Positions 1 through 64,000 of a stretch of 64,000 nt of DNA are shown here, piece after piece. The notes beneath the pieces were generated by a model. It worked only from the letters and a program-made list of their open reading frames with translations. It made no database searches and was not told where the DNA came from. The stretch covers positions 62,001 to 126,000 of the forward strand of contig JACRMR010000008.1 in assembly GCA_016214895.1 (NCBI GenBank), written 5' to 3'. A program made the translations under genes and the position numbers. Within the stretch, counting starts at the first letter, position 1; every line of letters starts with the position of its first letter. The stretch is from a candidate division KSB1 bacterium. GTDB taxonomy: Bacteria > Electryoneota > RPQS01.

Positions 1-2
1 TG

Positions 3-1247
3 CGCGGGCGATACCGGTTTCACCTTGGACGGCGGATCGCGAGTACGATTTCCTATGGCGGATCGAGCGTACAGGCGAACTCGCAGATCGAGGCTCGCGG
101 CGCGCGTAATGAGCGTGAAGAAGGTGCGCTGACTCTGATGCAGGCGGACAGTTTTCGGACGGCGCTCAATCCGCGTTTGAGTTGTTATATACGTCGTGAT
201 CGGGAGCGCTGGAATTCGGCTTTTAACGCGCGAGAATTGGTGCGCGGCTGGCAGGTCTCGGCGGATGCAGACTATCGCGCGAACCGGCTCACGTTGATGC
301 ATGAGGGCAGCTATGCGGACCTGCGTTATCCGGGGATCGGCGACTATACCGAGACGACGCTCGACCTGCGCCTCGATGATCGCCTGGTCCTGGGTCGTGT
401 GAACTTGCAGGCGACCGCCGAAGCGCGGCGGGCCGATGTGTCATTTGTGGCGTCGGAAGCAGAGTTCGGTTGGCTGTCGAATGCCCGTGTGGAGGGCGAT
501 GTCGCGCTGTTGCAGGGCGTAAGTTTGACAGCGGCGACGGGTTACCATGAGCACGGCGCGCCGTCCGCATGGCGGGGTACCCGTTATCGCATTGCAGATC
601 GCCCGCTGCTGATCTCGCGAGAGTTTTCGGATCTGGATCGGTATTATGTTGCGCGGATCGACGGTCACGCGCCCGGCGGCATTGATCGCTTGTTGAATAG
701 CAGCGTCGGCGCTAAATGGATGCGGGGGACGGCAGAATTCGCGGTCCGGTTGCTCACGGTGGATCGGCGCGGCGCCTTCTCGAACCAGTTTGTACTGCGC
801 GGCGACACGGTCACGCTTGCGTATGCGCGCGGCGGCGATGCGGATCACCTGGGCGCGGCGAGCGATTTCGACATGCCGGTGAAATTCGGTGTTCGCGTGC
901 AGGGGTCGTGCTTTACCGAGCTCGATTCGCGGGAACCGGCGCGCGCACGGGAACTCCGGGGTATCGGCCGGGTGTATTTTGAGCGTGACTTCCTGACGGC
1001 TCCGTTGACGCTCCGCAGTCATCTTAGCTATGAGCATATCGGCAGGCGGCGGGCGGTTTCGGATATTGCGGATCAGCTGCTTGGGCCGACTCATCTGGTG
1101 GGTTTCCGGCTGTCGGCGACGATTCACGGCGTAACCTTGGTCTGGGGAGCGGACAATCTGTTGGCGCAGCACTATTATGTGATTCCGGGATACTTGATGA
1201 TCCGCAAGGAAGAATATCTTGGTGTGCAATGGAGACTGTGGCTGTGA
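3..1247 (+). CDS. TonB-dependent receptor-like outer-membrane barrel protein, 5' partial
   Basis: The reading frame is open back to the window edge, so this is the C-terminal 414 residues of a longer protein; the first internal ATG at 138 is not a convincing start. The visible part alternates short hydrophobic and aromatic strands with polar loops. It ends in an amphipathic strand finishing on leucine (EYLGVQWRLWL), as expected of an outer-membrane beta-barrel recognised by the BAM machinery. The stop overlaps the next receptor gene by 4 bp (GTGA), implying translational coupling. No plug domain or TonB box is visible because the N-terminus is outside the window. It could be a second TonB-dependent receptor or a plug-less porin. 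The substrate cannot be told from sequence. Confidence 0.6.
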   Translation, partial: RGRYRFHLGRRIASTISYGGSSVQANSQIEARGARNEREEGALTLMQADSFRTALNPRLSCYIRRDRERWNSAFNARELVRGWQVSADADYRANRLTLMHEGSYADLRYPGIGDYTETTLDLRLDDRLVLGRVNLQATAEARRADVSFVASEAEFGWLSNARVEGDVALLQGVSLTAATGYHEHGAPSAWRGTRYRIADRPLLISREFSDLDRYYVARIDGHAPGGIDRLLNSSVGAKWMRGTAEFAVRLLTVDRRGAFSNQFVLRGDTVTLAYARGGDADHLGAASDFDMPVKFGVRVQGSCFTELDSREPARARELRGIGRVYFERDFLTAPLTLRSHLSYEHIGRRRAVSDIADQLLGPTHLVGFRLSATIHGVTLVWGADNLLAQHYYVIPGYLMIRKEEYLGVQWRLWL

Positions 1248-3388
1248 GGCTGTTGTGGTACATGGCGGCGCTGCTCGCGCTATGGCAGGATGCGGTGCCG
1301 CAGACCGGATCGCGGTTGGTCATCAGCGTGTCCAATGAGCAGGGGGTCGCGGTGAGTTCGGCGACGGTAAGTCTGTTTTCGCATGGCGAGGCGATCAGTT
1401 CAGGGAGCGGACGCGCGGTATTTGACGAGCTGGCGGCCGGAGTGTATCCGGTTGAAGTGAGGTGTGCGGGCTACGCGGCGGGGGACACCGTGATCGAGGT
1501 CCGTGCCGGGGAGCAGGCGGAATGCGTGGTGCGTCTGCGAGCATTGTTCATTCTGCCCGTTGTTGAGGTGACCTCGGAGCGACCGGCGGGTGTAACGCGC
1601 AGATTTGGACGGCAAGCGATCGTACAGAGCGGAGCGCGGGATCTGGCCGGGTTTCTGCGAGCGGACGCCGGACTGGAAACTCGCGATGACGGCAGCGGGT
1701 CGGTGGGGGCGCGGATTGGCGGGTCGAATTCGAATCAGGTCCTGGTTGTCGTTGATGGGCAGCCGATCAACCGTGCGGGCGGCGGAGAATCAGATCTTAG
1801 CGCGGTGCCGCTTGCGGACATCGCGCAGATCGAGATAACGCGGGGCAGTCGGATCGAAAGCGGGAGTGACGGGATCGGCGGAGTGATCAACATTCAGACG
1901 CTGAGCGCGGCTGAGGGAGCCCGTACGTCGGCGACGCTGGCCACGGGTGAGACGGCCACGGAGCTGCGGGTTCAGCGCGGTGGAGCCTGGCGCGGACTGC
2001 GCGGGAAACTCACGTACAACCGCGAGGCGGGGTCACGGGAGTATGCCTATCGTTTGATGCCGGAGGATGGTTCGGGTCCGCTTGCTCCCCACGTCGGGCA
2101 GCAGTTTCGTCGTGAGAACAATGATTTGCGGCGGGATATCGTCCTGGGGAAGTTGGAATCGAATCCGGCGCGGCGCGCGCGCTGGGAATTGGGCGGATCG
2201 TTGGATTTGAGTGAGCGCGGGATGCCCGGGTATTTGGCGCCTGATCTGACGCCGCTGGCCCGGCAAGAGACCCGCTCGCTGCGGCTCAATCAGCGCACAT
2301 TTCATGACGCCGGGGCGTTCGACGCGGAAACTCGGCTATCGCTCCGGGAGGATGCTCAGGATTTCAGCGATCCCTCCGCGGCATATACGAAAGCAAGTCA
2401 TGACTGGAGCCGGGCAGCCGAAGGCGAAATCAAGGCGCAGGTGACTCGGGCATCGCTCCACGGGCGGAGCGGCATTCTGGCCGGATGGGATCGGCTTGAG
2501 AGCACGCAATTACGGGATGGTAGTGCGGACAGAACACGGGTCGCGGCGTGGGCGGAAGTGTCGGCCGCACGGTCGCTGGGTGGTCCGATTCCGATCCTGC
2601 CGCGGGCCGGGGCGCGACTGGAGCGCGTCGGCGCGGTGAATCTGTTCGGGCCGAAAGTGGGAATCAACGGCGGCGTTGCGAGAGTCATGACTTTCGATTT
2701 GCAGTGGGGTCGTTCGTACCGGACGCCGGAGTTTTACGCGCTATTCTGGGCGGACGATTTGGTCGCGAGCGGCAATCCGGATTTGCAATCGGAGGAATCC
2801 GAGGAGTGGATCGCGAGCCTGAGCGGTGGCTTGACGATCGCGGGTCATCTGAAATGGTCGGTGACGACCTCGGATCAACAGGTTGCGCAGATGATCATGT
2901 GGCGGCAGGGATTCGACGGCCGCTGGAAACCCGTGAATCTGGCGGCTGCTTCGGTACGCACGCTTGACCTGACAGTCGAGCATTCGTTGATCAGCGATCG
3001 GCTGAGCTGGCGCGGCGGCGTGGATTGGACTGAAGCCCGTAATCGGTCGGAAGATCGGACGACCACAGGCAAGTACCTTTCGCTGCGCGCGCCGAGGTCC
3101 GCGCGCTGCGGGCTGCGTGGTTTGTGGGACGGTGTTCAGGCCGCGGTGAACTACCGTTGGGTTGATCGGCGTCCGGCGACGGAATCGAACTCGAAGTGGT
3201 TAGCCGCCTATGAGCTGGTTGACGCACGTGTCGGTTACACTTGGAACGTCAGGCACACGCAGTTGGGTACGGCAATCGGCGCGGAGAATCTACTGAACCG
3301 AGATTTCCGGATCGTGCGATTTGCGCCGATGCCACTGCGAGAATTCTATCTGGAATTGAGCATTACGGAACTCGCGGGAGGCAAATGA
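1244..3388 (+). CDS. TonB-dependent receptor with carboxypeptidase-regulatory-like N-terminal domain
   Basis: A 714-residue outer-membrane active-transport receptor. After a hydrophobic signal peptide comes a carboxypeptidase-regulatory-like beta-sandwich (about 24-100), then a plug domain (about 125-222) with the typical LVVVDGQPIN and GSDGIGGVINI stretches, then a 22-strand-type barrel to the end. The GTG at 1244 is preferred as start: it overlaps the upstream stop as GTGA and has GGAG at 1231-1234 nine bases upstream. The ATG at 1229 is an alternative that adds five residues. The gene is followed without a gap by a secreted beta-propeller gene, so receptor and propeller probably act together. 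TonB receptors take up cobalamin, siderophores or glycans; which applies is not visible. Confidence 0.85.
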   Translation: MRLLWYMAALLALWQDAVPQTGSRLVISVSNEQGVAVSSATVSLFSHGEAISSGSGRAVFDELAAGVYPVEVRCAGYAAGDTVIEVRAGEQAECVVRLRALFILPVVEVTSERPAGVTRRFGRQAIVQSGARDLAGFLRADAGLETRDDGSGSVGARIGGSNSNQVLVVVDGQPINRAGGGESDLSAVPLADIAQIEITRGSRIESGSDGIGGVINIQTLSAAEGARTSATLATGETATELRVQRGGAWRGLRGKLTYNREAGSREYAYRLMPEDGSGPLAPHVGQQFRRENNDLRRDIVLGKLESNPARRARWELGGSLDLSERGMPGYLAPDLTPLARQETRSLRLNQRTFHDAGAFDAETRLSLREDAQDFSDPSAAYTKASHDWSRAAEGEIKAQVTRASLHGRSGILAGWDRLESTQLRDGSADRTRVAAWAEVSAARSLGGPIPILPRAGARLERVGAVNLFGPKVGINGGVARVMTFDLQWGRSYRTPEFYALFWADDLVASGNPDLQSEESEEWIASLSGGLTIAGHLKWSVTTSDQQVAQMIMWRQGFDGRWKPVNLAAASVRTLDLTVEHSLISDRLSWRGGVDWTEARNRSEDRTTTGKYLSLRAPRSARCGLRGLWDGVQAAVNYRWVDRRPATESNSKWLAAYELVDARVGYTWNVRHTQLGTAIGAENLLNRDFRIVRFAPMPLREFYLELSITELAGGK

Positions 3389-4650
3389 TGAACTGGCTGA
3401 TCGTATTGGTTGCAGGGTTGACTTGCATAGGCGTCGCGGCGGCGGACGAGTGGATCTACGTCGTGCAGCAACTTGACGAGACGCTGGGACTGGTCCGCCT
3501 GCCCGGCGCGACCGGGACGGTGGAACCCCTTGGCGCGCTGTGCAATGGGATTACGCAGGTGGGAAGCGCTTTGTACGTGACGAACGCCACGAGCCTGCAG
3601 GAGATCATCGGCGACGAGACGCAGCGGGACATGGCGTTGCCGGGCTGCGGCGGGCCGTGGGCATCGGCGCCATTGAACAGCGACACGCTGGCAGTGAGCT
3701 GTTCTACCAGCGACCGCGTGGCGCTGCTGCGGTTGTCCACGGGAACGGTGGTTGGCCAGCTTGAAGTCGGGAACGCACCGGAAGGGTTGCTCGTGCACGG
3801 TGACAACCTATTGGTGACGCTCACGCGGCTTGAGTGGCCGGACTACGGACCGGGTGTGGTCATGGTGTACAATCGTCATACACTCGCGCTCGTGGACAGC
3901 ATTCAAGTTGGAACAAATCCGCAGGCCATGGCGGTGGATCAGCGCGGCCGATTGCACATCGTTTGCACGGGAAATTACGGGGATATTCCGGGACAGATCA
4001 ACGTGGTGGACGCGACAACGTTCGCGGAAATCTCTGTTCTGCCGACGGGTGGGACACCGGCGGATGTGGCAATCGGGGTCACTTACGCTTATGTGGCGGC
4101 GGGTGGTTGGGGTGACCACGGGCATGTCTATCGGTACACAATAGAAGACTTGCAGATTGTGAACGGGGCGGACAATCCTTTGCTCGTGGGCTCGGGCGTG
4201 TCGGACATTTGCGTGACGATCGGAGAAACTTGGGTAGTGAGCTGTTTCATGACGGATCATGTGGAACAACGCACTGCCGACGGCTTGCTACTGGGGACCT
4301 ATGACGTTGGCGACGGTCCGGGGAACATGGTCTATGGGTATTCCTTCGATGCACCGGAACCGCCCACGGTGTCATGGGCGGCTGATCCCGGTTTGACGAA
4401 AGCGTATCCCAATCCTTTCAATTCGGCGGTCACTTTGCGGTGGGACCTTCCACTCCGGGACTTGTCATCTATGTTGATTTACAACGCGTTAGGTAGGATT
4501 GTGGATAGGTTGACGGTGGGGGCGGGAATGACGTCAGTTTCGTGGGTACCCCGGGGGGGGACGCTAAGTAACGGAAGTTCAGGCGTTTACTTTGCCTCTT
4601 GGGGTGGGTCAGTTGGGGGGCCGCCATTACGCATTGTCTATTTGAAATAG
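3385..4650 (+). CDS. Secreted YncE-like beta-propeller protein with T9SS type A-like sorting domain
   Basis: A 421-residue exported protein. It has a signal peptide (about 1-20), then repeated propeller blades with motifs such as GNAPEGL and GTNPQAMAVD, and a C-terminal domain from about residue 335 beginning YPNPFNSAV and containing SGVYFA. That is the usual pattern of type A sorting domains of type IX secretion. The ATG at 3385 overlaps the receptor stop and is preceded by GGGAGG; the longer frame from 3241 would lack a signal peptide. Known parallel: in Bacteroides, the surface propeller BtuG (YncE/DUF5074-like) is encoded with the cobalamin receptor BtuB and captures the vitamin. A similar capture role here is inference. 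Last gene of its unit; a terminator follows. Confidence 0.75.
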   Translation: MMNWLIVLVAGLTCIGVAAADEWIYVVQQLDETLGLVRLPGATGTVEPLGALCNGITQVGSALYVTNATSLQEIIGDETQRDMALPGCGGPWASAPLNSDTLAVSCSTSDRVALLRLSTGTVVGQLEVGNAPEGLLVHGDNLLVTLTRLEWPDYGPGVVMVYNRHTLALVDSIQVGTNPQAMAVDQRGRLHIVCTGNYGDIPGQINVVDATTFAEISVLPTGGTPADVAIGVTYAYVAAGGWGDHGHVYRYTIEDLQIVNGADNPLLVGSGVSDICVTIGETWVVSCFMTDHVEQRTADGLLLGTYDVGDGPGNMVYGYSFDAPEPPTVSWAADPGLTKAYPNPFNSAVTLRWDLPLRDLSSMLIYNALGRIVDRLTVGAGMTSVSWVPRGGTLSNGSSGVYFASWGGSVGGPPLRIVYLK

Positions 4651-4659
4651 CTGAACTTA

Positions 4660-4687
4660 GGGGGCCTTGAGCGGGCCCTTTTTGTTT
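4660..4687 (+). terminator. Rho-independent terminator
   Basis: GGGCC at 4662-4666 pairs with GGCCC at 4674-4678 around a 7-base loop and is followed directly by five T residues (4679-4683). It lies 10 bases after the propeller gene and immediately before the trpS promoter, so it separates the two units. Confidence 0.75.
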
Positions 4688-4714
4688 GCTATTTTGGCGA
4701 AAATAGTGTATCAT
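4686..4714 (+). promoter_or_regulatory. Predicted trpS promoter
   Basis: TTGCTA (4686-4691), a 17-bp spacer, then TATCAT (4709-4714). It sits between the terminator and trpS with the expected start site near 4721, about 30 bases before the ATG. The same 17-bp spacing recurs at the other unit boundaries in this window. A Bacteroidetes-like reading (TTTG at 4685, TA..TTTG at 4709-4717) is also possible. Confidence 0.55.
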
Positions 4715-4750
4715 TTGGTTTATCCTGAAATCGATGCACTTACCTCTGCG

Positions 4751-5746
4751 ATGACGATTCCCCGCCGCCTACTATCCGGAATGCGACCGACCGGCCGCCT
4801 GCACTTGGGGAACTACGTGGGGGCACTCGAGAATTGGGTACGATTGCAGGAGCAGTATCAGAGTCATTTCCTGGTGGCGGACTGGCACGCGCTGACGACC
4901 GACTTGGAGGGGACTCGAGAATATGCCGCGAACACGCGCGAGATGGTGATTGACTGGATCGCGGCGGGAATCGATCCCGTCCGTAGTCCGATTTTCGTGC
5001 AGTCGCAGGTCAAGCAGCATGCGGAGCTGCATTTGATTTTCAGTATGCTGATCACGACGGCGCGGCTGGAGCGGAATCCGACGTTAAAGGACCAGGTGCG
5101 CGACCTTGATTTGGAGACCCGACTGAGTGTCGGACATCTCGCGTACCCCGTGCTGCAATCGGCGGACATTCTGATCTACAAAGGCGACGTGGTACCGGTG
5201 GGTGAGGACCAGTTGCCGCATGTAGAAGTTACGCGTGAGCTGGCACGTCGGTTCAACAACGTGTACTGCCCTCAGCAGCCGATCTTTCCGGAGCCGGATC
5301 CGCTGGTGACGGAATTCCCGCGTCTGCCGGGCCTGGACGGCAACAAGATGTCGAAATCGCTGGGCAATACGATCCAGCTCGCGGATGCTCCGGACGAGGT
5401 GCGGGGGAAGTTGCGGAGGGCGATCACGGATCCGCAGAAGATTCGGAAGGGCGATCCGGGGCGTCCGGACGTTTGCCTCGTGTTTACGTACCACAAGAAG
5501 TTCAATGCCGATGCCACGTCGGAGATTCGCAGCGGGTGCGAGAGCGGCGCGTTGGGATGTGTGGAGTGCAAGCAGCGCTGCGCGGATCGGATTGCGTCGC
5601 ACTTGGAGCCGATCCGGGTGAAGCGGGCGGAGATCGAAAGCAAGCCGGGCCTGATCGACGAGATTCTGGCCGACGGAAATTCCCGCGCGCGAAGCATTGC
5701 CGCGGCGACGATGGACGAGGTACATGCCGCGATGGGGTTCGGATGA
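4751..5746 (+). CDS. trpS: Tryptophanyl-tRNA synthetase
   Basis: Charges tRNA-Trp with tryptophan in the cytoplasm. The class I signatures are intact: HLGN at residues 18-21 (HIGH motif) and KMSKS at 199-203. The 331-residue length is normal for bacterial TrpS. The C-terminal part has several cysteines (ELG-like stretch with CxxC near residues 275-280), which is seen in TrpS from various anaerobes. The ATG at 4751 places the HIGH loop at the usual position. An upstream in-frame ATG at 4667 lies inside the terminator and before the promoter, so it is rejected. First gene of a long unit; its stop overlaps scpA by ATGA. Confidence 0.95.
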   Translation: MTIPRRLLSGMRPTGRLHLGNYVGALENWVRLQEQYQSHFLVADWHALTTDLEGTREYAANTREMVIDWIAAGIDPVRSPIFVQSQVKQHAELHLIFSMLITTARLERNPTLKDQVRDLDLETRLSVGHLAYPVLQSADILIYKGDVVPVGEDQLPHVEVTRELARRFNNVYCPQQPIFPEPDPLVTEFPRLPGLDGNKMSKSLGNTIQLADAPDEVRGKLRRAITDPQKIRKGDPGRPDVCLVFTYHKKFNADATSEIRSGCESGALGCVECKQRCADRIASHLEPIRVKRAEIESKPGLIDEILADGNSRARSIAAATMDEVHAAMGFG

Positions 5747-6483
5747 GCGCCTGGCAGGTCAAGCTCCCGCGTTTTGAAGGGCCGCTGGATTTGCTGCTCT
5801 TTCTCGTGTCGCGGCAGGAGTACGACATATCGGATCTGCCGATGGCGGAGATCACAGAGTCGTATCTCGGGGTCGTTGACGCGATTGGGATTGAGGATCT
5901 GGAGGACGCTGGCGAGTATCTATTAATGGCCGCGACGTTGCTGTCGATCAAGGCCAAGCTGTTGCTGCCGCGTCCACCGCAGCTCGGCGAAGAGGAAGTC
6001 GAGGATCCGCGGCGCGAGCTGGCAAATCGCCTCTTGCTTTACCAGAAGGTCAAAGAGGAAGCGGCACGATTCGGACGGCGCGAAGACGAGATGCTGGAGC
6101 GTTGGGAGATCGGCTATACGCCGGTGCCCGCCGCCGCGGAGCCCAGTCCGGACGAGATGCTGGTACCGATGACGATTTACGATTTGTCGCGGGCGATCGA
6201 AGAGCTGCTGATGAATCGTGAATCGCGGACGTTTCATCAGGTCAAGCTGCATCGGATATCCCTTGAGGAACGCATGCGTTGGGTCGTTGACCTGGTCGCG
6301 GAGCTGGAACGCTTTGGCTTGTTGCACACCATGCAAACCGAGCGGGAGCGGATGATCTGGGTGGTGACGTTGCTGGCGATCCTGGAACTGGCGAAGCGGC
6401 AGCGGATTCACGTGGATCAGAACGAGGCATTTGCGGAGATTTATGTTTCCGGGGCACAGGTCCCGGAGGTTGAGGCCGCATAG
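5743..6483 (+). CDS. scpA: Segregation and condensation protein A (kleisin)
   Basis: ScpA bridges the two heads of the SMC dimer and helps compact and segregate the chromosome. The 246-residue protein has the typical N-terminal FEGPLDLLLFL segment, the YLLMAATLLSIKAKLLLP helix that contacts the SMC neck, a charged middle region, and a C-terminal winged-helix part (about 160-240) that binds the SMC head. The ATG at 5743 overlaps the trpS stop by 4 bp. scpB follows after one base. The partner smc is also in this window, 39 kb downstream. Confidence 0.93.
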   Translation: MSAWQVKLPRFEGPLDLLLFLVSRQEYDISDLPMAEITESYLGVVDAIGIEDLEDAGEYLLMAATLLSIKAKLLLPRPPQLGEEEVEDPRRELANRLLLYQKVKEEAARFGRREDEMLERWEIGYTPVPAAAEPSPDEMLVPMTIYDLSRAIEELLMNRESRTFHQVKLHRISLEERMRWVVDLVAELERFGLLHTMQTERERMIWVVTLLAILELAKRQRIHVDQNEAFAEIYVSGAQVPEVEAA

Positions 6484-6484
6484 G

Positions 6485-7345
6485 TTGGCAAAGAAGCAGC
6501 GCAAGATAAACGAAGACGAGCAGGCCCTGCCGCTCGATGGACTCCCTGAGGACGGCGAATCGCTGCTGAACGCGGAAGGCGCGCCGGAGCCGGAGCAAGT
6601 CGAGGTTAATCTTCGCGACGACCACGAGTTTCTGAAGGCCGTGACGGAGTCGATGCTCTTTTCGTCGCGGGAGCCGTTGACGGAGGAGCAATACAACTCG
6701 GTGATCGGTGTTCGCAATCGGGGGAAGTTGCCGGAATTTGTAAGGCAATTGAATATCGAGTACGCGCAGACGGGTCGCGCGTTCGAGATTTTGCACGTGG
6801 CGGGGGGCTACCAGTTTTTTACGAAGCCGGACTATTCGGGCGCACTCAAGAAGCTGTCGGTGGAGCGCAATCGCGCGCGGGTATCGCGGGCGGCGCTGGA
6901 AACGCTGGCGGTGGTGGCGTTTCGCGGTCCGGTTACGCGGATTGAGATAGACGACATTCGCGGAGTGGATTCCGGCGGGGTGCTTAGAACGCTGTTGGAT
7001 CGTCACTTGGTCGCGGTGAAGGGTCGCGCGAATATCGTGGGCAAGCCGCTGTTGTACGAGACGACTGCTGAATTCCTGAAGCATTTTGGACTTTCTTCCC
7101 TGACTGACCTGCCACGGGACAGCGAACTCACACGGGAGTGGGGACGCTTGCAGGAGCTGGGGGGGCGAGACACGCAGACGGAATTCGCCGCCGACGTTGA
7201 TGGCGGGTCGGCGGCGGCGGGGATTCCTCCGCTGGCTGATCTGTCGGAAGTGTTGCCGGCGGCGGGCAGGACGAACGGTCATCATCACGCGCATCCGCCG
7301 ACTGACGGGGATGCCGCTCCCGACGAAGGAGATTCAGGGCAATGA
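6485..7345 (+). CDS. scpB: Segregation and condensation protein B
   Basis: ScpB dimers bind the central part of ScpA in the SMC-ScpAB condensin. The 286-residue protein has two winged-helix domains (about 45-205) containing LTEEQYNSVI, the conserved SRAALETLAVVAFRGPVTR region and GKPLLYETTAEFLKHFGL. It ends in an unusual low-complexity acidic, Ala- and His-rich tail of about 60 residues. The start is TTG at 6485, directly after the scpA stop and with GAGG at 6472-6475 upstream; the product then begins MAKKQRK. An upstream ATG at 6431 would overlap scpA by 53 bp and adds nonconserved Arg-rich sequence. The stop overlaps the following dehydrogenase gene by ATGA. Confidence 0.9.
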   Translation: MAKKQRKINEDEQALPLDGLPEDGESLLNAEGAPEPEQVEVNLRDDHEFLKAVTESMLFSSREPLTEEQYNSVIGVRNRGKLPEFVRQLNIEYAQTGRAFEILHVAGGYQFFTKPDYSGALKKLSVERNRARVSRAALETLAVVAFRGPVTRIEIDDIRGVDSGGVLRTLLDRHLVAVKGRANIVGKPLLYETTAEFLKHFGLSSLTDLPRDSELTREWGRLQELGGRDTQTEFAADVDGGSAAAGIPPLADLSEVLPAAGRTNGHHHAHPPTDGDAAPDEGDSGQ

Positions 7346-9045
7346 TGCTACGGAACTCAAAGATATTGGTTCTGGGCGGTTTTGGTTTGGTGGGGATGGC
7401 GGTCTGCCGCAAGTTATTGGCGCGCGGGCCGAAGGCACTGGTGGTATTGTCGTTGAAGCAGCAGGAATCCGAAGCCGCCTGCAAAGAGCTGGCGGCGAGC
7501 TATCCGCATGTTCAGTTGATTCCGGTGTGGGGCGATATTTTCGTTCGCGAGAGCCTGAAGGATATTCCCCGGTCGGAGATCATGTCCAATGATCGTTATC
7601 GCGCCGAATTCATCGAGGATTTCTGGGAGAAGCCATCGCCGGAGCGGCTGCGGACGTTCTATCTGCACCGCTTGATCAGCGAGCACAAACCGGACCTGAT
7701 TGTGGATTCGGTGAATTCCGCGACCGGGCTGGCCTATCAGGACTTGTACAGCGCGTACTATGACATGCGCAACATGCTCCAGTCGTTCGATCAGGGCAAG
7801 GTGACGGCGACGGATCTTGAGAGCCAGATGTCGCGGTTTGTCGGCACGGTGTATATGCCGCAGTTGCTTCGGCATATTCAGGTGCTGGTTGACGCGACGA
7901 TGACGGCGAAGACGCACACGTACGTCAAGGTCGGCACGACCGGGACGGGCGGCATGGGGTTCAATATTCCCTATACGCACGCGGAAGACAAGCCGTCGGG
8001 TCAGTTGTTGGCGAAATCCGCGGTGGCCGGCGCGCACAGCATGCTCCTGTTTCTGATGGCGCGGACGCCGGGCTGTCCGTACGTGAAAGAGGTCAAACCG
8101 GCGGCGGCGATTGCGTGGAAGCGGATTGCCTACGGGGAAGTGATGAAAGGCGGGCGTCCGATTCCATTGTTTGATTGCCCACCGGACGCGGCGGAAGCGC
8201 TGAATCAGACCTTTCAGCGGGTGACGAACGGAGTTGGGCGACCGTTGGGCGAGAATCTCAAGTCGGTGTTCATCGACACGGGGGAGAACGGGATCTTCTC
8301 GACGGATGAGTTTTTCACGATTACGGCTTCCGAGCAGATGGAGTTTGTGACGCCGGAGGAGATCGCGCAGGCGGTGCTGTGGGAGATCGAAGGCGGCAAC
8401 ACCGGACTTGACGTGATTGGCGCGCTGGATTCGGTTTCGATGGGGCCGTCGTACCGTGCGGGCATCTTGCGCAGCGCGGCCTTGGACGAGATGGCGCGGT
8501 TGCAGCGGGAGAATGGCGTCACCAGTATCGCGTTCGAAATGTTGGGGCCGCCGCATCTTTCCAAGTTGCTCTACGAGGCGCACCTGATTAAGCTTGCTTA
8601 TCCGAATCCAAGTTCGGTTCAGCGGGACACGCCGGAGGTCGTGGCAACCAAGGTGTGGGACGTGGTCTGCGCGGACGCGAAACTGCGCGCGACGATCATT
8701 TCGATCGGAGTTCCGATCTTACTGCCGGACGGCAAGCGGATCTTGCGGGCCCCGGAGGTCAAGATTCCGGCCTATGCCGGGAGCAATGAGCTGCGGATTG
8801 AGGCGACGTCGGTCGATGAGTGGGCGGACAAGGGTTGGATCGACTTGCGGCCGTCGAATATGGAGCGCTGGCAGCGGCGAATTGACGACTTTTTTGTCGC
8901 GGGGCACGAGGATGCAGCGCGCGACACCTCATCGGCGTTTCCGTGGGAGCGTCGTGCACAAGGCGACCGGGACGAGCATTTTGCCGGCCGCATCGTCACC
9001 CACATCTTCATCAATGAGGAGAAGGGCGAGCGAATTAAGTCGTGA
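7342..9045 (+). CDS. Uncharacterised NAD(P)-binding Rossmann-fold dehydrogenase/epimerase-like protein
   Basis: A 567-residue cytoplasmic protein whose N-terminus carries a nucleotide-binding beta-alpha-beta turn (ILVLGGFGLVGMAV, about 8-21) typical of SDR/epimerase folds. It is about twice as long as a normal SDR. The middle retains sequence reminiscent of an SDR active-site region (VKVGTTGTGG near 195, then a Tyr and a downstream Lys), but I cannot assign a catalytic triad. The C-terminal 250 residues match no domain I recognise. It overlaps scpB by 4 bp and cmk by about 1-4 bp, so it is co-translated with chromosome-segregation and nucleotide genes. No signal peptide or membrane segment is seen. 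Substrate unknown. Confidence 0.6.
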   Translation: MMLRNSKILVLGGFGLVGMAVCRKLLARGPKALVVLSLKQQESEAACKELAASYPHVQLIPVWGDIFVRESLKDIPRSEIMSNDRYRAEFIEDFWEKPSPERLRTFYLHRLISEHKPDLIVDSVNSATGLAYQDLYSAYYDMRNMLQSFDQGKVTATDLESQMSRFVGTVYMPQLLRHIQVLVDATMTAKTHTYVKVGTTGTGGMGFNIPYTHAEDKPSGQLLAKSAVAGAHSMLLFLMARTPGCPYVKEVKPAAAIAWKRIAYGEVMKGGRPIPLFDCPPDAAEALNQTFQRVTNGVGRPLGENLKSVFIDTGENGIFSTDEFFTITASEQMEFVTPEEIAQAVLWEIEGGNTGLDVIGALDSVSMGPSYRAGILRSAALDEMARLQRENGVTSIAFEMLGPPHLSKLLYEAHLIKLAYPNPSSVQRDTPEVVATKVWDVVCADAKLRATIISIGVPILLPDGKRILRAPEVKIPAYAGSNELRIEATSVDEWADKGWIDLRPSNMERWQRRIDDFFVAGHEDAARDTSSAFPWERRAQGDRDEHFAGRIVTHIFINEEKGERIKS

Positions 9046-9734
9046 TGTCCCCGCGCGGAATAATCATCGCGATTGACGGGCCGGCGGGTTCGGGCAAATC
9101 GACGACAGCGAAATTGGTGGCGAAGCGCCTGGGGTACATGCACATCGACACGGGTGCGATGTACCGGGCGGTTGCAGTCAAGATGCTGCGCAACGGCATC
9201 GAGCTCGCCGATATCGAGCGCGTGACGGATCTGTTGCAGGAAACCACGGTCGAGCAGCGCGAGGCGGCGGACTCCACGCGGATTCTGCTGGACGGTCGCG
9301 ATGTCTCCGACGAGATTCGCACGCCGGAGATCTCGCTGTGGGTCGGGCCGGTCTCCGAGAGTCGGCTGGTGCGGGAATACCTGGTGGAGTGGCAACGGGC
9401 ACTGGGCCGCGACGGCGGCGTGGTGCTCGAAGGCCGCGACATCGGCACGGTGGTGTTTCCCCGGGCGGAGCTGAAGGTGTTCATGATCGCCGATTTGAGG
9501 ACCCGGGCAAAGCGTCGCCGCAAGGAGATGCTGTCCCGCGGGATTGACCAGAGTCTGGAAGAAGTTGAACGCGCGCTGGCCACGCGCGATGAGCGGGATT
9601 CCAAGCGTGAGCACAGCCCGTTGCGGCGGGCGGAGGATGCCGTTGATTTGGACACGACGGACTTGACGATTGGCGATCAGGTTGAGCGCGTGGTCGCCCT
9701 GGCCAAGAAGCTGCTTTCCGCACCGGCAGGCTGA
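9045..9734 (+). CDS. cmk: (d)CMP kinase
   Basis: Phosphorylates CMP and dCMP to the diphosphates using ATP. The 229-residue protein has the P-loop GPAGSGKST (12-20), the DTGAMYRA motif just after it, the GRDIGTVVFP segment and the RDxRDS-like arginine motif (TRDERDSKRE) near residue 185 that forms the lid and base contacts. The ATG at 9045 overlaps the upstream stop as TGATG; the GTG at 9042 is an alternative adding one residue. The order cmk, acyltransferase, rpsA resembles the frequent bacterial cmk-(ispH)-rpsA cluster. Confidence 0.93.
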   Translation: MSPRGIIIAIDGPAGSGKSTTAKLVAKRLGYMHIDTGAMYRAVAVKMLRNGIELADIERVTDLLQETTVEQREAADSTRILLDGRDVSDEIRTPEISLWVGPVSESRLVREYLVEWQRALGRDGGVVLEGRDIGTVVFPRAELKVFMIADLRTRAKRRRKEMLSRGIDQSLEEVERALATRDERDSKREHSPLRRAEDAVDLDTTDLTIGDQVERVVALAKKLLSAPAG

Positions 9735-9737
9735 GCC

Positions 9738-10418
9738 GTGCGGGCCGGATACGCGGTCGTCAGGGCGCTGTCGAGTGCAGGTTTTCACACGCTGTTTGGC
9801 CTGCAGGTGCATGGTCTCGACCGCGTTCCGCGCAGTGGACGGATCATCCTTGCTTCGAACCATCGTTCGAATTTCGATCCTCCGATCCTGGGCGGTGTCG
9901 TTCCGCGGGAAACGCACTTTTTTGCGAAGGAGGAGTTGTTTCGCGGTCGCTGGTTGGGCGGGTTGATTTCGTACCTGAACGCGTTTCCGGTGCGGCGGGG
10001 CCAATTCGACCGGACCTCATTGCAGCAGTGTCTCCATGTGCTCGAGCAGGAGGGGTGCCTGCTCATGTTTCCGGAGGGCACACGGGCGCCGGCGGACGGT
10101 TTTTTGAAGGCAAAAGTCGGGGTCGGCTGGGTGGTGTCCTTGTCGCAGGCACCGGTGTTGCCCGTGTATATTCATGGAAGCACGGTGAGCCGGCCGCGCT
10201 GGTCGCCACGGCCGGCGATTCAGGTGATTTTTGGCGATCCGGTCACGGCGGCGGAATTAACGGCCGGGACGGAGCGCGGGCGGGTGGCATACGAGATTAT
10301 ATCAGACCGCGTGCTGGAGCGGATTCGCGATCTCTCCGTGCGACTCCCGGGGGGAGTCGTTCGTGAGCGCGGCCCGCTTTACGAGCGCTCGGTGATTGAT
10401 AATGAACGGTTGAGGTAG
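9738..10418 (+). CDS. plsC: 1-acyl-sn-glycerol-3-phosphate acyltransferase
   Basis: Adds the second fatty acyl chain to lysophosphatidic acid, giving phosphatidic acid at the inner membrane. The 226-residue protein shows the family motifs: NHRSNFD with H42 and D47 (HX4D catalytic dyad) and FPEGTR at 111-116 (glycerol-phosphate binding). There is a hydrophobic N-terminal segment. It starts with GTG at 9738, three bases after cmk. CdsA, PssA and Psd, which act downstream on phosphatidic acid, are encoded elsewhere in the window. The last 25 residues are rich in Arg and variable. Confidence 0.9.
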   Translation: MRAGYAVVRALSSAGFHTLFGLQVHGLDRVPRSGRIILASNHRSNFDPPILGGVVPRETHFFAKEELFRGRWLGGLISYLNAFPVRRGQFDRTSLQQCLHVLEQEGCLLMFPEGTRAPADGFLKAKVGVGWVVSLSQAPVLPVYIHGSTVSRPRWSPRPAIQVIFGDPVTAAELTAGTERGRVAYEIISDRVLERIRDLSVRLPGGVVRERGPLYERSVIDNERLR

Positions 10419-10431
10419 GTCCAACTAACCC

Positions 10432-10463
10432 CGTTCCCGGACGGGCATAAACAAGCCGGGACG
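10432..10463 (+). promoter_or_regulatory. Stem-loop in the rpsA leader
   Basis: CGTTCCCGG (10432-10440) can pair with CCGGGACG (10456-10463) with one bulged T, leaving a 15-base loop. The hairpin ends 7 bases before the rpsA ATG, and no Shine-Dalgarno sequence is present (GACGACCCAAC). In E. coli, rpsA also lacks a good ribosome site and S1 represses its own translation through leader structure; an analogous role here is inference. Confidence 0.4.
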
Positions 10464-10470
10464 ACCCAAC

Positions 10471-12261
10471 ATGGAAACAGAAGAAACGAATGTGCCGGTA
10501 GCGGTCACCGCAAAAGACGACGTCCGCTTCAAGGGGCGCAAGATCAAGCTCTCGGAATTGCCCGAGCAGCAGGCGGAACTACACCGCGAGACGCAAGATC
10601 TGGCCGGACTCTATGAGAAGATGATCATGGAGTTCCGCGAGGGCGAGATCGTCAAGGGCAAGATCATCGCGATCAACGACAAGGAAGTTTCGATCGACAT
10701 CGGCTTCAAGTCGGAGGGTACGATTTCGTCGGACGAGTTCCCGAGCCGGGATTCGTTCAAGATCGGTGACGACATTGAGGTGTTCCTTGACCGGGTGGAG
10801 GACTCGGAGGGACAGCTATTGCTGTCGAAGAAGAAGGCCGATTTCCTGCGTGTGTGGGAGCGCATCGGCGACATCTTCAAGACGGGCGAGATCGTCAAGG
10901 GCAAGATTCTGCGGCGGATCAAGGGCGGATTCGTGGTCGATCTGATGGGGATTGACGCGTTCTTGCCGGGCTCGCAGATCGACGTACATCCGGTGCGCGA
11001 TTTCGACGCATTGGTGAATCAGGACATGGACTTCCGCGTCGTGAAGCTGAACGATGCTCGCAAGAACATCGTGGTTTCCCACAAGGTGATTGTCGAAGAG
11101 GGTCTGGCCGGGGTGCGCGAGAAGGTCCTGGGCAGCCTGAAGGTGGGGGATGTGATGGACGGCACGGTCAAGAACATCACCGATTTCGGCGTGTTTGTCG
11201 ATCTGGGCGGTGTGGACGGCCTGTTGCACATCACGGATCTGTCCTGGGGCAGGGTCAGTCACCCGTCCGAGGTTGTGCAGCTTGACCAGAAGATCACGGT
11301 CAAGGTGCTTGATTATGACAAGGATCGCCAGCGCATCTCGATTGGGTACAAGCAGCTCCAGACTCATCCGTGGGAGGGTGTCGAAGGCAAATACCCGATC
11401 GGCGCCCGGGTTCGCGGCAAGGTCGTGTCGATTGCGCGATACGGCGCATTCGTGGAACTGGAGAAGGGCCTTGAGGGGCTGGTGCACATTTCGGAGATGA
11501 GCTGGACGCAGCACGTGAAGCATCCCTCCGCGATTCTCAGCGTGGGCGACGAACTCGACGTCATCGTGCTGAATATCGACAAGGAGAATCGCAAGATTTC
11601 GCTGGGTCTCAAGCAGATCGAGCCGGACCCGTGGGAGAATCTCGAGCAGAAGTATGCCGTCAGCAGCCGTCACACGGGCAAGGTCCGTGATCTGGTGCCA
11701 TTCGGCGCATTCGTGGAGTTGGAAGACGGGATTGACGGTCTGGTGCACATCTCCGACCTATCCTGGACGAAGCGGGTTCGCCATCCGGGCGAGCTGCTGA
11801 AGAAGGGTGACGAGGTGGAAGTGGTCGTGCTCGGTTTTGATCGCAATGAGCGTCGCATCGCCCTCGGTCTGAAGCAGGCGCAGGAGAATCCCTGGGACGA
11901 ATTTGAACGGACATTTGCCGTGGGCACACAGGTCACCGGGAAGGCGTCGCGGATCCTCGAGAAGGGCGTCGTTGTCGATCTGCCCAATGAAGTCGAGGGC
12001 TTCGTTCCGAACAGTCAGCTCAAGCGGCTGACGCGCGGCGGGAAGCAGTCGGTAAGCGTTGGCGACGAGTTGCAGCTTGAGGTGATCGAATTCGACAAGG
12101 AGTCGAAGAAGATCATTCTGGCGGCACAGGCTCCGGCCGGTGAAGCGGAAGGCGCCACTGACGACACGTACAAGCAGTACGTGGTTGGCAGTGACACGGA
12201 CTTGCCCGATCAGCCGGAACCGCACGGTTACAAGGACGAGTCCACGGAACCGCAGGTTTAA
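10471..12261 (+). CDS. rpsA: 30S ribosomal protein S1
   Basis: Binds mRNA and helps load it on the 30S subunit. The 596-residue protein contains six S1 (OB-fold) repeats starting near residues 54, 136, 224, 309, 398 and 483. Repeats 3 to 5 are the best conserved, with the GVFVDL, GLLHITDLSW and GLVHISEMSW stretches typical of mRNA-binding repeats. The N-terminal 50 residues are charged and the C-terminal 40 are acidic. Length and repeat number equal those of standard bacterial S1. It follows plsC with a 52-base gap containing a hairpin. A small hairpin (12260-12274) overlaps the stop codon. Confidence 0.95.
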   Translation: METEETNVPVAVTAKDDVRFKGRKIKLSELPEQQAELHRETQDLAGLYEKMIMEFREGEIVKGKIIAINDKEVSIDIGFKSEGTISSDEFPSRDSFKIGDDIEVFLDRVEDSEGQLLLSKKKADFLRVWERIGDIFKTGEIVKGKILRRIKGGFVVDLMGIDAFLPGSQIDVHPVRDFDALVNQDMDFRVVKLNDARKNIVVSHKVIVEEGLAGVREKVLGSLKVGDVMDGTVKNITDFGVFVDLGGVDGLLHITDLSWGRVSHPSEVVQLDQKITVKVLDYDKDRQRISIGYKQLQTHPWEGVEGKYPIGARVRGKVVSIARYGAFVELEKGLEGLVHISEMSWTQHVKHPSAILSVGDELDVIVLNIDKENRKISLGLKQIEPDPWENLEQKYAVSSRHTGKVRDLVPFGAFVELEDGIDGLVHISDLSWTKRVRHPGELLKKGDEVEVVVLGFDRNERRIALGLKQAQENPWDEFERTFAVGTQVTGKASRILEKGVVVDLPNEVEGFVPNSQLKRLTRGGKQSVSVGDELQLEVIEFDKESKKIILAAQAPAGEAEGATDDTYKQYVVGSDTDLPDQPEPHGYKDESTEPQV

Positions 12262-12296
12262 CCGCCGCGCGGTTCTCTGATGGCGACGGTGCAGCC

Positions 12297-13610
12297 GTGG
12301 AATTGAACAAGAAAGTCTCGCTGACGACCCTCGGTTGCAAGCTGAACCAGTATGACAGCGAAGCGATTCTGACGCAGTTTCGGCACGCCGGTTACGAGGT
12401 GGTAGAGGCGGGCGATCCCGCGGACATTTGCGTCGTGAATACGTGCGCGGTCACCTCCGTGGCCGAGCGCAAGGCACGCACGATTATCCGTTCAACCCGC
12501 CGCCGGAACCCTCAGGCAACCGTTCTGGCGGTGGGTTGTATGGTAGAGCGGACCGCGGACTCGTTGGCGGCGATGCCGGAGGTCAATGCGGTCCTGGGTA
12601 ACCGCGAAAAAGAGCACCTCATTGATTTTTTGAACCGGATGTCTGCCGGTAGTTCCGGTCACCAATTTGTCGGTGAGACACGCGCTGCCGCGGAATTCAC
12701 GGATGGAGTGGTTGTTACCGGGTTGCTGGGTCGGACCCGCAGCTTCTTGAAGGTTCAGGACGGTTGTTCGCAGAAGTGTACGTACTGCATCGTGCCCCAG
12801 TTGCGCGGGCCGGGGCGGAGCCTGTCGATCCCCGCGGTGGTGGAACGGGCGCGCGTCCTGGCCGACCACGGTTTTGCCGAGCTTGTCCTGACCGGTGTAG
12901 CGCTCGGCACGTACGGCTTTGATCTCGGCAACCGCGGCGCGCTGGCAACGTTGTTGTTCGAGTTGGAAAAGGTCGAGGGCTTGAAGCGAATTCGACTGGG
13001 GAGTGTTGAACCCTGGGCGATCAGCGACCGGATGTTGGACGTCGTCGCCGGCTCCACGAGAATCTGCCCTCATCTGCACATCCCGTTACAAAGCGGCGAG
13101 GATGGTGTACTGCATCGGATGAATCGCCGCTATTCAACGAAGCAGATCGAGCACGTTTTCGACTACGCGTACGGATTGCGTGATGATTGGGGCTTCGGCT
13201 CCGACATCATCGTGGGTTTTCCCGGCGAGAGTCGGAACGATTTCGAGCAGACCTGCCGCTTTCTCTCCGACCTGCCGCTCTCCTACTTGCATATCTTCCC
13301 CTATAGTACGCGACCGGGCACCCCGGCGACCCGCCTGCCGGGGCAAGTCGGGGAGCAGGAGAAGCGGACCCGCGCGGGAGCGCTTGCCGAAATCGATCAG
13401 CGGAAGCGAATGGAATTCAGGCAGCGGAGCCTTGGCCGGGTAGCAAGGGTATTATTTGAGAATCGCCTCGTCGGGCCACTGCTGGCCGGGCACTCCGATA
13501 ACTATCTTGATGTCTATGTGACACCCGCGGCGGAACTGCCGGGTCGCATTCGCTCGGTCAAGCTCGTCGATCTTCATCCCGCCGGAGTGGTGGGCGAAAT
13601 TATCGATTGA
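12297..13610 (+). CDS. mtaB: tRNA (N6-threonylcarbamoyladenosine(37)-C2)-methylthiotransferase
   Basis: A radical-SAM enzyme that adds a methylthio group to t6A at position 37 of tRNAs decoding ANN codons. The 437-residue protein has the UPF0004 N-terminal domain with LGCKLNQYDSE and the CAVT and GCM cysteines that hold the second 4Fe-4S cluster. The radical-SAM motif is C157-x3-C161-x2-C164, followed by the LRGPGRS stretch. A C-terminal TRAM-like region is present. The LGCKLNQ start separates MtaB from MiaB (LGCQMN) and RimO. It starts with GTG at 12297, 35 bases after rpsA. Confidence 0.9.
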   Translation: MELNKKVSLTTLGCKLNQYDSEAILTQFRHAGYEVVEAGDPADICVVNTCAVTSVAERKARTIIRSTRRRNPQATVLAVGCMVERTADSLAAMPEVNAVLGNREKEHLIDFLNRMSAGSSGHQFVGETRAAAEFTDGVVVTGLLGRTRSFLKVQDGCSQKCTYCIVPQLRGPGRSLSIPAVVERARVLADHGFAELVLTGVALGTYGFDLGNRGALATLLFELEKVEGLKRIRLGSVEPWAISDRMLDVVAGSTRICPHLHIPLQSGEDGVLHRMNRRYSTKQIEHVFDYAYGLRDDWGFGSDIIVGFPGESRNDFEQTCRFLSDLPLSYLHIFPYSTRPGTPATRLPGQVGEQEKRTRAGALAEIDQRKRMEFRQRSLGRVARVLFENRLVGPLLAGHSDNYLDVYVTPAAELPGRIRSVKLVDLHPAGVVGEIID

Positions 13611-13635
13611 ATCCCTTTCCCATTTCACAGTTTAC

Positions 13636-14799
13636 ATGGCAACACCCCTCGTGAATATCGACCGCCACGTCCGCACATTTTGCGAACTGGTGCGGATTGA
13701 CAGCCCTTCCAAGAAAGAGACTCAGGTAGCGGACTATATCGAAACGGCGTTACGCGGACTTGGTGTGGACACGTGGCGCGACGGTGCGGCGGAGCAGATC
13801 GGCGGTGAATGCGGCAATCTTCATGTGCGGATGCCCGCTCACGACTCGCAAGCGCCGGCGATCTTGTTTTCAGCCCACATGGACACCGTGATGCCGGGTC
13901 TGGGTATCAAGCCGCAGATTCGGGACGGGGTGATCTACTCGGACGGCACGACGGTGCTCGGCGCGGATGACAAGGCGGGGGTCGCCACGATCATTGAAAT
14001 GCTGCGGATATTGAAGGAGTCGGGCCTGCCGCACGGACCGATCGAGGTGATTTTTGATGTGGCCGAGGAGATTGGGCTGATGGGAGCGTATGCGGTCGAT
14101 CTGTCGAGTGTGAAGGCCAAGTGCGGAATCGTTCTAGACGGCGAGGACATCGACACGGTGATCTACAAGTCGCCGAGCGCCAATCGCATGCTGTACGAGA
14201 TCGACGGGGTCGCGGCACACGCCGGGATGGCGCCGGAGAAGGGCGTTTCGGCGATCGAGGTTTTTGCGCATGCCGTCGCGAACATGAAACTGGGTCGATT
14301 GAATCCGGATTCAACCGCGAATATCGGTGTAGTGAATGCCGGGCGCGCCACCAACATCGTTGCGGACAAACTTTCGGCCAACGCCGAGGCGCGCAGCCAT
14401 TCGAACGAGTTTCTGGAAGAGCAGACGCGCCACATGAGCGCGTGCTTCGAGGAGGCCACGCGGCGTTTCATCAAGACCGTGGACGGCAAGCCGGTCGAGC
14501 CGCGATTTCGCGCCAACATCCGCCGCGAGTTCAACGCGATGGATATCGGTTTCGATAGTTTTCCGTTTCAGCTGGTGCAGTCGGCGGGTGCCGAGCTGGG
14601 TCTGACGATGCGTCCGCTGGCCATCGGCGGCGGCACGAATGCAAATGTTTACAACGAGAAGGGTTTGCCGGCCGTGGTGATCGGCGTGGGTATGCGTGAT
14701 GAACACACCACGGACGAACATGTCAGTATCGCCGACCTGGAACAGTCGGTCAAACTATGTCTATGCATTCTCGCTCAGAATCACGCTCACGTCGGTTAG
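13636..14799 (+). CDS. M20 family metallopeptidase, PepT-like
   Basis: A two-zinc aminopeptidase or amidohydrolase of the M20 family, probably cytoplasmic. Metal and catalytic residues are visible: H81 and D83 in SAHMDT, D111/D112 in GADDKAG, the general-base pair E144-E145, and a late His in DEHTTDEHVS. The insert between about 175 and 290 is the dimerisation (lid) domain. The 387-residue length and the GTTVLGADDKAG motif resemble tripeptidase PepT and its paralogues. The exact substrate is not determined. The 25-base gap after mtaB holds no clear Shine-Dalgarno sequence. Confidence 0.8.
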   Translation: MATPLVNIDRHVRTFCELVRIDSPSKKETQVADYIETALRGLGVDTWRDGAAEQIGGECGNLHVRMPAHDSQAPAILFSAHMDTVMPGLGIKPQIRDGVIYSDGTTVLGADDKAGVATIIEMLRILKESGLPHGPIEVIFDVAEEIGLMGAYAVDLSSVKAKCGIVLDGEDIDTVIYKSPSANRMLYEIDGVAAHAGMAPEKGVSAIEVFAHAVANMKLGRLNPDSTANIGVVNAGRATNIVADKLSANAEARSHSNEFLEEQTRHMSACFEEATRRFIKTVDGKPVEPRFRANIRREFNAMDIGFDSFPFQLVQSAGAELGLTMRPLAIGGGTNANVYNEKGLPAVVIGVGMRDEHTTDEHVSIADLEQSVKLCLCILAQNHAHVG

Positions 14800-14814
14800 G
14801 GCCAACTTGAAGGC

Positions 14815-17400
14815 ATGAAGCAAGGCACATCCGCATTGGTTGCGATCATTATTGTCTTGACCCTCGCGCTCGCCGTTGACGTACGGCTGGCCGAGGGTTT
14901 GACGTTCTTCACCCAGGAGGAATGGACGCCGACTGGCGTGACTCCGGCGTTGGAGCCGAACGCGCAGCAGATTGTCCTCAATCTCTCGGGAGCCTGGGAG
15001 TTGCGAGCGGAGGGCGAGAAGCAGTGGTCACCCGGATGGATTCCGGGGAGTTACACCGACGCACAGACGGTGGTTTCGCTGCGCCGCAGCTTCACGGTTC
15101 CCGATTCGCTGCGCCGTTGGAATTTGCAGATTCACATTCCCGAGGTCCACTATTCGGTCGAGGTGTGGTTGAACGGGAGGTTTATCTCGTCGTTCACGGG
15201 TAACCATCTCGGTTTTTCGGCGGATTTGACGCGGGACCATATCAAATTCGGCGGACCGAACGAACTGGTGTTGAAGCTCGATAACTCGCTCTCGCCGGAC
15301 GGATCGCTGCCGGTATTTCCGCAGTTATTGCAGCCACTGAATTACGGCGGGGTGTTCTCCGGTGTGTTCATTCGAGCGGTGCCGTCCTGGTCGATTGAGG
15401 AGGTGACGCTGGAGGAGTCCTCGAGTCGGGACTCGATGTTGGTCAGTGGAACCGTGAACATCCGCATCGCCCAGTACTCGAAGGCCGTCAGCCTCGCGGA
15501 CTCGAGCGGGGCGGCGGCGGTCGTCCGCGCCTATGTCGAGCTGCGTGACTCCAGTGGAGCGCTGATCGCGGAGAGTCGGGGCGACGCGGTTTCCGCGGGC
15601 GGGTCCGATCGTTTTCAGGCTTCGCTGCCCTTGCCCGGAATTCGCCCGGCGTTTTGGTCGCCGACGGCGCCGGTGCTTTATCGCCTGGACGCGTACCTGC
15701 TGGCCGACGGGGACACATTGCACCGGTTCAGTCGCGAAGTGGGTTTCAAGCGAGTGCGGATAGTCGGACCGTCGATCTACCTGAACGGGGCTCCGTTCAC
15801 GATTCGGGCCGTGGACTACCTGCCCGAAGCGGTTCGCGGGCGGCGGGCCATCTCAGAACAGCAGTTGCGTCGCGACTTTGCGGCCCTCAAAGAGCTGAAC
15901 GTCAACGCGATCCGCCTGCGCTATTCGGCGCCGTCTCCGCTGGTGGTCAAGCTGGCGGATGAAACGGGATTCCTGCTGTTTGCGGAGTGCGGACTCGACT
16001 GGATTCCCGCGAACATCCTCAGCAGTCCCAAGTTCCGGCAGGTCCTCGAGCACAGCTATGAGCGGTTGCTGACTCAGTTTGACGATCACGTGTCGGTGTT
16101 CGCCTGGAGCCTCGGATCGAACCTCGACTGGACCGACGACCGCACTCAGTCAGCGGTCAGCGGCCTCAAGCAGTTGATTCGCTCGCGGGATTCGCGCCCG
16201 TGCTTCGTGGAGTGCGCATCCGCGGGGAGCGCGGCTCCGGACGCGGACATCGTGCTGGTGCAGATGGGCATTGATCAGGCGCGGTCCGATGTCATTCCGC
16301 CGCCGGACGGTACGATTCCGACGATCATTTGCAATGTTGGGAAGCGCGCGGCCTTAAGTAATCAGTCGATGTCGGATGCCTCCGCCGGAATCGTCAATCA
16401 GGCGGACTTGTTGATCCGCACGGTGCTGTCGATTCAAGAGCGTCCGGATTTGGCGGGGTTCGTTATTCACTCGTACGCGGATTATCATGGTGCCAGTCCG
16501 CTGCTTGCGCAGCCGTTCGCGTCAGACCCGCTGATCTACACCAACGGCATCGTGAATTTTGCGCGTCAGGAACGGATCGCGTACTTCAAACTGCGCGATC
16601 TGGCTCAGACGGGACAGGTGTCGCCGCCGATTCCATCGGAGACGAGTGAGACCCCGCCGATGACGTTTCCCGCGGTGGGATTGGCGGCACTGCTGTTGCT
16701 TTCCGTTGAGATGCGGCGCAACAACGTGTTCCGGCAGAACCTGAAGCGGGTCTTCATGCACGCGCACGGGTTCTACAGCGATCTGCGCTATCGGCGATTC
16801 CTGCACACCGCGCAGCCGCTCTTGCTTTGGCTATTAGAGTCGATCACGCTGGCCCTGCTGACCTCGTCGTTGCTATACGCGATGCGGCACAACCTGTCGT
16901 TTGACTTTCACCTGACGCACTTCCTGCCGTGGGCGGGATTCAAGGCCGATTTGGTGGCGTTGATCTGGAATCCGCCTCGTTCGGTCGCCTACTTCACCGG
17001 CTTTTATCTCCTGTTGATTCTGTTGGCGACGGTGTTCGTGCGGGTGTCTTCGATTCCGTTCCGGGAGAAGGTGGATTTGTGGCAATCGGCGAACTATATT
17101 ATTTGGGCGTACGCGGCGCTGCTCTTCGTCTTGCCGTTGGCGGTGGTCTTCTATCGCGTGCTGGACATGCCGCAGTTTTTTGTTCCCGCGTTGCTGGGGG
17201 CGGGCGCCGCGCTGTGTTGGTGTTTGTTCAGGTTGCTGACCGCACTGCGCACCGGATTCGGCACCACGCAGGGGCGAATTACCGTGACGGCTGTAGTGGC
17301 GGCGGTCGTCGTGGTCGGCGGAATTGCCTGGCTGCTTTCCAATAGCCGCCAGACCTTCGCCTACTTGTCATTTTTCCGCGACATGCTGGGGGGAAGTTGA
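14815..17400 (+). CDS. Membrane-anchored glycoside hydrolase family 2-like protein lacking catalytic glutamates
   Basis: An 861-residue protein: N-terminal signal or anchor helix (about 8-24), jelly-roll sugar-binding domain (about 45-190), Ig-like domain (about 195-310), a TIM-barrel part (about 310-600), then about six membrane helices (near 618, 667, 723, 760, 787, 822). The order matches beta-glucuronidase/beta-galactosidase of GH2. The acid-base motif WSxxNE reads W431-S-L-G-S-N436, and the nucleophile motif TEYG reads C506-N507-V-G. Both glutamates are therefore asparagine and hydrolysis is not expected. The membrane tail resembles Yip1-type domains only in hydrophobic pattern. It is co-transcribed with guaB (TTGA junction). 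A binding, scaffold or sensing role is inference. Confidence 0.65.
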   Translation: MKQGTSALVAIIIVLTLALAVDVRLAEGLTFFTQEEWTPTGVTPALEPNAQQIVLNLSGAWELRAEGEKQWSPGWIPGSYTDAQTVVSLRRSFTVPDSLRRWNLQIHIPEVHYSVEVWLNGRFISSFTGNHLGFSADLTRDHIKFGGPNELVLKLDNSLSPDGSLPVFPQLLQPLNYGGVFSGVFIRAVPSWSIEEVTLEESSSRDSMLVSGTVNIRIAQYSKAVSLADSSGAAAVVRAYVELRDSSGALIAESRGDAVSAGGSDRFQASLPLPGIRPAFWSPTAPVLYRLDAYLLADGDTLHRFSREVGFKRVRIVGPSIYLNGAPFTIRAVDYLPEAVRGRRAISEQQLRRDFAALKELNVNAIRLRYSAPSPLVVKLADETGFLLFAECGLDWIPANILSSPKFRQVLEHSYERLLTQFDDHVSVFAWSLGSNLDWTDDRTQSAVSGLKQLIRSRDSRPCFVECASAGSAAPDADIVLVQMGIDQARSDVIPPPDGTIPTIICNVGKRAALSNQSMSDASAGIVNQADLLIRTVLSIQERPDLAGFVIHSYADYHGASPLLAQPFASDPLIYTNGIVNFARQERIAYFKLRDLAQTGQVSPPIPSETSETPPMTFPAVGLAALLLLSVEMRRNNVFRQNLKRVFMHAHGFYSDLRYRRFLHTAQPLLLWLLESITLALLTSSLLYAMRHNLSFDFHLTHFLPWAGFKADLVALIWNPPRSVAYFTGFYLLLILLATVFVRVSSIPFREKVDLWQSANYIIWAYAALLFVLPLAVVFYRVLDMPQFFVPALLGAGAALCWCLFRLLTALRTGFGTTQGRITVTAVVAAVVVVGGIAWLLSNSRQTFAYLSFFRDMLGGS

Positions 17401-17423
17401 TTGAACGGGCAAGTGAGGCCATA

Positions 17424-18899
17424 GTGAGTACCGAAAAGATCCTGAGCGAGGGGTTGACGTTTGATGATGTGCTGTTGATCCCGGCCAAATCGACCGTATT
17501 GCCCAGCGAGGTTGATCTGCGGGCGCAATTGACGCCGCGCCTGACCTTGAACATACCGCTGGTGTCGTCGGCGATGGATACGGTCAGCGAGGCCGCGTTG
17601 TGCATCGCCCTGGCGCGGGAAGGCGGCATCGGGATCATTCACAAGAACATGTCGATCGAGGCGCAGGCCGCGGAAGTTGATCGTGTCAAGCGCAGCGAAT
17701 CGGCCGTGATCTCCAAGCCCTACACGCTGCCCTCTACCGCGCGCCTGGCTGATGCGCATGAGCTGATGCGGCGGCGCGGGATCAGTGGAATTCCGATCGT
17801 GGACGGCGACAAGCTGGTTGGCATTGTGACGAATCGGGACTTGCGCTTTGAGCAGGATCCGGATCAGCCGCTGAGTCGCGTGATGACGCCTCGCGAACGA
17901 TTGATCACTGCTCCGGTCGGAACGGATTTCGAGACGACGAAGCGACTGCTCCAGCGACATCGAATCGAAAAGCTATTACTGGTGGACGCGGACGGTCGGT
18001 TGGCGGCGTTGGTGACGGCCCGTGATATCCGCAAGCGGCTGGAGTTTCCCAATGCCAACAAGGACGGCGAGGGGCGATTACGGGTGGGGGCGGCGGTGGG
18101 GGTGACCCCGGATACTCTGGACCGAGCTCAGGCGTTGGTCGAGGCAGGAGTGGATGTTCTCTGTGTCGATTCGGCTCATGGCCACTCGGCGAACGTCCTT
18201 GCCGCGGTGTCGAAGTTGCGTGGGACGTTCACGCAACTGGACATCATCGCCGGGAACGTCGTCACCGCGCAGGGAGCGATCGAGCTTGCTGACGCCGGCG
18301 CGGACAGCGTGAAGGTGGGAGTCGGACCCGGGTCGATCTGCACGACGCGCGTGGTGGCCGGGGTGGGCGTTCCGCAAATGACAGCGGTAATGGACGTGGT
18401 GAAGGAGATGGGAAAGCGAGGCGTGCCGGTGATCGCTGATGGTGGGATTCGCTACTCAGGCGACATCGCCAAGGCCCTGGCCGGGGGGGCGTCGTCTGTG
18501 ATGATTGGTAGTCTGTTCGCGGGGACCGAAGAAAGTCCGGGGGAGACGATCTTGCTGGAGGGACGGAGCTACAAGCAGTTCAGGGGGATGGGCTCGATCG
18601 GCGCCATGAACAAGGGGAGCGCGGACCGCTATTTTCAGGCCGGAGCCGCGGGGTCAACGAGTAAGTATGTCCCTGAGGGCATTGAAGGGCGCGTACCGTA
18701 CAAGGGACGTCTGGCCGACACGGTATTTCAACTGACGGGAGGGCTGCGCGCGGCCATGGGTTACTGCGGAGCCCAGACGATCAGCGATTTTCAGCGGGAT
18801 TCACGGCTCGTGCGAATTACATCCGCCGGGTATCGGGAGAGCCATCCTCACGACGTGATTATCACGCGCGAGGCTCCGAACTACGAGATCCCGCGGTAG
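17424..18899 (+). CDS. guaB: Inosine-5'-monophosphate dehydrogenase
   Basis: Oxidises IMP to XMP with NAD+, the first committed step to GMP. The 491-residue protein has the catalytic loop GSICTTR with C306, the substrate-binding GGIRYSGD and [13 protein letters not shown] motifs, and the flap [15 protein letters not shown]. Between about residues 95 and 200 is a pair of CBS domains that usually bind adenine nucleotides and tune activity. The GTG at 17424, with GTGAGG five bases upstream, gives the usual start [19 protein letters not shown] at 17397 overlapping the previous stop is the alternative. Last gene of the trpS unit. Confidence 0.93.
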
Positions 18900-18960
18900 G
18901 GTCAGCACCTTTGGCGGCTGCTTACCAGGCTGCCTATAGGACTCGGCCAGAGACGAAAAG

Positions 18961-18984
18961 CGGGCGGCCTGTGGGGGCCGCCCG
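18961..18984. terminator. Strong hairpin between convergent guaB and rpsT units
   Basis: A 9-bp perfect stem CGGGCGGCC (18961-18969) / GGCCGCCCG (18976-18984) with a 6-base loop. On the + strand it is followed by GGTCATTTCT, and on the minus strand by CTTTTCGT. It lies 61 bases after guaB and downstream of rpsT on the opposite strand, so it probably ends both transcripts. Confidence 0.55.
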
Positions 18985-19045
18985 GGTCATTTCTATCAGA
19001 ATTTCGGTTCGCCAGGCGCGAATTTACTGGCTGACGGTCAGAGAA

Positions 19046-19101
19046 GAGCCGGTGTACAAGCACTGGCTGGAGGGGGAGGAGCGCCAGGGCGACACCGGCT
19101 C
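19046..19101 (-). other. Structured element downstream of rpsT
   Basis: A perfect 10-bp inverted repeat (GAGCCGGTGT at 19046-19055, ACACCGGCTC at 19092-19101) encloses a second 5-bp stem (CTGGC at 19063-19067, GCCAG at 19083-19087). Read on the minus strand as part of the rpsT 3' region, the terminal loop is pyrimidine-rich and contains CCTCC twice, the complement of a Shine-Dalgarno core. The rest of 18900-19127 holds only the terminator hairpin; no tRNA or convincing ORF is seen there. Confidence 0.35.
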
Positions 19102-19127
19102 GGCGGGTAGCCGAACAACTCGACGGT

Positions 19128-19385
19128 CTAAGCCGCGAGGGAGTTCACATGTCGGGAGAGCTTGGCCTTCTGTCTCGCTGCGGTGTTTCGATGCAGCACG
19201 CCCTTTGAGACCATGCGGTCGAACAACTCGTATGCGGACACGAGCGAAGCCTGGGCCTCCGATTTTGAGGTGGTGCCGAGGATGGCCTTTTCCATGGTAC
19301 GGCACCGCGAGCGGTCGTTCCGATTACGAAGTCTGGCGTCGGCGCTGGTTCTGACTCTCTTGATGCAGGACTTGTGCTGGGGCAT
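19128..19385 (-). CDS. rpsT: 30S ribosomal protein S20
   Basis: A primary 16S rRNA-binding protein of the small subunit. The 85-residue product starts MPQHKSCIKRVRTS, close to the standard MPNHKSAIKRVR start of S20. It is basic throughout and ends with the conserved GVLHRNTAARQKAKLSRHV segment that forms the third helix. It is the only gene on the minus strand in the window. A longer frame starting at 19412 adds nine nonconserved residues. The start ATG has no Shine-Dalgarno sequence in front, as is common for rpsT, whose translation is autoregulated in E. coli. The promoter lies about 80 bases upstream, inside the start of the sirtuin gene. Confidence 0.93.
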   Translation of the reverse strand: MPQHKSCIKRVRTSADARLRNRNDRSRCRTMEKAILGTTSKSEAQASLVSAYELFDRMVSKGVLHRNTAARQKAKLSRHVNSLAA

Positions 19386-19466
19386 CTGAATTCGGAAATA
19401 GAAACAAAACAAATTGTTAGGAACTCAGGAAGGCAATAGGCATTCCTGATTAGTTTTCAGAATCGC

Positions 19467-19495
19467 AATATAGGGAATGGCAGAGACAAAGTCAA
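19467..19495 (-). promoter_or_regulatory. Predicted rpsT promoter
   Basis: Read on the minus strand: TTGACT (19495-19490), 17-bp spacer, TATATT (19472-19467). This places the start site near 19460, giving a leader of about 75 bases before the rpsT ATG. The -10 box overlaps a TATAGG on the other strand, and the -35 box lies within the first codons of the divergent sirtuin gene. Confidence 0.7.
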
Positions 19496-20253
19496 GCCCT
19501 GATTTAGGCCACATGATCCCCGAACAGCTTCTTGAAATTGTTGAGAAATCTGCACATATTGGTGTGCTGACAGGAGCGGGGATTTCGGCAGAATCCGGGA
19601 TCGCGACGTTTCGTGGCCCGGGTGGATTGTGGTCCAAGTTCAAGCCGCAAGAACTGGCTAACGTTGAGGCCTTTCTGGCGAATCCCGAGTTGGTCTGGTC
19701 GTGGTACCAACATCGTCGAGATGTACTGGCTGATGCCAAGCCCAACGCGGGGCATTTGGCCCTGACGGCGTGGGAATCTTTGGTCAGTGATTTCACGTTA
19801 ATTACTCAGAACGTGGATGGCTTGCATCGCCTTGCTGGAAGCCAGCGCTTGTTGGAGTTGCACGGCAACATACAGGTGAATCGTTGTCAGCGCTGCGGAC
19901 TCGAATCGGATCTGAGGGAGCTCAGATTTTCCGGCGACGTTCCCGTGTGCGCGTGTGGCGGCTGGCTGCGGCCCGGAGTCGTTTGGTTTGGCGAATCGTT
20001 GCCCGAGCGCGAAATGCAGCAGGCCTTCGAGGCTGCGGAGCGTGCGGACTTGTTCTTGACGATCGGAACATCCGCGCAGGTCTATCCCGCGGCGGCGTTG
20101 CCGGAGCTTGCCCGTGACGCAGGCGCGGTCGTCGTTGAAATCAACACTGAGGAGACATCGTTCAGCCCCTTGGCACATTTTTCCTTGCGCGGGAAGGCCG
20201 GGATCTTATTGCCGGCTCTGGTGGAGAGAATCGCTTTCAAGAAGAGGCCATGA
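19477..20253 (+). CDS. NAD-dependent protein deacylase, sirtuin family (SIRT5/CobB-like)
   Basis: Removes acyl groups from lysines using NAD+. The 258-residue protein has the NAD-binding GAGISAESGI and FRGPGGLW motifs, TQNVDGLH, and the catalytic His H129 in LHGN. Four zinc cysteines follow as two pairs (CQRC and CAC, the latter preceded by VC), then a second NAD stretch GTSAQVYPA. Y77 and R80 (YQHR) match the Tyr-x-x-Arg pair that lets class III sirtuins accept succinyl- or malonyl-lysine. The ATG at 19477 overlaps the rpsT promoter on the other strand; an ATG at 19513 is a reasonable alternative that still keeps all motifs. The stop overlaps the next gene by ATGA. Confidence 0.9.
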   Translation: MAETKSSPDLGHMIPEQLLEIVEKSAHIGVLTGAGISAESGIATFRGPGGLWSKFKPQELANVEAFLANPELVWSWYQHRRDVLADAKPNAGHLALTAWESLVSDFTLITQNVDGLHRLAGSQRLLELHGNIQVNRCQRCGLESDLRELRFSGDVPVCACGGWLRPGVVWFGESLPEREMQQAFEAAERADLFLTIGTSAQVYPAAALPELARDAGAVVVEINTEETSFSPLAHFSLRGKAGILLPALVERIAFKKRP

Positions 20254-22520
20254 TTCACACGCACTCACACCCGTCTGCCTTGGTGGTCAAGCTGATCGGA
20301 CTCTTGCTGTTGTTGCTGCTCATCGATGGTTGCGGTTATTATACCGCGTTTACGAGCTACTACAACATCTATTACAACGTCAAGCGTCGATTTACGGAAG
20401 CGGAGCGGGACTATTTGGGCAGGTCAACACCGGCCAGCACATCGCCGTCGCGTGCGGGTTCACCGCCGTCGGCTTCCGGTGGTCGTTCCACGCCGGCGCT
20501 GGGCGGCGCGGAGAAATACCGTAAGGTGATCGAATCGGGGTCCAAGCTGCTCGAATTCTATCCGAAGAGCCGCTGGATCGACGATACGCTGCTGCTCATG
20601 GGTATTTCCTATTATCGAATGAGTGACTACGCGCGCGCGGAGCGCAAGTTCGCCGAACTGGCCACGCTGTTCCCCACGAGCGAGCATCTTCCGGCCGCCA
20701 AGATTTGGAATGCGCGGGTGCTTGCGGAGCAGAAACGTGATGACGAGGCCATCGCGGACTTGAATGCATCGCTTCCGCTGCTGCGACATGTAGCGGACCG
20801 CGCGGCGGTCGAAGAACTGCTGGGAGACTTGTACCGCAAGCGCGAGGAGTGGCCGGCGGCCGCAGATCACTACAGCGCTGCGGCGGCTCAGGCGCGCGGT
20901 GTCACCTTAGCGAATGCGCTTTACGAGTTAGGGATGTGCCGATTCCAACTGCAGGACTATGCGCGGGCACGCGACGCCTTTGTTCAGGCCGGACCGCGTC
21001 AGTTGGATCGTGATCGCGCCTTTGCCTGTGAACTGCATCTCTCGCGTTGCCAGATTGCGGCGGGCGAGTACGAACAAGCGGAGCGAACGTTGCATCGGTT
21101 GCGCGGTTCCGGCCGGTTTGCCGCGTTTGCGCCTCAGATAGGTCTCGAGTTGGCCGACCTTGCGATACAACAGGGTCGTGTGGAAGATGGCATGGCGCAG
21201 TTGCAGAGGATAATCGAAGTCGAGACCGATCGTCCGACACGCGCTCGCGCGTTCTATCGGTTAGGCACGATTCACCGCGATCTCCTGGCGGACTTGCCGA
21301 CGGCGAAGTCGCTGATGGATAGTGCGTTGGCCGGGGGTGCCGCTCGCGAGATCTCGGATTCAGCCCGTTCGGCGGTGGATCAGATATCGCGCGGACTATC
21401 CTCGCTTGACTTGATTAAGTCCCTGCAGGACAGCGTTGCCAAGCTCTCCGAGCTGCGGACCACGGCGCTGGAACGGCCGGCCGTGCCGCGAACGGAGGAG
21501 GTACCGGTTCGGCTCGAGGAGTCGCCGCCGGTCGATTCTGATTCGGCGATCGTGGTTGACACGACGAGCGTCGCCACATCGGACTCGATGGTTGCGCCGG
21601 TGGACTCCGTCTCGCTGCCGGAGCCGGAGCGGAAGTCACCCGCCGCGTTCGCCGCCGACTCGTTGCTTCGCTCGCTTGAGGCAGCGGATTCACTTCAGAA
21701 GGCCGAACGGCAGGCGTTGGCGGACACGAGTCGCTCGGGACCGGCGACCGCCGCGGCCCCGAAGCTGGATGCTCAACAATTGGACTCGCTGCTGGTTCTG
21801 ACGCGGCGACAGTTGCAGCGCGCATACCTCAGGGCCGGGGAGTTCTACAGCTACACGTTGGATGAGCCGGACAGTGCCCGGCACTATTTTGCGAAGGCCG
21901 CGGCCAGCGCCGCCGACCCACTCAGTTACTGGAAGGGCAATTTGCAGCTCGCGAGAGACGCGGCCGCCGACTCCGTCTTGGATGATCAGCGCGTGCAGGA
22001 CTATTATCGCGCGGTGCTCGAGTCGGACAGCGTTCCGCTGGATGCCGCAAACGAGGCTCGCGTGGCGCTGGGGTTGGCGCCGGAATTCATTCCCGAGTCT
22101 GAACAAGCGCTACTGTTCGGGCAAGCGGAGCAGTGGTTGCTGGACTCCACGCTGGATATCGAGCAGGCCCTGGAAGCCTATCGACGCGTCGTAGCGCTTG
22201 ACACCACGACGCCATTGGCGCGGCGCGCACTTTTCGCTCAGTTCATGATCTATGATGAGCCCGTCCGTGGACCGCACCTGCCGGACTCTGCAGTTGCGAT
22301 CGCGAATCAGATCCTGTCGATGTTCCCCGATCAGGGGAGCAGGGATCTCTTTGAGCGGCGAGTGCAGCCGGACGATTCGAACAGCGTGTTCTACCTGACG
22401 GAAGCCGATCTGCAGAAGAAATATATGCCGATCGCGTCGGCGGCGTCGATTGAAGAGGCCCCGAGCGAGTCGGGGTGGCCGCCACCCGAGGGCAGCCTGC
22501 GCGGTAGGCGCTTTCACTAA
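20250..22520 (+). CDS. TPR-repeat lipoprotein
   Basis: A 756-residue exported protein. A signal peptide ends in the lipobox-like LIDG-C28, so it is probably lipid-anchored. Helical TPR-like pairs follow from about residue 90 (YPKSRWIDDTLLLMGISYYR, then FPTSEHLPAAKIWNAR), reminiscent of BamD-type outer-membrane lipoproteins. A Ser/Pro-rich linker (55-85) precedes them and a long Ser/Asp/Pro-rich low-complexity stretch (about 410-500) divides them from further TPR-like helices. Residues after the Cys (YYTAFTSYYNIYYNVK) are rich in tyrosine. It is not BamD itself, being about three times as long. It overlaps the sirtuin stop by 4 bp and is followed by cdsA. Specific role unknown. Confidence 0.7.
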   Translation: MIHTHSHPSALVVKLIGLLLLLLLIDGCGYYTAFTSYYNIYYNVKRRFTEAERDYLGRSTPASTSPSRAGSPPSASGGRSTPALGGAEKYRKVIESGSKLLEFYPKSRWIDDTLLLMGISYYRMSDYARAERKFAELATLFPTSEHLPAAKIWNARVLAEQKRDDEAIADLNASLPLLRHVADRAAVEELLGDLYRKREEWPAAADHYSAAAAQARGVTLANALYELGMCRFQLQDYARARDAFVQAGPRQLDRDRAFACELHLSRCQIAAGEYEQAERTLHRLRGSGRFAAFAPQIGLELADLAIQQGRVEDGMAQLQRIIEVETDRPTRARAFYRLGTIHRDLLADLPTAKSLMDSALAGGAAREISDSARSAVDQISRGLSSLDLIKSLQDSVAKLSELRTTALERPAVPRTEEVPVRLEESPPVDSDSAIVVDTTSVATSDSMVAPVDSVSLPEPERKSPAAFAADSLLRSLEAADSLQKAERQALADTSRSGPATAAAPKLDAQQLDSLLVLTRRQLQRAYLRAGEFYSYTLDEPDSARHYFAKAAASAADPLSYWKGNLQLARDAAADSVLDDQRVQDYYRAVLESDSVPLDAANEARVALGLAPEFIPESEQALLFGQAEQWLLDSTLDIEQALEAYRRVVALDTTTPLARRALFAQFMIYDEPVRGPHLPDSAVAIANQILSMFPDQGSRDLFERRVQPDDSNSVFYLTEADLQKKYMPIASAASIEEAPSESGWPPPEGSLRGRRFH

Positions 22521-22534
22521 GGGTCGCGGGGCCA

Positions 22535-23335
22535 ATGAAGCGAATTGTCGTGGCTGCGCTCGGTGTGCCGCTGCTGGCAGCGGGGAGTATCGCCGGGGGG
22601 TGGTGGCTGGGACTGCTCGTGGCGGGCATCCAGATTCTTGCGCTGCTGGAGTGGCAGACGATCACCGCCCGGATGCAATGGAACGGTCAGCGCTGGCTGC
22701 TCGCCGCAACGGTAGTCTTGCTCGACCTGGTCGTGTTGACGGATTACTCCGGAATTGCCGTCGCGGGCCTGCTGCTTTCCGTGCTCGGCATGTTGCTCGC
22801 GGAGGTCTTTCGACGCACACGACTTCCATTAGGCGGCATGGCGAGCAGCCTGGTCTTTCTGATCTATGTCGCGCTACCACTGGCGTTGTGGATCAGTCTG
22901 AAGCAGATGCCGGGGGCACAGCGATTCGCTCCTGTCGGACCACTGTTGCTTCTGTTTTTGGCAACCTGGGTGTGTGATTCCGGCGCGTATTGCGTCGGTC
23001 GCGCCGTTGGTGGGGCGAAGCTGTATCCAGCCGCAAGTCCGAACAAGACATGGGCCGGATTCTGGGGGGGTCTCTTGGTCTCCGCTGTCGTGCTTCCCGT
23101 CGCGCGGCTGCTCGAGTTCGCAGAACCAGTCGCGATGGATTTCGTGGCGTTGCCGCTGATCGTGGGAGTAGTCGGCCAGATCGGAGACTTGTTGGAATCG
23201 CTGATCAAGCGACAAGTTGAGATCAAGGATTCCTCCGGCTTGCTGCCGGGCCACGGTGGCATACTCGATCGCTTCGATTCACTACTGTTCGCCGCGCCGG
23301 CCTTCGTCGCCTACCTAATTCTCTTCCCATCTTGA
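22535..23335 (+). CDS. cdsA: Phosphatidate cytidylyltransferase
   Basis: Converts phosphatidic acid and CTP into CDP-diacylglycerol, the precursor of all phospholipids. The 266-residue protein is almost entirely hydrophobic helices, as expected for this inner-membrane enzyme. The family signature is present at about 211-248: GDLLESLIKRQVEIKDSS, then LPGHGGILDRFDS with the metal-binding aspartates. Upstream is the SPNKTWAGFWGG segment common to CdsA. It lies 14 bases after the TPR lipoprotein gene and overlaps menG by 4 bp. Confidence 0.92.
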   Translation: MKRIVVAALGVPLLAAGSIAGGWWLGLLVAGIQILALLEWQTITARMQWNGQRWLLAATVVLLDLVVLTDYSGIAVAGLLLSVLGMLLAEVFRRTRLPLGGMASSLVFLIYVALPLALWISLKQMPGAQRFAPVGPLLLLFLATWVCDSGAYCVGRAVGGAKLYPAASPNKTWAGFWGGLLVSAVVLPVARLLEFAEPVAMDFVALPLIVGVVGQIGDLLESLIKRQVEIKDSSGLLPGHGGILDRFDSLLFAAPAFVAYLILFPS

Positions 23336-24036
23336 ACGCACGCAGCCGCGGAGTGGCGGGGATGTTTGATCGCATCGCCCCTACTTACGACTTCCTGAAC
23401 CGCCTCTTTTCGCTGGGCATCGACCGCCGCTGGCGGGCGGTGACCGTGCGCGCACTGGATCTCCGCGCGGGGCTACGGATCCTGGATTGCAGCGCCGGAA
23501 CCGGGGATATGTCACTGGAATCTCATCGACAGGCGGCCGGGATCGTCACGGTACTGCTGGATCCCGCGCATGCCATGCTTGCGCACGCGGATGGCAAGGC
23601 CGGAACGATCAGGCCTTCTGAGTTCCGGTTGATACAAGGAGTCGCCGAGCAGCTTCCGTTTTCGGATCGCACATTCGACCGCTTCATGGTGGCATTCGGC
23701 ATCCGGAACTTCGTTGATCTGGAAGCCGGACTGAGTGAATTGCATCGCGTGTTAGTCCCCGGCGGCAAGGGAGCGATTCTCGAATTTACGCCGGACCGTT
23801 CCCGCGTGATTGATCGCGTGTTTCAGTGGTATATGCATCGCATCATGCGGCCAATTGGAGCGTGGATCTCGCGAGATCCCGAGGCCTACCATTACCTCGC
23901 GCGCACGGTCCAGGCGTTTGCGACGTCGGAACAACTGCGCGGCCTGCTGCGAGACGCGGGTTTTGAGCTGTCGGCGGAAATCAACCTGTCTTTGGGAATT
24001 GCGCGCACCTTCGTGGTCGAGCGGCGACCGGAGTAG
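23332..24036 (+). CDS. Demethylmenaquinone/ubiquinone methyltransferase, UbiE/MenG family
   Basis: SAM-dependent C-methyltransferase of quinone synthesis. The 234-residue protein has the family N-terminal motif YDFLNRLFSLGIDRRWR and SAM-binding motif I ILDCSAGTGD, where most homologues have a GCG or ACG triplet before TGD. It also has the FGIRNFVDLEAGLSELHRVLVPGG stretch that identifies UbiE/MenG. Given the FCB affinity, menaquinone is the likely quinone. The start is TTG at 23332 overlapping the cdsA stop; a GTG at 23353 directly before AGMFDRIAPTYD is an alternative. Confidence 0.85.
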   Translation: MNARSRGVAGMFDRIAPTYDFLNRLFSLGIDRRWRAVTVRALDLRAGLRILDCSAGTGDMSLESHRQAAGIVTVLLDPAHAMLAHADGKAGTIRPSEFRLIQGVAEQLPFSDRTFDRFMVAFGIRNFVDLEAGLSELHRVLVPGGKGAILEFTPDRSRVIDRVFQWYMHRIMRPIGAWISRDPEAYHYLARTVQAFATSEQLRGLLRDAGFELSAEINLSLGIARTFVVERRPE

Positions 24037-24051
24037 TGTTCGGTTCCGCCG

Positions 24052-26472
24052 ATGGACACTCCCTTCCCGCGCTTCCGTTTCCGCCGTGTGCCGTTATTGC
24101 CGTTTGTGGCCAGTGTTGTCAGCGGAATCGTCCTTGCTCTGTTCGTTGACATTTCATCCACCGCGACCGGACTTGGATTCATCGTGACCGCTTGCGCGGC
24201 GGCGGTGGCATCCGCGATCCGCTCATTGCGGACCATCGGCCTCCTGCTGGCGCTCACGACCGTGGCGGTCTTCGCCTGCGACCGAACCGGACACCTGTTG
24301 CTGAGGTCGGAGCGGCAATTGCTGAACCGGCGCAGCGAATCCGTTCCGCCCGTGGCGATCACCGGGCGGATATTCGCACTTGTGCCGGCGACCGGCGGAC
24401 GAACGCGGGTTGACCTCAATTCCATTCGGCTACTCGATTCCGCGGGATGCGCCTACTCGACTCCGCTTCACTTGAGCTGGTGGGCCGCGGATTCCGCGAC
24501 GATCGCCTTGCGCCTGGGCGACGTGATCACATCGAGCGGCAGACTGTTGAGCAATCGGCGCCAGATCAAGTCCTCGACGCATTCCCTGATCCACGCGCTG
24601 TCCGCTCAGAGCGCGGGAAGTTGGGTCCCGGACGGGGACACCGTGTCCGTTCAAGCGGCCGCTCACGGGACCTGGGAGAGTGTGATTGATCGAAGTCAGG
24701 TGTGGGTACGCCAGCGGTTTGATTCGGCGCTTTCGCCGGATGGTGCAGCATTGTGCAAAGCACTGGTGATCGGCGACCAGAGCGACTTCAGTGAAGAATT
24801 CACGGGGAAGCTGCGAGCGACGGGGCTGTCTCACATCTTTGCCCTGAGCGGGATGAATGTCGCGGTGGTTGCGACGTTGTTCTGGCTGGTCGCGGGTTTT
24901 CTGCCGCACAAGCCGCGCCTGCTGGTTGTCCTGCTGCTGATCATTTTCTATCTTGAGTTGGGCGGAGCGCCAGCGTCGCTGCTGCGCGCCACCATAATGC
25001 TCTCGATCTACATGGCCGGGCAGCTCATGAGCCGGCGGGTGGAGATCGCGAACATCATCCTCGGCGCGGCGTTTGTGGAATTGCTGTGGCGACCGCTCGA
25101 CTTGCTGACGCCCGGGTTCTTGCTGTCCTATCTTGCCGTCGCGGGAGTTGCGCTGGTCTATCCTGCGGTTCGACGGGCGGTATTCGATATACTAAGACTC
25201 AAGCCGCCGCGTTGGACACGGCCGATCTTGGAACTTGCGTTGCTGACCGTGTGCGCCCAACTGGCCACGGCGCCGTTGGCGGCCTACTATTTCGGCACAT
25301 TTCCGTTGGCGGGAGCGCTGGGCAACCTACTGGCGATCCCTGGATTCGCGTTGCTGCAGATTTGCTCGTTCGCCGTGCTGACCCTCCCGGGTCCACTCTC
25401 GTGGCTGGCGACTCCGTTCGCGGGGGCTGCTGACCTGCTTGCCGCGTTATTGGGCGGCTTCGTCCGGTTGCTCGGGCAAGCGCGATTTGCAGTCGCCAAT
25501 GTATCCGGATTGTCGGTTGCGGAGGCGGGATTCTGGATCATCGGCCTGACCGCAATCGCCTACGGACTCGCCTATCGGCGAACTTACGTCGCCGGCGTGG
25601 CCGGTCTTGTGTTGCTTTCCGTGGCGATCTGGCGGCCGGTGTTGTGGTCGAATGCAGCACTCTGCAAAGTGTCATTCATCGATGTGGAGAATGGGGACGC
25701 GATTCTCATTCAGACGGCGGAGCGAAACGTGCTTGTCGATACAGGGCCGCGCTGGGGAAGTTGGTCGGCGGCGCGCAGGATACTGCCGGTGATGCGGGAA
25801 CATGGGATCTCGCGCTTGGACGCCATCGTTCTCACGCACCCGGAGAGCGATCACATCGGCGGAGCGGCGGATCTGATTCAGGGCACGGTGGTCGAGCAGC
25901 TGCTGACCAATGGCGACAGCTCGAGTTCCGTCACGTACGCGTTGTTGCAAATTGCGGCAAAGGCTGCGGGCGTTTCGCAGCGGAGCATTGGTGCCGGCGA
26001 CGTGATTCCGTTTGACGACCGTGTGGTGATGACGGTGCTTTCGCCGGACTCCGCGCTGCTGGCCGCTCGAATCCGGCCCAATGAAGCGGCGTTGGTCATT
26101 CGGCTCTCTGCCGGAGATTGCTCCGTGTTGTTAACCGCCGATATCGACAGCGTGGTCGAGCGGGAGCTGTTGGCGCACTCCGAGCTGCTCGATGTGGACC
26201 TGTTGAAGGTCGCGCATCATGGCAGCGGGAGTTCGTCGTGCATTGCGTTTCTTGATGCGTGTTCGCCGCAAGTCGCCGTGATTTCCGTGGGTGGGCGAAA
26301 CGTATATGGTCATCCCTCGCCGAGCACAATTGAACGGATTCGGCGATCTCAGATTGAGCTCCACTGTACCATGAACGACGGCACGATGTCCTATGAAACG
26401 GATGGCAGTTCGTGGCGGCGGATAGAGTCGCGGGCGGAACGCTGGAGCCGGATGTGGCACGTCGCCGCGTAA
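24052..26472 (+). CDS. comEC: ComEC/Rec2 family DNA uptake channel
   Basis: The inner-membrane channel that carries single-stranded DNA into the cytoplasm during transformation. The 806-residue protein has an N-terminal OB-like region (about 90-200), the central competence domain with many membrane helices (about 230-520, containing HIFALSGMNVAVV), and a C-terminal metallo-beta-lactamase-like domain with THPESDHIGG (H596, D600, H601) and a later HHGSGSS. All three parts of ComEC are therefore present and the metal motif is intact. No comEA or pilus genes are nearby. It starts 15 bases after menG and overlaps rnhB. Confidence 0.9.
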   Translation: MDTPFPRFRFRRVPLLPFVASVVSGIVLALFVDISSTATGLGFIVTACAAAVASAIRSLRTIGLLLALTTVAVFACDRTGHLLLRSERQLLNRRSESVPPVAITGRIFALVPATGGRTRVDLNSIRLLDSAGCAYSTPLHLSWWAADSATIALRLGDVITSSGRLLSNRRQIKSSTHSLIHALSAQSAGSWVPDGDTVSVQAAAHGTWESVIDRSQVWVRQRFDSALSPDGAALCKALVIGDQSDFSEEFTGKLRATGLSHIFALSGMNVAVVATLFWLVAGFLPHKPRLLVVLLLIIFYLELGGAPASLLRATIMLSIYMAGQLMSRRVEIANIILGAAFVELLWRPLDLLTPGFLLSYLAVAGVALVYPAVRRAVFDILRLKPPRWTRPILELALLTVCAQLATAPLAAYYFGTFPLAGALGNLLAIPGFALLQICSFAVLTLPGPLSWLATPFAGAADLLAALLGGFVRLLGQARFAVANVSGLSVAEAGFWIIGLTAIAYGLAYRRTYVAGVAGLVLLSVAIWRPVLWSNAALCKVSFIDVENGDAILIQTAERNVLVDTGPRWGSWSAARRILPVMREHGISRLDAIVLTHPESDHIGGAADLIQGTVVEQLLTNGDSSSSVTYALLQIAAKAAGVSQRSIGAGDVIPFDDRVVMTVLSPDSALLAARIRPNEAALVIRLSAGDCSVLLTADIDSVVERELLAHSELLDVDLLKVAHHGSGSSSCIAFLDACSPQVAVISVGGRNVYGHPSPSTIERIRRSQIELHCTMNDGTMSYETDGSSWRRIESRAERWSRMWHVAA

Positions 26473-27119
26473 CACCGGATTACTCCGCCGCGGAAGCCGC
26501 GCTGTTGTTAAGCGAGGGGCCGCTGGAGCTGAATCTCTTCCGGAGCGGAGTCACCTGCTTCTGCGGCGTGGACGAGGCGGGTCGCGGTCCATTGGCCGGT
26601 CCTGTGGTCGCCGCCGCGGTGGTCTTCGTTGACGATGAGCTGATATGGAGCGCGCGGGACTCGAAGTCGCTCAGCCGCAGGCGGCGCGAAGAACTTGCCA
26701 CGCGAATTCGTGAGCGGTTTGACTTTGGAATCGGCATGGCGGACGCGGAGGAAATTGACCGGATTAACATCTTGCAAGCGTCGCTTCAGGCGATGGCGCG
26801 AGCGGTTGACGCCTTGCGCGCGCGACCGAGCGTGATGCTCGTTGACGGCAATCAGCGCGTACCGCACGCGGTGAGGTCGATTGCGATCGTGAAGGGGGAC
26901 GCGCGCGTGCGCGTGATTTCGGCGGCGTCGATTCTCGCCAAGGTAGAACGAGACCGCATCATGCACGACCTGCATATTTTGTATCCTGACTATGGATTCG
27001 CCCGTCATCTCGGTTATCCGACCTCCGAGCATCGCGCGAAGCTCGCGAAGTACGGTCCATGTCCGATTCACCGCATGACCTTTCGCGGAGTACGCGAACA
27101 TGTTCGCGGGGCTTCTTAA
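26454..27119 (+). CDS. rnhB: Ribonuclease HII
   Basis: Cleaves RNA in RNA-DNA hybrids and at misincorporated ribonucleotides. The 221-residue protein has the type 2 RNase H signature VDEAGRGPLAGPVVAAAV with the first Asp and Glu, the RDSKSLS segment, the VDGN aspartate, and AASILAKVERD with the final Asp. The GTG at 26454 with GGAG at 26444-26447 is preferred as start; a GTG at 26412 lengthens the overlap with comEC to 61 bp. The 3' end overlaps yraN by 20 bp. Confidence 0.92.
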   Translation: MARRRVTPDYSAAEAALLLSEGPLELNLFRSGVTCFCGVDEAGRGPLAGPVVAAAVVFVDDELIWSARDSKSLSRRRREELATRIRERFDFGIGMADAEEIDRINILQASLQAMARAVDALRARPSVMLVDGNQRVPHAVRSIAIVKGDARVRVISAASILAKVERDRIMHDLHILYPDYGFARHLGYPTSEHRAKLAKYGPCPIHRMTFRGVREHVRGAS

Positions 27120-27498
27120 AGCGGTTTTCGGGCGACCACAACCGCAGGCCGATGACCGTGAATGCGGCCGTCGCGGCGAGGACGCGGCCGCGAAGCACTT
27201 GAAGGAATCGGGTTACCGGATTGTGGAAAGGAATTGGCGTTGCCCGCTGGGAGAGATTGATCTTGTAGCGGCGAAGGGCGGCTTGACCGTGGTGGCAGAA
27301 GTCAAGACGAGTTTGCGGCGCGGGACCATTCCGCCGGAGCTGCGGGTAAATTCACGCAAGCGGTCCAAGCTTCGTTCACTGGCTGCATACTATCTCAAGC
27401 ATCGCAGTCCGGGCGGCTCGATCCGGTTCGACGTAGTCGCCGTTTGGTGGGACGAGTCCGGGCAACTTCGCGTTGAACACATTGAGAATGCCTTCTGA
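27100..27498 (+). CDS. YraN family (UPF0102) putative endonuclease
   Basis: A 132-residue protein with the restriction-endonuclease-like fold motifs of UPF0102: GRRGEDAAAKHL at the N-terminus, GEIDLVA with the catalytic Asp, and VVAEVKT as the ExK half. The family is usually next to rnhB, as here, where the genes overlap by 20 bp. The cellular role of YraN proteins is not well established. Its stop overlaps the start of the next secreted-protein gene by one base. Confidence 0.88.
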   Translation: MFAGLLKAVFGRPQPQADDRECGRRGEDAAAKHLKESGYRIVERNWRCPLGEIDLVAAKGGLTVVAEVKTSLRRGTIPPELRVNSRKRSKLRSLAAYYLKHRSPGGSIRFDVVAVWWDESGQLRVEHIENAF

Positions 27499-29192
27499 TG
27501 GTGCGCCTGCTCCTATTGGTTCTATGCTGTTGCAATTCAGCGGGTCAGGCACTGACGCTGAATGAGATCATGTTTGACCCCGCGGGGAGCGAAGGCAGCG
27601 ACGAGTTCATCGAGCTTTACAACAACTCGCAGTATCCGGTGAATCTAACCGGCTGGCGCGTCACGGACGGTGCGGACACGGACCTGGTGGTTGCGACGGA
27701 GCAGGGCCTTCAGGCGAACCCGTACCAGTACGTGATCGTGCTTGACCCCGACTACCTTGCTGGCGAGAGCTCGACCTACGACGGCATGATTCCGGAGGCT
27801 GCACTCGTGCTCACGATCGACAATTCCACATTTGGAAGTCGCGGGCTGTCGAATAGCGGCGCGGAGACAATCAGCCTGATATCGCCGCAGGGTTTGGCCG
27901 TCTCGTCCTACCGCTATACGATCGGCAACACGGCCGGTCACTCGGACGAGAAACGACTCCCCGGCGGCGGCGATTCGTCCGCCAACTGGATGGACAGCGA
28001 GTCGCTGAACGGGACGCCGGGCGCGGTCAACAGTGTGACTCCGCCGGAGATAGATCTCGCCGTGCAGAGATTTGTCAGCGATCCGACGACCGTGTTGCCG
28101 GGCTCGGCCTTCAGACTGCGCGTGCAGGTCTTGAACCTCGGGACATCTGCCGCGGACAATACGCTAATACTTGCGGAGCGGATCGGGTTTGACACGACGG
28201 CAGTTGTCAGCTGGCCGGTCACCGGTCTGCCGCCCGGGGATTCCATTGAGTTGGTTAGCGATGAACTGGTACTTGGTCAGTCATCGCGCAAGTTCACGGC
28301 GAGCCTTGGGGCCTCCGACGAGCGAAACGAGAACAACGCGCGCGCGATTTTGGTCGGATCACAGTCGGGGAATCGGCAGGCCGTGTTTAACGAGATCATG
28401 TACAGTCCGGCGAGCGGTCGAAGCGAGTGGATCGAGATTCTGAACACCAGCGGCACGGAGCTGGGCGTTTCCGGCTGGCGATTCGGTGATGGCTCCGCTA
28501 TCGGCGATAGCAACGAGCAGGTCGTGTTGCCGGATCTGAGAATTTCGCCGGATTCCTTCTTGGTATTGGCCTCCGACTCGTCGATCTTTTTGGAATCGGT
28601 ACCCAACTTCGCGGCGATCTTCGTCTGGAGCACGCCATCACCCTCCTTGAACAACTCCGGGGACTCACTGGTACTGTATGATGGCGAGCAGGCGCTGGTG
28701 GATCGGGCCGACTATCGCCCATCGTGGGGCGGCGAATCCGGTAAATCCGTTGAGCGAATCGATGCGGCCGCGGAGTCCGAAGACTCGCATAACTGGGCGA
28801 CTTCGCTGGATAGCACGGGGTCAACACCCGGTCGCGCGAATTCACGCGCGGCGGGTCAAGCGGCGCCGGGCACTCAGATTCTGGAGTTAACCCCCAACCC
28901 GTTTTCACCCGATGGCGACGGCCGCAATGACGAATTACGAATTACCTACGTGCTTGACTACCCTGATTCACGGATTGACGTGAAGATTTATGATACCCGC
29001 GGGCGTGAAGTACGTGAGTTGGCGAACAACTCACCCGCGAGTAATCATGGCATGATCATCTGGGACGGTCGAGACGGTGACTCGGCACCGGTGCCGACTG
29101 GAGCCTACATTGTTTACCTGGAGGCGCTCGGCAACGGGCAGACCCGCGTGCAGACGGCGAAGCGAGTGGTGGTGCTGGTGAGGAAAGCGTGA
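27498..29192 (+). CDS. Secreted protein with two lamin-tail domains and FlgD/T9SS-like C-terminal domain
   Basis: A 564-residue exported protein. A short hydrophobic signal with three cysteines (LCCCNSAGQA) precedes a lamin-tail domain (about 20-150; LNEIMFDPAG, DEFIELYN, NLTGWRVTDG). A CARDB-like Ig domain follows (about 181-285), then a second lamin-tail domain (about 295-440; FNEIMYSP, SEWIEILN). The C-terminal domain (about 465-564) starts NPFSPDGDGRNDE and ends with the GAYIVYLEALG pattern, which resembles FlgD-Ig and T9SS/gliding-type domains. Such architecture is typical of cell-surface proteins in FCB bacteria. Substrate or partner unknown. Its stop overlaps the ABC-F gene as GTGA. 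Confidence 0.75.
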   Translation: MVRLLLLVLCCCNSAGQALTLNEIMFDPAGSEGSDEFIELYNNSQYPVNLTGWRVTDGADTDLVVATEQGLQANPYQYVIVLDPDYLAGESSTYDGMIPEAALVLTIDNSTFGSRGLSNSGAETISLISPQGLAVSSYRYTIGNTAGHSDEKRLPGGGDSSANWMDSESLNGTPGAVNSVTPPEIDLAVQRFVSDPTTVLPGSAFRLRVQVLNLGTSAADNTLILAERIGFDTTAVVSWPVTGLPPGDSIELVSDELVLGQSSRKFTASLGASDERNENNARAILVGSQSGNRQAVFNEIMYSPASGRSEWIEILNTSGTELGVSGWRFGDGSAIGDSNEQVVLPDLRISPDSFLVLASDSSIFLESVPNFAAIFVWSTPSPSLNNSGDSLVLYDGEQALVDRADYRPSWGGESGKSVERIDAAAESEDSHNWATSLDSTGSTPGRANSRAAGQAAPGTQILELTPNPFSPDGDGRNDELRITYVLDYPDSRIDVKIYDTRGREVRELANNSPASNHGMIIWDGRDGDSAPVPTGAYIVYLEALGNGQTRVQTAKRVVVLVRKA

Positions 29193-31180
29193 GGCTGCTG
29201 CAATTTCAGGATGTCGAGGTTGTGTTCCCGGGTCGGGTTCTGTTCCAGAATGTGACATGGTCGCTTTTTCGTGGCGAACGGACGGGAATTGTCGGTCCGA
29301 ACGGCGCGGGCAAGACGACGCTGTTGAAGTTGATCATGGCGATCGACGCGGCGTCCTCGGGAGCGATCCAGCGCGCTCGCGGGTTAACGCTCGGTTACTT
29401 GCCGCAGCAGGGCATTACGCATAAGGGGCGGACGCTCTTTCAGGAGGCCTGGGGCGGATTGCCGGATCTTCCTCACCTGCACGAGGAGATTGAGCACCTT
29501 CGCGCGCAGATTACGGCAGTGCCGGACGATGCGGAGTTGATCGAGCATCTGGGTGCGCTGGAGCACCGCTGGCAGGATCTTGAAGGGTACGCCGCGGAGG
29601 CGAAAGTGGCTCGCGTTTTGGGCGGGCTCGGCTTCGGCACGAGTGATTTTGAGCGGCGTGTCGAGGAATTCTCCGGTGGTTGGCAGATGCGCATTGCGTT
29701 GGCCAAGCTACTGCTCTATGATCCCGACTTATTGCTGTTGGATGAGCCGACAAATCACCTCGACTTGCCGGCCCTGATGTGGCTCGAAGAATTCCTGTCG
29801 AAGTTTGCGGGCGCGCTGGTGCTGGTCAGCCATGATCGGCTATTTCTCGACCGCGTCATCAATCGGATCGCGGAGCTGGAACAGGGGCGACTCACGCTCT
29901 ATCCGGGGAACTACTCTGAATATGAGTCCGCGCGGGACGAACGGCGGGCGCAGGCCGAGACGGCAGCCGAACGGGGTGCGGAGGAGCGCAGACGGATCGA
30001 GACGTTTGTCGAGCGTTTTCGCTATAAAGCGTCCAAAGCGAAACAGGTGCAATCGCGGGTCAAGATGCTCGAGAAGATGGAGACGGTTGAGGTCCGCAGC
30101 ACGAGCAAGCGTGTACGTTTTCGTTTTCCTCCGGCTCCGCCGAGCGGCCGGTTCACGCTCGAGCTGGCGCAGGTCAAGAAGAAGTACGGTGAATTGCAGG
30201 TCTTTCACGATCTCACGCTGGTGCTCGCGCGTGGCGAGAAGGTCGCGTTGGTCGGGCCGAACGGCGCCGGGAAGTCCACGCTTTGTCGATTGATTGTGGG
30301 AGTCGATCAGCCGACCGCGGGGCACGTGAAGCTGGGGCATAACGTCTCCGTTGACTACTTCGCGCAGGAAGCCGATTTTCACTTGCGCGAGGGCAGTACG
30401 GTGCTCGCCGAAATGGAAGCCGAGGGCGCAGGTGCGACGCAGGAGTGGTTGCGGAGTTTGTTGGGCGCGTTTCTATTCAGCGGTGACGACGTATTCAAGC
30501 CTGTGTCCGTCCTATCCGGTGGCGAGAAAGCCCGGCTCGCGCTGGCGAAGATGTTGCTGCATCCGTCGAACTTCCTGATCCTCGACGAGCCGACCAACCA
30601 CCTGGACATGGCGTCGCAGAATGTACTGCTCGAAGCACTCAACGCCTACGACGGGACGCTGCTGGTCGTCAGCCACGATCGCTTCTTTCTGGACAAGCTC
30701 GTCAATCGCGTGCTGGAACTGGCCGGCGGGGAGTTTCACGATTATCCCGGAAACCTGTCTGACTTTCTCCGTCGCAAGGCAGCCTCGAACGGTGATCCCG
30801 TCGCGGCGGGGGCGGGTCGGATTCCGGTAGAAGCGCGCGATCCCGCGGCGCCGAAGAGCCGGGACCGCAGGCGTCTGGAAGCCGAGATTCGCAATCGCTA
30901 TTCGCGGCAACTAAAAGCGCATCGGGAAACGCTCGAACGTGTTCAGTCGGAGATTGACCGGCATGAGTCACGCAAGGCCGACCTTGAATCAAAACTGGCC
31001 ACGGAATCACTGATGCGCGACGGCGATTCATACAAGAAGCTGCTGGCCGAATACGAGTCGATTCGACGAGAATTGTCTGAATTGTACGCAGCGTGGGAGC
31101 AATCCGCGGAGGCTGTGGATTGTCTGGAGCGGGAGCGCGACCAGCAGGTGCGGGCGGCAATCCTCGCGAGCGGGGCTTGA
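29189..31180 (+). CDS. ABC-F family ATPase
   Basis: A 663-residue cytoplasmic twin-ATPase with no membrane domain. ABC-F proteins act on ribosomes as translation factors or antibiotic-protection factors. Each half has a Walker A motif (GPNGAGKTT near 36, GPNGAGKST near 355), an ABC signature (SGGWQMRIALAK, SGGEKARLALAK) and LDEPTNHLD. A linker rich in Arg and Lys (about 245-300) joins them, and the C-terminus (about 545-655) is a charged coiled coil as in Uup/ABCF3-type members. The GTG start at 29189 overlaps the previous stop. Its own stop lies inside the -35 box of the next promoter. Confidence 0.88.
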   Translation: MRLLQFQDVEVVFPGRVLFQNVTWSLFRGERTGIVGPNGAGKTTLLKLIMAIDAASSGAIQRARGLTLGYLPQQGITHKGRTLFQEAWGGLPDLPHLHEEIEHLRAQITAVPDDAELIEHLGALEHRWQDLEGYAAEAKVARVLGGLGFGTSDFERRVEEFSGGWQMRIALAKLLLYDPDLLLLDEPTNHLDLPALMWLEEFLSKFAGALVLVSHDRLFLDRVINRIAELEQGRLTLYPGNYSEYESARDERRAQAETAAERGAEERRRIETFVERFRYKASKAKQVQSRVKMLEKMETVEVRSTSKRVRFRFPPAPPSGRFTLELAQVKKKYGELQVFHDLTLVLARGEKVALVGPNGAGKSTLCRLIVGVDQPTAGHVKLGHNVSVDYFAQEADFHLREGSTVLAEMEAEGAGATQEWLRSLLGAFLFSGDDVFKPVSVLSGGEKARLALAKMLLHPSNFLILDEPTNHLDMASQNVLLEALNAYDGTLLVVSHDRFFLDKLVNRVLELAGGEFHDYPGNLSDFLRRKAASNGDPVAAGAGRIPVEARDPAAPKSRDRRRLEAEIRNRYSRQLKAHRETLERVQSEIDRHESRKADLESKLATESLMRDGDSYKKLLAEYESIRRELSELYAAWEQSAEAVDCLERERDQQVRAAILASGA

Positions 31181-31205
31181 CATTCGCCGCGAAGAGCGCT
31201 ATATT
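31177..31205 (+). promoter_or_regulatory. Predicted promoter of the carbamate kinase-sucCD-ndk unit
   Basis: TTGACA (31177-31182), a 17-bp spacer, TATATT (31200-31205). This is the closest match to a sigma70 consensus in the window. The -35 box contains the TGA stop of the ABC-F gene. The expected start site is near 31212, 50 bases before the kinase start. Confidence 0.75.
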
Positions 31206-31261
31206 AGCAGCTTGCGGAAGCACGATCATGATTTGGTGAAGGACAAATTACCGTAGCTCGA

Positions 31262-32227
31262 TTGAGTACAAATCTTCACAAATCCGCGCGGACGGCGGTA
31301 GTTGCGCTGGGCGGCAACGCGATCTCCAGCCCCAATGAACCGGATACCATCGCGAATCAGTTTCGGCACACGCGCTCCGCGTTGACCGGTGTTGTCGAAT
31401 TGGTGCGGCGTGGCTATCACTTGGCGATCACGCACGGCAACGGGCCCCAGGTTGGCAACGCTTTACTGCGGGTTGAGCTTTCCAAGACCCGGGCGCCGAT
31501 TCTGCCGCTCGGTGTGATCGTCGCGGACACTGAAGGCGGAATGGGCTACATGATCGAGCAGTGTTTACAGAACGTGCTGCTTCGCGCAGGACTCCAGCCC
31601 GAGGTCGTAACGATTGTTACGCAGGTGCTCGTCGAGCCGAAGGATCCGGCATTTTCCAACCCCACAAAGTACATTGGGCAATTCTACAGCGAGGGCGAAG
31701 CGCATCGACTCGCGGACGCGGAAGGATGGTCGATCAAGCGCGACGGCGATCGCGGCTGGCGTCGAGTGGTCGGAAGTCCGCGGCCGCTGAAGATTTTGAA
31801 CGGTCATCGCATCAGACAGCTCGTGGAAAGTGGGACCATCGTGATCGCGGCCGGCGGCGGCGGGATTCCGGTCTATCCGGAGGCAGATGGCTGGCTGGAA
31901 GGTGCGGACGCCGTGATCGACAAGGATCGCGCTTCGGCGGTTCTGGCACGCGATATCGGGGCGCAGGAGCTCTTCATTCTGACGGATGCCGAATACGTGT
32001 CTCTGAACTTCGGCAAGCCGGACCAACGCGACCTGAAGTCACTGCGCGCCGGCGAGGCAGCCAACTACCTGCGCGACGGGCACTTCCCGGCGGGGAGCAT
32101 GGGTCCGAAGGTCGAGGCGGCGCTGAACTTTTTGGAAACGGGCGGGCAGCGCGTGGTGATCTGCGCGCTCTCACGCTTAATCGAAAGCATGGATGGCAAG
32201 AGTGGAACGACCATTCTGCCGGATTAG
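31262..32227 (+). CDS. arcC: Carbamate kinase
   Basis: Interconverts carbamate plus ATP and carbamoyl phosphate plus ADP; in catabolism it makes ATP. The 321-residue protein belongs to the amino-acid kinase fold, with VVALGGNAI at the N-terminus, THGNGPQVGN, the AAGGGGIPVY loop, KDRASAVLA and ILTDAEYVSLNFG. These are specific to carbamate kinases rather than glutamate or aspartate kinases. The start is TTG at 31262; the AAGGA sequence upstream is rather distant, so start efficiency is uncertain. No arginine deiminase or ornithine transcarbamylase genes are adjacent; instead sucCD follow, a less usual setting. Confidence 0.87.
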   Translation: MSTNLHKSARTAVVALGGNAISSPNEPDTIANQFRHTRSALTGVVELVRRGYHLAITHGNGPQVGNALLRVELSKTRAPILPLGVIVADTEGGMGYMIEQCLQNVLLRAGLQPEVVTIVTQVLVEPKDPAFSNPTKYIGQFYSEGEAHRLADAEGWSIKRDGDRGWRRVVGSPRPLKILNGHRIRQLVESGTIVIAAGGGGIPVYPEADGWLEGADAVIDKDRASAVLARDIGAQELFILTDAEYVSLNFGKPDQRDLKSLRAGEAANYLRDGHFPAGSMGPKVEAALNFLETGGQRVVICALSRLIESMDGKSGTTILPD

Positions 32228-32232
32228 CATAG

Positions 32233-32250
32233 GCGTTCACGGTTGAACGC
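32233..32250 (+). other. Hairpin before sucC
   Basis: GCGTTCA (32233-32239) pairs perfectly with TGAACGC (32244-32250) around a 4-base loop, in the 35-base gap between the carbamate kinase gene and sucC. No T-run follows, so it is not a classic terminator. It may stabilise or process the mRNA or lower read-through; function unknown. Confidence 0.35.
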
Positions 32251-32262
32251 GGAAAATCGATT

Positions 32263-33435
32263 ATGAACATACACGAACATCAAGGCAAAGAGATTCTGCG
32301 GAAGTACGGAGTGCCTGTCCCGCGCGGGGCGGTGGCATTCTCGGTTGAGGAAGCGCTCGCGGCGGCGAGGGGTTTAGGCGGCTATCCGGTGGTTGTCAAG
32401 GCTCAGATTCACGCCGGTGGCCGGGGCAAGGGCGGGGGCGTGAAGCTGGCCAAGAGCGAAGTCGAGGTCAAAGAACTGGCCGGGAAGATTCTTGGAATGC
32501 AACTGGTTACGCATCAGACCGGTCCGGCCGGAAAGAAGGTGGGGCGGTTGCTGGTCGAAGAAGGCATGAACATCGCGCGGGAGCTGTACGCCAGCATCTT
32601 ATTGGATCGTTCGACATCGCGCAATGTGTTCATGGTGTCCACCGCGGGCGGCATGGACATCGAAGCGGTGGCCGCGACGACTCCGGAGCAGATCGTGAAG
32701 GTGAGCATCGATCCGCAAACGGGGTTTCGGCCGCATCACGCTCGCCGGTTGGGCTTTGCGCTGGGGTTGACGGGCGACGCCTACAAGTCCGGGGCGAAGT
32801 GTTTTGACGCGCTGTACAAGGCGTATGTGGCGAGTGATTGCAGCCTGCTCGAGATCAATCCGTTGATTGTCACGGGAGATCATCGCGTGATTGCGCTTGA
32901 TGCAAAAGTGAACTTTGACGACAACGCGCTCTACCGGCATCCGGACTACGCGGATCTGCGCGATCTGTCGGAAGAGGCCCCGGCCGAGATTGAAGCGTCG
33001 AAGGCGGATCTGAACTATGTGAAACTTGACGGCAATGTGGGTTGCATGGTGAACGGCGCGGGATTGGCGATGGCGACGATGGACATTATCAAGCTGCACG
33101 GCGGCGAACCGGCCAATTTCCTTGATGTGGGCGGCGGGGCGAACGCGCAGACCGTGGCGTCGGGCTTTCGGATCATTCTGTCGGACCCGAACGTCAAGGC
33201 AGTACTGGTGAACATTTTCGGTGGCATCGTTCGTTGTGACCGAGTGGCAGGCGGAGTGATAGACGCCGCGAGGGAAACCCACATTGCCGTACCGATCGTG
33301 GTCCGGTTGGAGGGGACGAACGCCGACGTCGCCGGTCAGATGCTGCAGGATTCAGGGTTGAGCTTCGTGGTCGCGAAGGGGCTGACGGATGCAGCGAAGA
33401 AAGCCGTTAGCGCGGCGACAGGAACCTCGAGGTAG
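32263..33435 (+). CDS. sucC: Succinyl-CoA synthetase, beta subunit
   Basis: With SucD converts succinyl-CoA, phosphate and ADP (or GDP) to succinate, CoA and ATP in the TCA cycle. The 390-residue length is standard. It has the N-terminal [21 protein letters not shown], the ATP-grasp elements [22 protein letters not shown] and [11 protein letters not shown], and the C-terminal [10 protein letters not shown] phosphate loop. The ATG at 32263 is preceded by a weak GGA. It is co-transcribed with sucD, 11 bases downstream. Confidence 0.95.
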
Positions 33436-33446
33436 CGAAACAAAAA

Positions 33447-34325
33447 ATGGCGATCTTACTTACCGAACAGACGAAAGTCATCGTGCAGGGTATCACCGGG
33501 TCGGAAGGCACTTTCCACGCCGGACAGATGCTCGAATACAATACGAAGGTAGTGGGCGGAGTCACGCCGGGGAAGGGCGGTCAGCAGTGGGAGGGCAAGC
33601 TTCCCATTTTCAACACGGTGGGCGACGCCGTAGGCGCGACGGGCGCAAATGCGACGGTGATTTTTGTGCCACCGGCGTTTGCGGCGGATGCGATCCTTGA
33701 GGCGATCGATGCCGGGATCGGCTTGATTGTGACGATCACCGAGGGGATTCCGGTGCAGGATATGGTGACAGTGAAGCAGGCGTTGCGCACGTCCGCGAGC
33801 CGAATGGTCGGTCCGAACTGCCCGGGTGTTATTACTCCCGGAGTGGGCAAGATCGGGATCATGCCGGCGTTCATTCACAAAGCCGGACGCTGCGGGTTAA
33901 TCAGCCGCTCGGGCACGCTGACCTACGAGGCGGTGAAGCAACTGAGCGATCACGACATTGGTCAGTCCACGTGCATTGGTATCGGCGGCGACCCGGTGAA
34001 TGGCTCGAGTTTCACCGATATTCTGCGGCTGTTCAATGCGGACCCGAATACGGACGCGGTTGTCATGATCGGCGAGATCGGTGGCAGCGCCGAAGAGGAA
34101 GCTGCGGAGTACGTGACCAGTGAATTCAAGAAGCCGGTCGTAGGATTCATCGCGGGCCAGACCGCACCTCCGGGACGCAGAATGGGTCACGCGGGGGCAA
34201 TCATCGCGGGGGGCAAGGGTACGGCGAAGGAGAAGGTCGCGGCGATGCGGCGGGCGGGGATCCATGTCGTGGATTCTCCGGCGGACATGGGATCGACTAT
34301 GGAACAAGCGTTGGCCAAGATGTAA
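33447..34325 (+). CDS. sucD: Succinyl-CoA synthetase, alpha subunit
   Basis: CoA-binding subunit that carries the phospho-histidine intermediate. The 292-residue protein has the CoA-binding [24 protein letters not shown]-type N-terminus, [11 protein letters not shown], the [10 protein letters not shown] loop and the active-site H248 in [10 protein letters not shown]. The family's usual length is 288-300. It lies 11 bases after sucC and is followed by ndk after 25 bases. Confidence 0.95.
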
Positions 34326-34350
34326 ACCACTGGAGTATCATTTCGGCAGG

Positions 34351-34749
34351 ATGGAAAAGACTCTGATGATCATCAAGCCCGACGCGGTGGCCGCCAAACA
34401 TATTGGCGACATCGTGGCCCGGGTCGAACGAGAAGGGTTCGCGGTTACCGGACTTCGCTATCTGCGACTCACGCGCGAGCAGGCCGAGTCATTTTACGCG
34501 ATTCACCGCGAGCGGCCGTTCTTCAGCGCGTTGGTCGCGTACATGACCAGCGGGCCCGTGGTGGCAGGACGTCTGGAGCGGGAGGGCGCTGTCGAGCATT
34601 GGCGCAGAGTAATTGGAGCGACGGACCCGCAGAAAGCTGACGCCGGTACGATCCGCAAGCTTTACGGAACGAACATTGAAGCGAATGCCGTTCACGGATC
34701 AGACTCGAGCGAGAACGGTCAAATTGAAACTGATTTTTTTTTCGCATAG
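34351..34749 (+). CDS. ndk: Nucleoside diphosphate kinase
   Basis: Balances nucleoside triphosphate pools by phosphate transfer through a phospho-histidine. The 132-residue protein begins [12 protein letters not shown] and contains the active-site H115 in NAVHGSDS. It ends in a Phe-rich tail like other NDKs, which usually have 130-150 residues. The ATG at 34351 gives the canonical N-terminus; the longer frame from 34264 overlaps sucD. Position after sucD is sensible because SucCD and NDK can pass phosphate between GDP and ADP. Last gene of the unit; a hairpin follows. Confidence 0.94.
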
Positions 34750-34773
34750 TGGACGGTACTTCCTGTGACACAT

Positions 34774-34804
34774 GAAGGCGCGCCATTCAACACGGCGTGC
34801 CTTC
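34774..34804 (+). terminator. Stem-loop after ndk
   Basis: GAAGGCGCGCC (34774-34784) and GGCGTGCCTTC (34794-34804) form an 11-bp stem with one G-T pair and a 9-base loop. It lies 24 bases after the ndk stop and before the next promoter. The following sequence TGCGCTTC lacks a T-run, so termination strength is uncertain. Confidence 0.45.
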
Positions 34805-34831
34805 TGCGCTTCAGGCCGGGTCGGGGTCGGC

Positions 34832-34860
34832 TTGACTATCCCCCCAAAAGTTCGTATCTT
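34832..34860 (+). promoter_or_regulatory. Predicted ecfT promoter, near-leaderless
   Basis: TTGACT (34832-34837), a 17-bp spacer, TATCTT (34855-34860). The expected start site is near 34867, only about five bases before the ecfT ATG at 34872. No Shine-Dalgarno sequence could then be transcribed, so the mRNA would be effectively leaderless. Confidence 0.65.
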
Positions 34861-34871
34861 ACATAGTTTCA

Positions 34872-35642
34872 ATGAGCGAGATCACGGTGTCAAGGCGGGC
34901 CGGACTGCGAAAGCCGAATCCGCCGGCGATCCTCTCGGGTTGCCTTGCGCTGGTCGCGACCGCGCCGTTCGTGACGCACTGGGCTGGATTTACGATACTG
35001 TTAATAATGGTTTTAGCGGCCTCTGTGTTGGCAGGGGTCGAGACTCGGAAACTGGCCCGTTCCCTGTTCCGTATGTGGCCATTCCTGGTGTTTGCGCTCG
35101 CGATTCAGGTGCTATCAACGGCGATCGCCCCTCCCGATGCTACCGGGTCAACCGGCACCCTGCATGCGGGCGTCGCGGCGGGAGTATTGCTCGTGGCGCG
35201 GCTGTCGTGCGTGGTGATGAGCAGCGCGCTCGTGTTGATGGCGTACCCGGCCGACGAATACGGGCGGTGGCTGTCACGGACGAGGTTCGGCGGGCACCGG
35301 ATGAAGCGGAAGCTCTCGCAGCTTGGACTCGTCGTGACGATGGCGCTGGGATTCGTGCCGACCTTGCGCGGCGAATTCGGCCGGATTCGGCTGGCTTGGG
35401 AATGCCGGGGCGTCGCGACCGGACATGGACGGGTCGGCAGATTGCGAGCGCTCCAGAAGATGTTGTTTCCGCTTCTTGTATCCGCGTTCCGACGAGCCGA
35501 TCAGACGTCGCTGGCACTGCAAGCCCGTGGCTATGATCCAAATGTACTGCGCACGCATATGCGGGACTTGCGCGCAGGCGCCTGGGATTGGATCGAGGCG
35601 ATTGTCATCGTAACGTCCTGTGTGGCCGCGCTGATGATTTAG
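34872..35642 (+). CDS. ECF-type transporter transmembrane protein (EcfT/CbiQ family)
   Basis: Scaffold membrane subunit of an energy-coupling-factor importer for a vitamin or metal. The 256-residue protein has about five membrane helices in its N-terminal half and C-terminus, and two cytoplasmic coupling motifs. The second is canonical, A218-R219-G220. The first reads E177-C178-R179-G180, a deviation from Ala-Arg-Gly that keeps Arg and Gly. No EcfA ATPases or S component are adjacent, so it would depend on subunits encoded elsewhere. The start follows the promoter directly. The next gene is truA, 10 bases downstream. Confidence 0.8.
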   Translation: MSEITVSRRAGLRKPNPPAILSGCLALVATAPFVTHWAGFTILLIMVLAASVLAGVETRKLARSLFRMWPFLVFALAIQVLSTAIAPPDATGSTGTLHAGVAAGVLLVARLSCVVMSSALVLMAYPADEYGRWLSRTRFGGHRMKRKLSQLGLVVTMALGFVPTLRGEFGRIRLAWECRGVATGHGRVGRLRALQKMLFPLLVSAFRRADQTSLALQARGYDPNVLRTHMRDLRAGAWDWIEAIVIVTSCVAALMI

Positions 35643-35652
35643 TGGGGACAGC

Positions 35653-36435
35653 ATGATATACGCGGCGCGTCCAAAGTGGAATTACCGACTCGATCTTGAA
35701 TACGACGGCACGGATTTCTCGGGTTGGCAGTGGCAGGACGGTGAACGCACGGTCCAAGGATGCGTGGAAGACGCGGTCGCTCGGTTGTATTCCGCTGGCA
35801 TCAGGGTCTCAGCCGCCGGTCGTACGGATGCCGGGGTACATGCGACGGGTCAAGTCGCGGGGTTTAGAACTGATGTTGAGCGAGAACCGGCGACGGCGGT
35901 TCGTGCGCTGAATTCTCACCTGCCGCCGGATATGCGGATTTTGTCGGTCAGCAAGGCCGAATCGGATTGGCACCCGCGGTTCAGCGCAAAGTGGCGAAGT
36001 TACGAATATTGTATCTCCAAGTCGCCCCGATCGATCGGGCGGGCGTATAGTTGGTACCTGCCCCGGGTCTTGAATGTAGAGAGAATGAATGAGGCGGCCG
36101 GTTATTTGCGGGGATCTCATAGTTTCAGAGCGTTCGCGCACGAATCTCCGGCCGAAAAGCACTATTTGTCGGACGTTTATCGCATCGATTGGGAAGAAGA
36201 TGATAATAATTATGTGTTTAGGATCGCGGCGAATCGCTTTTTGCACGGGATGGTAAGGCTGCTTGTCGGAACCTTTGCGAACGTAGGTCGTGGAAAGATT
36301 GGCCCGGAGTCGGTGACGGAAATCCTGAACTCGCATGATGTTCGGAACTCCGGAATGAAAGTTCCGGCCGCCGGATTAGTCCTGACGGGTGTGGGCTATG
36401 CGCCGTGGGTGCCAACGATTCATACGCGATCATAA
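35653..36435 (+). CDS. truA: tRNA pseudouridine(38-40) synthase
   Basis: Isomerises uridines 38-40 of the anticodon arm. The 260-residue protein has the nucleophile D59 in GRTDAGVHATGQ, the N-terminal YDGTDFSGWQ, and the conserved HSFRAFAHESP and FLHGMVRLLVGTFANVG stretches. Length is normal. The interior codons between about 35990 and 36250 are noticeably more AT-rich than neighbouring genes, though the protein looks intact. It lies between ecfT and a protease gene. Confidence 0.93.
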   Translation: MIYAARPKWNYRLDLEYDGTDFSGWQWQDGERTVQGCVEDAVARLYSAGIRVSAAGRTDAGVHATGQVAGFRTDVEREPATAVRALNSHLPPDMRILSVSKAESDWHPRFSAKWRSYEYCISKSPRSIGRAYSWYLPRVLNVERMNEAAGYLRGSHSFRAFAHESPAEKHYLSDVYRIDWEEDDNNYVFRIAANRFLHGMVRLLVGTFANVGRGKIGPESVTEILNSHDVRNSGMKVPAAGLVLTGVGYAPWVPTIHTRS

Positions 36436-36450
36436 TCGGGGAACGACAAC

Positions 36451-37725
36451 GTGTCTCGCTTTATCAATTTTTTCGCCATCGGACTCATTGCCGGACTGCT
36501 GATCTTTTATCAGTATTATCGCAACAAAGCTCTGGAGACGGCGATTGCTGAACTGCGGGAGCAGACGTCTGAGCAGCAAGCCGCCACCACCAGCGCGTTG
36601 CGGGCGGTGACGCCCTCGGTCAGTCGCGGCGAAGATCGCCCGGCGGAAATCCCGCCGTTCCAGAGTATCGACAGCGAGATTACCGAAAGCCGGCAGAATG
36701 CGATTACGCGCGCCATCGCGCGTTCACGTGACGCGGTTGTCGGCATTAATGTGGTTCAGGTCAAGGAAGTCGCGAACCCGTTGATGTCTTCGGATCCGAT
36801 GGTTTGGATGATGTTTGACGAGCGTCTTTTTCCGCGCACGATCAAGAAGAAGGTTCACAACCTCGGTTCCGGCTTCGTCATCAGCTCCGATGGGTACATT
36901 GTCACGAATCAACACGTCGTCGCGGACGCCGCCGAAGTGGTCGTCTCGACGACGGGCGGCAAGAAGTACGATGCGAAGATCGTCGGCACGGACCCGCTCC
37001 TGGACATGGCGTTGTTGAAGATCGAGGCCAGCGGTTTGCCCAGCATCCCGCTGGGTGACAGCGAGAACGCGATCGTAGGCGAATGGGCGCTTGCGATCGG
37101 CAACCCTTACGGGTTGTTCGACGTGAACGATCAGCCGTCGGTATCCGTCGGAGTGATTTCCGCGCTGCATCGTGATTTTGAAAGTCCGATCGATGGCCGG
37201 TTGTACACCGACATGATCCAAACCGACGCCTCGATCAACCACGGCAACTCCGGCGGTCCGTTGATCAACGCGGAGGGCATCGCCATGGGTATGAACACGT
37301 TGATTTTCTCGGAATCCGGCGGTTCGGTCGGGGTGGGCTTTGCGATTCCCGCGCACAGAATTCTGGCGGCGATCAATGATTTGCGAAGTGGCGGCGTCAA
37401 TCGTGAGTTCTGGGTCGGCCTTCGCGCGCAAAACGTATCGCCGATCCGCGCCCGGCTGAACGGCATGGATTCACTCCAGGGTGCGGTGGTGACGATGGTT
37501 GAACGCAACAGTCCGGCGGCGAAGGCCGGGATTCAGATCGAGGACATCATTCTGGAGATCAACGGGCGCAAGATTGTCGATGCCGTGGCGGCCGGCGACT
37601 TTTTCAAGAATACGGACTTGCGCGTGGGCGACCGCATTGGCTTCAAGATTTCGCGGCGCGGCAAGCTCTTGCAGATTCCGCTGATTTTGGCGGCGTTGCC
37701 GAACAGCGAAGCACGGGGTATGTAG
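36451..37725 (+). CDS. HtrA/DegP-like serine protease with one PDZ domain
   Basis: Envelope quality-control protease. The 424-residue protein has an N-terminal membrane anchor (about 5-21), a trypsin-like domain with the full catalytic triad H155 (NQHVV), D185 (LDMALLK) and S267 (GNSGGPL), and a single C-terminal PDZ domain (about 325-415). One PDZ and an anchor instead of a cleaved signal make it DegS- or HhoA-like in layout. The GTG start at 36451 lies 15 bases after truA. It probably acts in the periplasm; substrates unknown. Confidence 0.88.
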   Translation: MSRFINFFAIGLIAGLLIFYQYYRNKALETAIAELREQTSEQQAATTSALRAVTPSVSRGEDRPAEIPPFQSIDSEITESRQNAITRAIARSRDAVVGINVVQVKEVANPLMSSDPMVWMMFDERLFPRTIKKKVHNLGSGFVISSDGYIVTNQHVVADAAEVVVSTTGGKKYDAKIVGTDPLLDMALLKIEASGLPSIPLGDSENAIVGEWALAIGNPYGLFDVNDQPSVSVGVISALHRDFESPIDGRLYTDMIQTDASINHGNSGGPLINAEGIAMGMNTLIFSESGGSVGVGFAIPAHRILAAINDLRSGGVNREFWVGLRAQNVSPIRARLNGMDSLQGAVVTMVERNSPAAKAGIQIEDIILEINGRKIVDAVAAGDFFKNTDLRVGDRIGFKISRRGKLLQIPLILAALPNSEARGM

Positions 37726-37728
37726 CCG

Positions 37729-39027
37729 ATGATCGAGCGGTATTCGCGCGAGCCCATGGCCAGGTTGTGGACGGAGCGCTATCGATACGAGTGCTGGTGG
37801 CAGGTGGAGTTGGCGGCGCTTGAGGCGCGGGCCGATCGCGGCGAAGTGGCGCACGAGGCGTTGGAGCGAATTCGGGCGACCGCGGACTTCTCGATTGAGG
37901 AGATTCATCAGATCGAGGCGGAGGTTCAGCATGACGTAATCGCGTTCCTGACGTCGATTGCCAACCACGTTGGACCGGAGTCCCGCTATGTTCACCTGGG
38001 GCTGACCTCGTCGGACGTCGTCGATACCGCGTTCGCACTGCAAATTCGGGACGCTTCCCACCTGATCATCGAAGACATCGCGGCGGTGCGTGTGATCTTG
38101 CAGCGGCTGGCCCGAGATCATCGTCGCACACCGACGGTGGGGCGGACCCACGGCATGCACGCGGAACCCACGGTGTTCGGACTGAAGTTCGCGTTGTGGG
38201 ACGATGAATTCGGCCGTCACGAATCCCGGATCGCACAGACGCTGGAACGCGTGCTGGTTGGCAAGTTGTCCGGCGCGGTCGGCAACTTCGGTCACACCGA
38301 TCCCGCGCTCGAAGAAGCGGTGATGGGTCGGCTCGGCTTGGGCGTGGCCGCGGTCAGCACGCAGATTGTCGGTCGTGAGCGCCATGCGGAACTCCTGAAT
38401 CTGCACGCATTGATTGCGGCGTCAATTGAGAAGATCGCGACCGAGATTCGGCATCTGCAACGGACGGAAGTCGGTGAAGCCTACGAGCCGTTCGGTCGCA
38501 AGCAGAAGGGATCGTCGGCGATGCCGCACAAGCGCAATCCGATTTTGTGTGAGCGTCTGTGCGGGATCTCGCGGCTGATGCGGGGCTACGCTTTGGTGGG
38601 CTTGGAAAATATCGCGCTCTGGCATGAGCGGGACATCTCGCATTCGTCGGCGGAGCGCGTGGTGTTCCCCGACGCGTTCATTGGTTTGGACTACATGCTG
38701 CATCTGCTGATTCGGGTGTTGGACGGCCTTGACATTCGGCCCGAGCGAATGCGGCAGAACCTGGAGTTGACCGGCGGCGCGTTGGCTTCGGAGCGCATAT
38801 TGTTGGCGTTGACGGAGGCCGGCTGGACGCGCGAGCGCGCCTACCAGCACGTGCAAGCGGCGGCGCTATTCGCCGAGCAGAACGGCGCGCCGATGCGTCA
38901 GCAGATTTCCGCGGATGCGGAGGTCGTCGCCGCCCTGGGGCCGGAAGCGCTTGCTGAATTGCTGGTTGTTGAGCCGCGCTACGACATGGCGGATCTCGTT
39001 TATCGCCGGTTGGGATTGTTGGACTAA
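37729..39027 (+). CDS. purB: Adenylosuccinate lyase
   Basis: Catalyses two fumarate-releasing steps of purine synthesis: SAICAR to AICAR and adenylosuccinate to AMP. The 432-residue protein carries the superfamily signature GSSAMPHKRNP near residue 265, the TSSDVVDTAFALQ segment and the GRTHGMHAEP histidine region. Length is typical of the PurB of Bacillus type (about 430). It starts 3 bases after the protease gene. purC follows after 32 bases. Confidence 0.95.
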   Translation: MIERYSREPMARLWTERYRYECWWQVELAALEARADRGEVAHEALERIRATADFSIEEIHQIEAEVQHDVIAFLTSIANHVGPESRYVHLGLTSSDVVDTAFALQIRDASHLIIEDIAAVRVILQRLARDHRRTPTVGRTHGMHAEPTVFGLKFALWDDEFGRHESRIAQTLERVLVGKLSGAVGNFGHTDPALEEAVMGRLGLGVAAVSTQIVGRERHAELLNLHALIAASIEKIATEIRHLQRTEVGEAYEPFGRKQKGSSAMPHKRNPILCERLCGISRLMRGYALVGLENIALWHERDISHSSAERVVFPDAFIGLDYMLHLLIRVLDGLDIRPERMRQNLELTGGALASERILLALTEAGWTRERAYQHVQAAALFAEQNGAPMRQQISADAEVVAALGPEALAELLVVEPRYDMADLVYRRLGLLD

Positions 39028-39059
39028 AGAGCTGGGTACGGTCTAATTGGGAGCCGAAT

Positions 39060-39770
39060 TTGGAGAAAAGGGATCTGCTTTTTGAGGGAAGTTCCAAACG
39101 GCTGTACAGTACGGACCGTGAGAACCTTGCCGTTTTGGAATATACCGACGATTTCATCATTCAGCCGAACGGCAGCCGGACGATCGTGCCGGGCAAGGGT
39201 GAAGTCAATCTCGGCATCGCGACGTTTCTGTTCCAATATCTCGAGAACTACCATGTGCCGACGCATTTTGTCGAGCGCATCGGAAAGAACGACATGCTGG
39301 TGCGGCGGCTGAAGATGATTCCGATCGAGGTCGTCGTTTACAACGCGATCTCCTCACGGCTGGCGCAGCGGTTCAAGCTTGAGGACGGACATCAGATTGA
39401 CTTCCCGATCATCGAGTATTTTCTGAAGTCCCCGCGACTGGGAAATCCGATGATCAATGAGACGCACGCGCTGGCGCTGGGCTATGCGAAGCCGGACGAC
39501 ATGCGCGCGATGGGCCGCATGGCGTCGAAGGCGAACGCGATCCTGAAGTCGTTGTTCGAGCGTCGGGGCTTGCAGCTGATCGAGTTTAAGCTCGAATTCG
39601 GCATGAGCGGCGAGAATATCTATATCGGTGACGAGATCTCGCCCGATACGAGCCGCTATTTCGACCGCAAGCGGAATCGCCGATTGGAGCGGGAAAAGTA
39701 CATTCAGGACCTCGCGAGCGTGGAGAAGGTTTATCGCGAGTTGTACGATCGCCTGACGCGCGCCGTATAG
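39060..39770 (+). CDS. purC: Phosphoribosylaminoimidazole-succinocarboxamide synthase
   Basis: Joins CAIR and aspartate with ATP to give SAICAR, the substrate of the preceding PurB. The 236-residue length is standard. It has the N-terminal LFEGSSKRLY, the PIEVVVYN strand, the LIEFKLEFG metal region and the C-terminal ISPDTSRYFD motif. The start is TTG at 39060 with GGGAG at 39049-39053 six bases upstream. It is followed by psd after 23 bases. Confidence 0.95.
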   Translation: MEKRDLLFEGSSKRLYSTDRENLAVLEYTDDFIIQPNGSRTIVPGKGEVNLGIATFLFQYLENYHVPTHFVERIGKNDMLVRRLKMIPIEVVVYNAISSRLAQRFKLEDGHQIDFPIIEYFLKSPRLGNPMINETHALALGYAKPDDMRAMGRMASKANAILKSLFERRGLQLIEFKLEFGMSGENIYIGDEISPDTSRYFDRKRNRRLEREKYIQDLASVEKVYRELYDRLTRAV

Positions 39771-39793
39771 CTCGAATCTGGAGCGTAAGTCAA

Positions 39794-40438
39794 GTGAGAT
39801 TTGCCTCTGAGGCCTGGCCGCTGGTCATGCCGCCGCTGCTGGTCGGCATTCTGCTGATCGTGTTGAGTCGCGCCGTCGGCAGCGCGAATTCGGCGATCTG
39901 GGGGGCGGTGGCTTTGGTGCTGGCGGTTTCGGTCTTGCTATTCTTCCGTGATCCGACTCGCACGAGTCCGGGGAATTCCCGGGCGGTCGTGGCGCCGGCC
40001 GATGGGAAGGTGATCGTCGCGGAGGCACTTGCGGACGGTCGTCAGCATGTGGCGATCTTTCTCTCGATTTTTGACGTGCACGTCAATCGGGTACCTTACG
40101 GCGGCACGGTTGCGCGGATCGTCATGCAGCCCGGGAAATATTTCCACGCCGGCAGTCCGGCGGCCGCGGAAGGCAACGCTCGTTGCGAGGTTGAGACGAC
40201 CACGGATCAAGGCACGGTATCATGGCGACAGGTCTCGGGACTTGTGGCGCGCAAGATATCCTGCCGCATTCGTGCAGGGGATGCCGTCCGCACGGGGGAT
40301 CGTTTCGGCCTGATCTACTTCGGGTCGCGGATGGACGTGTACATGCCGGCGCATGCTCGGATCGCCGTGCAGGCCGGAGCACGTGTGTACGCCGGCGCGA
40401 CCGTAATTGCTGAGTTTCCAAATGAGGAGAAGCCATGA
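39794..40438 (+). CDS. psd: Phosphatidylserine decarboxylase, short archaeal-type
   Basis: Decarboxylates phosphatidylserine to phosphatidylethanolamine at the membrane. The 214-residue length, two N-terminal membrane helices (about 11-50) and the PADGKVIVAE segment fit the short class of Psd. The proenzyme cleavage site is the G177-S178 pair in YFGSRMDVYMP, where Ser becomes the pyruvoyl cofactor. DVHVNRVP contains the conserved catalytic Asp/His region. The start is GTG at 39794. It overlaps pssA by 4 bp, and the two act consecutively. Confidence 0.92.
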   Translation: MRFASEAWPLVMPPLLVGILLIVLSRAVGSANSAIWGAVALVLAVSVLLFFRDPTRTSPGNSRAVVAPADGKVIVAEALADGRQHVAIFLSIFDVHVNRVPYGGTVARIVMQPGKYFHAGSPAAAEGNARCEVETTTDQGTVSWRQVSGLVARKISCRIRAGDAVRTGDRFGLIYFGSRMDVYMPAHARIAVQAGARVYAGATVIAEFPNEEKP

Positions 40439-41199
40439 AGAAATGGCCTGCCAATATCATGACCGCGGGAAACCTGTTTTGCGGTTTTTTCGCGATCATC
40501 GCGGCGTTTGACGGACATCCGCAGATTTCCGCGTGGTTGATACTGTTTGCCGCGGTACTTGACGCCTTTGACGGCAAGGCCGCGCGGCTGTTCGGCGGCG
40601 GATCGAAGTTCGGGATTCAATTTGATTCCATGGCCGACATGGTCTCATTTGGCGTCGCACCGGCGGCGCTGATCTACGCCGCGGCGTTCAATGATCTCGG
40701 CATTGCCGGGTTGATCGTCGCCTTTGTTCCGGCGCTGGCGGTGGCGGTTCGCCTGGCGCGATTCAACGTTTCCACCTCCGGCGGTCATCACGACTTCATC
40801 GGTTTGAGTTCGCCGTTACATGCCTGCCTGATCGCCTCCTTTGTGGTGATGAGTTTCAGTCGTTGGGACGCGATCATGGATTCTAACGTGCTGGCCGGGC
40901 TGGTCCTCACGACTTGCGCCCTGATGATCAGTCGACTGCCACTGCCGGGCTTGCCGCGCTTTACTCTGCGTGAGCCGGGCTACAATTTGGTCAAGGTGTC
41001 GTTCTTGTTGGTATGCCTGGGCTTCATGGTGATCAACCCGCCGCAGAACACGTTTCCGGCGTTGGCGGTGCTGGTGGTCGGCGCGTTTGCCGTCGCCGGC
41101 GCGAAGTCGATTGCCGGGCGCCATCGCGGAGCGCGGGACGGTGCGTTAGAGGATGATCTGGATGCCGAACCGGTTCCCGTGCATCGAGGTCGGCGATGA
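40435..41199 (+). CDS. pssA: CDP-diacylglycerol-serine O-phosphatidyltransferase
   Basis: Makes phosphatidylserine from CDP-diacylglycerol and serine; its product is used by the overlapping psd gene. The 254-residue integral-membrane protein has the CDP-alcohol phosphotransferase motif DG-xx-AR-x8-G-xxx-D-xxx-D, spanning DGKAAR to FDSMAD near residues 45-66. About seven hydrophobic helices follow, and the last 25 residues are charged and cytoplasmic. It overlaps purS by 4 bp, so a lipid pair is embedded within purine genes. Confidence 0.92.
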   Translation: MKKWPANIMTAGNLFCGFFAIIAAFDGHPQISAWLILFAAVLDAFDGKAARLFGGGSKFGIQFDSMADMVSFGVAPAALIYAAAFNDLGIAGLIVAFVPALAVAVRLARFNVSTSGGHHDFIGLSSPLHACLIASFVVMSFSRWDAIMDSNVLAGLVLTTCALMISRLPLPGLPRFTLREPGYNLVKVSFLLVCLGFMVINPPQNTFPALAVLVVGAFAVAGAKSIAGRHRGARDGALEDDLDAEPVPVHRGRR

Positions 41200-41435
41200 A
41201 AGCCAGAGTTTACGTCACGTACAAGGATGGAGTGCTGGATCCGCAGGGGCAGACGGTCTGTCGTTTTCTGCAATCGCACGGTGAAGAGCGAGTTCGCGAT
41301 GTCCGCATCGGGAAGTACATTGAGTTTGAAGTCGAGGACCGTCCACATGACGAGCTTGAGCGCATGCTGATCGACATCAGCGACAAACTGTTGGCAAATC
41401 CCGTCATCGAATCTTACCGGGTCGAGCTGCCGTGA
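41196..41435 (+). CDS. purS: Phosphoribosylformylglycinamidine synthase, PurS subunit
   Basis: A small structural subunit that links PurQ and PurL in the FGAM synthase complex of most Gram-positives and many other bacteria. The 79-residue protein begins with VYVTYKDGVLDPQG and contains the VRDVRIGKYIEFEVE region typical of PurS. It overlaps both pssA and purQ by 4 bp, so PurS and PurQ are probably made in equal amounts. purL is not in the window. Confidence 0.92.
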   Translation: MKARVYVTYKDGVLDPQGQTVCRFLQSHGEERVRDVRIGKYIEFEVEDRPHDELERMLIDISDKLLANPVIESYRVELP

Positions 41436-42142
41436 CTTGGGCAGTGGTTACGTTTCCGGGCTCGAATTGCGACCGCGACTCCTGGCATGCGCTCGGCGAC
41501 GTGCTTGGTTTTGATGTCAAGCCGGTGTTCCACAAAACGACGACTTTGCCGCCATGTGACGCGGTGGTAATTCCTGGCGGTTTTTCTTACGGCGACTACC
41601 TGCGCTGCGGCGCATTGGCCAAACTCTCACCGATTATGCCCGCGATTCGGGCTTTCGCGGACGGCGGCGGACTTGTGGTCGGCATCTGCAATGGCTTTCA
41701 GATTCTCTGCGAAGCGGGACTCCTCCCCGGCGCCCTGGTTCGGAATTCGCACTTGCGGTTTGTTTCGCGCTTGGTGAGCCTGCGCGTGGAGCGCGCGGAC
41801 ACGGCATTCACCGGGGGATATGCCGCGGGCGATTTGATCGATCTTCCCATCGCACACGGCGAGGGTAACTACGTCGCCGATGCCGCGACTATCGTTGAAT
41901 TGGAACGCGAGCATCGCATCTTATTTCGCTACACCGGTCCGGTACGTAGTGACGTACCCGACGGAAATCCCAACGGCAGCACCAATGCCATCGCGGGCAT
42001 CATGAATCGCCGCGGCAATGTCATGGGCATGATGCCGCATCCGGAACGCGCGACCGATCCGCTGATTTCGCGCCCGGATGGCGCCAACGTGTTTCATTCC
42101 ATGGCAGCCTGGGCCGGGCTGCACCCGCGTTTGCAATCTTAG
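41432..42142 (+). CDS. purQ: Phosphoribosylformylglycinamidine synthase, glutamine amidotransferase subunit
   Basis: Releases ammonia from glutamine for the FGAM synthase reaction. The 236-residue class I amidotransferase has the nucleophile C86 in GICNGFQ and the catalytic His in MMPHPERA near the C-terminus. PGGFSYGDYLRCGA is the oxyanion-hole region of PurQ. The start is GTG at 41432 within purS. The stop is 25 bases before tatA. Confidence 0.94.
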   Translation: MTWAVVTFPGSNCDRDSWHALGDVLGFDVKPVFHKTTTLPPCDAVVIPGGFSYGDYLRCGALAKLSPIMPAIRAFADGGGLVVGICNGFQILCEAGLLPGALVRNSHLRFVSRLVSLRVERADTAFTGGYAAGDLIDLPIAHGEGNYVADAATIVELEREHRILFRYTGPVRSDVPDGNPNGSTNAIAGIMNRRGNVMGMMPHPERATDPLISRPDGANVFHSMAAWAGLHPRLQS

Positions 42143-42167
42143 GCTCACCCTCACTCCCGGGCACCCC

Positions 42168-42464
42168 GTGAACCTCGGCGGCTCCGAACTATTCCTTGTA
42201 TTGCTGGTGATGCTGCTGCTGTTCGGCGGCAAGCGTTTGCCGGAGCTGGCGCGAAACCTCGGGCGCGGACTCGCCGAATTCCGGCGCGCCACGCAGTCGA
42301 TACAGCGCGACATCAGCTCGTCGATTGATGAGGTCGCGCGACCGGGAACTCCGCAGCAGTACAAGCCAGCTTCCACTGAAACTTCCTCCCCCCGGATCAC
42401 CCCGTATGCCAACCCCGCTGCCGAGCCACGCCCAGCTCCGGAGCCACCCCGCAGCGATTCCTGA
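42168..42464 (+). CDS. tatA: Sec-independent translocase subunit TatA/TatB-like
   Basis: A small component of the twin-arginine export channel for folded proteins. The 98-residue protein has an N-terminal membrane helix (about 5-19), the hinge FGGKRLPELARNLGRG and an amphipathic helix to about residue 50, then a Pro/Ser-rich tail. The hinge normally reads FGP in TatA; here it is FGG. The start is GTG at 42168; the longer frame from 42078 lies in purQ and is rejected. TatC is not in the window. The gene overlaps gatA by 59 bp. Confidence 0.85.
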   Translation: MNLGGSELFLVLLVMLLLFGGKRLPELARNLGRGLAEFRRATQSIQRDISSSIDEVARPGTPQQYKPASTETSSPRITPYANPAAEPRPAPEPPRSDS

Positions 42465-43833
42465 GGCGGTTGAGACCTCGCTGCGTCTGGCACGGGCGGG
42501 AGCACACCTCAACGCGTTTATCCACCTTCTGGAGGAGCGCGCGCGTCGGCAGGCAGTCGAGGTGCGCGATGCCTTGTTGCGGGGTGACGACTTGCCGCTG
42601 GGCGGATGGTTGATCGCCGTCAAGGACAATATTGCGATTCGCGGGACGCGCCTTACATGTGCATCAAGAATCCTTGATGGATTCGAGAGTATCTTCACCG
42701 CAACCGCAATTGAACGGCTGGAACGTGCCGGTGCGATTCTGATCGGCAAGACGAATCTTGATGAGTTTGCGATGGGGTCATCCACCGAGAATTCTGCTTT
42801 CGGAGCGGCGCGGCATCCGCGTTGTCCGGAGTGCGTCCCGGGCGGATCGTCAGGCGGCAGCGCGATCGCTGTGTCAGCCGGTTGGGTGCATGCGGGGCTG
42901 GGGAGTGATACGGGCGGCAGCGTTCGCCAACCCGCCGCTTTTTGCGGAGTTGTGGGGCTGAAGCCGACCTATGGCCGTGTGAGTCGCTATGGACTCGTGG
43001 CATTTGGATCATCCCTCGATCAGATTTCGCCGTTCACAAGTACGTGTGCCGACGCGCAGTTGATCCTGCGTGAGATGGCAGGCGTTGACGAGAGAGACTC
43101 GAGCAGCTCGCCGGAGCCGGTGGACCGCGATCAGATTCATGCGACTGAAGTCGGTCCGCGACTGCGCGTCGGACTCGCGCGGGAGTATTTCTCGGACGCG
43201 CTCAACTCGGAGATTGGAGCTCGAATTCGCGAAGTCGTCCACCAGCTTCGCGAGCGCGGGCACACGGTAACCGAGGTCTCGTTACCGCATACGGAGTACG
43301 CCATACCGGTTTACTATATTCTGGCGACGGCGGAGGCGAGTTCGAATTTGGCCCGCTTTGACGGGGTTCGCTACGGATTCCGACATGCTGACGGTGGGAC
43401 CCTGCTCGATCTCTACGAGCGGACCCGCGGGGCGGGGTTTGGACCGGAAGTGCGCCGCCGCATCATGATGGGTACGTATGTGCTTTCCGAAGGCTATTAC
43501 GACGCCTACTACAAGAAGGCGCAGCGCGTACGGCGGCTGATCGTCGATGATTTCAAGCGGGCGTTTGCCGATGTCGATGTGGTCATCAGTCCGACGACGC
43601 CGACGACGGCGTTCAAGATCGGCGAGCGTGCGGACGATCCCGTCGCCATGTATCTGTCCGACGTGTTTACCGTGCCGACGAACCTCGCGGGGATTCCCGC
43701 GGTGAGTGTGCCCGTGGGCGAGGACTCGCAGGGCTTGCCGATTGGGTTGCAAATTCAGGGTCCGCACTTCGCGGAGCGGCGGATTCTGACGTTGGGCGCC
43801 GAGATCGAAGCGTTGGGTTGGGGCGCGGCATGA
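42406..43833 (+). CDS. gatA: Aspartyl/glutamyl-tRNA amidotransferase subunit A
   Basis: Amidase that frees ammonia from glutamine so GatCAB can convert misacylated Glu-tRNA(Gln) or Asp-tRNA(Asn). The 475-residue protein has the Ser-cisSer-Lys triad K73, S148 and S172, in VKDNI, GGSSGGSA and DTGGSVRQP, with the same spacing as other GatA proteins. The ATG at 42406 is chosen; a longer ORF from 42325 adds a sequence without homology. gatB overlaps by 4 bp. gatC is absent from the window. Confidence 0.93.
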   Translation: MPTPLPSHAQLRSHPAAIPEAVETSLRLARAGAHLNAFIHLLEERARRQAVEVRDALLRGDDLPLGGWLIAVKDNIAIRGTRLTCASRILDGFESIFTATAIERLERAGAILIGKTNLDEFAMGSSTENSAFGAARHPRCPECVPGGSSGGSAIAVSAGWVHAGLGSDTGGSVRQPAAFCGVVGLKPTYGRVSRYGLVAFGSSLDQISPFTSTCADAQLILREMAGVDERDSSSSPEPVDRDQIHATEVGPRLRVGLAREYFSDALNSEIGARIREVVHQLRERGHTVTEVSLPHTEYAIPVYYILATAEASSNLARFDGVRYGFRHADGGTLLDLYERTRGAGFGPEVRRRIMMGTYVLSEGYYDAYYKKAQRVRRLIVDDFKRAFADVDVVISPTTPTTAFKIGERADDPVAMYLSDVFTVPTNLAGIPAVSVPVGEDSQGLPIGLQIQGPHFAERRILTLGAEIEALGWGAA

Positions 43834-45278
43834 GTTGGGAAGTTGTCGTCGGTCTCGAGATCCACGCGCAATTGGTCACGCGTACGAAAGCCTTCTGTCG
43901 TTGTCCGAATCAGTATGGCGCCGCGCCGAACACGTTGGTGTGTCCGACGTGTCTGGGCATGCCGGGCGCCCTGCCCGTGCTGAATGAGGAGGTGGTGTCG
44001 CAGGCGACAAAGCTGGCGCTGGCGCTGGGCGCGACGGTTCACCCGCATTCCAAGTTCGACCGCAAGAACTACTTCTATCCGGACCTGCCGAAGGGCTACC
44101 AAATCTCGCAATACGACGAGCCGTTTAGTACCGGTGGATTTGTTGAATTCGAGCTGGGCGGTGAGACAAAGCGCATTCGGGTCACCCGTGCCCACATCGA
44201 AGAGGACGCCGGCAAGTCGCAGCATCTTGCGGACGGGACCACGGTGGTGGACATGAATCGCTGCGGAGTTCCGTTGGTCGAGATCGTCAGTGAGCCCGAG
44301 CTGAGATCGCCGGCCGAAGCCGGAGCCTATGTGCGGACGGTCCGTGATTGGTTGCGCGCGATCAACGTCTGCGACGGCAACATGGAGCAAGGCTCCCTGC
44401 GTTGCGATGCCAACATCTCGGTCCGCCGAGCGGGGGAGCTCGACTTCAATGAGCGACGCGAAGTCAAGAACTTGAATTCGATCTCGAATCTCGAGCAGGT
44501 GATTGTCGCAGAGTCCGAGTGGCAGATCAAGCGGTACGAAGCGGGCGAGACCGTGAAGCGGATGACGTTGCTCTGGGACGAGGGAGCGGAAATCGCGCGG
44601 GAGATGCGCCGTAAGGAGGGATCTGACGATTACCGCTACTTCCCGGAGCCGGATCTTCCCGAGCTTACGCTTGACGCGCAGTACATTGAGGGCGTACGGG
44701 CCAGTATGTGGCTGACGCCGCGCGAGCTTAAAGCGGAGTTGATGGCCGTACACGGGTGGAATCGCGAGCAGGTGCAGTACCTGTTTTCCAGCGCCGGTCA
44801 TGTACCCTATGTGCGAGAATTAGTGCAGGACTTCGGCGCTGACCCGAAAAGCGTGGCCAGCTTCTACGCGACGGTCGCCTCGGGTATCATGAACGAGCGG
44901 GGCTGGTCGCCGGCGGAGTTCAGTCAGCAAGTTCCGGCCGCGAGTTTCGCGAAGGTCATCAGTTACCAACTCGATCGGACGATTTCATTCACCGGCGCGT
45001 CGGCGGTAATCAAGGAGATCGCCGATACCGGAGCAGAGCCTGACGCCATCATTAGCGCACGCGGCTTGCGGCAAATCTCGGACCGCGGAGTGCTGCGCCA
45101 GATCGTCGAACAGGTGCTGGAGCAGAATCCTGACGCGGTGCTCAAGCACAAGCCCGGCGAGGACAAACTGGTGAAATTCCTTGTCGGGCGGGTGATTCAG
45201 GCGACGAACAAGAGCGCGAATCCCGCGGTCGCCACAGAATTAGTACGCGAACTTCTCGATAGCAGGAAGGCGAATTAG
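43830..45278 (+). CDS. gatB: Aspartyl/glutamyl-tRNA amidotransferase subunit B
   Basis: The kinase and tRNA-binding subunit of GatCAB, which activates the misacylated amino acid with ATP. The 482-residue protein begins with VVGLEIHAQL and has the zinc-site cysteines (CRCPNQ and CPTCLGMPG), FDRKNYFYPDLPKGYQISQ, and the C-terminal YqeY-like tail domain (about 330-480). The ATG at 43830 overlaps the gatA stop; an ATG at 43818 adds four residues. Confidence 0.95.
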   Translation: MSWEVVVGLEIHAQLVTRTKAFCRCPNQYGAAPNTLVCPTCLGMPGALPVLNEEVVSQATKLALALGATVHPHSKFDRKNYFYPDLPKGYQISQYDEPFSTGGFVEFELGGETKRIRVTRAHIEEDAGKSQHLADGTTVVDMNRCGVPLVEIVSEPELRSPAEAGAYVRTVRDWLRAINVCDGNMEQGSLRCDANISVRRAGELDFNERREVKNLNSISNLEQVIVAESEWQIKRYEAGETVKRMTLLWDEGAEIAREMRRKEGSDDYRYFPEPDLPELTLDAQYIEGVRASMWLTPRELKAELMAVHGWNREQVQYLFSSAGHVPYVRELVQDFGADPKSVASFYATVASGIMNERGWSPAEFSQQVPAASFAKVISYQLDRTISFTGASAVIKEIADTGAEPDAIISARGLRQISDRGVLRQIVEQVLEQNPDAVLKHKPGEDKLVKFLVGRVIQATNKSANPAVATELVRELLDSRKAN

Positions 45279-45305
45279 ACTCCCCCTCAAGCAACAGCAA
45301 ATTCC

Positions 45306-48300
45306 GTGCAGCTTGTCTCCCTCTCCATTTCCGGTTTTAAGTCCTTTGCGCGTCCGACAACGCTGACGTTCGCCGCGGGCATCACGGCCATCGTCGGTCC
45401 CAACGGCTGCGGGAAGTCCAATGTGGTGGACGCGCTCCGCTGGGTCATGGGCGAGCAGCGCACGTCGGTTTTGCGCGGCGACCGGATGGAGAACGTCATC
45501 TTCAACGGGACGGTCAATCGCAAGGCGACGGGCATCGCGGAAGTGAAAATCGTGCTCAACAACGAGAACGGTTTCCTCAGCTCGCCGTTTACCGAAGTCG
45601 AGATCGCCCGGCGGCTGTATCGCGACGGAACAAGCGAGTACTTGTTGAACAGTCACGAATGCCGACTCAAAGATGTCACGGATCTATTGCATGACAGCGG
45701 CATGGGTCCGAATCTCTATACCATTCTCGAGCTGAAGATGGTGGAGGAGATACTGCGGGAGGACGGCGAGGGACGCCGCTCGATGTTCGAAGAGGCCGCC
45801 GGGGTCGCCAAATACAAGATTCGCCGCCGTCAAGCGCAGGCGAAGTTGAAGCAAACCGACGAAGACCTGCTCCGCCTCGCGGACATCCTTACGGAGGTAG
45901 AGCGCCACGTCGGGTCGCTGAAACGGCAAGCCATCCGCGCCCGCAAGTACGCCGAACTGGCGGGGCAATTGAAAAGCCTCGAAACCGCGAATCTCTGGCA
46001 CAGCTATCAACGGTTGGTGACCGACGTGACGCCCCTCGAGCATGCGGTGCGCGACTCCACGGCGCTGTCTGATTCCGTCAAGGCGGCGTTGAGACTGGAA
46101 GAGGCGCGGCTGATCGAGTATCGCACGGCCGAGATTGAAGCCGACAAGGAAGCGTCCGCGCGCCGGAGCGATCTGGCCGCCGTGGTTCAGGACATTTCGC
46201 GAATCGAGAGTGATGCGGCGGCGCTGCGGGCGCGCGAACAATCTTGTCAGGAGCTGATCGAGCGGTCCGATCGCGAGCGGATTCTCCTGGATCAGAAGCG
46301 CGAACTCGTGGTCTTGCGACAGCAGGAACAGGCGGGGCAAAGCGAGCGACAGGAGACGGAGCGACAGCGCGCGGAAACGCTGGTGCAGACGGTGGACGCG
46401 GAATTCGATGTCGCCGCGGCTCAGCTTCGCGATGTCGAGGCGCAGGCGCGCTCGCATCAGGAATATGTCAGTGGCCTGCGCCACAAGTTGTCGGAAATTC
46501 AACGGGCATACGCCCAGGCATCGGCGCATCATGCCGCGCTGGTGAGCCGCGGCGAAATGTTGCGGCGCGACGGCATGACGATTCTCGAGCAGCGGGCCGC
46601 GTTGGGCATCCAACTTGAGGCCGCGGAAGCGGACGGGGCGAAGTCCGAATCCGAAGTCGAGCAGGCGCAAGCCCGCGTTCGGGCCTTGGAGGCTGAGCGC
46701 TCACGGCACCAGCAGGAGCTTGCCGAACTCGAAGAGCGAGTTCGCAATCAGAACTCAATGTTGGACGCGACCTCCTCGAAACTTGATCTGCTATCGACGC
46801 TGGCGGACAAAGGGCCGCGTGCTGAGGCGCGTATTCGTGTACTGCGCGATCGGCAAATTGCGGGTGTTGTGAATCTCCTCGGCGACACCGTTGAGGTGGC
46901 GGAACCCTATCGCCGGGCATTTCAGGCCGTCTTGGGTCCGGCGGCGTACTATCATCTCACGGGGAGCGCAGAAGCGGCGTTGCGCGCAGCTGACGTCCTG
47001 CGGCTCGAGCAGGCCGGGCAGGGCACATTTATTTCGCTCGCGGAGTTCACGCGGTCCGAAGAGCAGTTGATCGACCCGCCGGCGGGCGCGATCGGAACGG
47101 CGCTGAGCTTGTTGAACGGCGGAGTGGAGTCGGCCGTGCTGCGTCATTACCTCGGTCGTGTCGTCATTGTCGAGCACTGGGAACACGCGCTGCATTTATC
47201 GGATTGGGCGCGCGCCCATCGCGCCACGGTGGTCGCGCTCGACGGGCAGTGGATCTCCGGACTCGGCATCTATCATCTGGGCTCGGAAGAATCGCGCACT
47301 CCGGTGGACATCGGACTCGCTCCGCAGGTCCGCGAGTTGACTGAGCAGCTCGATCGTCAACGGGCCGAACTCGACGCATCGCGCGCATTGCTGCGGACCA
47401 TGCGTGCCGGGTTGGCCGAGCTGGAGCAAGGGATCCTCGGCGCGAAACGGACGCTCGTTGATCTTGAATCCGCACGCGCCGGTGTGCGCGAGCACAAGGT
47501 CAAGACCGAGACGTTACTGAGCTCGCTCGCCGAGCGCGAGGTCGCGATCGAGGCACGGCTTAGGGAACTTGACGCCGAGACCGCACACGCTACATCGCAG
47601 GAATCCGAATTCACCGTCGCGGTGCAGGCCGCCGAAGCGAGCGTCACGACCGGCGAATCGTCCGGCGGCGATGTATCCTTGCGGCTGGCGACGGCTCAAC
47701 AGAATCTGACCGCCACGCGCGAGCGCAAGCACGAAGCGGAGCGCCGCCGCGACGCGGCGCGGCATCAAGTCGAATTGACGCGTGCCGAGATCACGCGCAT
47801 CGAACAGACGCTGGACGAGATTGGCGAGAGCCTGGTCCAGGCGACGGCAAATCGGGCGCAGGGGGAATCGGACCTGGTGGGGATTCGGGCGCGCTTGCAG
47901 GAAATCGATGGGCAATTGCTCGCGAAATGGAAGCAGCGCGACCACTGGACGGCGGTCATCGATACCGCGTCTGCGCGCGTGGAGGAGCTACGCGGTCGCA
48001 CATCGGCGCAGGAGGAGCGGCTGCGCACCCTGCGCCAGACGCACGATGCCGAGCTGGAAGGTGAACGCAAGATCGAGTTGGAGATCGCGCGGCTGCGCGG
48101 CGAGCTCGACGCTTTGCTATCCTCGGCCAGCTCGCTCCATGGTCTCGACTTGACCGCGCCGGATTTTGTCGAGCAACATCCGGAAGTCACGGCGGAATCC
48201 ACGGGCGAGCAGGTGCAGGAATTGCGGGAGCGGATCGAGCGCCTGGGTCCGGTCAACCTGATGGCGATCGAAGAATTCGAGACGGAGAACACTCGTTTGG

Positions 48301-48851
48301 ATTCGATGCTCGTCCAGCGCGAAGACCTCTTGAAGGCGAAACGGACGATTGAAGAGACGATTCAGCGAATTAATGAGACGGCGCAGGCGCAGTTCCTCCA
48401 CACGTTCGAGGCGGTCCGCGCGCACTTCCAGCGGCTCTTCCAGGAGTTCTTCCCGGCCGGTGAAGCGGATTTGGTACTGAGCGGTCAGGATCTGCTCGAT
48501 GCCGATATCACTCTGTGGGCCAATCCGTCCGGCAAGCGCCTGAAATCGCTGTCGCTCATGTCGGGCGGAGAAAAGACCATGACGGCGATCGCGTTGCTGT
48601 TTGCCCTGTATCAGGTCAAGCCGTCCCCGTTTTGTGTCTTTGACGAAGTGGACGCGCCGCTCGACGACGCGAATATTGACCGGTTCAATCGGGTGATTCG
48701 CATGCACGCGGAGACGACGCAGTTCATTCTGATCACACATAATCGGCGGACCATGGAGATTGCCGACAATCTCTACGGGGTCACCATGGAGGAAGAAGGC
48801 GTTTCCAAGCTCGTCTCCGTGCGCCTCTTGCCTTCGGCAGTGGCGTCATAG
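45306..48851 (+). CDS. smc: Chromosome segregation ATPase SMC
   Basis: The core of bacterial condensin, working with the ScpA and ScpB encoded at 5.7-7.3 kb. The 1181-residue protein has the N-terminal Walker A GPNGCGKS (31-38), a long coiled coil, a globular hinge (about 495-660), a returning coiled coil, and a C-terminal half with the signature LMSGGEKTM and Walker B FCVFDEVDAPLDD. The start is GTG at 45306, 27 bases after gatB. Length and layout match standard SMC. Confidence 0.96.
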   Translation: MQLVSLSISGFKSFARPTTLTFAAGITAIVGPNGCGKSNVVDALRWVMGEQRTSVLRGDRMENVIFNGTVNRKATGIAEVKIVLNNENGFLSSPFTEVEIARRLYRDGTSEYLLNSHECRLKDVTDLLHDSGMGPNLYTILELKMVEEILREDGEGRRSMFEEAAGVAKYKIRRRQAQAKLKQTDEDLLRLADILTEVERHVGSLKRQAIRARKYAELAGQLKSLETANLWHSYQRLVTDVTPLEHAVRDSTALSDSVKAALRLEEARLIEYRTAEIEADKEASARRSDLAAVVQDISRIESDAAALRAREQSCQELIERSDRERILLDQKRELVVLRQQEQAGQSERQETERQRAETLVQTVDAEFDVAAAQLRDVEAQARSHQEYVSGLRHKLSEIQRAYAQASAHHAALVSRGEMLRRDGMTILEQRAALGIQLEAAEADGAKSESEVEQAQARVRALEAERSRHQQELAELEERVRNQNSMLDATSSKLDLLSTLADKGPRAEARIRVLRDRQIAGVVNLLGDTVEVAEPYRRAFQAVLGPAAYYHLTGSAEAALRAADVLRLEQAGQGTFISLAEFTRSEEQLIDPPAGAIGTALSLLNGGVESAVLRHYLGRVVIVEHWEHALHLSDWARAHRATVVALDGQWISGLGIYHLGSEESRTPVDIGLAPQVRELTEQLDRQRAELDASRALLRTMRAGLAELEQGILGAKRTLVDLESARAGVREHKVKTETLLSSLAEREVAIEARLRELDAETAHATSQESEFTVAVQAAEASVTTGESSGGDVSLRLATAQQNLTATRERKHEAERRRDAARHQVELTRAEITRIEQTLDEIGESLVQATANRAQGESDLVGIRARLQEIDGQLLAKWKQRDHWTAVIDTASARVEELRGRTSAQEERLRTLRQTHDAELEGERKIELEIARLRGELDALLSSASSLHGLDLTAPDFVEQHPEVTAESTGEQVQELRERIERLGPVNLMAIEEFETENTRLDSMLVQREDLLKAKRTIEETIQRINETAQAQFLHTFEAVRAHFQRLFQEFFPAGEADLVLSGQDLLDADITLWANPSGKRLKSLSLMSGGEKTMTAIALLFALYQVKPSPFCVFDEVDAPLDDANIDRFNRVIRMHAETTQFILITHNRRTMEIADNLYGVTMEEEGVSKLVSVRLLPSAVAS

Positions 48852-48876
48852 CCACGAACAGGAGGAGAACGTCAGC

Positions 48877-50283
48877 ATGCGCGTGCGTTACTGGATACTG
48901 GGATGTGTTGTCGCGTGCACCATGGGCTTGCGGTCCGCTCACGGCGGTTATACGATGGACCTCGACTACGCTTCGTTTCGCACAAATGACTCCCTGAGCT
49001 TCGTCGAGATTTATGCGGCGGTTCAGAAGTCCGCGCTGCTCGGTGAAATCGTGGGCGACTCGGTCAGCTCCGATTTCGATGTGGTGGTAGAGTTGATCAG
49101 CGGTACCGAAGCCGTCCTGTCCGACACGTTCAGCGGAACGTATCAGTGTCCCGTTTCGGACACGCTGGAGTCCGGGAGCTTTTTTCCGCACGTGTTTCGC
49201 TACTATCTGCGCCCGGGCCGGTATCAGGTCCGGGCGACTCTCTATCAAGGGGCGTGGCGGCCGCGCGAAACGATCACCGACGAGATTGACGTCAAGGCCC
49301 TGTCGGGTACGGAACTGGTACTGTCCGATATCGAACTCGGATGTCGTTTCGAAGTTGATACGGTCCATTCATCCTCTTACATTAAGAACAGCGTGCACAT
49401 GCTGCCGAACGCGACCGGCTTCTACGGCGAGCGTGTGCCGATGTTGTATTACTACGCGGAAGCCTACGGCCTCGACTACGATCCGCAGCTGCCGGATTCT
49501 TACGTCGTCAGTCGCCGGGTGATACGGGCGGATGATGGCCGCGAACTGATGGCTTCGCGCAAAGTCAACCGCGCGGGCGGGACGGCCGGCGTGATCGTTG
49601 ACGGATTCCCGGTGGCGACATTGCGCACGGCGGCCTACGAACTGGAGCTCGTGGTCCAGTCCTTTCGCAGCGGCCGGGTAGCGGTGAGCAACAAGCGATT
49701 CTGGATTTTCCGGGAAGCCGATTTCGCCGGCGGGCGGACGCCGGAGCTTGATGAAACCATGCGCCAGCGGTTTCTCGCCAGCGAACCCAGCATCCTCGAT
49801 GTGATCGCTCCGGACAGCGCTTTGGACCTCATGAAATACGTGCTGTCCAAGGAGGAGCTGGCGCGCGTGCGTCGCTTGAATGAAAGCGGACAACGCGAGT
49901 TTCTCCGGACTTATTGGGTGAATCGCGAAGCCAATGAACCGAATGCCGCGAACAAGTACTTCGCTCGCGTTACAGAGACCAACGCCAGGTTTGGGATTCT
50001 GCACCGTGCGGGATGGAAAACCGATCGCGGCCGGGTTTTCATTCAGCACGGCGAACCTGATGCGGTGGATCGAAACTACATGGGCGCGGCGGAGTTGAAC
50101 ACGGAAATCTGGCAATATGATCGCCTCGAGGGCGGGGCAATATTCGTGTTCGTGGATTTCAACGAATACGGCGATATGGAGTTGGTTCACAGTACCTTGC
50201 GGGGTGAAGTGTACAATCCCGACTGGAAGCGAACGGTGGTCACCGGGCGGCGGATTCCGGCGGGCGCCGACGCCACGCGATAG
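48877..50283 (+). CDS. GWxTD-domain exported protein
   Basis: A 468-residue exported protein of unknown function. It has a signal peptide (about 1-24), a large N-terminal beta-rich region (about 25-300), and the GWxTD domain (about 330-460). The naming motif is G379-W-K-T-D383, followed by GRVFIQHGEPD. GWxTD proteins are found mainly in FCB-type bacteria and have no assigned activity. The ATG at 48877 is supported by a strong AGGAGGAG at 48860-48867; the longer frame from 48760 overlaps smc. The ABC ATPase gene starts directly after its stop. Confidence 0.82.
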   Translation: MRVRYWILGCVVACTMGLRSAHGGYTMDLDYASFRTNDSLSFVEIYAAVQKSALLGEIVGDSVSSDFDVVVELISGTEAVLSDTFSGTYQCPVSDTLESGSFFPHVFRYYLRPGRYQVRATLYQGAWRPRETITDEIDVKALSGTELVLSDIELGCRFEVDTVHSSSYIKNSVHMLPNATGFYGERVPMLYYYAEAYGLDYDPQLPDSYVVSRRVIRADDGRELMASRKVNRAGGTAGVIVDGFPVATLRTAAYELELVVQSFRSGRVAVSNKRFWIFREADFAGGRTPELDETMRQRFLASEPSILDVIAPDSALDLMKYVLSKEELARVRRLNESGQREFLRTYWVNREANEPNAANKYFARVTETNARFGILHRAGWKTDRGRVFIQHGEPDAVDRNYMGAAELNTEIWQYDRLEGGAIFVFVDFNEYGDMELVHSTLRGEVYNPDWKRTVVTGRRIPAGADATR

Positions 50284-51036
50284 ATGGGGTCACTCGTGAC
50301 GGTCACCGGCCTGGGCAAGGATTTCGCGGATTCCCTCGGCGAAGTCGTCCGTGCTTGCCGCGACCTCAGTTTCGAGGCTGCCCCCGGCGAGGTGTTCGGA
50401 CTGCTCGGCACGAATGGAGCGGGGAAGACCACCGCGCTGCGAATGCTGTCGACCCTGCTGACTCCGACCCATGGCGACGCGGTGCTCGCCGGTCACAGCG
50501 TTGTTACTGGACCGGAACAAGTCCGCAAGTCGATTGGTTTCATGACCGCGGACACTGGCGTGTACGGTCGGTTGACGGCGCGGGAAATGATCGAGTACTT
50601 TGGTCGGTTGCACGCTTTGTCAGACGCGCGGATCAGCGCGCGCATCGATGTGATTGCCGATGCGCTGGACATGCGGGACTTCCTCGGGCGTCGTTGCGAC
50701 AAGCTGTCCACGGGTCAGAAGCAGCGGGTGAACATTGCGCGCACGATTGTTCATGACCCCGGGATTCTGGTCTTTGATGAACCGACCGCCGGACTGGACA
50801 TTCTTGCCGCGGCGCAGATCGTGCGGTTTATTCGCGATTCGCGGGACGCGGGCAAGTGCATCATTTTCTCGACGCACATTATGCGCGAAGCCGAGAAGTT
50901 GTGTGATCGCATCCTGATTCTGCATCGCGGACAGGTGTGTGCGGGGGGAACGCTCGGTGAACTTCGTGCTCAGTTTGGAAAGAACGACCTTGAGGACATC
51001 TTTCTTGAGGCAATTGGCGAATCCGTGTTGACGTGA
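50284..51036 (+). CDS. ABC transporter ATP-binding protein, NatA-like
   Basis: A 250-residue ATPase subunit of an ABC-2-type exporter. It has Walker A GTNGAGKTT (about 42-50), the signature LSTGQKQRVNIAR, Walker B ILVFDEPTAGLD and the switch His in STHIMREAE. The sequence most resembles NatA, which normally pairs with the membrane protein NatB to export sodium or drugs. No permease gene follows: only a 25-codon frame overlaps the stop, then a regulator gene. Either the permease is encoded elsewhere or has been lost. It directly abuts the GWxTD gene. Confidence 0.82.
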   Translation: MGSLVTVTGLGKDFADSLGEVVRACRDLSFEAAPGEVFGLLGTNGAGKTTALRMLSTLLTPTHGDAVLAGHSVVTGPEQVRKSIGFMTADTGVYGRLTAREMIEYFGRLHALSDARISARIDVIADALDMRDFLGRRCDKLSTGQKQRVNIARTIVHDPGILVFDEPTAGLDILAAAQIVRFIRDSRDAGKCIIFSTHIMREAEKLCDRILILHRGQVCAGGTLGELRAQFGKNDLEDIFLEAIGESVLT

Positions 51037-51110
51037 ACAGACCGCGGCTGGCCCCGACTTTGCCGAGATCGGAGTCAGCGCGCGCGGTCTCGGGCCAAGC
51101 AGCGCAGTAA
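51033..51110 (+). other. Short ORF overlapping the ABC ATPase stop, possible permease remnant
   Basis: A GTG at 51033 overlaps the ATPase stop as GTGA and opens a 25-codon frame starting MNRPRLAPTL, ending at TAA 51108-51110. The position and the first residues are where a NatB-type permease would begin, but no membrane segment follows. It could be a truncated remnant or chance. Confidence 0.25.
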
Positions 51111-51146
51111 CTTCGCAACCCATGGCCTTCGACACGGATTCAGAGC

Positions 51147-52343
51147 ATGAACCAAGATATTCTTGATCTGCTGGTAATCGACGACGAGCAAGAGATCATC
51201 GGCGTCGTCGAATCGGCGCTTCGCGATTTTCACCTCACGATTGGCACGGCTTGCAGCGTCAGAGCGGCGCGCGAGTTGGTGCGTGAGCAGCAATTTCGGG
51301 TCGTACTCACTGACCAGCGGTTGCCGGACGGACTTGGCCTGGACTTCATCGAAGACATGGCAGCTCGCGGCATGACGTCGGTGCCGATTCTAATGACCGG
51401 GCTCGTGGACGTTGATCTGGCGCTGGCGGCGATCAATCGCGGCAAGGTGTTCAAACTGGTCACCAAGCCATTGGACGTTCTTGCCTTGCGCGAGACGGTG
51501 AATCGGGCAATTGCTCAGCACAGCCAGGCGGACGAGCGGAAGCGTCTGGCCACTGAGGTCTTGCGCTTTAATGAGCACTTGCGCAAGGAATCCGCGCTGA
51601 AGGATCGTACACTGCGCGAGGCGGCGGACCGCATCCGCAGCGGCGAACAGACGCTACAGCGGCAGCAGCAACGGATCGTGTCACTATACACCGAGTTGCA
51701 GCAGGCTTACCTTCGGACCGTGATGTCGCTGACGGCGGCGATTGACGCCAAGGATACTTACACCCGCGGTCACAGTGAACGGGTATATCGTTACTGCCGG
51801 CTGATGGCGGAGGTGCTGGGGTTCGATGCCGAAAGCCAACGTGACCTGAAGCTCGCCAGCGTGCTTCACGACCTTGGAAAAATCGGGATCCCCGATGCGA
51901 TCCTGCTCAAGAAGGGCCCGCTGACTATGGAAGAGCGGGCGGTGATGGCCACGCACCCGGCGATGACCGAGAGTATTCTCCAGCCCCTGCCGTTTCTGGA
52001 AAAGGTTCGCAGAATCGTTCGCGAGCACCACGAGAGGTACGATGGCACCGGATATCCCCTCGGTTTGAGCGGCTCAGAGATTTCTATTGAAGCACGGGTT
52101 TTGACGGTTGCGGACGCATTTGACGCCATGCGCTCCGATCGACCTTACCGGGCGGCAATGTCCGACGAGGAGGCGCTGGCCGAACTTCTTGGGGGATGCG
52201 GATCCCAGTTCTGCCCGATGTGCGTGGGCGCGCTTCGGGTTGGTTTGGTCCACCCCGGCTTGGCCCGGACCGAAGATAGCGAATCAGAGTGCCGAAGCGA
52301 CTGGTTTGGCGCGATCCAGCTTCCCCCCTCTGGTGAACATTGA
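51147..52343 (+). CDS. Response regulator with HD-GYP phosphodiesterase domain
   Basis: A 398-residue regulator predicted to hydrolyse cyclic-di-GMP (or related dinucleotides) when phosphorylated. The N-terminal receiver has acidic D12/D13, phosphoacceptor D56 and the conserved Lys in VTKPLD. A coiled coil (about 130-180) leads to the HD-GYP domain with H241-D242 in LHDLGKIGIPD, HHERYDGTGYP (D299, G302-Y-P) and VADAFDAM. All metal residues are visible. The C-terminal 45 residues diverge: GSQF is followed by CPMC where most relatives have a DPxVV helix, and a 25-residue tail follows. No partner kinase is adjacent. Confidence 0.88.
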   Translation: MNQDILDLLVIDDEQEIIGVVESALRDFHLTIGTACSVRAARELVREQQFRVVLTDQRLPDGLGLDFIEDMAARGMTSVPILMTGLVDVDLALAAINRGKVFKLVTKPLDVLALRETVNRAIAQHSQADERKRLATEVLRFNEHLRKESALKDRTLREAADRIRSGEQTLQRQQQRIVSLYTELQQAYLRTVMSLTAAIDAKDTYTRGHSERVYRYCRLMAEVLGFDAESQRDLKLASVLHDLGKIGIPDAILLKKGPLTMEERAVMATHPAMTESILQPLPFLEKVRRIVREHHERYDGTGYPLGLSGSEISIEARVLTVADAFDAMRSDRPYRAAMSDEEALAELLGGCGSQFCPMCVGALRVGLVHPGLARTEDSESECRSDWFGAIQLPPSGEH

Positions 52344-52419
52344 TCCGGCTCTGCCGGGCACGAGTTCGGGTTTGCAGGGGTAAATCTTCCGTCCTGCTTA
52401 CTTTGGCGCTTGTATGCAC

Positions 52420-52448
52420 TTGACTTTTGGTTTCGGATTTGCTATACT
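52420..52448 (+). promoter_or_regulatory. Predicted promoter of the porU-porV cluster
   Basis: TTGACT (52420-52425), a 17-bp spacer, TATACT (52443-52448). The expected start site is near 52455, giving a leader of about 118 bases. It is 77 bases after the HD-GYP gene and is the only clear promoter before the 11-kb surface cluster. A short CCGGC-TCT-GCCGG hairpin lies between the HD-GYP stop and this promoter. Confidence 0.7.
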
Positions 52449-52490
52449 TAGTTCTAACAGGCTGTTCCCACTTCATCGTTGAGGAGTTAG

Positions 52491-52505
52491 ATGTCCGTTC
52501 GATAG
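52491..52505 (+). other. Four-codon upstream ORF in the porU leader
   Basis: GAGGAG (52481-52486) lies four bases before an ATG that encodes only MSVR before TAG. The frame is different from porU. It is a better ribosome site than that of porU itself, so it might act as a leader peptide or standby site; it could also be chance. Confidence 0.25.
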
Positions 52506-52572
52506 AGGATTTTGGCGGTCAGGAGTTTACAATCACCGGGTCCTTCCTTTGTCGAATCTCTTGAGGGCGGGA

Positions 52573-55500
52573 ATGTTGCCAATAATAACCAAAGCCGGTT
52601 TCGGCCGAATGAGATACGCGCTCTCGTTCGGCCTTTCGTGTGTTTTATGGAACGCGATGGCCTTGATCGGGTTGTTTTTGTGTGCTCCCGCTGGACTTCT
52701 GCAGGCGGCAGAGCGGGGCGAGGCAGCGGACTCCGACACACGGCCGCCGGCTGTAATTCTGCGTCCCGCTTCCACTGTTGACCCGCAGACAATTGAAGTC
52801 AGCTCGCGGATCGTGACAGCCCAATCTTGTGTCTGGACGTTCTCGCCGCCTGAACCTGAATTCGTCGAATCCGATTCGCTCCATTCGGCGGATCGCATTC
52901 CAACGTGGGCGCAATGCGGCTGGCGAACCGGCTCGGGAGCCAAACAGCCTGTCCGGGTCTTCTACGTCGTGCTCCCGCCCGGCTCGACGCCGATGCTGAC
53001 CATTAGCGGTGTCACTACCGCGCCATCTCGCTACGGCATGGCACAGTCCACGTCATCCGACCAGGACTCGCTGCCGGCTCTCGTCGGATGGGCGGAGATC
53101 ACTCGGATTGAGAGTTGGCGCGGCTTCCGGTTTGCCCGCGTCGAAGTAGCGCTGCAGCGCGGATCGCATACCGCTGCTACCCTGCTGTCGTCCGTACAAC
53201 TCCGCGTTGACTTTTCCGGAAGCTCGGGGGAGCTGGCACCGCGGGATCGCGACAGTAAAATGCTCGCGGACATCGCGGCGAACGGGACGATCGCGTCGCG
53301 GTGGTGGCGCGACGGAGACTCAGGCGGAGCGCGGCTTCGTTCGGCGCTGGATGCCTGGCCGGAATTCCCGCTGTATCGATTGACGCTCGAAGAGACCGGA
53401 GTGTACTCGATCAGCGGCAGCCAATTGCGCTCGCGCGGCGTCCAATTGTCAGGTTCTCCCTCGGCGAAGATCAAACTATTCGGGAACGGCGGAAGGTTGC
53501 TCAACAATCTCACGTCGGCTCTGCCGGACGAAGTCTTGAAAGAGAATGCGATTCGGGTTGAAGACGGTGGCGACAACGTCTTTGATGACGCGGACTTGAT
53601 TATATTCTACGGCACGGGTTTGAAGGGGTATGACTATTGTGCCCAATCGTACTTGAATGACGTCGCTCATCAGAGCCCGTTCTCCACGGAGAACGTCTAT
53701 TTTGTCGGCGTGGACGAAACTGGCCCTGACGGCCTGCGGATGGCCCCCATTTCGACCGGAAATGGTAGCTCGGTCCTTCAGCAAACTTCCGCGGCATTCG
53801 AATACGTTGAGAGCGAAGTGTTCATCCGCGGTCCTTCCGATCAGCCCGAGTCGGGCCTGATCTGGATGATGTCCACGCTCGCGGCGGGCGAGGACCGCAC
53901 GTTTTCGATCAACCTCAGCGCGGCGACCGGCGCCGCAGGCCGATTGAATTTCGTGGGGTCGTCTTACGGCAGCCCGGGTAGTCTGTTCGACATCTACCTG
54001 AATGGCGAGCAGGTATTCGACGGAACATACAATTCATATCTCTACATTGATGTGCCGGCCGGCACCATCGTCCCCGGCAATAACGTGGTGAGGTTCGTTA
54101 ACGGCTCGACGGCTACGGTGTACCTGAACTACTTCGAGTGCGAGTTCATTCGCGAATTATCGACGGCCAACGGCACTCTCCATTTTGTCGCCCCCGCAGC
54201 CACGGGGTATTTCCGCTACGAAATCGGGAATCTCAACTCGCAATCGTTCATACTGGATGTGACCGATCCGTTGCGTCCCCGGCTCTCGACGGGTCCGGTC
54301 CTGACCGATTCGAGTTACCAGTCCGGCCCGCGCCGCTATTTTGCGTCGAATCGGGACCGCTTTCGCACCCCGCTGGTTCGCGGTGCGGTCAGTCATGGGA
54401 CGGCGGATTACACGTCGCTGCGTGACCCCGCGAACTCGGCGCGCATGGTGATGATTACCTACGACGACTGGTTCGACGAACTCGCACCACTGAAGGAGTT
54501 CCATGAGACCTATCGCGAGGAGCCGATGCCGGGGCTGGTGAAGCGGGTGCGGCTGGGCGACATCTATGACGAGTTTGCGTGGGGGGTCCGGGATCCCGTG
54601 GCCATCCGTAACTTCCTGAAGTATGCATTTGAGCACTGGCGCGGCCCCGATGGCGCTGCCGAACCGCTCAAGTATGTGCTCTTTGTGGGCGACGGAGACT
54701 ATGATTATCGGAATCTTGAATCCAATGCCGACCGCAACTGGATGCCGCCGTGGGAGGATACGAACAAGTGTACCGACGCGTTCTTCGTGAAGTTCGGCAA
54801 CAGCGCTTTGCCGGAACTCATCACGGGGCGATTTCCGGTGCAAAGCGACGCGGAACTGGCGGCGATCATCGACAAGACGATTGCATACGCCAACGAGCCG
54901 CTCTACGGTCCGTGGAAGAACACGGCGACATTCGCCGCCGATGACGAGTGGAAGAACGGGGTTCCGGCGGAGTCGGTGCACACCTTGCAGGCCGAGACCC
55001 TGGTCAATCAAGTACTCCCGCGCTATTTCACGTTCAGAAAGGCTTACGAGTGTCTCTATCCGTTCCGGGTCTCGGCGCAAGGTCGCTTTAAGCCCGACGC
55101 CACGCGGGATCTGATCGACATCATTAATCGCGGGACGTTACTGGTGAATTTCCAGGGGCACGGAAACGCGCGGATTTGGACGGACGAGCAGCTGTTCGTG
55201 ATGGATCGCGACATGGACCTGCTTGACAACTACCGCACGTGGCCGGTGTTTGTTGCCGCGACGTGCAGTTGGGGGCTCTACGACGCCCCGATCGGACGCT
55301 GTTTCCCTGAACTCTTGTTGAGTGACCCAGTGGATGGCGCTATCGCCTGCATCGCCGCGACGCGCTTCACCGGATCGAATCAGAACCAGGCCCTGGCCGC
55401 GTCGTTCTACCGCGACATCTTTCGACAGGGGCTGGCTTCGCGGCGCAGTCTCGGCGAATCGCTATGGACGGCACACGGGCCATATACCAACAACGACCTC

Positions 55501-56619
55501 TATCACGTGCTTGGCGATCCCGCGTTGCGGCTGGCGTCGCCCGAGTATTTCGTTCGTGTAACCGAGGCCAGCGATTCGATTCAGGCGCTCTCGATCTTTG
55601 AGATGCATGGAATTGTCTCGCGGGATTCAGGCGGTGAGCGCTGGTCAACGTTCCAAGGCGTCGTCGAAGCCCGCGTGTTCGATACCGAAGATTCGCTGCT
55701 GTATCTTTGGGGCGGCGGCGGCTGGGGTTCATCGTACATAATTCTCCCGGGCAACTCGATCTTTCGAGGCACCGCGAGCATCGTAAACGGTGAGTTCACC
55801 GTACGCTTTCGCGTTCCGCGCGATGTTCGGTACGGTGGCAACAATGCCAAGATCAGCCTGTACTTCTTCGGCAAAGATAGTCTGTCCGCTGATTCGGCGG
55901 ACGGCATCGGCATTCAGGATCACCTGCTGATTGCGAGCGCTGCCGCGGCGGAAACGGATACGGTCCCGCCGCGCATTCAGGCGTGGCTCGAGACGCCCTC
56001 ATTCCGGAGTGGCGATTTGGTCAGTCCGTCACCGAAATTGATCGTGGGCCTGGCGGACAGCTCCGGCATCAACCTCTCGGGCGAAGTCGGTCACCGCGTG
56101 ACCGTGCGTCTCGACGATGCGCAGGTCGATGACCTCACCCCGTTCTTCAACTACGACCGCGACAGCTACACGACCGGAATGCTGGAGCGGTCGCTGGGAC
56201 CGCTCGCGACCGGCTCGCATACGATGCTGATCGAGGCCTGGGACTCTTTCAACAATCTAAACCAGATTGAGCTTTCCTTCACGGTGGGAGAGTCGGGGGA
56301 GGCGGGTTATCAAATCACCGACGTGCTCAATTGGCCGAATCCGATGAGCGGTTCAACGAACTTCACCTACTATCTTACGCAGGCGGGAACGCGCAGTGTG
56401 TCCTTGAAGGTATTCACCCTGTCGGGCAAGTGCGTCTTTGAGCAGCGCGGTCTCGGCACTCGCGGTCCGGCCTTCAACAGCAATGCGGATCTGCCGTGGG
56501 ATGGACGGGACCGCGAAGGGCATCTGCTGGGCAACGGCGTATACTTCTATCGCGTGCGGGCCGAACACGAAGATGGACAATCGGCCGAGGCCACGGGCAA
56601 GTTGGTTATCTTGCGCTGA
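52573..56619 (+). CDS. porU: Type IX secretion PorU-like C25 cysteine peptidase with C-terminal sorting-type domain
   Basis: In Porphyromonas, PorU is the surface sortase that cleaves the sorting domain of T9SS cargo and attaches it to lipopolysaccharide. This 1348-residue protein has an export signal (hydrophobic near 20-45), a long beta-rich N-terminal half, a gingipain-fold C25 domain (about 620-995) with H863 in FQGHGN and C898 in ATCSWG, Ig-like parts, and a C-terminal domain from about 1250 starting WPNPMSGS. The catalytic dyad spacing resembles gingipains. The ATG at 52573 has GAGGG upstream; an ATG at 52609 is the alternative. A porV gene follows, as in Bacteroidota. It could be a T9SS cargo peptidase instead of the sortase. 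Confidence 0.75.
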   Translation: MLPIITKAGFGRMRYALSFGLSCVLWNAMALIGLFLCAPAGLLQAAERGEAADSDTRPPAVILRPASTVDPQTIEVSSRIVTAQSCVWTFSPPEPEFVESDSLHSADRIPTWAQCGWRTGSGAKQPVRVFYVVLPPGSTPMLTISGVTTAPSRYGMAQSTSSDQDSLPALVGWAEITRIESWRGFRFARVEVALQRGSHTAATLLSSVQLRVDFSGSSGELAPRDRDSKMLADIAANGTIASRWWRDGDSGGARLRSALDAWPEFPLYRLTLEETGVYSISGSQLRSRGVQLSGSPSAKIKLFGNGGRLLNNLTSALPDEVLKENAIRVEDGGDNVFDDADLIIFYGTGLKGYDYCAQSYLNDVAHQSPFSTENVYFVGVDETGPDGLRMAPISTGNGSSVLQQTSAAFEYVESEVFIRGPSDQPESGLIWMMSTLAAGEDRTFSINLSAATGAAGRLNFVGSSYGSPGSLFDIYLNGEQVFDGTYNSYLYIDVPAGTIVPGNNVVRFVNGSTATVYLNYFECEFIRELSTANGTLHFVAPAATGYFRYEIGNLNSQSFILDVTDPLRPRLSTGPVLTDSSYQSGPRRYFASNRDRFRTPLVRGAVSHGTADYTSLRDPANSARMVMITYDDWFDELAPLKEFHETYREEPMPGLVKRVRLGDIYDEFAWGVRDPVAIRNFLKYAFEHWRGPDGAAEPLKYVLFVGDGDYDYRNLESNADRNWMPPWEDTNKCTDAFFVKFGNSALPELITGRFPVQSDAELAAIIDKTIAYANEPLYGPWKNTATFAADDEWKNGVPAESVHTLQAETLVNQVLPRYFTFRKAYECLYPFRVSAQGRFKPDATRDLIDIINRGTLLVNFQGHGNARIWTDEQLFVMDRDMDLLDNYRTWPVFVAATCSWGLYDAPIGRCFPELLLSDPVDGAIACIAATRFTGSNQNQALAASFYRDIFRQGLASRRSLGESLWTAHGPYTNNDLYHVLGDPALRLASPEYFVRVTEASDSIQALSIFEMHGIVSRDSGGERWSTFQGVVEARVFDTEDSLLYLWGGGGWGSSYIILPGNSIFRGTASIVNGEFTVRFRVPRDVRYGGNNAKISLYFFGKDSLSADSADGIGIQDHLLIASAAAAETDTVPPRIQAWLETPSFRSGDLVSPSPKLIVGLADSSGINLSGEVGHRVTVRLDDAQVDDLTPFFNYDRDSYTTGMLERSLGPLATGSHTMLIEAWDSFNNLNQIELSFTVGESGEAGYQITDVLNWPNPMSGSTNFTYYLTQAGTRSVSLKVFTLSGKCVFEQRGLGTRGPAFNSNADLPWDGRDREGHLLGNGVYFYRVRAEHEDGQSAEATGKLVILR

Positions 56620-56668
56620 GCGCGAGCATTAAGTTTTAGAAGAACTGCAATTGATCATAGGAGGCAGA

Positions 56669-57715
56669 ATGAAGAAAACCTTGATGTGCGCGATTGCGCT
56701 GACCGTCCTCGTGGGCGGGAGCGTCGCGCACGCCGCGAGCGTCAGTCAGGCGACGCTGCTGTTTCTCAAGATCGCGCCCGGTGCGCGTCCGGCAGGAATG
56801 GGTGAAGCCTATGTCGCGATTTCCGACGACGCTTCGGCGACGTGGTGGAATCCGGCCGGACTCGGCTTTCAGCACGGCCGCGAGTTCACGATGATGTATG
56901 TTCGTTGGCTGCCGCAATTCAACCTGTCGGACCTCTACTACGCTTACATGAGCGGCGTGTACGAAGTCCCTGAATGGGGCACCTTCGGCGGCAACATCAT
57001 CTTTCTGAATCTCGGGGAGACGACCCGCACCGACGAGAACGCGCGCACGCTCGGGACCTTCTCGTCCTATGAAGTCGCGGTTACGGGAACTTACGGCGCA
57101 CAGATTAATCGGCACCTTTCGATGGGTGTGGGGTTGAAACTGGCCTACAGCAGCTTGTCTCCGACGGGTGCGGGTCAGGAAGCCGGCAAGGGTACGGCCA
57201 CCGCCGTCGCGGCAGACCTCGGCGTGCTCTACAAGTCGCCGCAGCTGCGCGGCTTGTCGCTCGGCGCGAACCTGTCGAACATGGGACCCAAAGTAGCGTA
57301 TATAGATCGCGCACAGGCGGACCCGTTACCGACAAATCTGAAGGTTGGCTTCGCGTACCGGATCATCGATCAGGAGTACAACCGACTGACGATCGCATCT
57401 GACGTGAACAAGGAGTTGGTGAAACGGGACAAGTTCGGACGGTCGGATGAATTCTACGAGGCGCTCTTCAGCGCGTGGGGTGACGGCGATCTGGTCCCGT
57501 CGTTGATCTGGAATATGGGGGCGGAGTACTGGTATTCGACCCTCGTCGGGCTTCGCGCCGGCTACTGGAACGACGAACTGGGGAAGGTCTTTCCCTACAC
57601 GTTCGGTGTGTCTCTGAAGTACAGTTCGTATCGCTTCGACTTCAGTTATCTAACGGCGGGGCAAAATCACCCGCTGACCGATACGATGCGTTACTCACTG
57701 TCGGTCGATCTCTAA
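56669..57715 (+). CDS. porV: Type IX secretion outer-membrane protein PorV-like
   Basis: PorV is a FadL-like outer-membrane barrel that shuttles T9SS cargo from the translocon to the PorU sortase. The 348-residue protein has a signal peptide (about 1-23), then ATLLFLKIAPGARPAGMGEAYVA and TWWNPAGLGF, which are hallmarks of the PorV/PorQ family, and an alternating-strand barrel to a C-terminal YSLSVDL. Known PorV proteins are about 380 residues. AGGAGG four bases before the ATG at 56669 fixes the start. It lies 49 bases after the PorU-like gene; adjacency of the two genes is also seen in P. gingivalis. Confidence 0.82.
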   Translation: MKKTLMCAIALTVLVGGSVAHAASVSQATLLFLKIAPGARPAGMGEAYVAISDDASATWWNPAGLGFQHGREFTMMYVRWLPQFNLSDLYYAYMSGVYEVPEWGTFGGNIIFLNLGETTRTDENARTLGTFSSYEVAVTGTYGAQINRHLSMGVGLKLAYSSLSPTGAGQEAGKGTATAVAADLGVLYKSPQLRGLSLGANLSNMGPKVAYIDRAQADPLPTNLKVGFAYRIIDQEYNRLTIASDVNKELVKRDKFGRSDEFYEALFSAWGDGDLVPSLIWNMGAEYWYSTLVGLRAGYWNDELGKVFPYTFGVSLKYSSYRFDFSYLTAGQNHPLTDTMRYSLSVDL

Positions 57716-57727
57716 CCCGCCTGCGCT

Positions 57728-60700
57728 TTGAAATTCCGGCTGATCCACCTGCTGATCGTCACGTCGCTTGGGCAAGCGGGGATGTCGTTCGCGGCGTTCC
57801 CGCTTGTCGCGCCTCCGGAAGCTCGCACGTTGTCCGTAGATGAACCGTGGCCGCTTTCGGATACGATTCGTGTGTGCGCCATTCGCGTCGAGTTTCAGCC
57901 GGACGCCATTACCGGAACGTCGGGAACCGGACTCATGGCGGACGCATCGCTGTTCCCGGATTCGCTGCACTTCGATCCGCTGCCGCATGACAGCCAGTAT
58001 TTCGCCGATCACCTCGCCCTTATTGCCGACTATTTTCGGGTGGCGTCACACGAACACCTTCACTTCGGCGCGCTGGAGGTCTATCCGCCGGGAGCTTCGA
58101 ATGTCCTGCGGCTTAACCATCCGATGTGGCACTACAACTACAATACGGATCAGGACCTGTTGAACAGCAAGCTGGTCGAGCTGTTTGTGCACGCAATCTG
58201 GAAGGCCGACTCCGCGGGAATTCCGCTGGATCAGTACGATGCGTTTGTGATCTTCCACGCTGGCGTCGGCAAAGACTTCAGCTTCGGCTACGACGCGACT
58301 CCGTTTGATATTCCATCGGCATTCATTTCGGAGAACGACTTGCTGCCCTATCGCTCGCGGTTACCCGCGGCCGTGACAAGCGGCTTGTTGCTGCCGGAAG
58401 CCGAGAATCAACAGGAAGCGTTGGACTACGGCATTGAGCTTTCGTTGAACGGGATTTCCGTCAAGTTGTTCGGGAATTGGCTGGGTCTGCCCGACCTGTT
58501 TGACACCGAGACCGGTCGCAGCGGGATCGGTCGCTGGGGGATGATGGATCAGGGTTCGGGCAATCTCAATGCGCTGGTGCCCGCGCTGCCGGACGCCTGG
58601 TCTCGCCTGTACATGGGCTGGGACACGCCGGAGATTGTGATCCCCGGCAGCGACACCGCGGCGGCGATCACGACACAGCGGATCAAGCGGACTGGGAGCG
58701 CCGGCGATCTACCGGAAATCATCAAGCTGCCCGTTACTCCTACGGAATACTACCTGCTCGAGAATCGGGACGCGGACGCGGATTCGATTGGGCACGTTTC
58801 GCTGTTTGATCGCGACGGGCGAGAGCTGCAGATGGACCGCGACGGTAATCTGGCCATCCAGACGGGTTTCAGAGTGGCGGTACGCGCGAGTCATTATGAT
58901 TACGGCATTCCGGGCAGCGGGCTTTTAATCTGGCATATTGATGAGGAAGTGATTGAGGTCGGGCTGCCCACGAACCGCGTCAACGCGGACCGTGAGCATC
59001 GTGGCGTTGATCTTGTGGAGGCCGACGGAGCGCAGGATATCGGCCGGGAATACGGCTTTGCATCGTCAGGCAGCGGCACTGAATTAGGCATTCAAGAGGA
59101 TGCGTGGTGGGGCGCGAACGCTGATCACAAGGCGGCCAACGGCGGTTCCCCCGTGCGTTTCACGGATCGCTCGCATCCATCGACCAAGCTTTACGACGGC
59201 TCATATACCTATCTGGAACTAACGAATTTCAGCGACGTGGCGGACACGATGAGTTTCCGCGCGCGGTTGACGTATGCGGTACCGGGGTATCCGGTCGAGA
59301 TGACGGCGTCCGAGCAGCCCGTATTCGGATATGCGGATTTTGATGGCGATGGTTACCGGGAATTGGTCGCGCAGAGCGGCCGTGCGGTGCGTATATTCTC
59401 CTTCGGGGGCGAATCACTGTTCAGTCTTGACGTGCCGGATGGGATGCAGATTTCTTCGATCTTTGCAGAAGGGCAGGATCTTGACGGCGACGGCCTCGAA
59501 GAGTTGTTGTTCACCGGAGACCGCGTGGGGTACCTGCAACAAGCGGGCAGTGGATACGAATTGCTGAGCGGCGCCGCGCACAGGGGTTATTTCACGGAGG
59601 CGTTTCCCTGCAGTACGGCAACCGGCGTGAGACTGCTGCTTGAAGCCGGCATGGCCGACGGATCGGAACCCGACGATTCGGTGTGGATCAAGGTGTACGA
59701 TTCACAGATGAATCTGCTGTATCGAACAGATTTCGGCGTATTCCGGACAAGCCAGATTCGCAACATAGAGGCGGCACCGGCTACCCGGTTTGCGCTGTCA
59801 ACTCCGGCAGAACTGAAGTGCGTCGAGGTAACGGATACGGGTCTGGTGGACGTCTGGGCGAATTCAAGTCTGATCGACGACATTTGGGTGCTGAACGAGC
59901 CGGCTGAACGATTCCTGTACTCACATCAGCTCGGGTACCTGCGCGCCAGTGACGGCGTCTTGGTCGCCGGACCGGACACCACACGACCGCCGAGGATCGA
60001 TTGGGATGGGGATGGCATCTGCGAGGGGGGGGGACGATTCGGCGAGAGTGACTTGCAAGGTGAGGACCTGCCGGGGATGCCGCTCGACACCGACACCGGC
60101 TCCATCGAAGACCTGGATGCCGACGGCAAGCCCGACATCCTTGCGCTCCGCAAGTTGTCCGGAGACTCGTCGCGGTTACCGGCGGGTTGTTCTCGGATGT
60201 CCGCGTTTGAGCATAGCGGCCGTTCATTCGACGGCTTTCCGCTGGCGGCCCACCAGATCCTGACTCAGTCCAGTAACGGATTCGATCTCGCCCCGGATAA
60301 CAACCTCTTCTTCGTCTCGATGTACCGTAATGCGTCGGCCGGGACCTACCAGATTTCGCTGAACAAGTTGCCGATTCTCGCGCGAGACAATCTACGATTT
60401 AAGTACACCGCGCCAGCCAATATCATAACCGTCGGTCCGCTGCGCCCGCAGGTGCATGCTCGCGCGGACTGGGTCTATTGTTGGCCGAATCCGGCGCGTG
60501 AGGTTTCCTACATCCGCGTGACCCGCTCCGACGCATCACAGACCAAAGTCAAGTTATTCGATCTGGCCGGGCGCATGGTCGCGGAACTATCCGGCTCCTC
60601 GGGCATGGCCGGTCAGTACGAGATTCCGTGGGACGTGACCAATGTCGAGAGCGGCGTGTATATCGGTTCGGTCGAAGTGCGTGGCAGCGGCTCGACGGAG

Positions 60701-60733
60701 CGGAAGGAAATCAAGATCGCGGTGGTGAAGTAG
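57728..60733 (+). CDS. Degenerate M6-family peptidase with FG-GAP-like repeats and sorting-type C-terminus
   Basis: A 1001-residue exported protein: signal peptide (about 1-22), M6 (immune inhibitor A-like) domain (about 35-460), calcium-binding FG-GAP/VCBS-like repeats (YADFDGDGYRE near 535, FAEGQDLDGDG near 580, IDWDGDG near 755, EDLDADGKPD near 795), and a C-terminal domain from about 914 starting YCWPNPARE. Where M6 peptidases have HExxHxxGxxD, this protein has K246-L-F-G-N250-W-L-G253-L-P-D256. The flanking GLPDLFDT and GIGRWGMMDQGSGN are well kept, so alignment is secure and zinc catalysis is not expected. The start is TTG at 57728, 12 bases after porV. It is probably a T9SS-exported binding protein. 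Confidence 0.72.
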   Translation: MKFRLIHLLIVTSLGQAGMSFAAFPLVAPPEARTLSVDEPWPLSDTIRVCAIRVEFQPDAITGTSGTGLMADASLFPDSLHFDPLPHDSQYFADHLALIADYFRVASHEHLHFGALEVYPPGASNVLRLNHPMWHYNYNTDQDLLNSKLVELFVHAIWKADSAGIPLDQYDAFVIFHAGVGKDFSFGYDATPFDIPSAFISENDLLPYRSRLPAAVTSGLLLPEAENQQEALDYGIELSLNGISVKLFGNWLGLPDLFDTETGRSGIGRWGMMDQGSGNLNALVPALPDAWSRLYMGWDTPEIVIPGSDTAAAITTQRIKRTGSAGDLPEIIKLPVTPTEYYLLENRDADADSIGHVSLFDRDGRELQMDRDGNLAIQTGFRVAVRASHYDYGIPGSGLLIWHIDEEVIEVGLPTNRVNADREHRGVDLVEADGAQDIGREYGFASSGSGTELGIQEDAWWGANADHKAANGGSPVRFTDRSHPSTKLYDGSYTYLELTNFSDVADTMSFRARLTYAVPGYPVEMTASEQPVFGYADFDGDGYRELVAQSGRAVRIFSFGGESLFSLDVPDGMQISSIFAEGQDLDGDGLEELLFTGDRVGYLQQAGSGYELLSGAAHRGYFTEAFPCSTATGVRLLLEAGMADGSEPDDSVWIKVYDSQMNLLYRTDFGVFRTSQIRNIEAAPATRFALSTPAELKCVEVTDTGLVDVWANSSLIDDIWVLNEPAERFLYSHQLGYLRASDGVLVAGPDTTRPPRIDWDGDGICEGGGRFGESDLQGEDLPGMPLDTDTGSIEDLDADGKPDILALRKLSGDSSRLPAGCSRMSAFEHSGRSFDGFPLAAHQILTQSSNGFDLAPDNNLFFVSMYRNASAGTYQISLNKLPILARDNLRFKYTAPANIITVGPLRPQVHARADWVYCWPNPAREVSYIRVTRSDASQTKVKLFDLAGRMVAELSGSSGMAGQYEIPWDVTNVESGVYIGSVEVRGSGSTERKEIKIAVVK

Positions 60734-63700
60734 TGCATTCTAAGCTTCGTGTCTTCTGTTTCATTCCACTGCTGCTGCTGCTCGTCGTCGGTGCGGCGTC
60801 TGCTCAGGAGGAGTTGTACAACAACCCTGAGCTTAACTGGCTGAGTTTCGAGACCGAACACTTCGTGGTCTATTACACTCCGGGCCTCGAGGATGTTGCG
60901 AACATGGCGGCGGAAGTGGGCGAAGAAATCCACGGCCCGCTCTGCAAGCTGTACGACTACGAGCCGGACACCAAAGTCTCGTTCATCTTCACCGACACGG
61001 ATGACATCGCCAACGCCGGTTCCTATTTCCAGTCGAACAAGATTCGCTTCTACGCGACGTCGATGAACTGGGATTTTCGCGGTACGCACAACTGGTTGCG
61101 CAATGTGGTGACACATGAGTACACGCACATGATTCAGTTGGGCGCGACGCGGAAGTGGAGCCGCAGTCTTCCCGCCGGCTACTTTCAATTGCTGGGCTAT
61201 GAACCGGAGCGGCGTCCCGACGTGCTCTATGGCTACCCCAACCGCCTGATCAGTTGGCCCTGGCCTTCCGTGACAGTTCCAGCTTGGTTTGCGGAGGGCA
61301 CGGCACAATATCAATTTACTGGCACGGGCTACGACTTCTGGGATAGCCATCGTGACATGCTCTTGCGGCAGGCGGTGCTTTCGGGAAGGCTGCTGAGCTT
61401 CGAGGACATGGGTTACTTCGGCAAAACCAGCCTCGAGAGCGAGGGTGTTTACAATCAGGGCTACGCGCTCACGACGTACATCGCGGCTCACGCGGGGGGG
61501 GCTGAAGTTCTGAGCACCGTCAGTCATAAGTTGTCAGCGGCGCTGCCGGTGACGCTGAACGACGCCTTCAAGTCGGAGACCGGTCGCAGCGGTTTGGACT
61601 GGTACAACGCCTGGAAAGACAGCCTGGAGCGCGCCCACCAGTCCCTGCAACGCGAGCTCGAGCCGACGCTGACCCGGGCGGACACGATTCCGACGCTCGG
61701 ATACGTGAATCTGAATCCGCGACTATCTCCCGCGGGCAAACGGATCGCCTTCATTTCGAATCAGAATCGCGACTACTTCGGACAATCGAGCCTCTACTTG
61801 TACGAGATTGACTCGGCCAAAGCGAAGCTGGTCGCTCCCGGCGCGCATGGCTCAATTTCGTGGACACCGGACGGATCAGCAATCATCTTTTCCCGACTTG
61901 CGGATGATTGGCGGAGCGGCTATAAACAGTACGATCTCTTCGCCTACATGATCGGGTCAAAGAAGTCCATCCGCTTGACCGACGGTTTGCGCGCGGAGTG
62001 CGGAGACGTCAGCCCGGACGGCAAGCACCTCGTAGTGACCATCAATGAGAGCGGGCGGAGGGAGATCGGCCTGCTGCCGTTCCCCGATATCCGTGACGGC
62101 AAAGCCAAGCCCGTAACCCCTGACGATCTACTGGTCAGGCTGCCTGCCCTTCCGCACGAGCAGTTCTATGGCCCGCGCTGGAGCCCTGACGGCAACCGCA
62201 TCGCCGTCGCTCAGCACTTGGTTGAGGGCCGGAGCCTGCGCATTTACGACGTGGCCGCGGACCGTCACTCGTTGACTTTGTTCAAGGAACTTAGCGGCGA
62301 TCTTGAGGAGTTGCGTGATCCGTCATGGAGCGAAGACGGACAGCACCTCGTCTGCGCCTGGGATGTCAGCGGCATCTCCAACATCTATCGGTTCGCCATT
62401 GACGGTGACGCGCGTGAACAGCTAACCAGCGTGTTGGGCGGAGCGTACTATCCCGATCTCCGCGGCGGTCGGCTGTGTTACGCCGAGTTTTGCGAAAATG
62501 GATTCCGCATCTGCCACCTCGATCAACCCCAACCTGTGCGCGCGCCCCGGAACACGTTGGACGCCGACCCGGCCGGGGCCATGGCCTATTCATCGCGCTT
62601 GCCGAAACCTGCGTATGCGTTGACTTCCGCTCACCGCGAGGCCAGGCCGTACCGGCCGACGTTCGAGAGACTCTACTGGTTCCCCCGCGTCGCTTTCGAT
62701 TACGGGACATTCAAACCCGGAACTTATATTCTGATCAACGATGTGCTCGAGAAGCTCAACTTCATCGGCGGCTTCGCCATCAATCAGAAGCGTGACTATG
62801 ATCTCTTCGGCTCCGTCGAGTACCGCGAGTTCTACCCGACGATCTTCGTGGATTATTACAATATTCAGCGTCGTCTGACCTCGCATTTCGCGGACTCGTC
62901 GCGAATCATCGGCGAGACTCCGGAATCCGATCCGACGTACGACCAGTACCGCATCCGTTATCGCTATCAACTGAACGAGGTGGATGGCGGACTCAAACTG
63001 CCGATCGGTCCAGGGCGGTCAGTAAAGCTCATGGGAGTTTATGATCGATATGTCGCCAATAATCGCTTTGACGACGAGACCAGCATCTCGATCACATATT
63101 TCAAAGGTTGGTCAGGCAAGCTTGGCTATTACACTGACCAGCGGCGCCGCGGAATTGTGTCATCGATCAGCCCCAGCGGCGGCTACAAAGGCTATCTCGA
63201 ATTGACGCGCGCCAATCAGCAATTTTTTACCGATTTGGAAATCGGCGGAAATGCGATTGGACTTCAAGAAATCTACGCCCCCTACAACTACACGATGGCC
63301 GAAGGCGGCTATGAGAAGTACTTCGGACTGCCGGGCTGGTCCCACACCGGCGAGGTCCGCCTGCGCGGAGGCTACATCGGCCGCCCCGTGGATCCGTTCT
63401 TCTTCATGTATGCCGGCGGCCTGCCCGGGATGCGCGGCTATTCGTTCTACAGTTTGGGCGGCTCGCGAACCGCGGTGGGTACGCTGACCTATCGTTTTCC
63501 CCTGACCACGCGCGCGGGGATCAATCTCTGGCCGCTGTCTCTCAATCGCGTGTATGGGACGCTGTTCGCGGATGTCGGTGATGCGTGGACGGGCGACTTT
63601 GAGTCCGCGGATCTGAAAAAGGACATCGGCGCTGGGTTGCGAATGCAGTTGCACTCCTTCTACTCCTATCCGACCGCGATTTCCATCGACGTTGCATACG

Positions 63701-63828
63701 GTCTGGACAAGTTCGCGGTCGTAGAGGATGAGGCTCGTACGGAGTACGGCAAAGAGCTTCGCTACTATCTGACGGTGCTTTTCGATTTCTACAGTCCGTT
63801 TACGGATCACGTTCCCGGCGATCACTGA
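60733..63828 (+). CDS. Fusion of peptidase-MA-like metallopeptidase, PD40 beta-propeller and Omp85-type barrel
   Basis: A 1031-residue exported protein. The signal peptide (about 1-25) precedes a gluzincin domain (about 25-330) with the intact motif H128-E129-Y-T-H132 and third-ligand candidate E188 in WFAEGTAQY. TolB/PD40-type propeller repeats follow (about 330-640; LSPAGKRIAFIS, WTPDGSAIIFSR, VSPDGKHLVVT, WSPDGNRIAVA). Residues 650-1031 are aromatic-rich alternating strands ending in a bacterial surface antigen/BamA-like barrel with GGLPGMRGYSF near 895. The GTG at 60733 overlaps the previous stop and gives the signal peptide. The chain would place an active peptidase and propeller on an outer-membrane barrel; which side they face is unknown. 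Confidence 0.75.
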   Translation: MHSKLRVFCFIPLLLLLVVGAASAQEELYNNPELNWLSFETEHFVVYYTPGLEDVANMAAEVGEEIHGPLCKLYDYEPDTKVSFIFTDTDDIANAGSYFQSNKIRFYATSMNWDFRGTHNWLRNVVTHEYTHMIQLGATRKWSRSLPAGYFQLLGYEPERRPDVLYGYPNRLISWPWPSVTVPAWFAEGTAQYQFTGTGYDFWDSHRDMLLRQAVLSGRLLSFEDMGYFGKTSLESEGVYNQGYALTTYIAAHAGGAEVLSTVSHKLSAALPVTLNDAFKSETGRSGLDWYNAWKDSLERAHQSLQRELEPTLTRADTIPTLGYVNLNPRLSPAGKRIAFISNQNRDYFGQSSLYLYEIDSAKAKLVAPGAHGSISWTPDGSAIIFSRLADDWRSGYKQYDLFAYMIGSKKSIRLTDGLRAECGDVSPDGKHLVVTINESGRREIGLLPFPDIRDGKAKPVTPDDLLVRLPALPHEQFYGPRWSPDGNRIAVAQHLVEGRSLRIYDVAADRHSLTLFKELSGDLEELRDPSWSEDGQHLVCAWDVSGISNIYRFAIDGDAREQLTSVLGGAYYPDLRGGRLCYAEFCENGFRICHLDQPQPVRAPRNTLDADPAGAMAYSSRLPKPAYALTSAHREARPYRPTFERLYWFPRVAFDYGTFKPGTYILINDVLEKLNFIGGFAINQKRDYDLFGSVEYREFYPTIFVDYYNIQRRLTSHFADSSRIIGETPESDPTYDQYRIRYRYQLNEVDGGLKLPIGPGRSVKLMGVYDRYVANNRFDDETSISITYFKGWSGKLGYYTDQRRRGIVSSISPSGGYKGYLELTRANQQFFTDLEIGGNAIGLQEIYAPYNYTMAEGGYEKYFGLPGWSHTGEVRLRGGYIGRPVDPFFFMYAGGLPGMRGYSFYSLGGSRTAVGTLTYRFPLTTRAGINLWPLSLNRVYGTLFADVGDAWTGDFESADLKKDIGAGLRMQLHSFYSYPTAISIDVAYGLDKFAVVEDEARTEYGKELRYYLTVLFDFYSPFTDHVPGDH

Positions 63829-63830
63829 TC

Positions 63831-63860
63831 TTGCTGACAAATCACAACACAGGATATACT
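63831..63860 (+). promoter_or_regulatory. Possible promoter before the last gene
   Basis: TTGCTG (63831-63836), an 18-bp spacer and TATACT (63855-63860). If real, transcription would begin about five bases before the next ATG and would omit the GGAG ribosome site at 63862-63865, so either the promoter or the ribosome site is fortuitous. Confidence 0.3.
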
Positions 63861-63871
63861 CGGAGCAGAAA

Positions 63872-64000
63872 ATGAGCACAAAACGTTTCACGATCGCCTG
63901 CCTGCTCGCCGCGATCTTCATCGCGATGAACTCCGGCCCGGCGGCGGCGGCGAGTTTCCCGCTGTCGCCCTACCGCGCGCAACTGGCGGAAGGCGAACAT
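63872..64000 (+). CDS. Exported protein, 3' partial
   Basis: Only the first 43 codons are present. The product starts with a clear signal peptide (basic MSTKRF, hydrophobic core to about residue 20, Ala-rich cleavage region AAAA-SFP). GGAG lies six bases before the ATG. The mature part begins SFPLSPYRAQLAEGEH and gives no family match that I recognise. It continues the series of exported proteins in this cluster. Confidence 0.6.
   Translation, partial: MSTKRFTIACLLAAIFIAMNSGPAAAASFPLSPYRAQLAEGEH

Follow-up and report, generated by a model that had tools for sequence, protein, structure and literature searches.

MAB, a putative zinc peptidase with a POTRA-less Omp85 barrel, shares its genomic distribution with an inactivated M6-like protein in a T9SS setting

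We describe a gene, named here MAB (MA-peptidase/propeller/barrel), in a 64,000-nucleotide stretch of DNA (the window). Its product joins a putative active zinc peptidase to a TolB-like propeller and an Omp85-type barrel. MAB goes with its upstream neighbour, an inactivated M6-like protein (M6i), and with the translocon side of the type IX secretion system (T9SS), not with the sortase. MAB and M6i very probably constitute a functional pair in this T9SS setting. The best explanation overall, an outer-membrane zinc peptidase that acts on a T9SS-related client together with M6i, has about an even chance of being correct. The T9SS provides Bacteroidota and their relatives with a major route of protein export, and the handling of its cargo past the PorU sortase is poorly known.

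Results

Architecture of MAB

The reading frame of MAB is uninterrupted, and its GTG start overlaps the stop codon of the preceding gene (TAGTG). Profile matches were counted over 36 family members, and conserved sites were read from 31 orthologues from several phylum-level groups (30-67% identity to the window protein) and 5 paralogues. The features of the gene, all on the + strand, are as follows.

60733..63828, +, MAB gene, 1031 aa, GTG start
60733..60804, +, predicted signal peptide, codons 1-24, with mature start at Q25 (sequence reading, LLLLLVVGAASA followed by Q)
60805..61668, +, Peptidase MA-like (gluzincin) domain, residues 25-312; Peptidase_MA_2 in 35/36 members at E<=0.01, best 1.9e-12; model largely helical
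61114..61128, +, predicted zinc-binding motif HEYTH, residues 128-132 (sequence alignment)
61138..61260, +, conserved insertion between HExxH and Glu, about residues 136-176 (alignment)
61294..61296, +, E188 of WFAEG, predicted third zinc ligand, invariant in 36/36 members
61702..62529, +, six-bladed TolB-like beta-propeller, about residues 324-599; PD40 in 35/36, about 24 strands in the model
62662..63825, +, Omp85-type 16-strand barrel, residues 644-1031 (barrel-only model, Foldseek, PF01103 in 6/36)
63433..63441, +, RGY motif, residues 901-903, between barrel strands 11 and 12, corresponding to Omp85 loop L6 (alignment, model)
63565..63585, +, F-x-D-x-G-x-A motif, residues 945-951, barrel strand 13 (alignment, model)

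A hydrophobic leader is common to many orthologues as well, and on sequence reading the leader of MAB has no lipobox Cys. Full-length orthologues throughout the KSB1-like phylum rule out a chance or frameshift artefact. No NCBIfam model matches MAB itself at cut-off.

The peptidase domain carries the complete gluzincin signature, HExxH with a downstream Glu. H128, E129, H132 and E188, the last 56 residues past HEYTH, are unchanged across all 31 orthologues and the 5 aligned paralogues, and this invariance rules out a degenerate peptidase. The insertion between HExxH and Glu is mostly missing from paralogue group B. In the window protein, the Peptidase_MA_2 match has E=0.008 and 16.4 bits, against a curated cut-off of 32.4, and the active-site region of the structure model is of low confidence. 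Judged by its residues, MAB is a putative active zinc peptidase.

The propeller matched solved TolB structures by both phmmer and Foldseek, with PD40 at E=2.6e-16 in the window protein. When the whole of MAB was searched with Foldseek, propellers filled the match list and nothing could be learned about the barrel; hence the barrel was modelled alone. The resulting model has 16 strands and a mean pLDDT of 64.9, and the structure models (mean pLDDT 66.6 and 64.9) are of moderate confidence. The best 50 PDB matches of the barrel model were all BamA, TamA, FhaC or CdiB, at E about 1e-6 to 5e-5 and probability 1.00. Pfam Omp85 (PF01103) was found in six of the 36 members (best 2.8e-8), with no Pfam match to it in the window protein itself.

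Both the L6 (V/I)RG(F/Y) motif and the acidic strand-13 motif of Omp85 proteins are present. Position 901 is R or K, position 903 is Y/F and position 947 is D/E in 31/31 orthologues; judged from column counts, about ten sequences have S at G902 and E at D947. One or more N-terminal POTRA domains are typical of characterised Omp85 members. In the model, the helical peptidase domain, the propeller and a short linking segment fill residues 25-643 of MAB, leaving no POTRA and no space for one. MAB belongs to the Omp85 superfamily by its modelled barrel and its motifs, but not by a POTRA. For comparison, BamA of F. johnsoniae carries LRGY (PMC12611786).

A preliminary description of this DNA had proposed a single exported chain with an intact HEYTH peptidase, PD40 repeats and a BamA/surface-antigen-type barrel that no POTRA precedes. 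The open reading frame, the domain matches and the models agree with each of these points, the barrel being a modelled one.

The T9SS gene cluster and M6i

MAB lies on the + strand behind genes of the T9SS.

52420..52448, +, promoter-like site upstream of PorU, TTGACT-17-TATACT, 10/12 (consensus scan only; 6 sites found vs 3.6 expected)
52549..56619, +, PorU, T9SS sortase (start codon approximate); NF033707 636 bits, cut-off 420; Peptidase_C25 2.8e-72
56651..57715, +, PorV/PorQ-family outer-membrane protein (PorV-like); NF033709 289 bits, cut-off 90; 207 bits against the PorV equivalog model, under its cut-off of 250
57728..60733, +, M6i, T9SS-dependent inactivated M6-like metalloprotease; NF052323, 413 bits vs cut-off 600
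58463..58477, +, site of the lost M6 HExxH in M6i (KLFGN), ahead of LGLPDLF (alignment)
60482..60697, +, T9SS C-terminal sorting domain of M6i; Por_Secre_tail PF18962 7.8e-8
63872..64000, +, start of a DUF5683-like gene downstream of MAB, extending beyond the window end (L065:7873-8847, contig C8); DUF5683 is weak here (0.0043) and 3.6e-7 in the Bacteroidota counterpart

The neighbours are those given by the preliminary description, namely PorU, a PorV/PorQ-family protein and a pseudo-peptidase, here an M6-like protein minus its HExxH. The order PorU-PorV-M6i-MAB is kept both in the KSB1-like phylum and in Bacteroidota. M6i is immediately upstream of MAB in 20/20 loci of the KSB1-like phylum. 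Of 87 genomes, 79 have PorU on the same strand, 4.2-5.9 kb ahead of MAB, and PorV and M6i stand between PorU and MAB in most loci inspected. The link of MAB to the genes of the T9SS, which the preliminary description also drew, is a dedicated one: the cluster is conserved in two phylum-level groups, and the occurrence of SprA and the distribution of M6i (below) point the same way.

NF052323 matches 13/13 aligned M6i proteins, and in all 13 HExxH is absent from the M6 active-site position. Thus, the zinc site is kept in 31/31 MAB proteins, whereas the M6 site is lost in 13/13 of the neighbouring M6i proteins. With its predicted sorting domain, M6i is T9SS cargo-like and should end up outside the cell.

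Distribution of MAB, M6i and the sortase complex

MAB is a core gene of the KSB1-like phylum, with orthologues in 39/39 genomes (a few as contig-end fragments or the paralogue only); SprA is over its cut-off in 35/39. A scan of genome contigs found MAB at 10 loci (Calditrichaeota, KSB1, Ignavibacteriae and MAGs). Among 296 sampled Bacteroidota genomes, strong MAB matches occur in 115, and M6i is found in the same 115, with a wide score gap under the threshold; these are genome counts, which overstate independent events. The two genes are separated in no fewer than five of them (G048, G122, G130, G180, G314), so that hitch-hiking within an operon does not fully account for the pattern. The preliminary description suggested a self-contained device, which is unlikely because M6i is the exact partner of MAB in 115/115.

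MAB is not tied to PorU. PorU is present in 106 of the 115 MAB-bearing Bacteroidota genomes, leaving nine with MAB but without PorU, and MAB is missing from 91 of the 197 that bear PorU; a dependence of MAB on PorU is thereby ruled out. Where MAB and PorU are both present, PorQ is found in 104/106 and PorZ in 105/106.

The nine genomes without PorU also lack PorQ and PorZ. They retain SprA (>1500 bits), PorV, M6i and MAB, and encode 7-29 sorting-domain proteins. On the MAB tree, this absence amounts to at least three losses. Since PorU was lost while M6i, SprA, PorV and MAB stayed, the partner of MAB is M6i plus the translocon side of the T9SS, and not the sortase.

Discussion

From these observations we infer the enzymatic activity of MAB, its membrane topology, its physical contact with M6i and the identity of its client. 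The 16-strand barrel would anchor MAB in the outer membrane, with the gluzincin domain and the propeller most likely facing the periplasm. The peptidase would most likely process or clear a T9SS-related client, and M6i may be either a dedicated substrate or a regulatory or recognition partner. The specific role of MAB as a protease on M6i or on a T9SS client is a tentative assignment, somewhat short of an even chance. With M6i expected outside the cell and the peptidase in the periplasm, contact would be confined to the transit of M6i or would take place via the barrel.

The barrel might instead export its own peptidase and propeller to the cell surface, with M6i as a surface co-factor. The sorting domain would place M6i there, so that the pair would be on one side of the membrane, and the genetic link of MAB to the T9SS is a dedicated one. 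However, the MAB peptidase has no T9SS sorting domain, and the N-terminal domains of characterised Omp85 proteins are periplasmic. Furthermore, a like proposal for PlpD, an Omp85 protein whose enzymatic N-terminal domain is held in the periplasm, was not supported by experiment (PMC11116518). By analogy with PlpD, the periplasm is the more likely site of the MAB peptidase, and a surface device appears unlikely.

We consider it similarly improbable that MAB is a dedicated Omp85 assembly factor for PorV, SprA or the display of M6i, with the peptidase in subsidiary quality control. MAB does keep the L6 RGY and strand-13 motifs, like assembly and translocation members, and Heinz & Lithgow suggested assembly roles for uncharacterised Omp85 subfamilies (PMC4104836). 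Against this, the 91 PorU-bearing genomes without MAB make it dispensable for general T9SS assembly, and it has no POTRA.

Vertical inheritance alone holds neighbours together, and genome counts inflate independent events; MAB could then be a conserved envelope peptidase in a stable gene cluster by chance. The identical 115-genome set of MAB and M6i, separated genes included, and the loss of PorU without loss of MAB make the absence of any functional link very unlikely. That M6i and MAB substitute for the PorZ-PorQ pair has next to nothing in its favour beyond the formal likeness of one T9SS-exported protein plus one barrel in each pair: PorQ and PorZ accompany MAB in nearly all PorU-bearing genomes, which refutes a general replacement, and both vanish along with PorU while MAB persists.

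One of the closest known systems is WD40-Omp85, catalogued in 2014 without function as a POTRA-less Omp85 with an N-terminal propeller; the same source accepts POTRA-less subfamilies within the superfamily (Heinz & Lithgow, PMC4104836). MAB has this arrangement, a TolB-like propeller before a POTRA-less barrel. The absence of POTRA pointed out in the preliminary description is thus not new by itself, its type being already on record. Unlike MAB, with its peptidase domain, M6i and T9SS link, the WD40-Omp85 account, as far as available, gives the propeller alone (PMC4104836). PlpD (patatin-Omp85) shares with MAB the barrel and an N-terminal enzyme domain; unlike MAB, it has a lipase-type enzyme, one POTRA, no propeller and no T9SS link (PMC11116518). 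TolB of Tol-Pal, itself six-bladed, matches the middle domain best in both sequence and fold, but is soluble and lacks peptidase and barrel. The NF052323 family named by NCBIfam is that of the neighbouring gene with the shared distribution; its product resembles T9SS cargo and is separate from MAB. With the attachment complex PorU-PorV-PorQ-PorZ, MAB shares the gene cluster (PorU, PorV) and the secretion system, and it departs from PorU, PorQ and PorZ in gene loss. By keyword search, MAB is not described in the available passages of PorV/PorU papers (e.g., Cytophaga hutchinsonii, PMC8564354) or in those on the F. johnsoniae BAM complex (PMC12611786). The barrel type is not new, while the peptidase site, the pairing with M6i and the T9SS link appear undescribed in the literature as far as it could be searched.

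More speculatively, and with rather low probability, M6i and MAB could form an unrecognised two-protein T9SS module across the outer membrane, in which the exported pseudo-protease joins an active protease anchored in the membrane, and that processes or releases cargo independently of PorU. If so, this module would be the remaining processing route in lineages devoid of PorU, PorQ and PorZ. Found in the same set of genomes and retained upon loss of the sortase complex, MAB and M6i constitute a concrete candidate module. They also offer a first clue to what a POTRA-less Omp85 subfamily, catalogued in 2014 but still without an assigned function, may do.

Domain architecture of MAB

MAB, the peptidase-propeller-barrel protein under study, is encoded by an unbroken frame of 1031 residues whose GTG start has one base in common with the TAG stop of the preceding gene (TAGTG). 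Its N-terminal signal peptide (predicted mature start, Q25) is followed by a helical domain, a propeller, and a C-terminal barrel.

Features of MAB
60733-63828 (+), MAB gene
Residues 128-132, HEYTH, helical domain
WFAEG (E188), helical domain
Residues 901-903, RGY, between barrel strands 11 and 12 (barrel-only model)
Residues 945-951, F-x-D-x-G-x-A, barrel strand 13 (barrel-only model)

In Pfam, the window protein matched PD40 (2.6e-16) and, weakly, Peptidase_MA_2 (0.008); by itself it gave no Omp85 match. Among the 36 members of the family alignment, PD40 and Peptidase_MA_2 were each found in 35 and Omp85 (PF01103) in 6. Although the orthologues are only 30-67% identical to the window protein, H128, E129, H132, and E188 are unchanged in every one of them (31/31), as they are in the paralogues. 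An insertion between HExxH and the glutamate is conserved across orthologues and mostly missing from paralogues. Since the predicted zinc site is under such strong constraint, MAB likely needs catalysis.

The AlphaFold2 model of the whole protein (11 sequences; moderate mean pLDDT, 66.6; low confidence at the active-site region) shows a helical peptidase domain, a six-bladed propeller of about 24 strands, and then the barrel, leaving no room for POTRA in 1007 modelled residues. Foldseek listed TolB and other propellers for this model. Modelled separately (pLDDT 64.9, again moderate), the barrel has 16 predicted strands, and its best 50 PDB matches were BamA, TamA, FhaC, or CdiB without exception; RGY and F-x-D-x-G-x-A are placed at the sites of both Omp85 signature motifs. 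The intact peptidase, propeller, and POTRA-less barrel on one exported chain, as proposed in the preliminary description, are thus borne out. By column counts only, the L6 motif reads RSY in about ten Bacteroidota orthologues of the alignment, and a similar number carry Y and E for F and D in strand 13, possibly a paired change inside the barrel.

A POTRA-less Omp85 protein with an N-terminal propeller, WD40-Omp85, has been described, with no function given (Heinz & Lithgow 2014, PMC4104836). The barrel-propeller combination has been on record since that year. A full-text search of openly licensed literature for 'WD40-Omp85' matched this paper alone. NCBIfam 20.0 names M6i, the T9SS-dependent inactivated M6-like metalloprotease encoded before MAB (57728-60733, +), and no model in it covers MAB at its cut-off.

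Gene neighbourhood and paralogue

The gene order is PorU (the type IX secretion, T9SS, sortase), a PorV-family protein, M6i, MAB, and a DUF5683-like gene, with PorU, PorV, and M6i agreeing with the neighbours first reported. M6i carries a T9SS sorting domain and has lost HExxH in 13/13 proteins. It lies immediately 5' of MAB in 20/20 own-phylum loci read in context, small extra frames in one being the exception to direct adjacency. PorV, M6i, and MAB are also grouped in four Calditrichaeota/KSB1 loci (L038, L039, L040, L042), with PorU elsewhere in those genomes. The T9SS translocon SprA scored above cut-off in 35/39 own-phylum genomes.

Two DUF5683-like genes lie directly 3' of MAB (window 63872-64000; L065:7873-9505). 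In Bacteroidota, too, a DUF5683 gene comes next, overlapping the MAB stop in several cases, so the cluster may include it as a fifth gene. On the 5' side, window 48760-52343 encodes a GWxTD-domain protein, an ABC ATPase with the GldA model among its matches, and an HD-domain response regulator; in certain relatives (L041, L043), the latter two are conserved on the 5' side of PorU.

All 39 own-phylum genomes gave a MAB match, nearly all with a full-length orthologue; a few matches are fragments at contig ends, and one genome (G036) yielded the paralogue alone. Named relatives are MAGs assigned to Calditrichaeota, candidate division KSB1, Ignavibacteriae, or plain 'bacterium'. The paralogue (group B; genome G000, contig C13:96487-98190, L066:8102-11257, minus strand; also L067-L084) is about 22-26% identical, with the same layout and a complete HExxH...E. 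It is present in most own-phylum genomes, distant from T9SS genes and often adjoining a gene for an ABC-type ATPase, together with a small neighbour that may encode the permease of that ATPase.

Co-occurrence in Bacteroidota

Strong MAB matches (E<1e-100; next weaker best match near 1e-52) occurred in 115/296 Bacteroidota genomes. At a threshold of 1e-50, M6i was found in the identical 115, its weakest best match being 4.5e-135, with zero exceptions in either direction (phi 1.0); genome sets were copied by hand from the search tables into the co-occurrence script. Linkage alone does not account for this, because no fewer than five of these genomes (G048, G122, G130, G180, G314) have the two genes clearly separate. 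On G048 contig C1, a natural separation of the pair, about 860 kb divide them and PorU adjoins M6i on the opposite strand.

Co-occurrence with PorU held only loosely: PorU was found in 197/296 genomes and in 106/115 with MAB (phi 0.43 against the MAB-M6i set), whereas the exact match was M6i. PorU, PorQ, and PorZ travel together (phi 0.93-0.96). Where both coordinates were listed, PorU lay 4.2-5.9 kb 5' of MAB on the same strand in 79/87 genomes, PorV and M6i occupying the gap in most loci read.

Nine MAB-bearing genomes (G104, G124, G151, G162, G214, G246, G278, G309, G317; loci L113-L121) lack PorU even at 1e-12, and none is among the PorQ or PorZ matches listed. They retain SprA (>1500 bits), adjacent PorV, M6i, and MAB, and 7-29 Por_Secre_tail proteins each; they sit at no fewer than three places on the MAB gene tree. 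These genomes represent sortase-less T9SS lineages, with at least three losses.

Implications

Three aspects of MAB appear to be new: its active-looking peptidase domain, the exactness of its pairing with M6i, and its T9SS setting. On the precedent of PlpD (PMC11116518), the N-terminal domains of MAB probably face the periplasm. The simplest reading is that MAB and M6i form a functional pair working with the translocon/PorV part of T9SS. As the likeliest though still somewhat doubtful further step, we tentatively infer that the MAB peptidase would act in processing or clearance, with M6i as its substrate or regulator.
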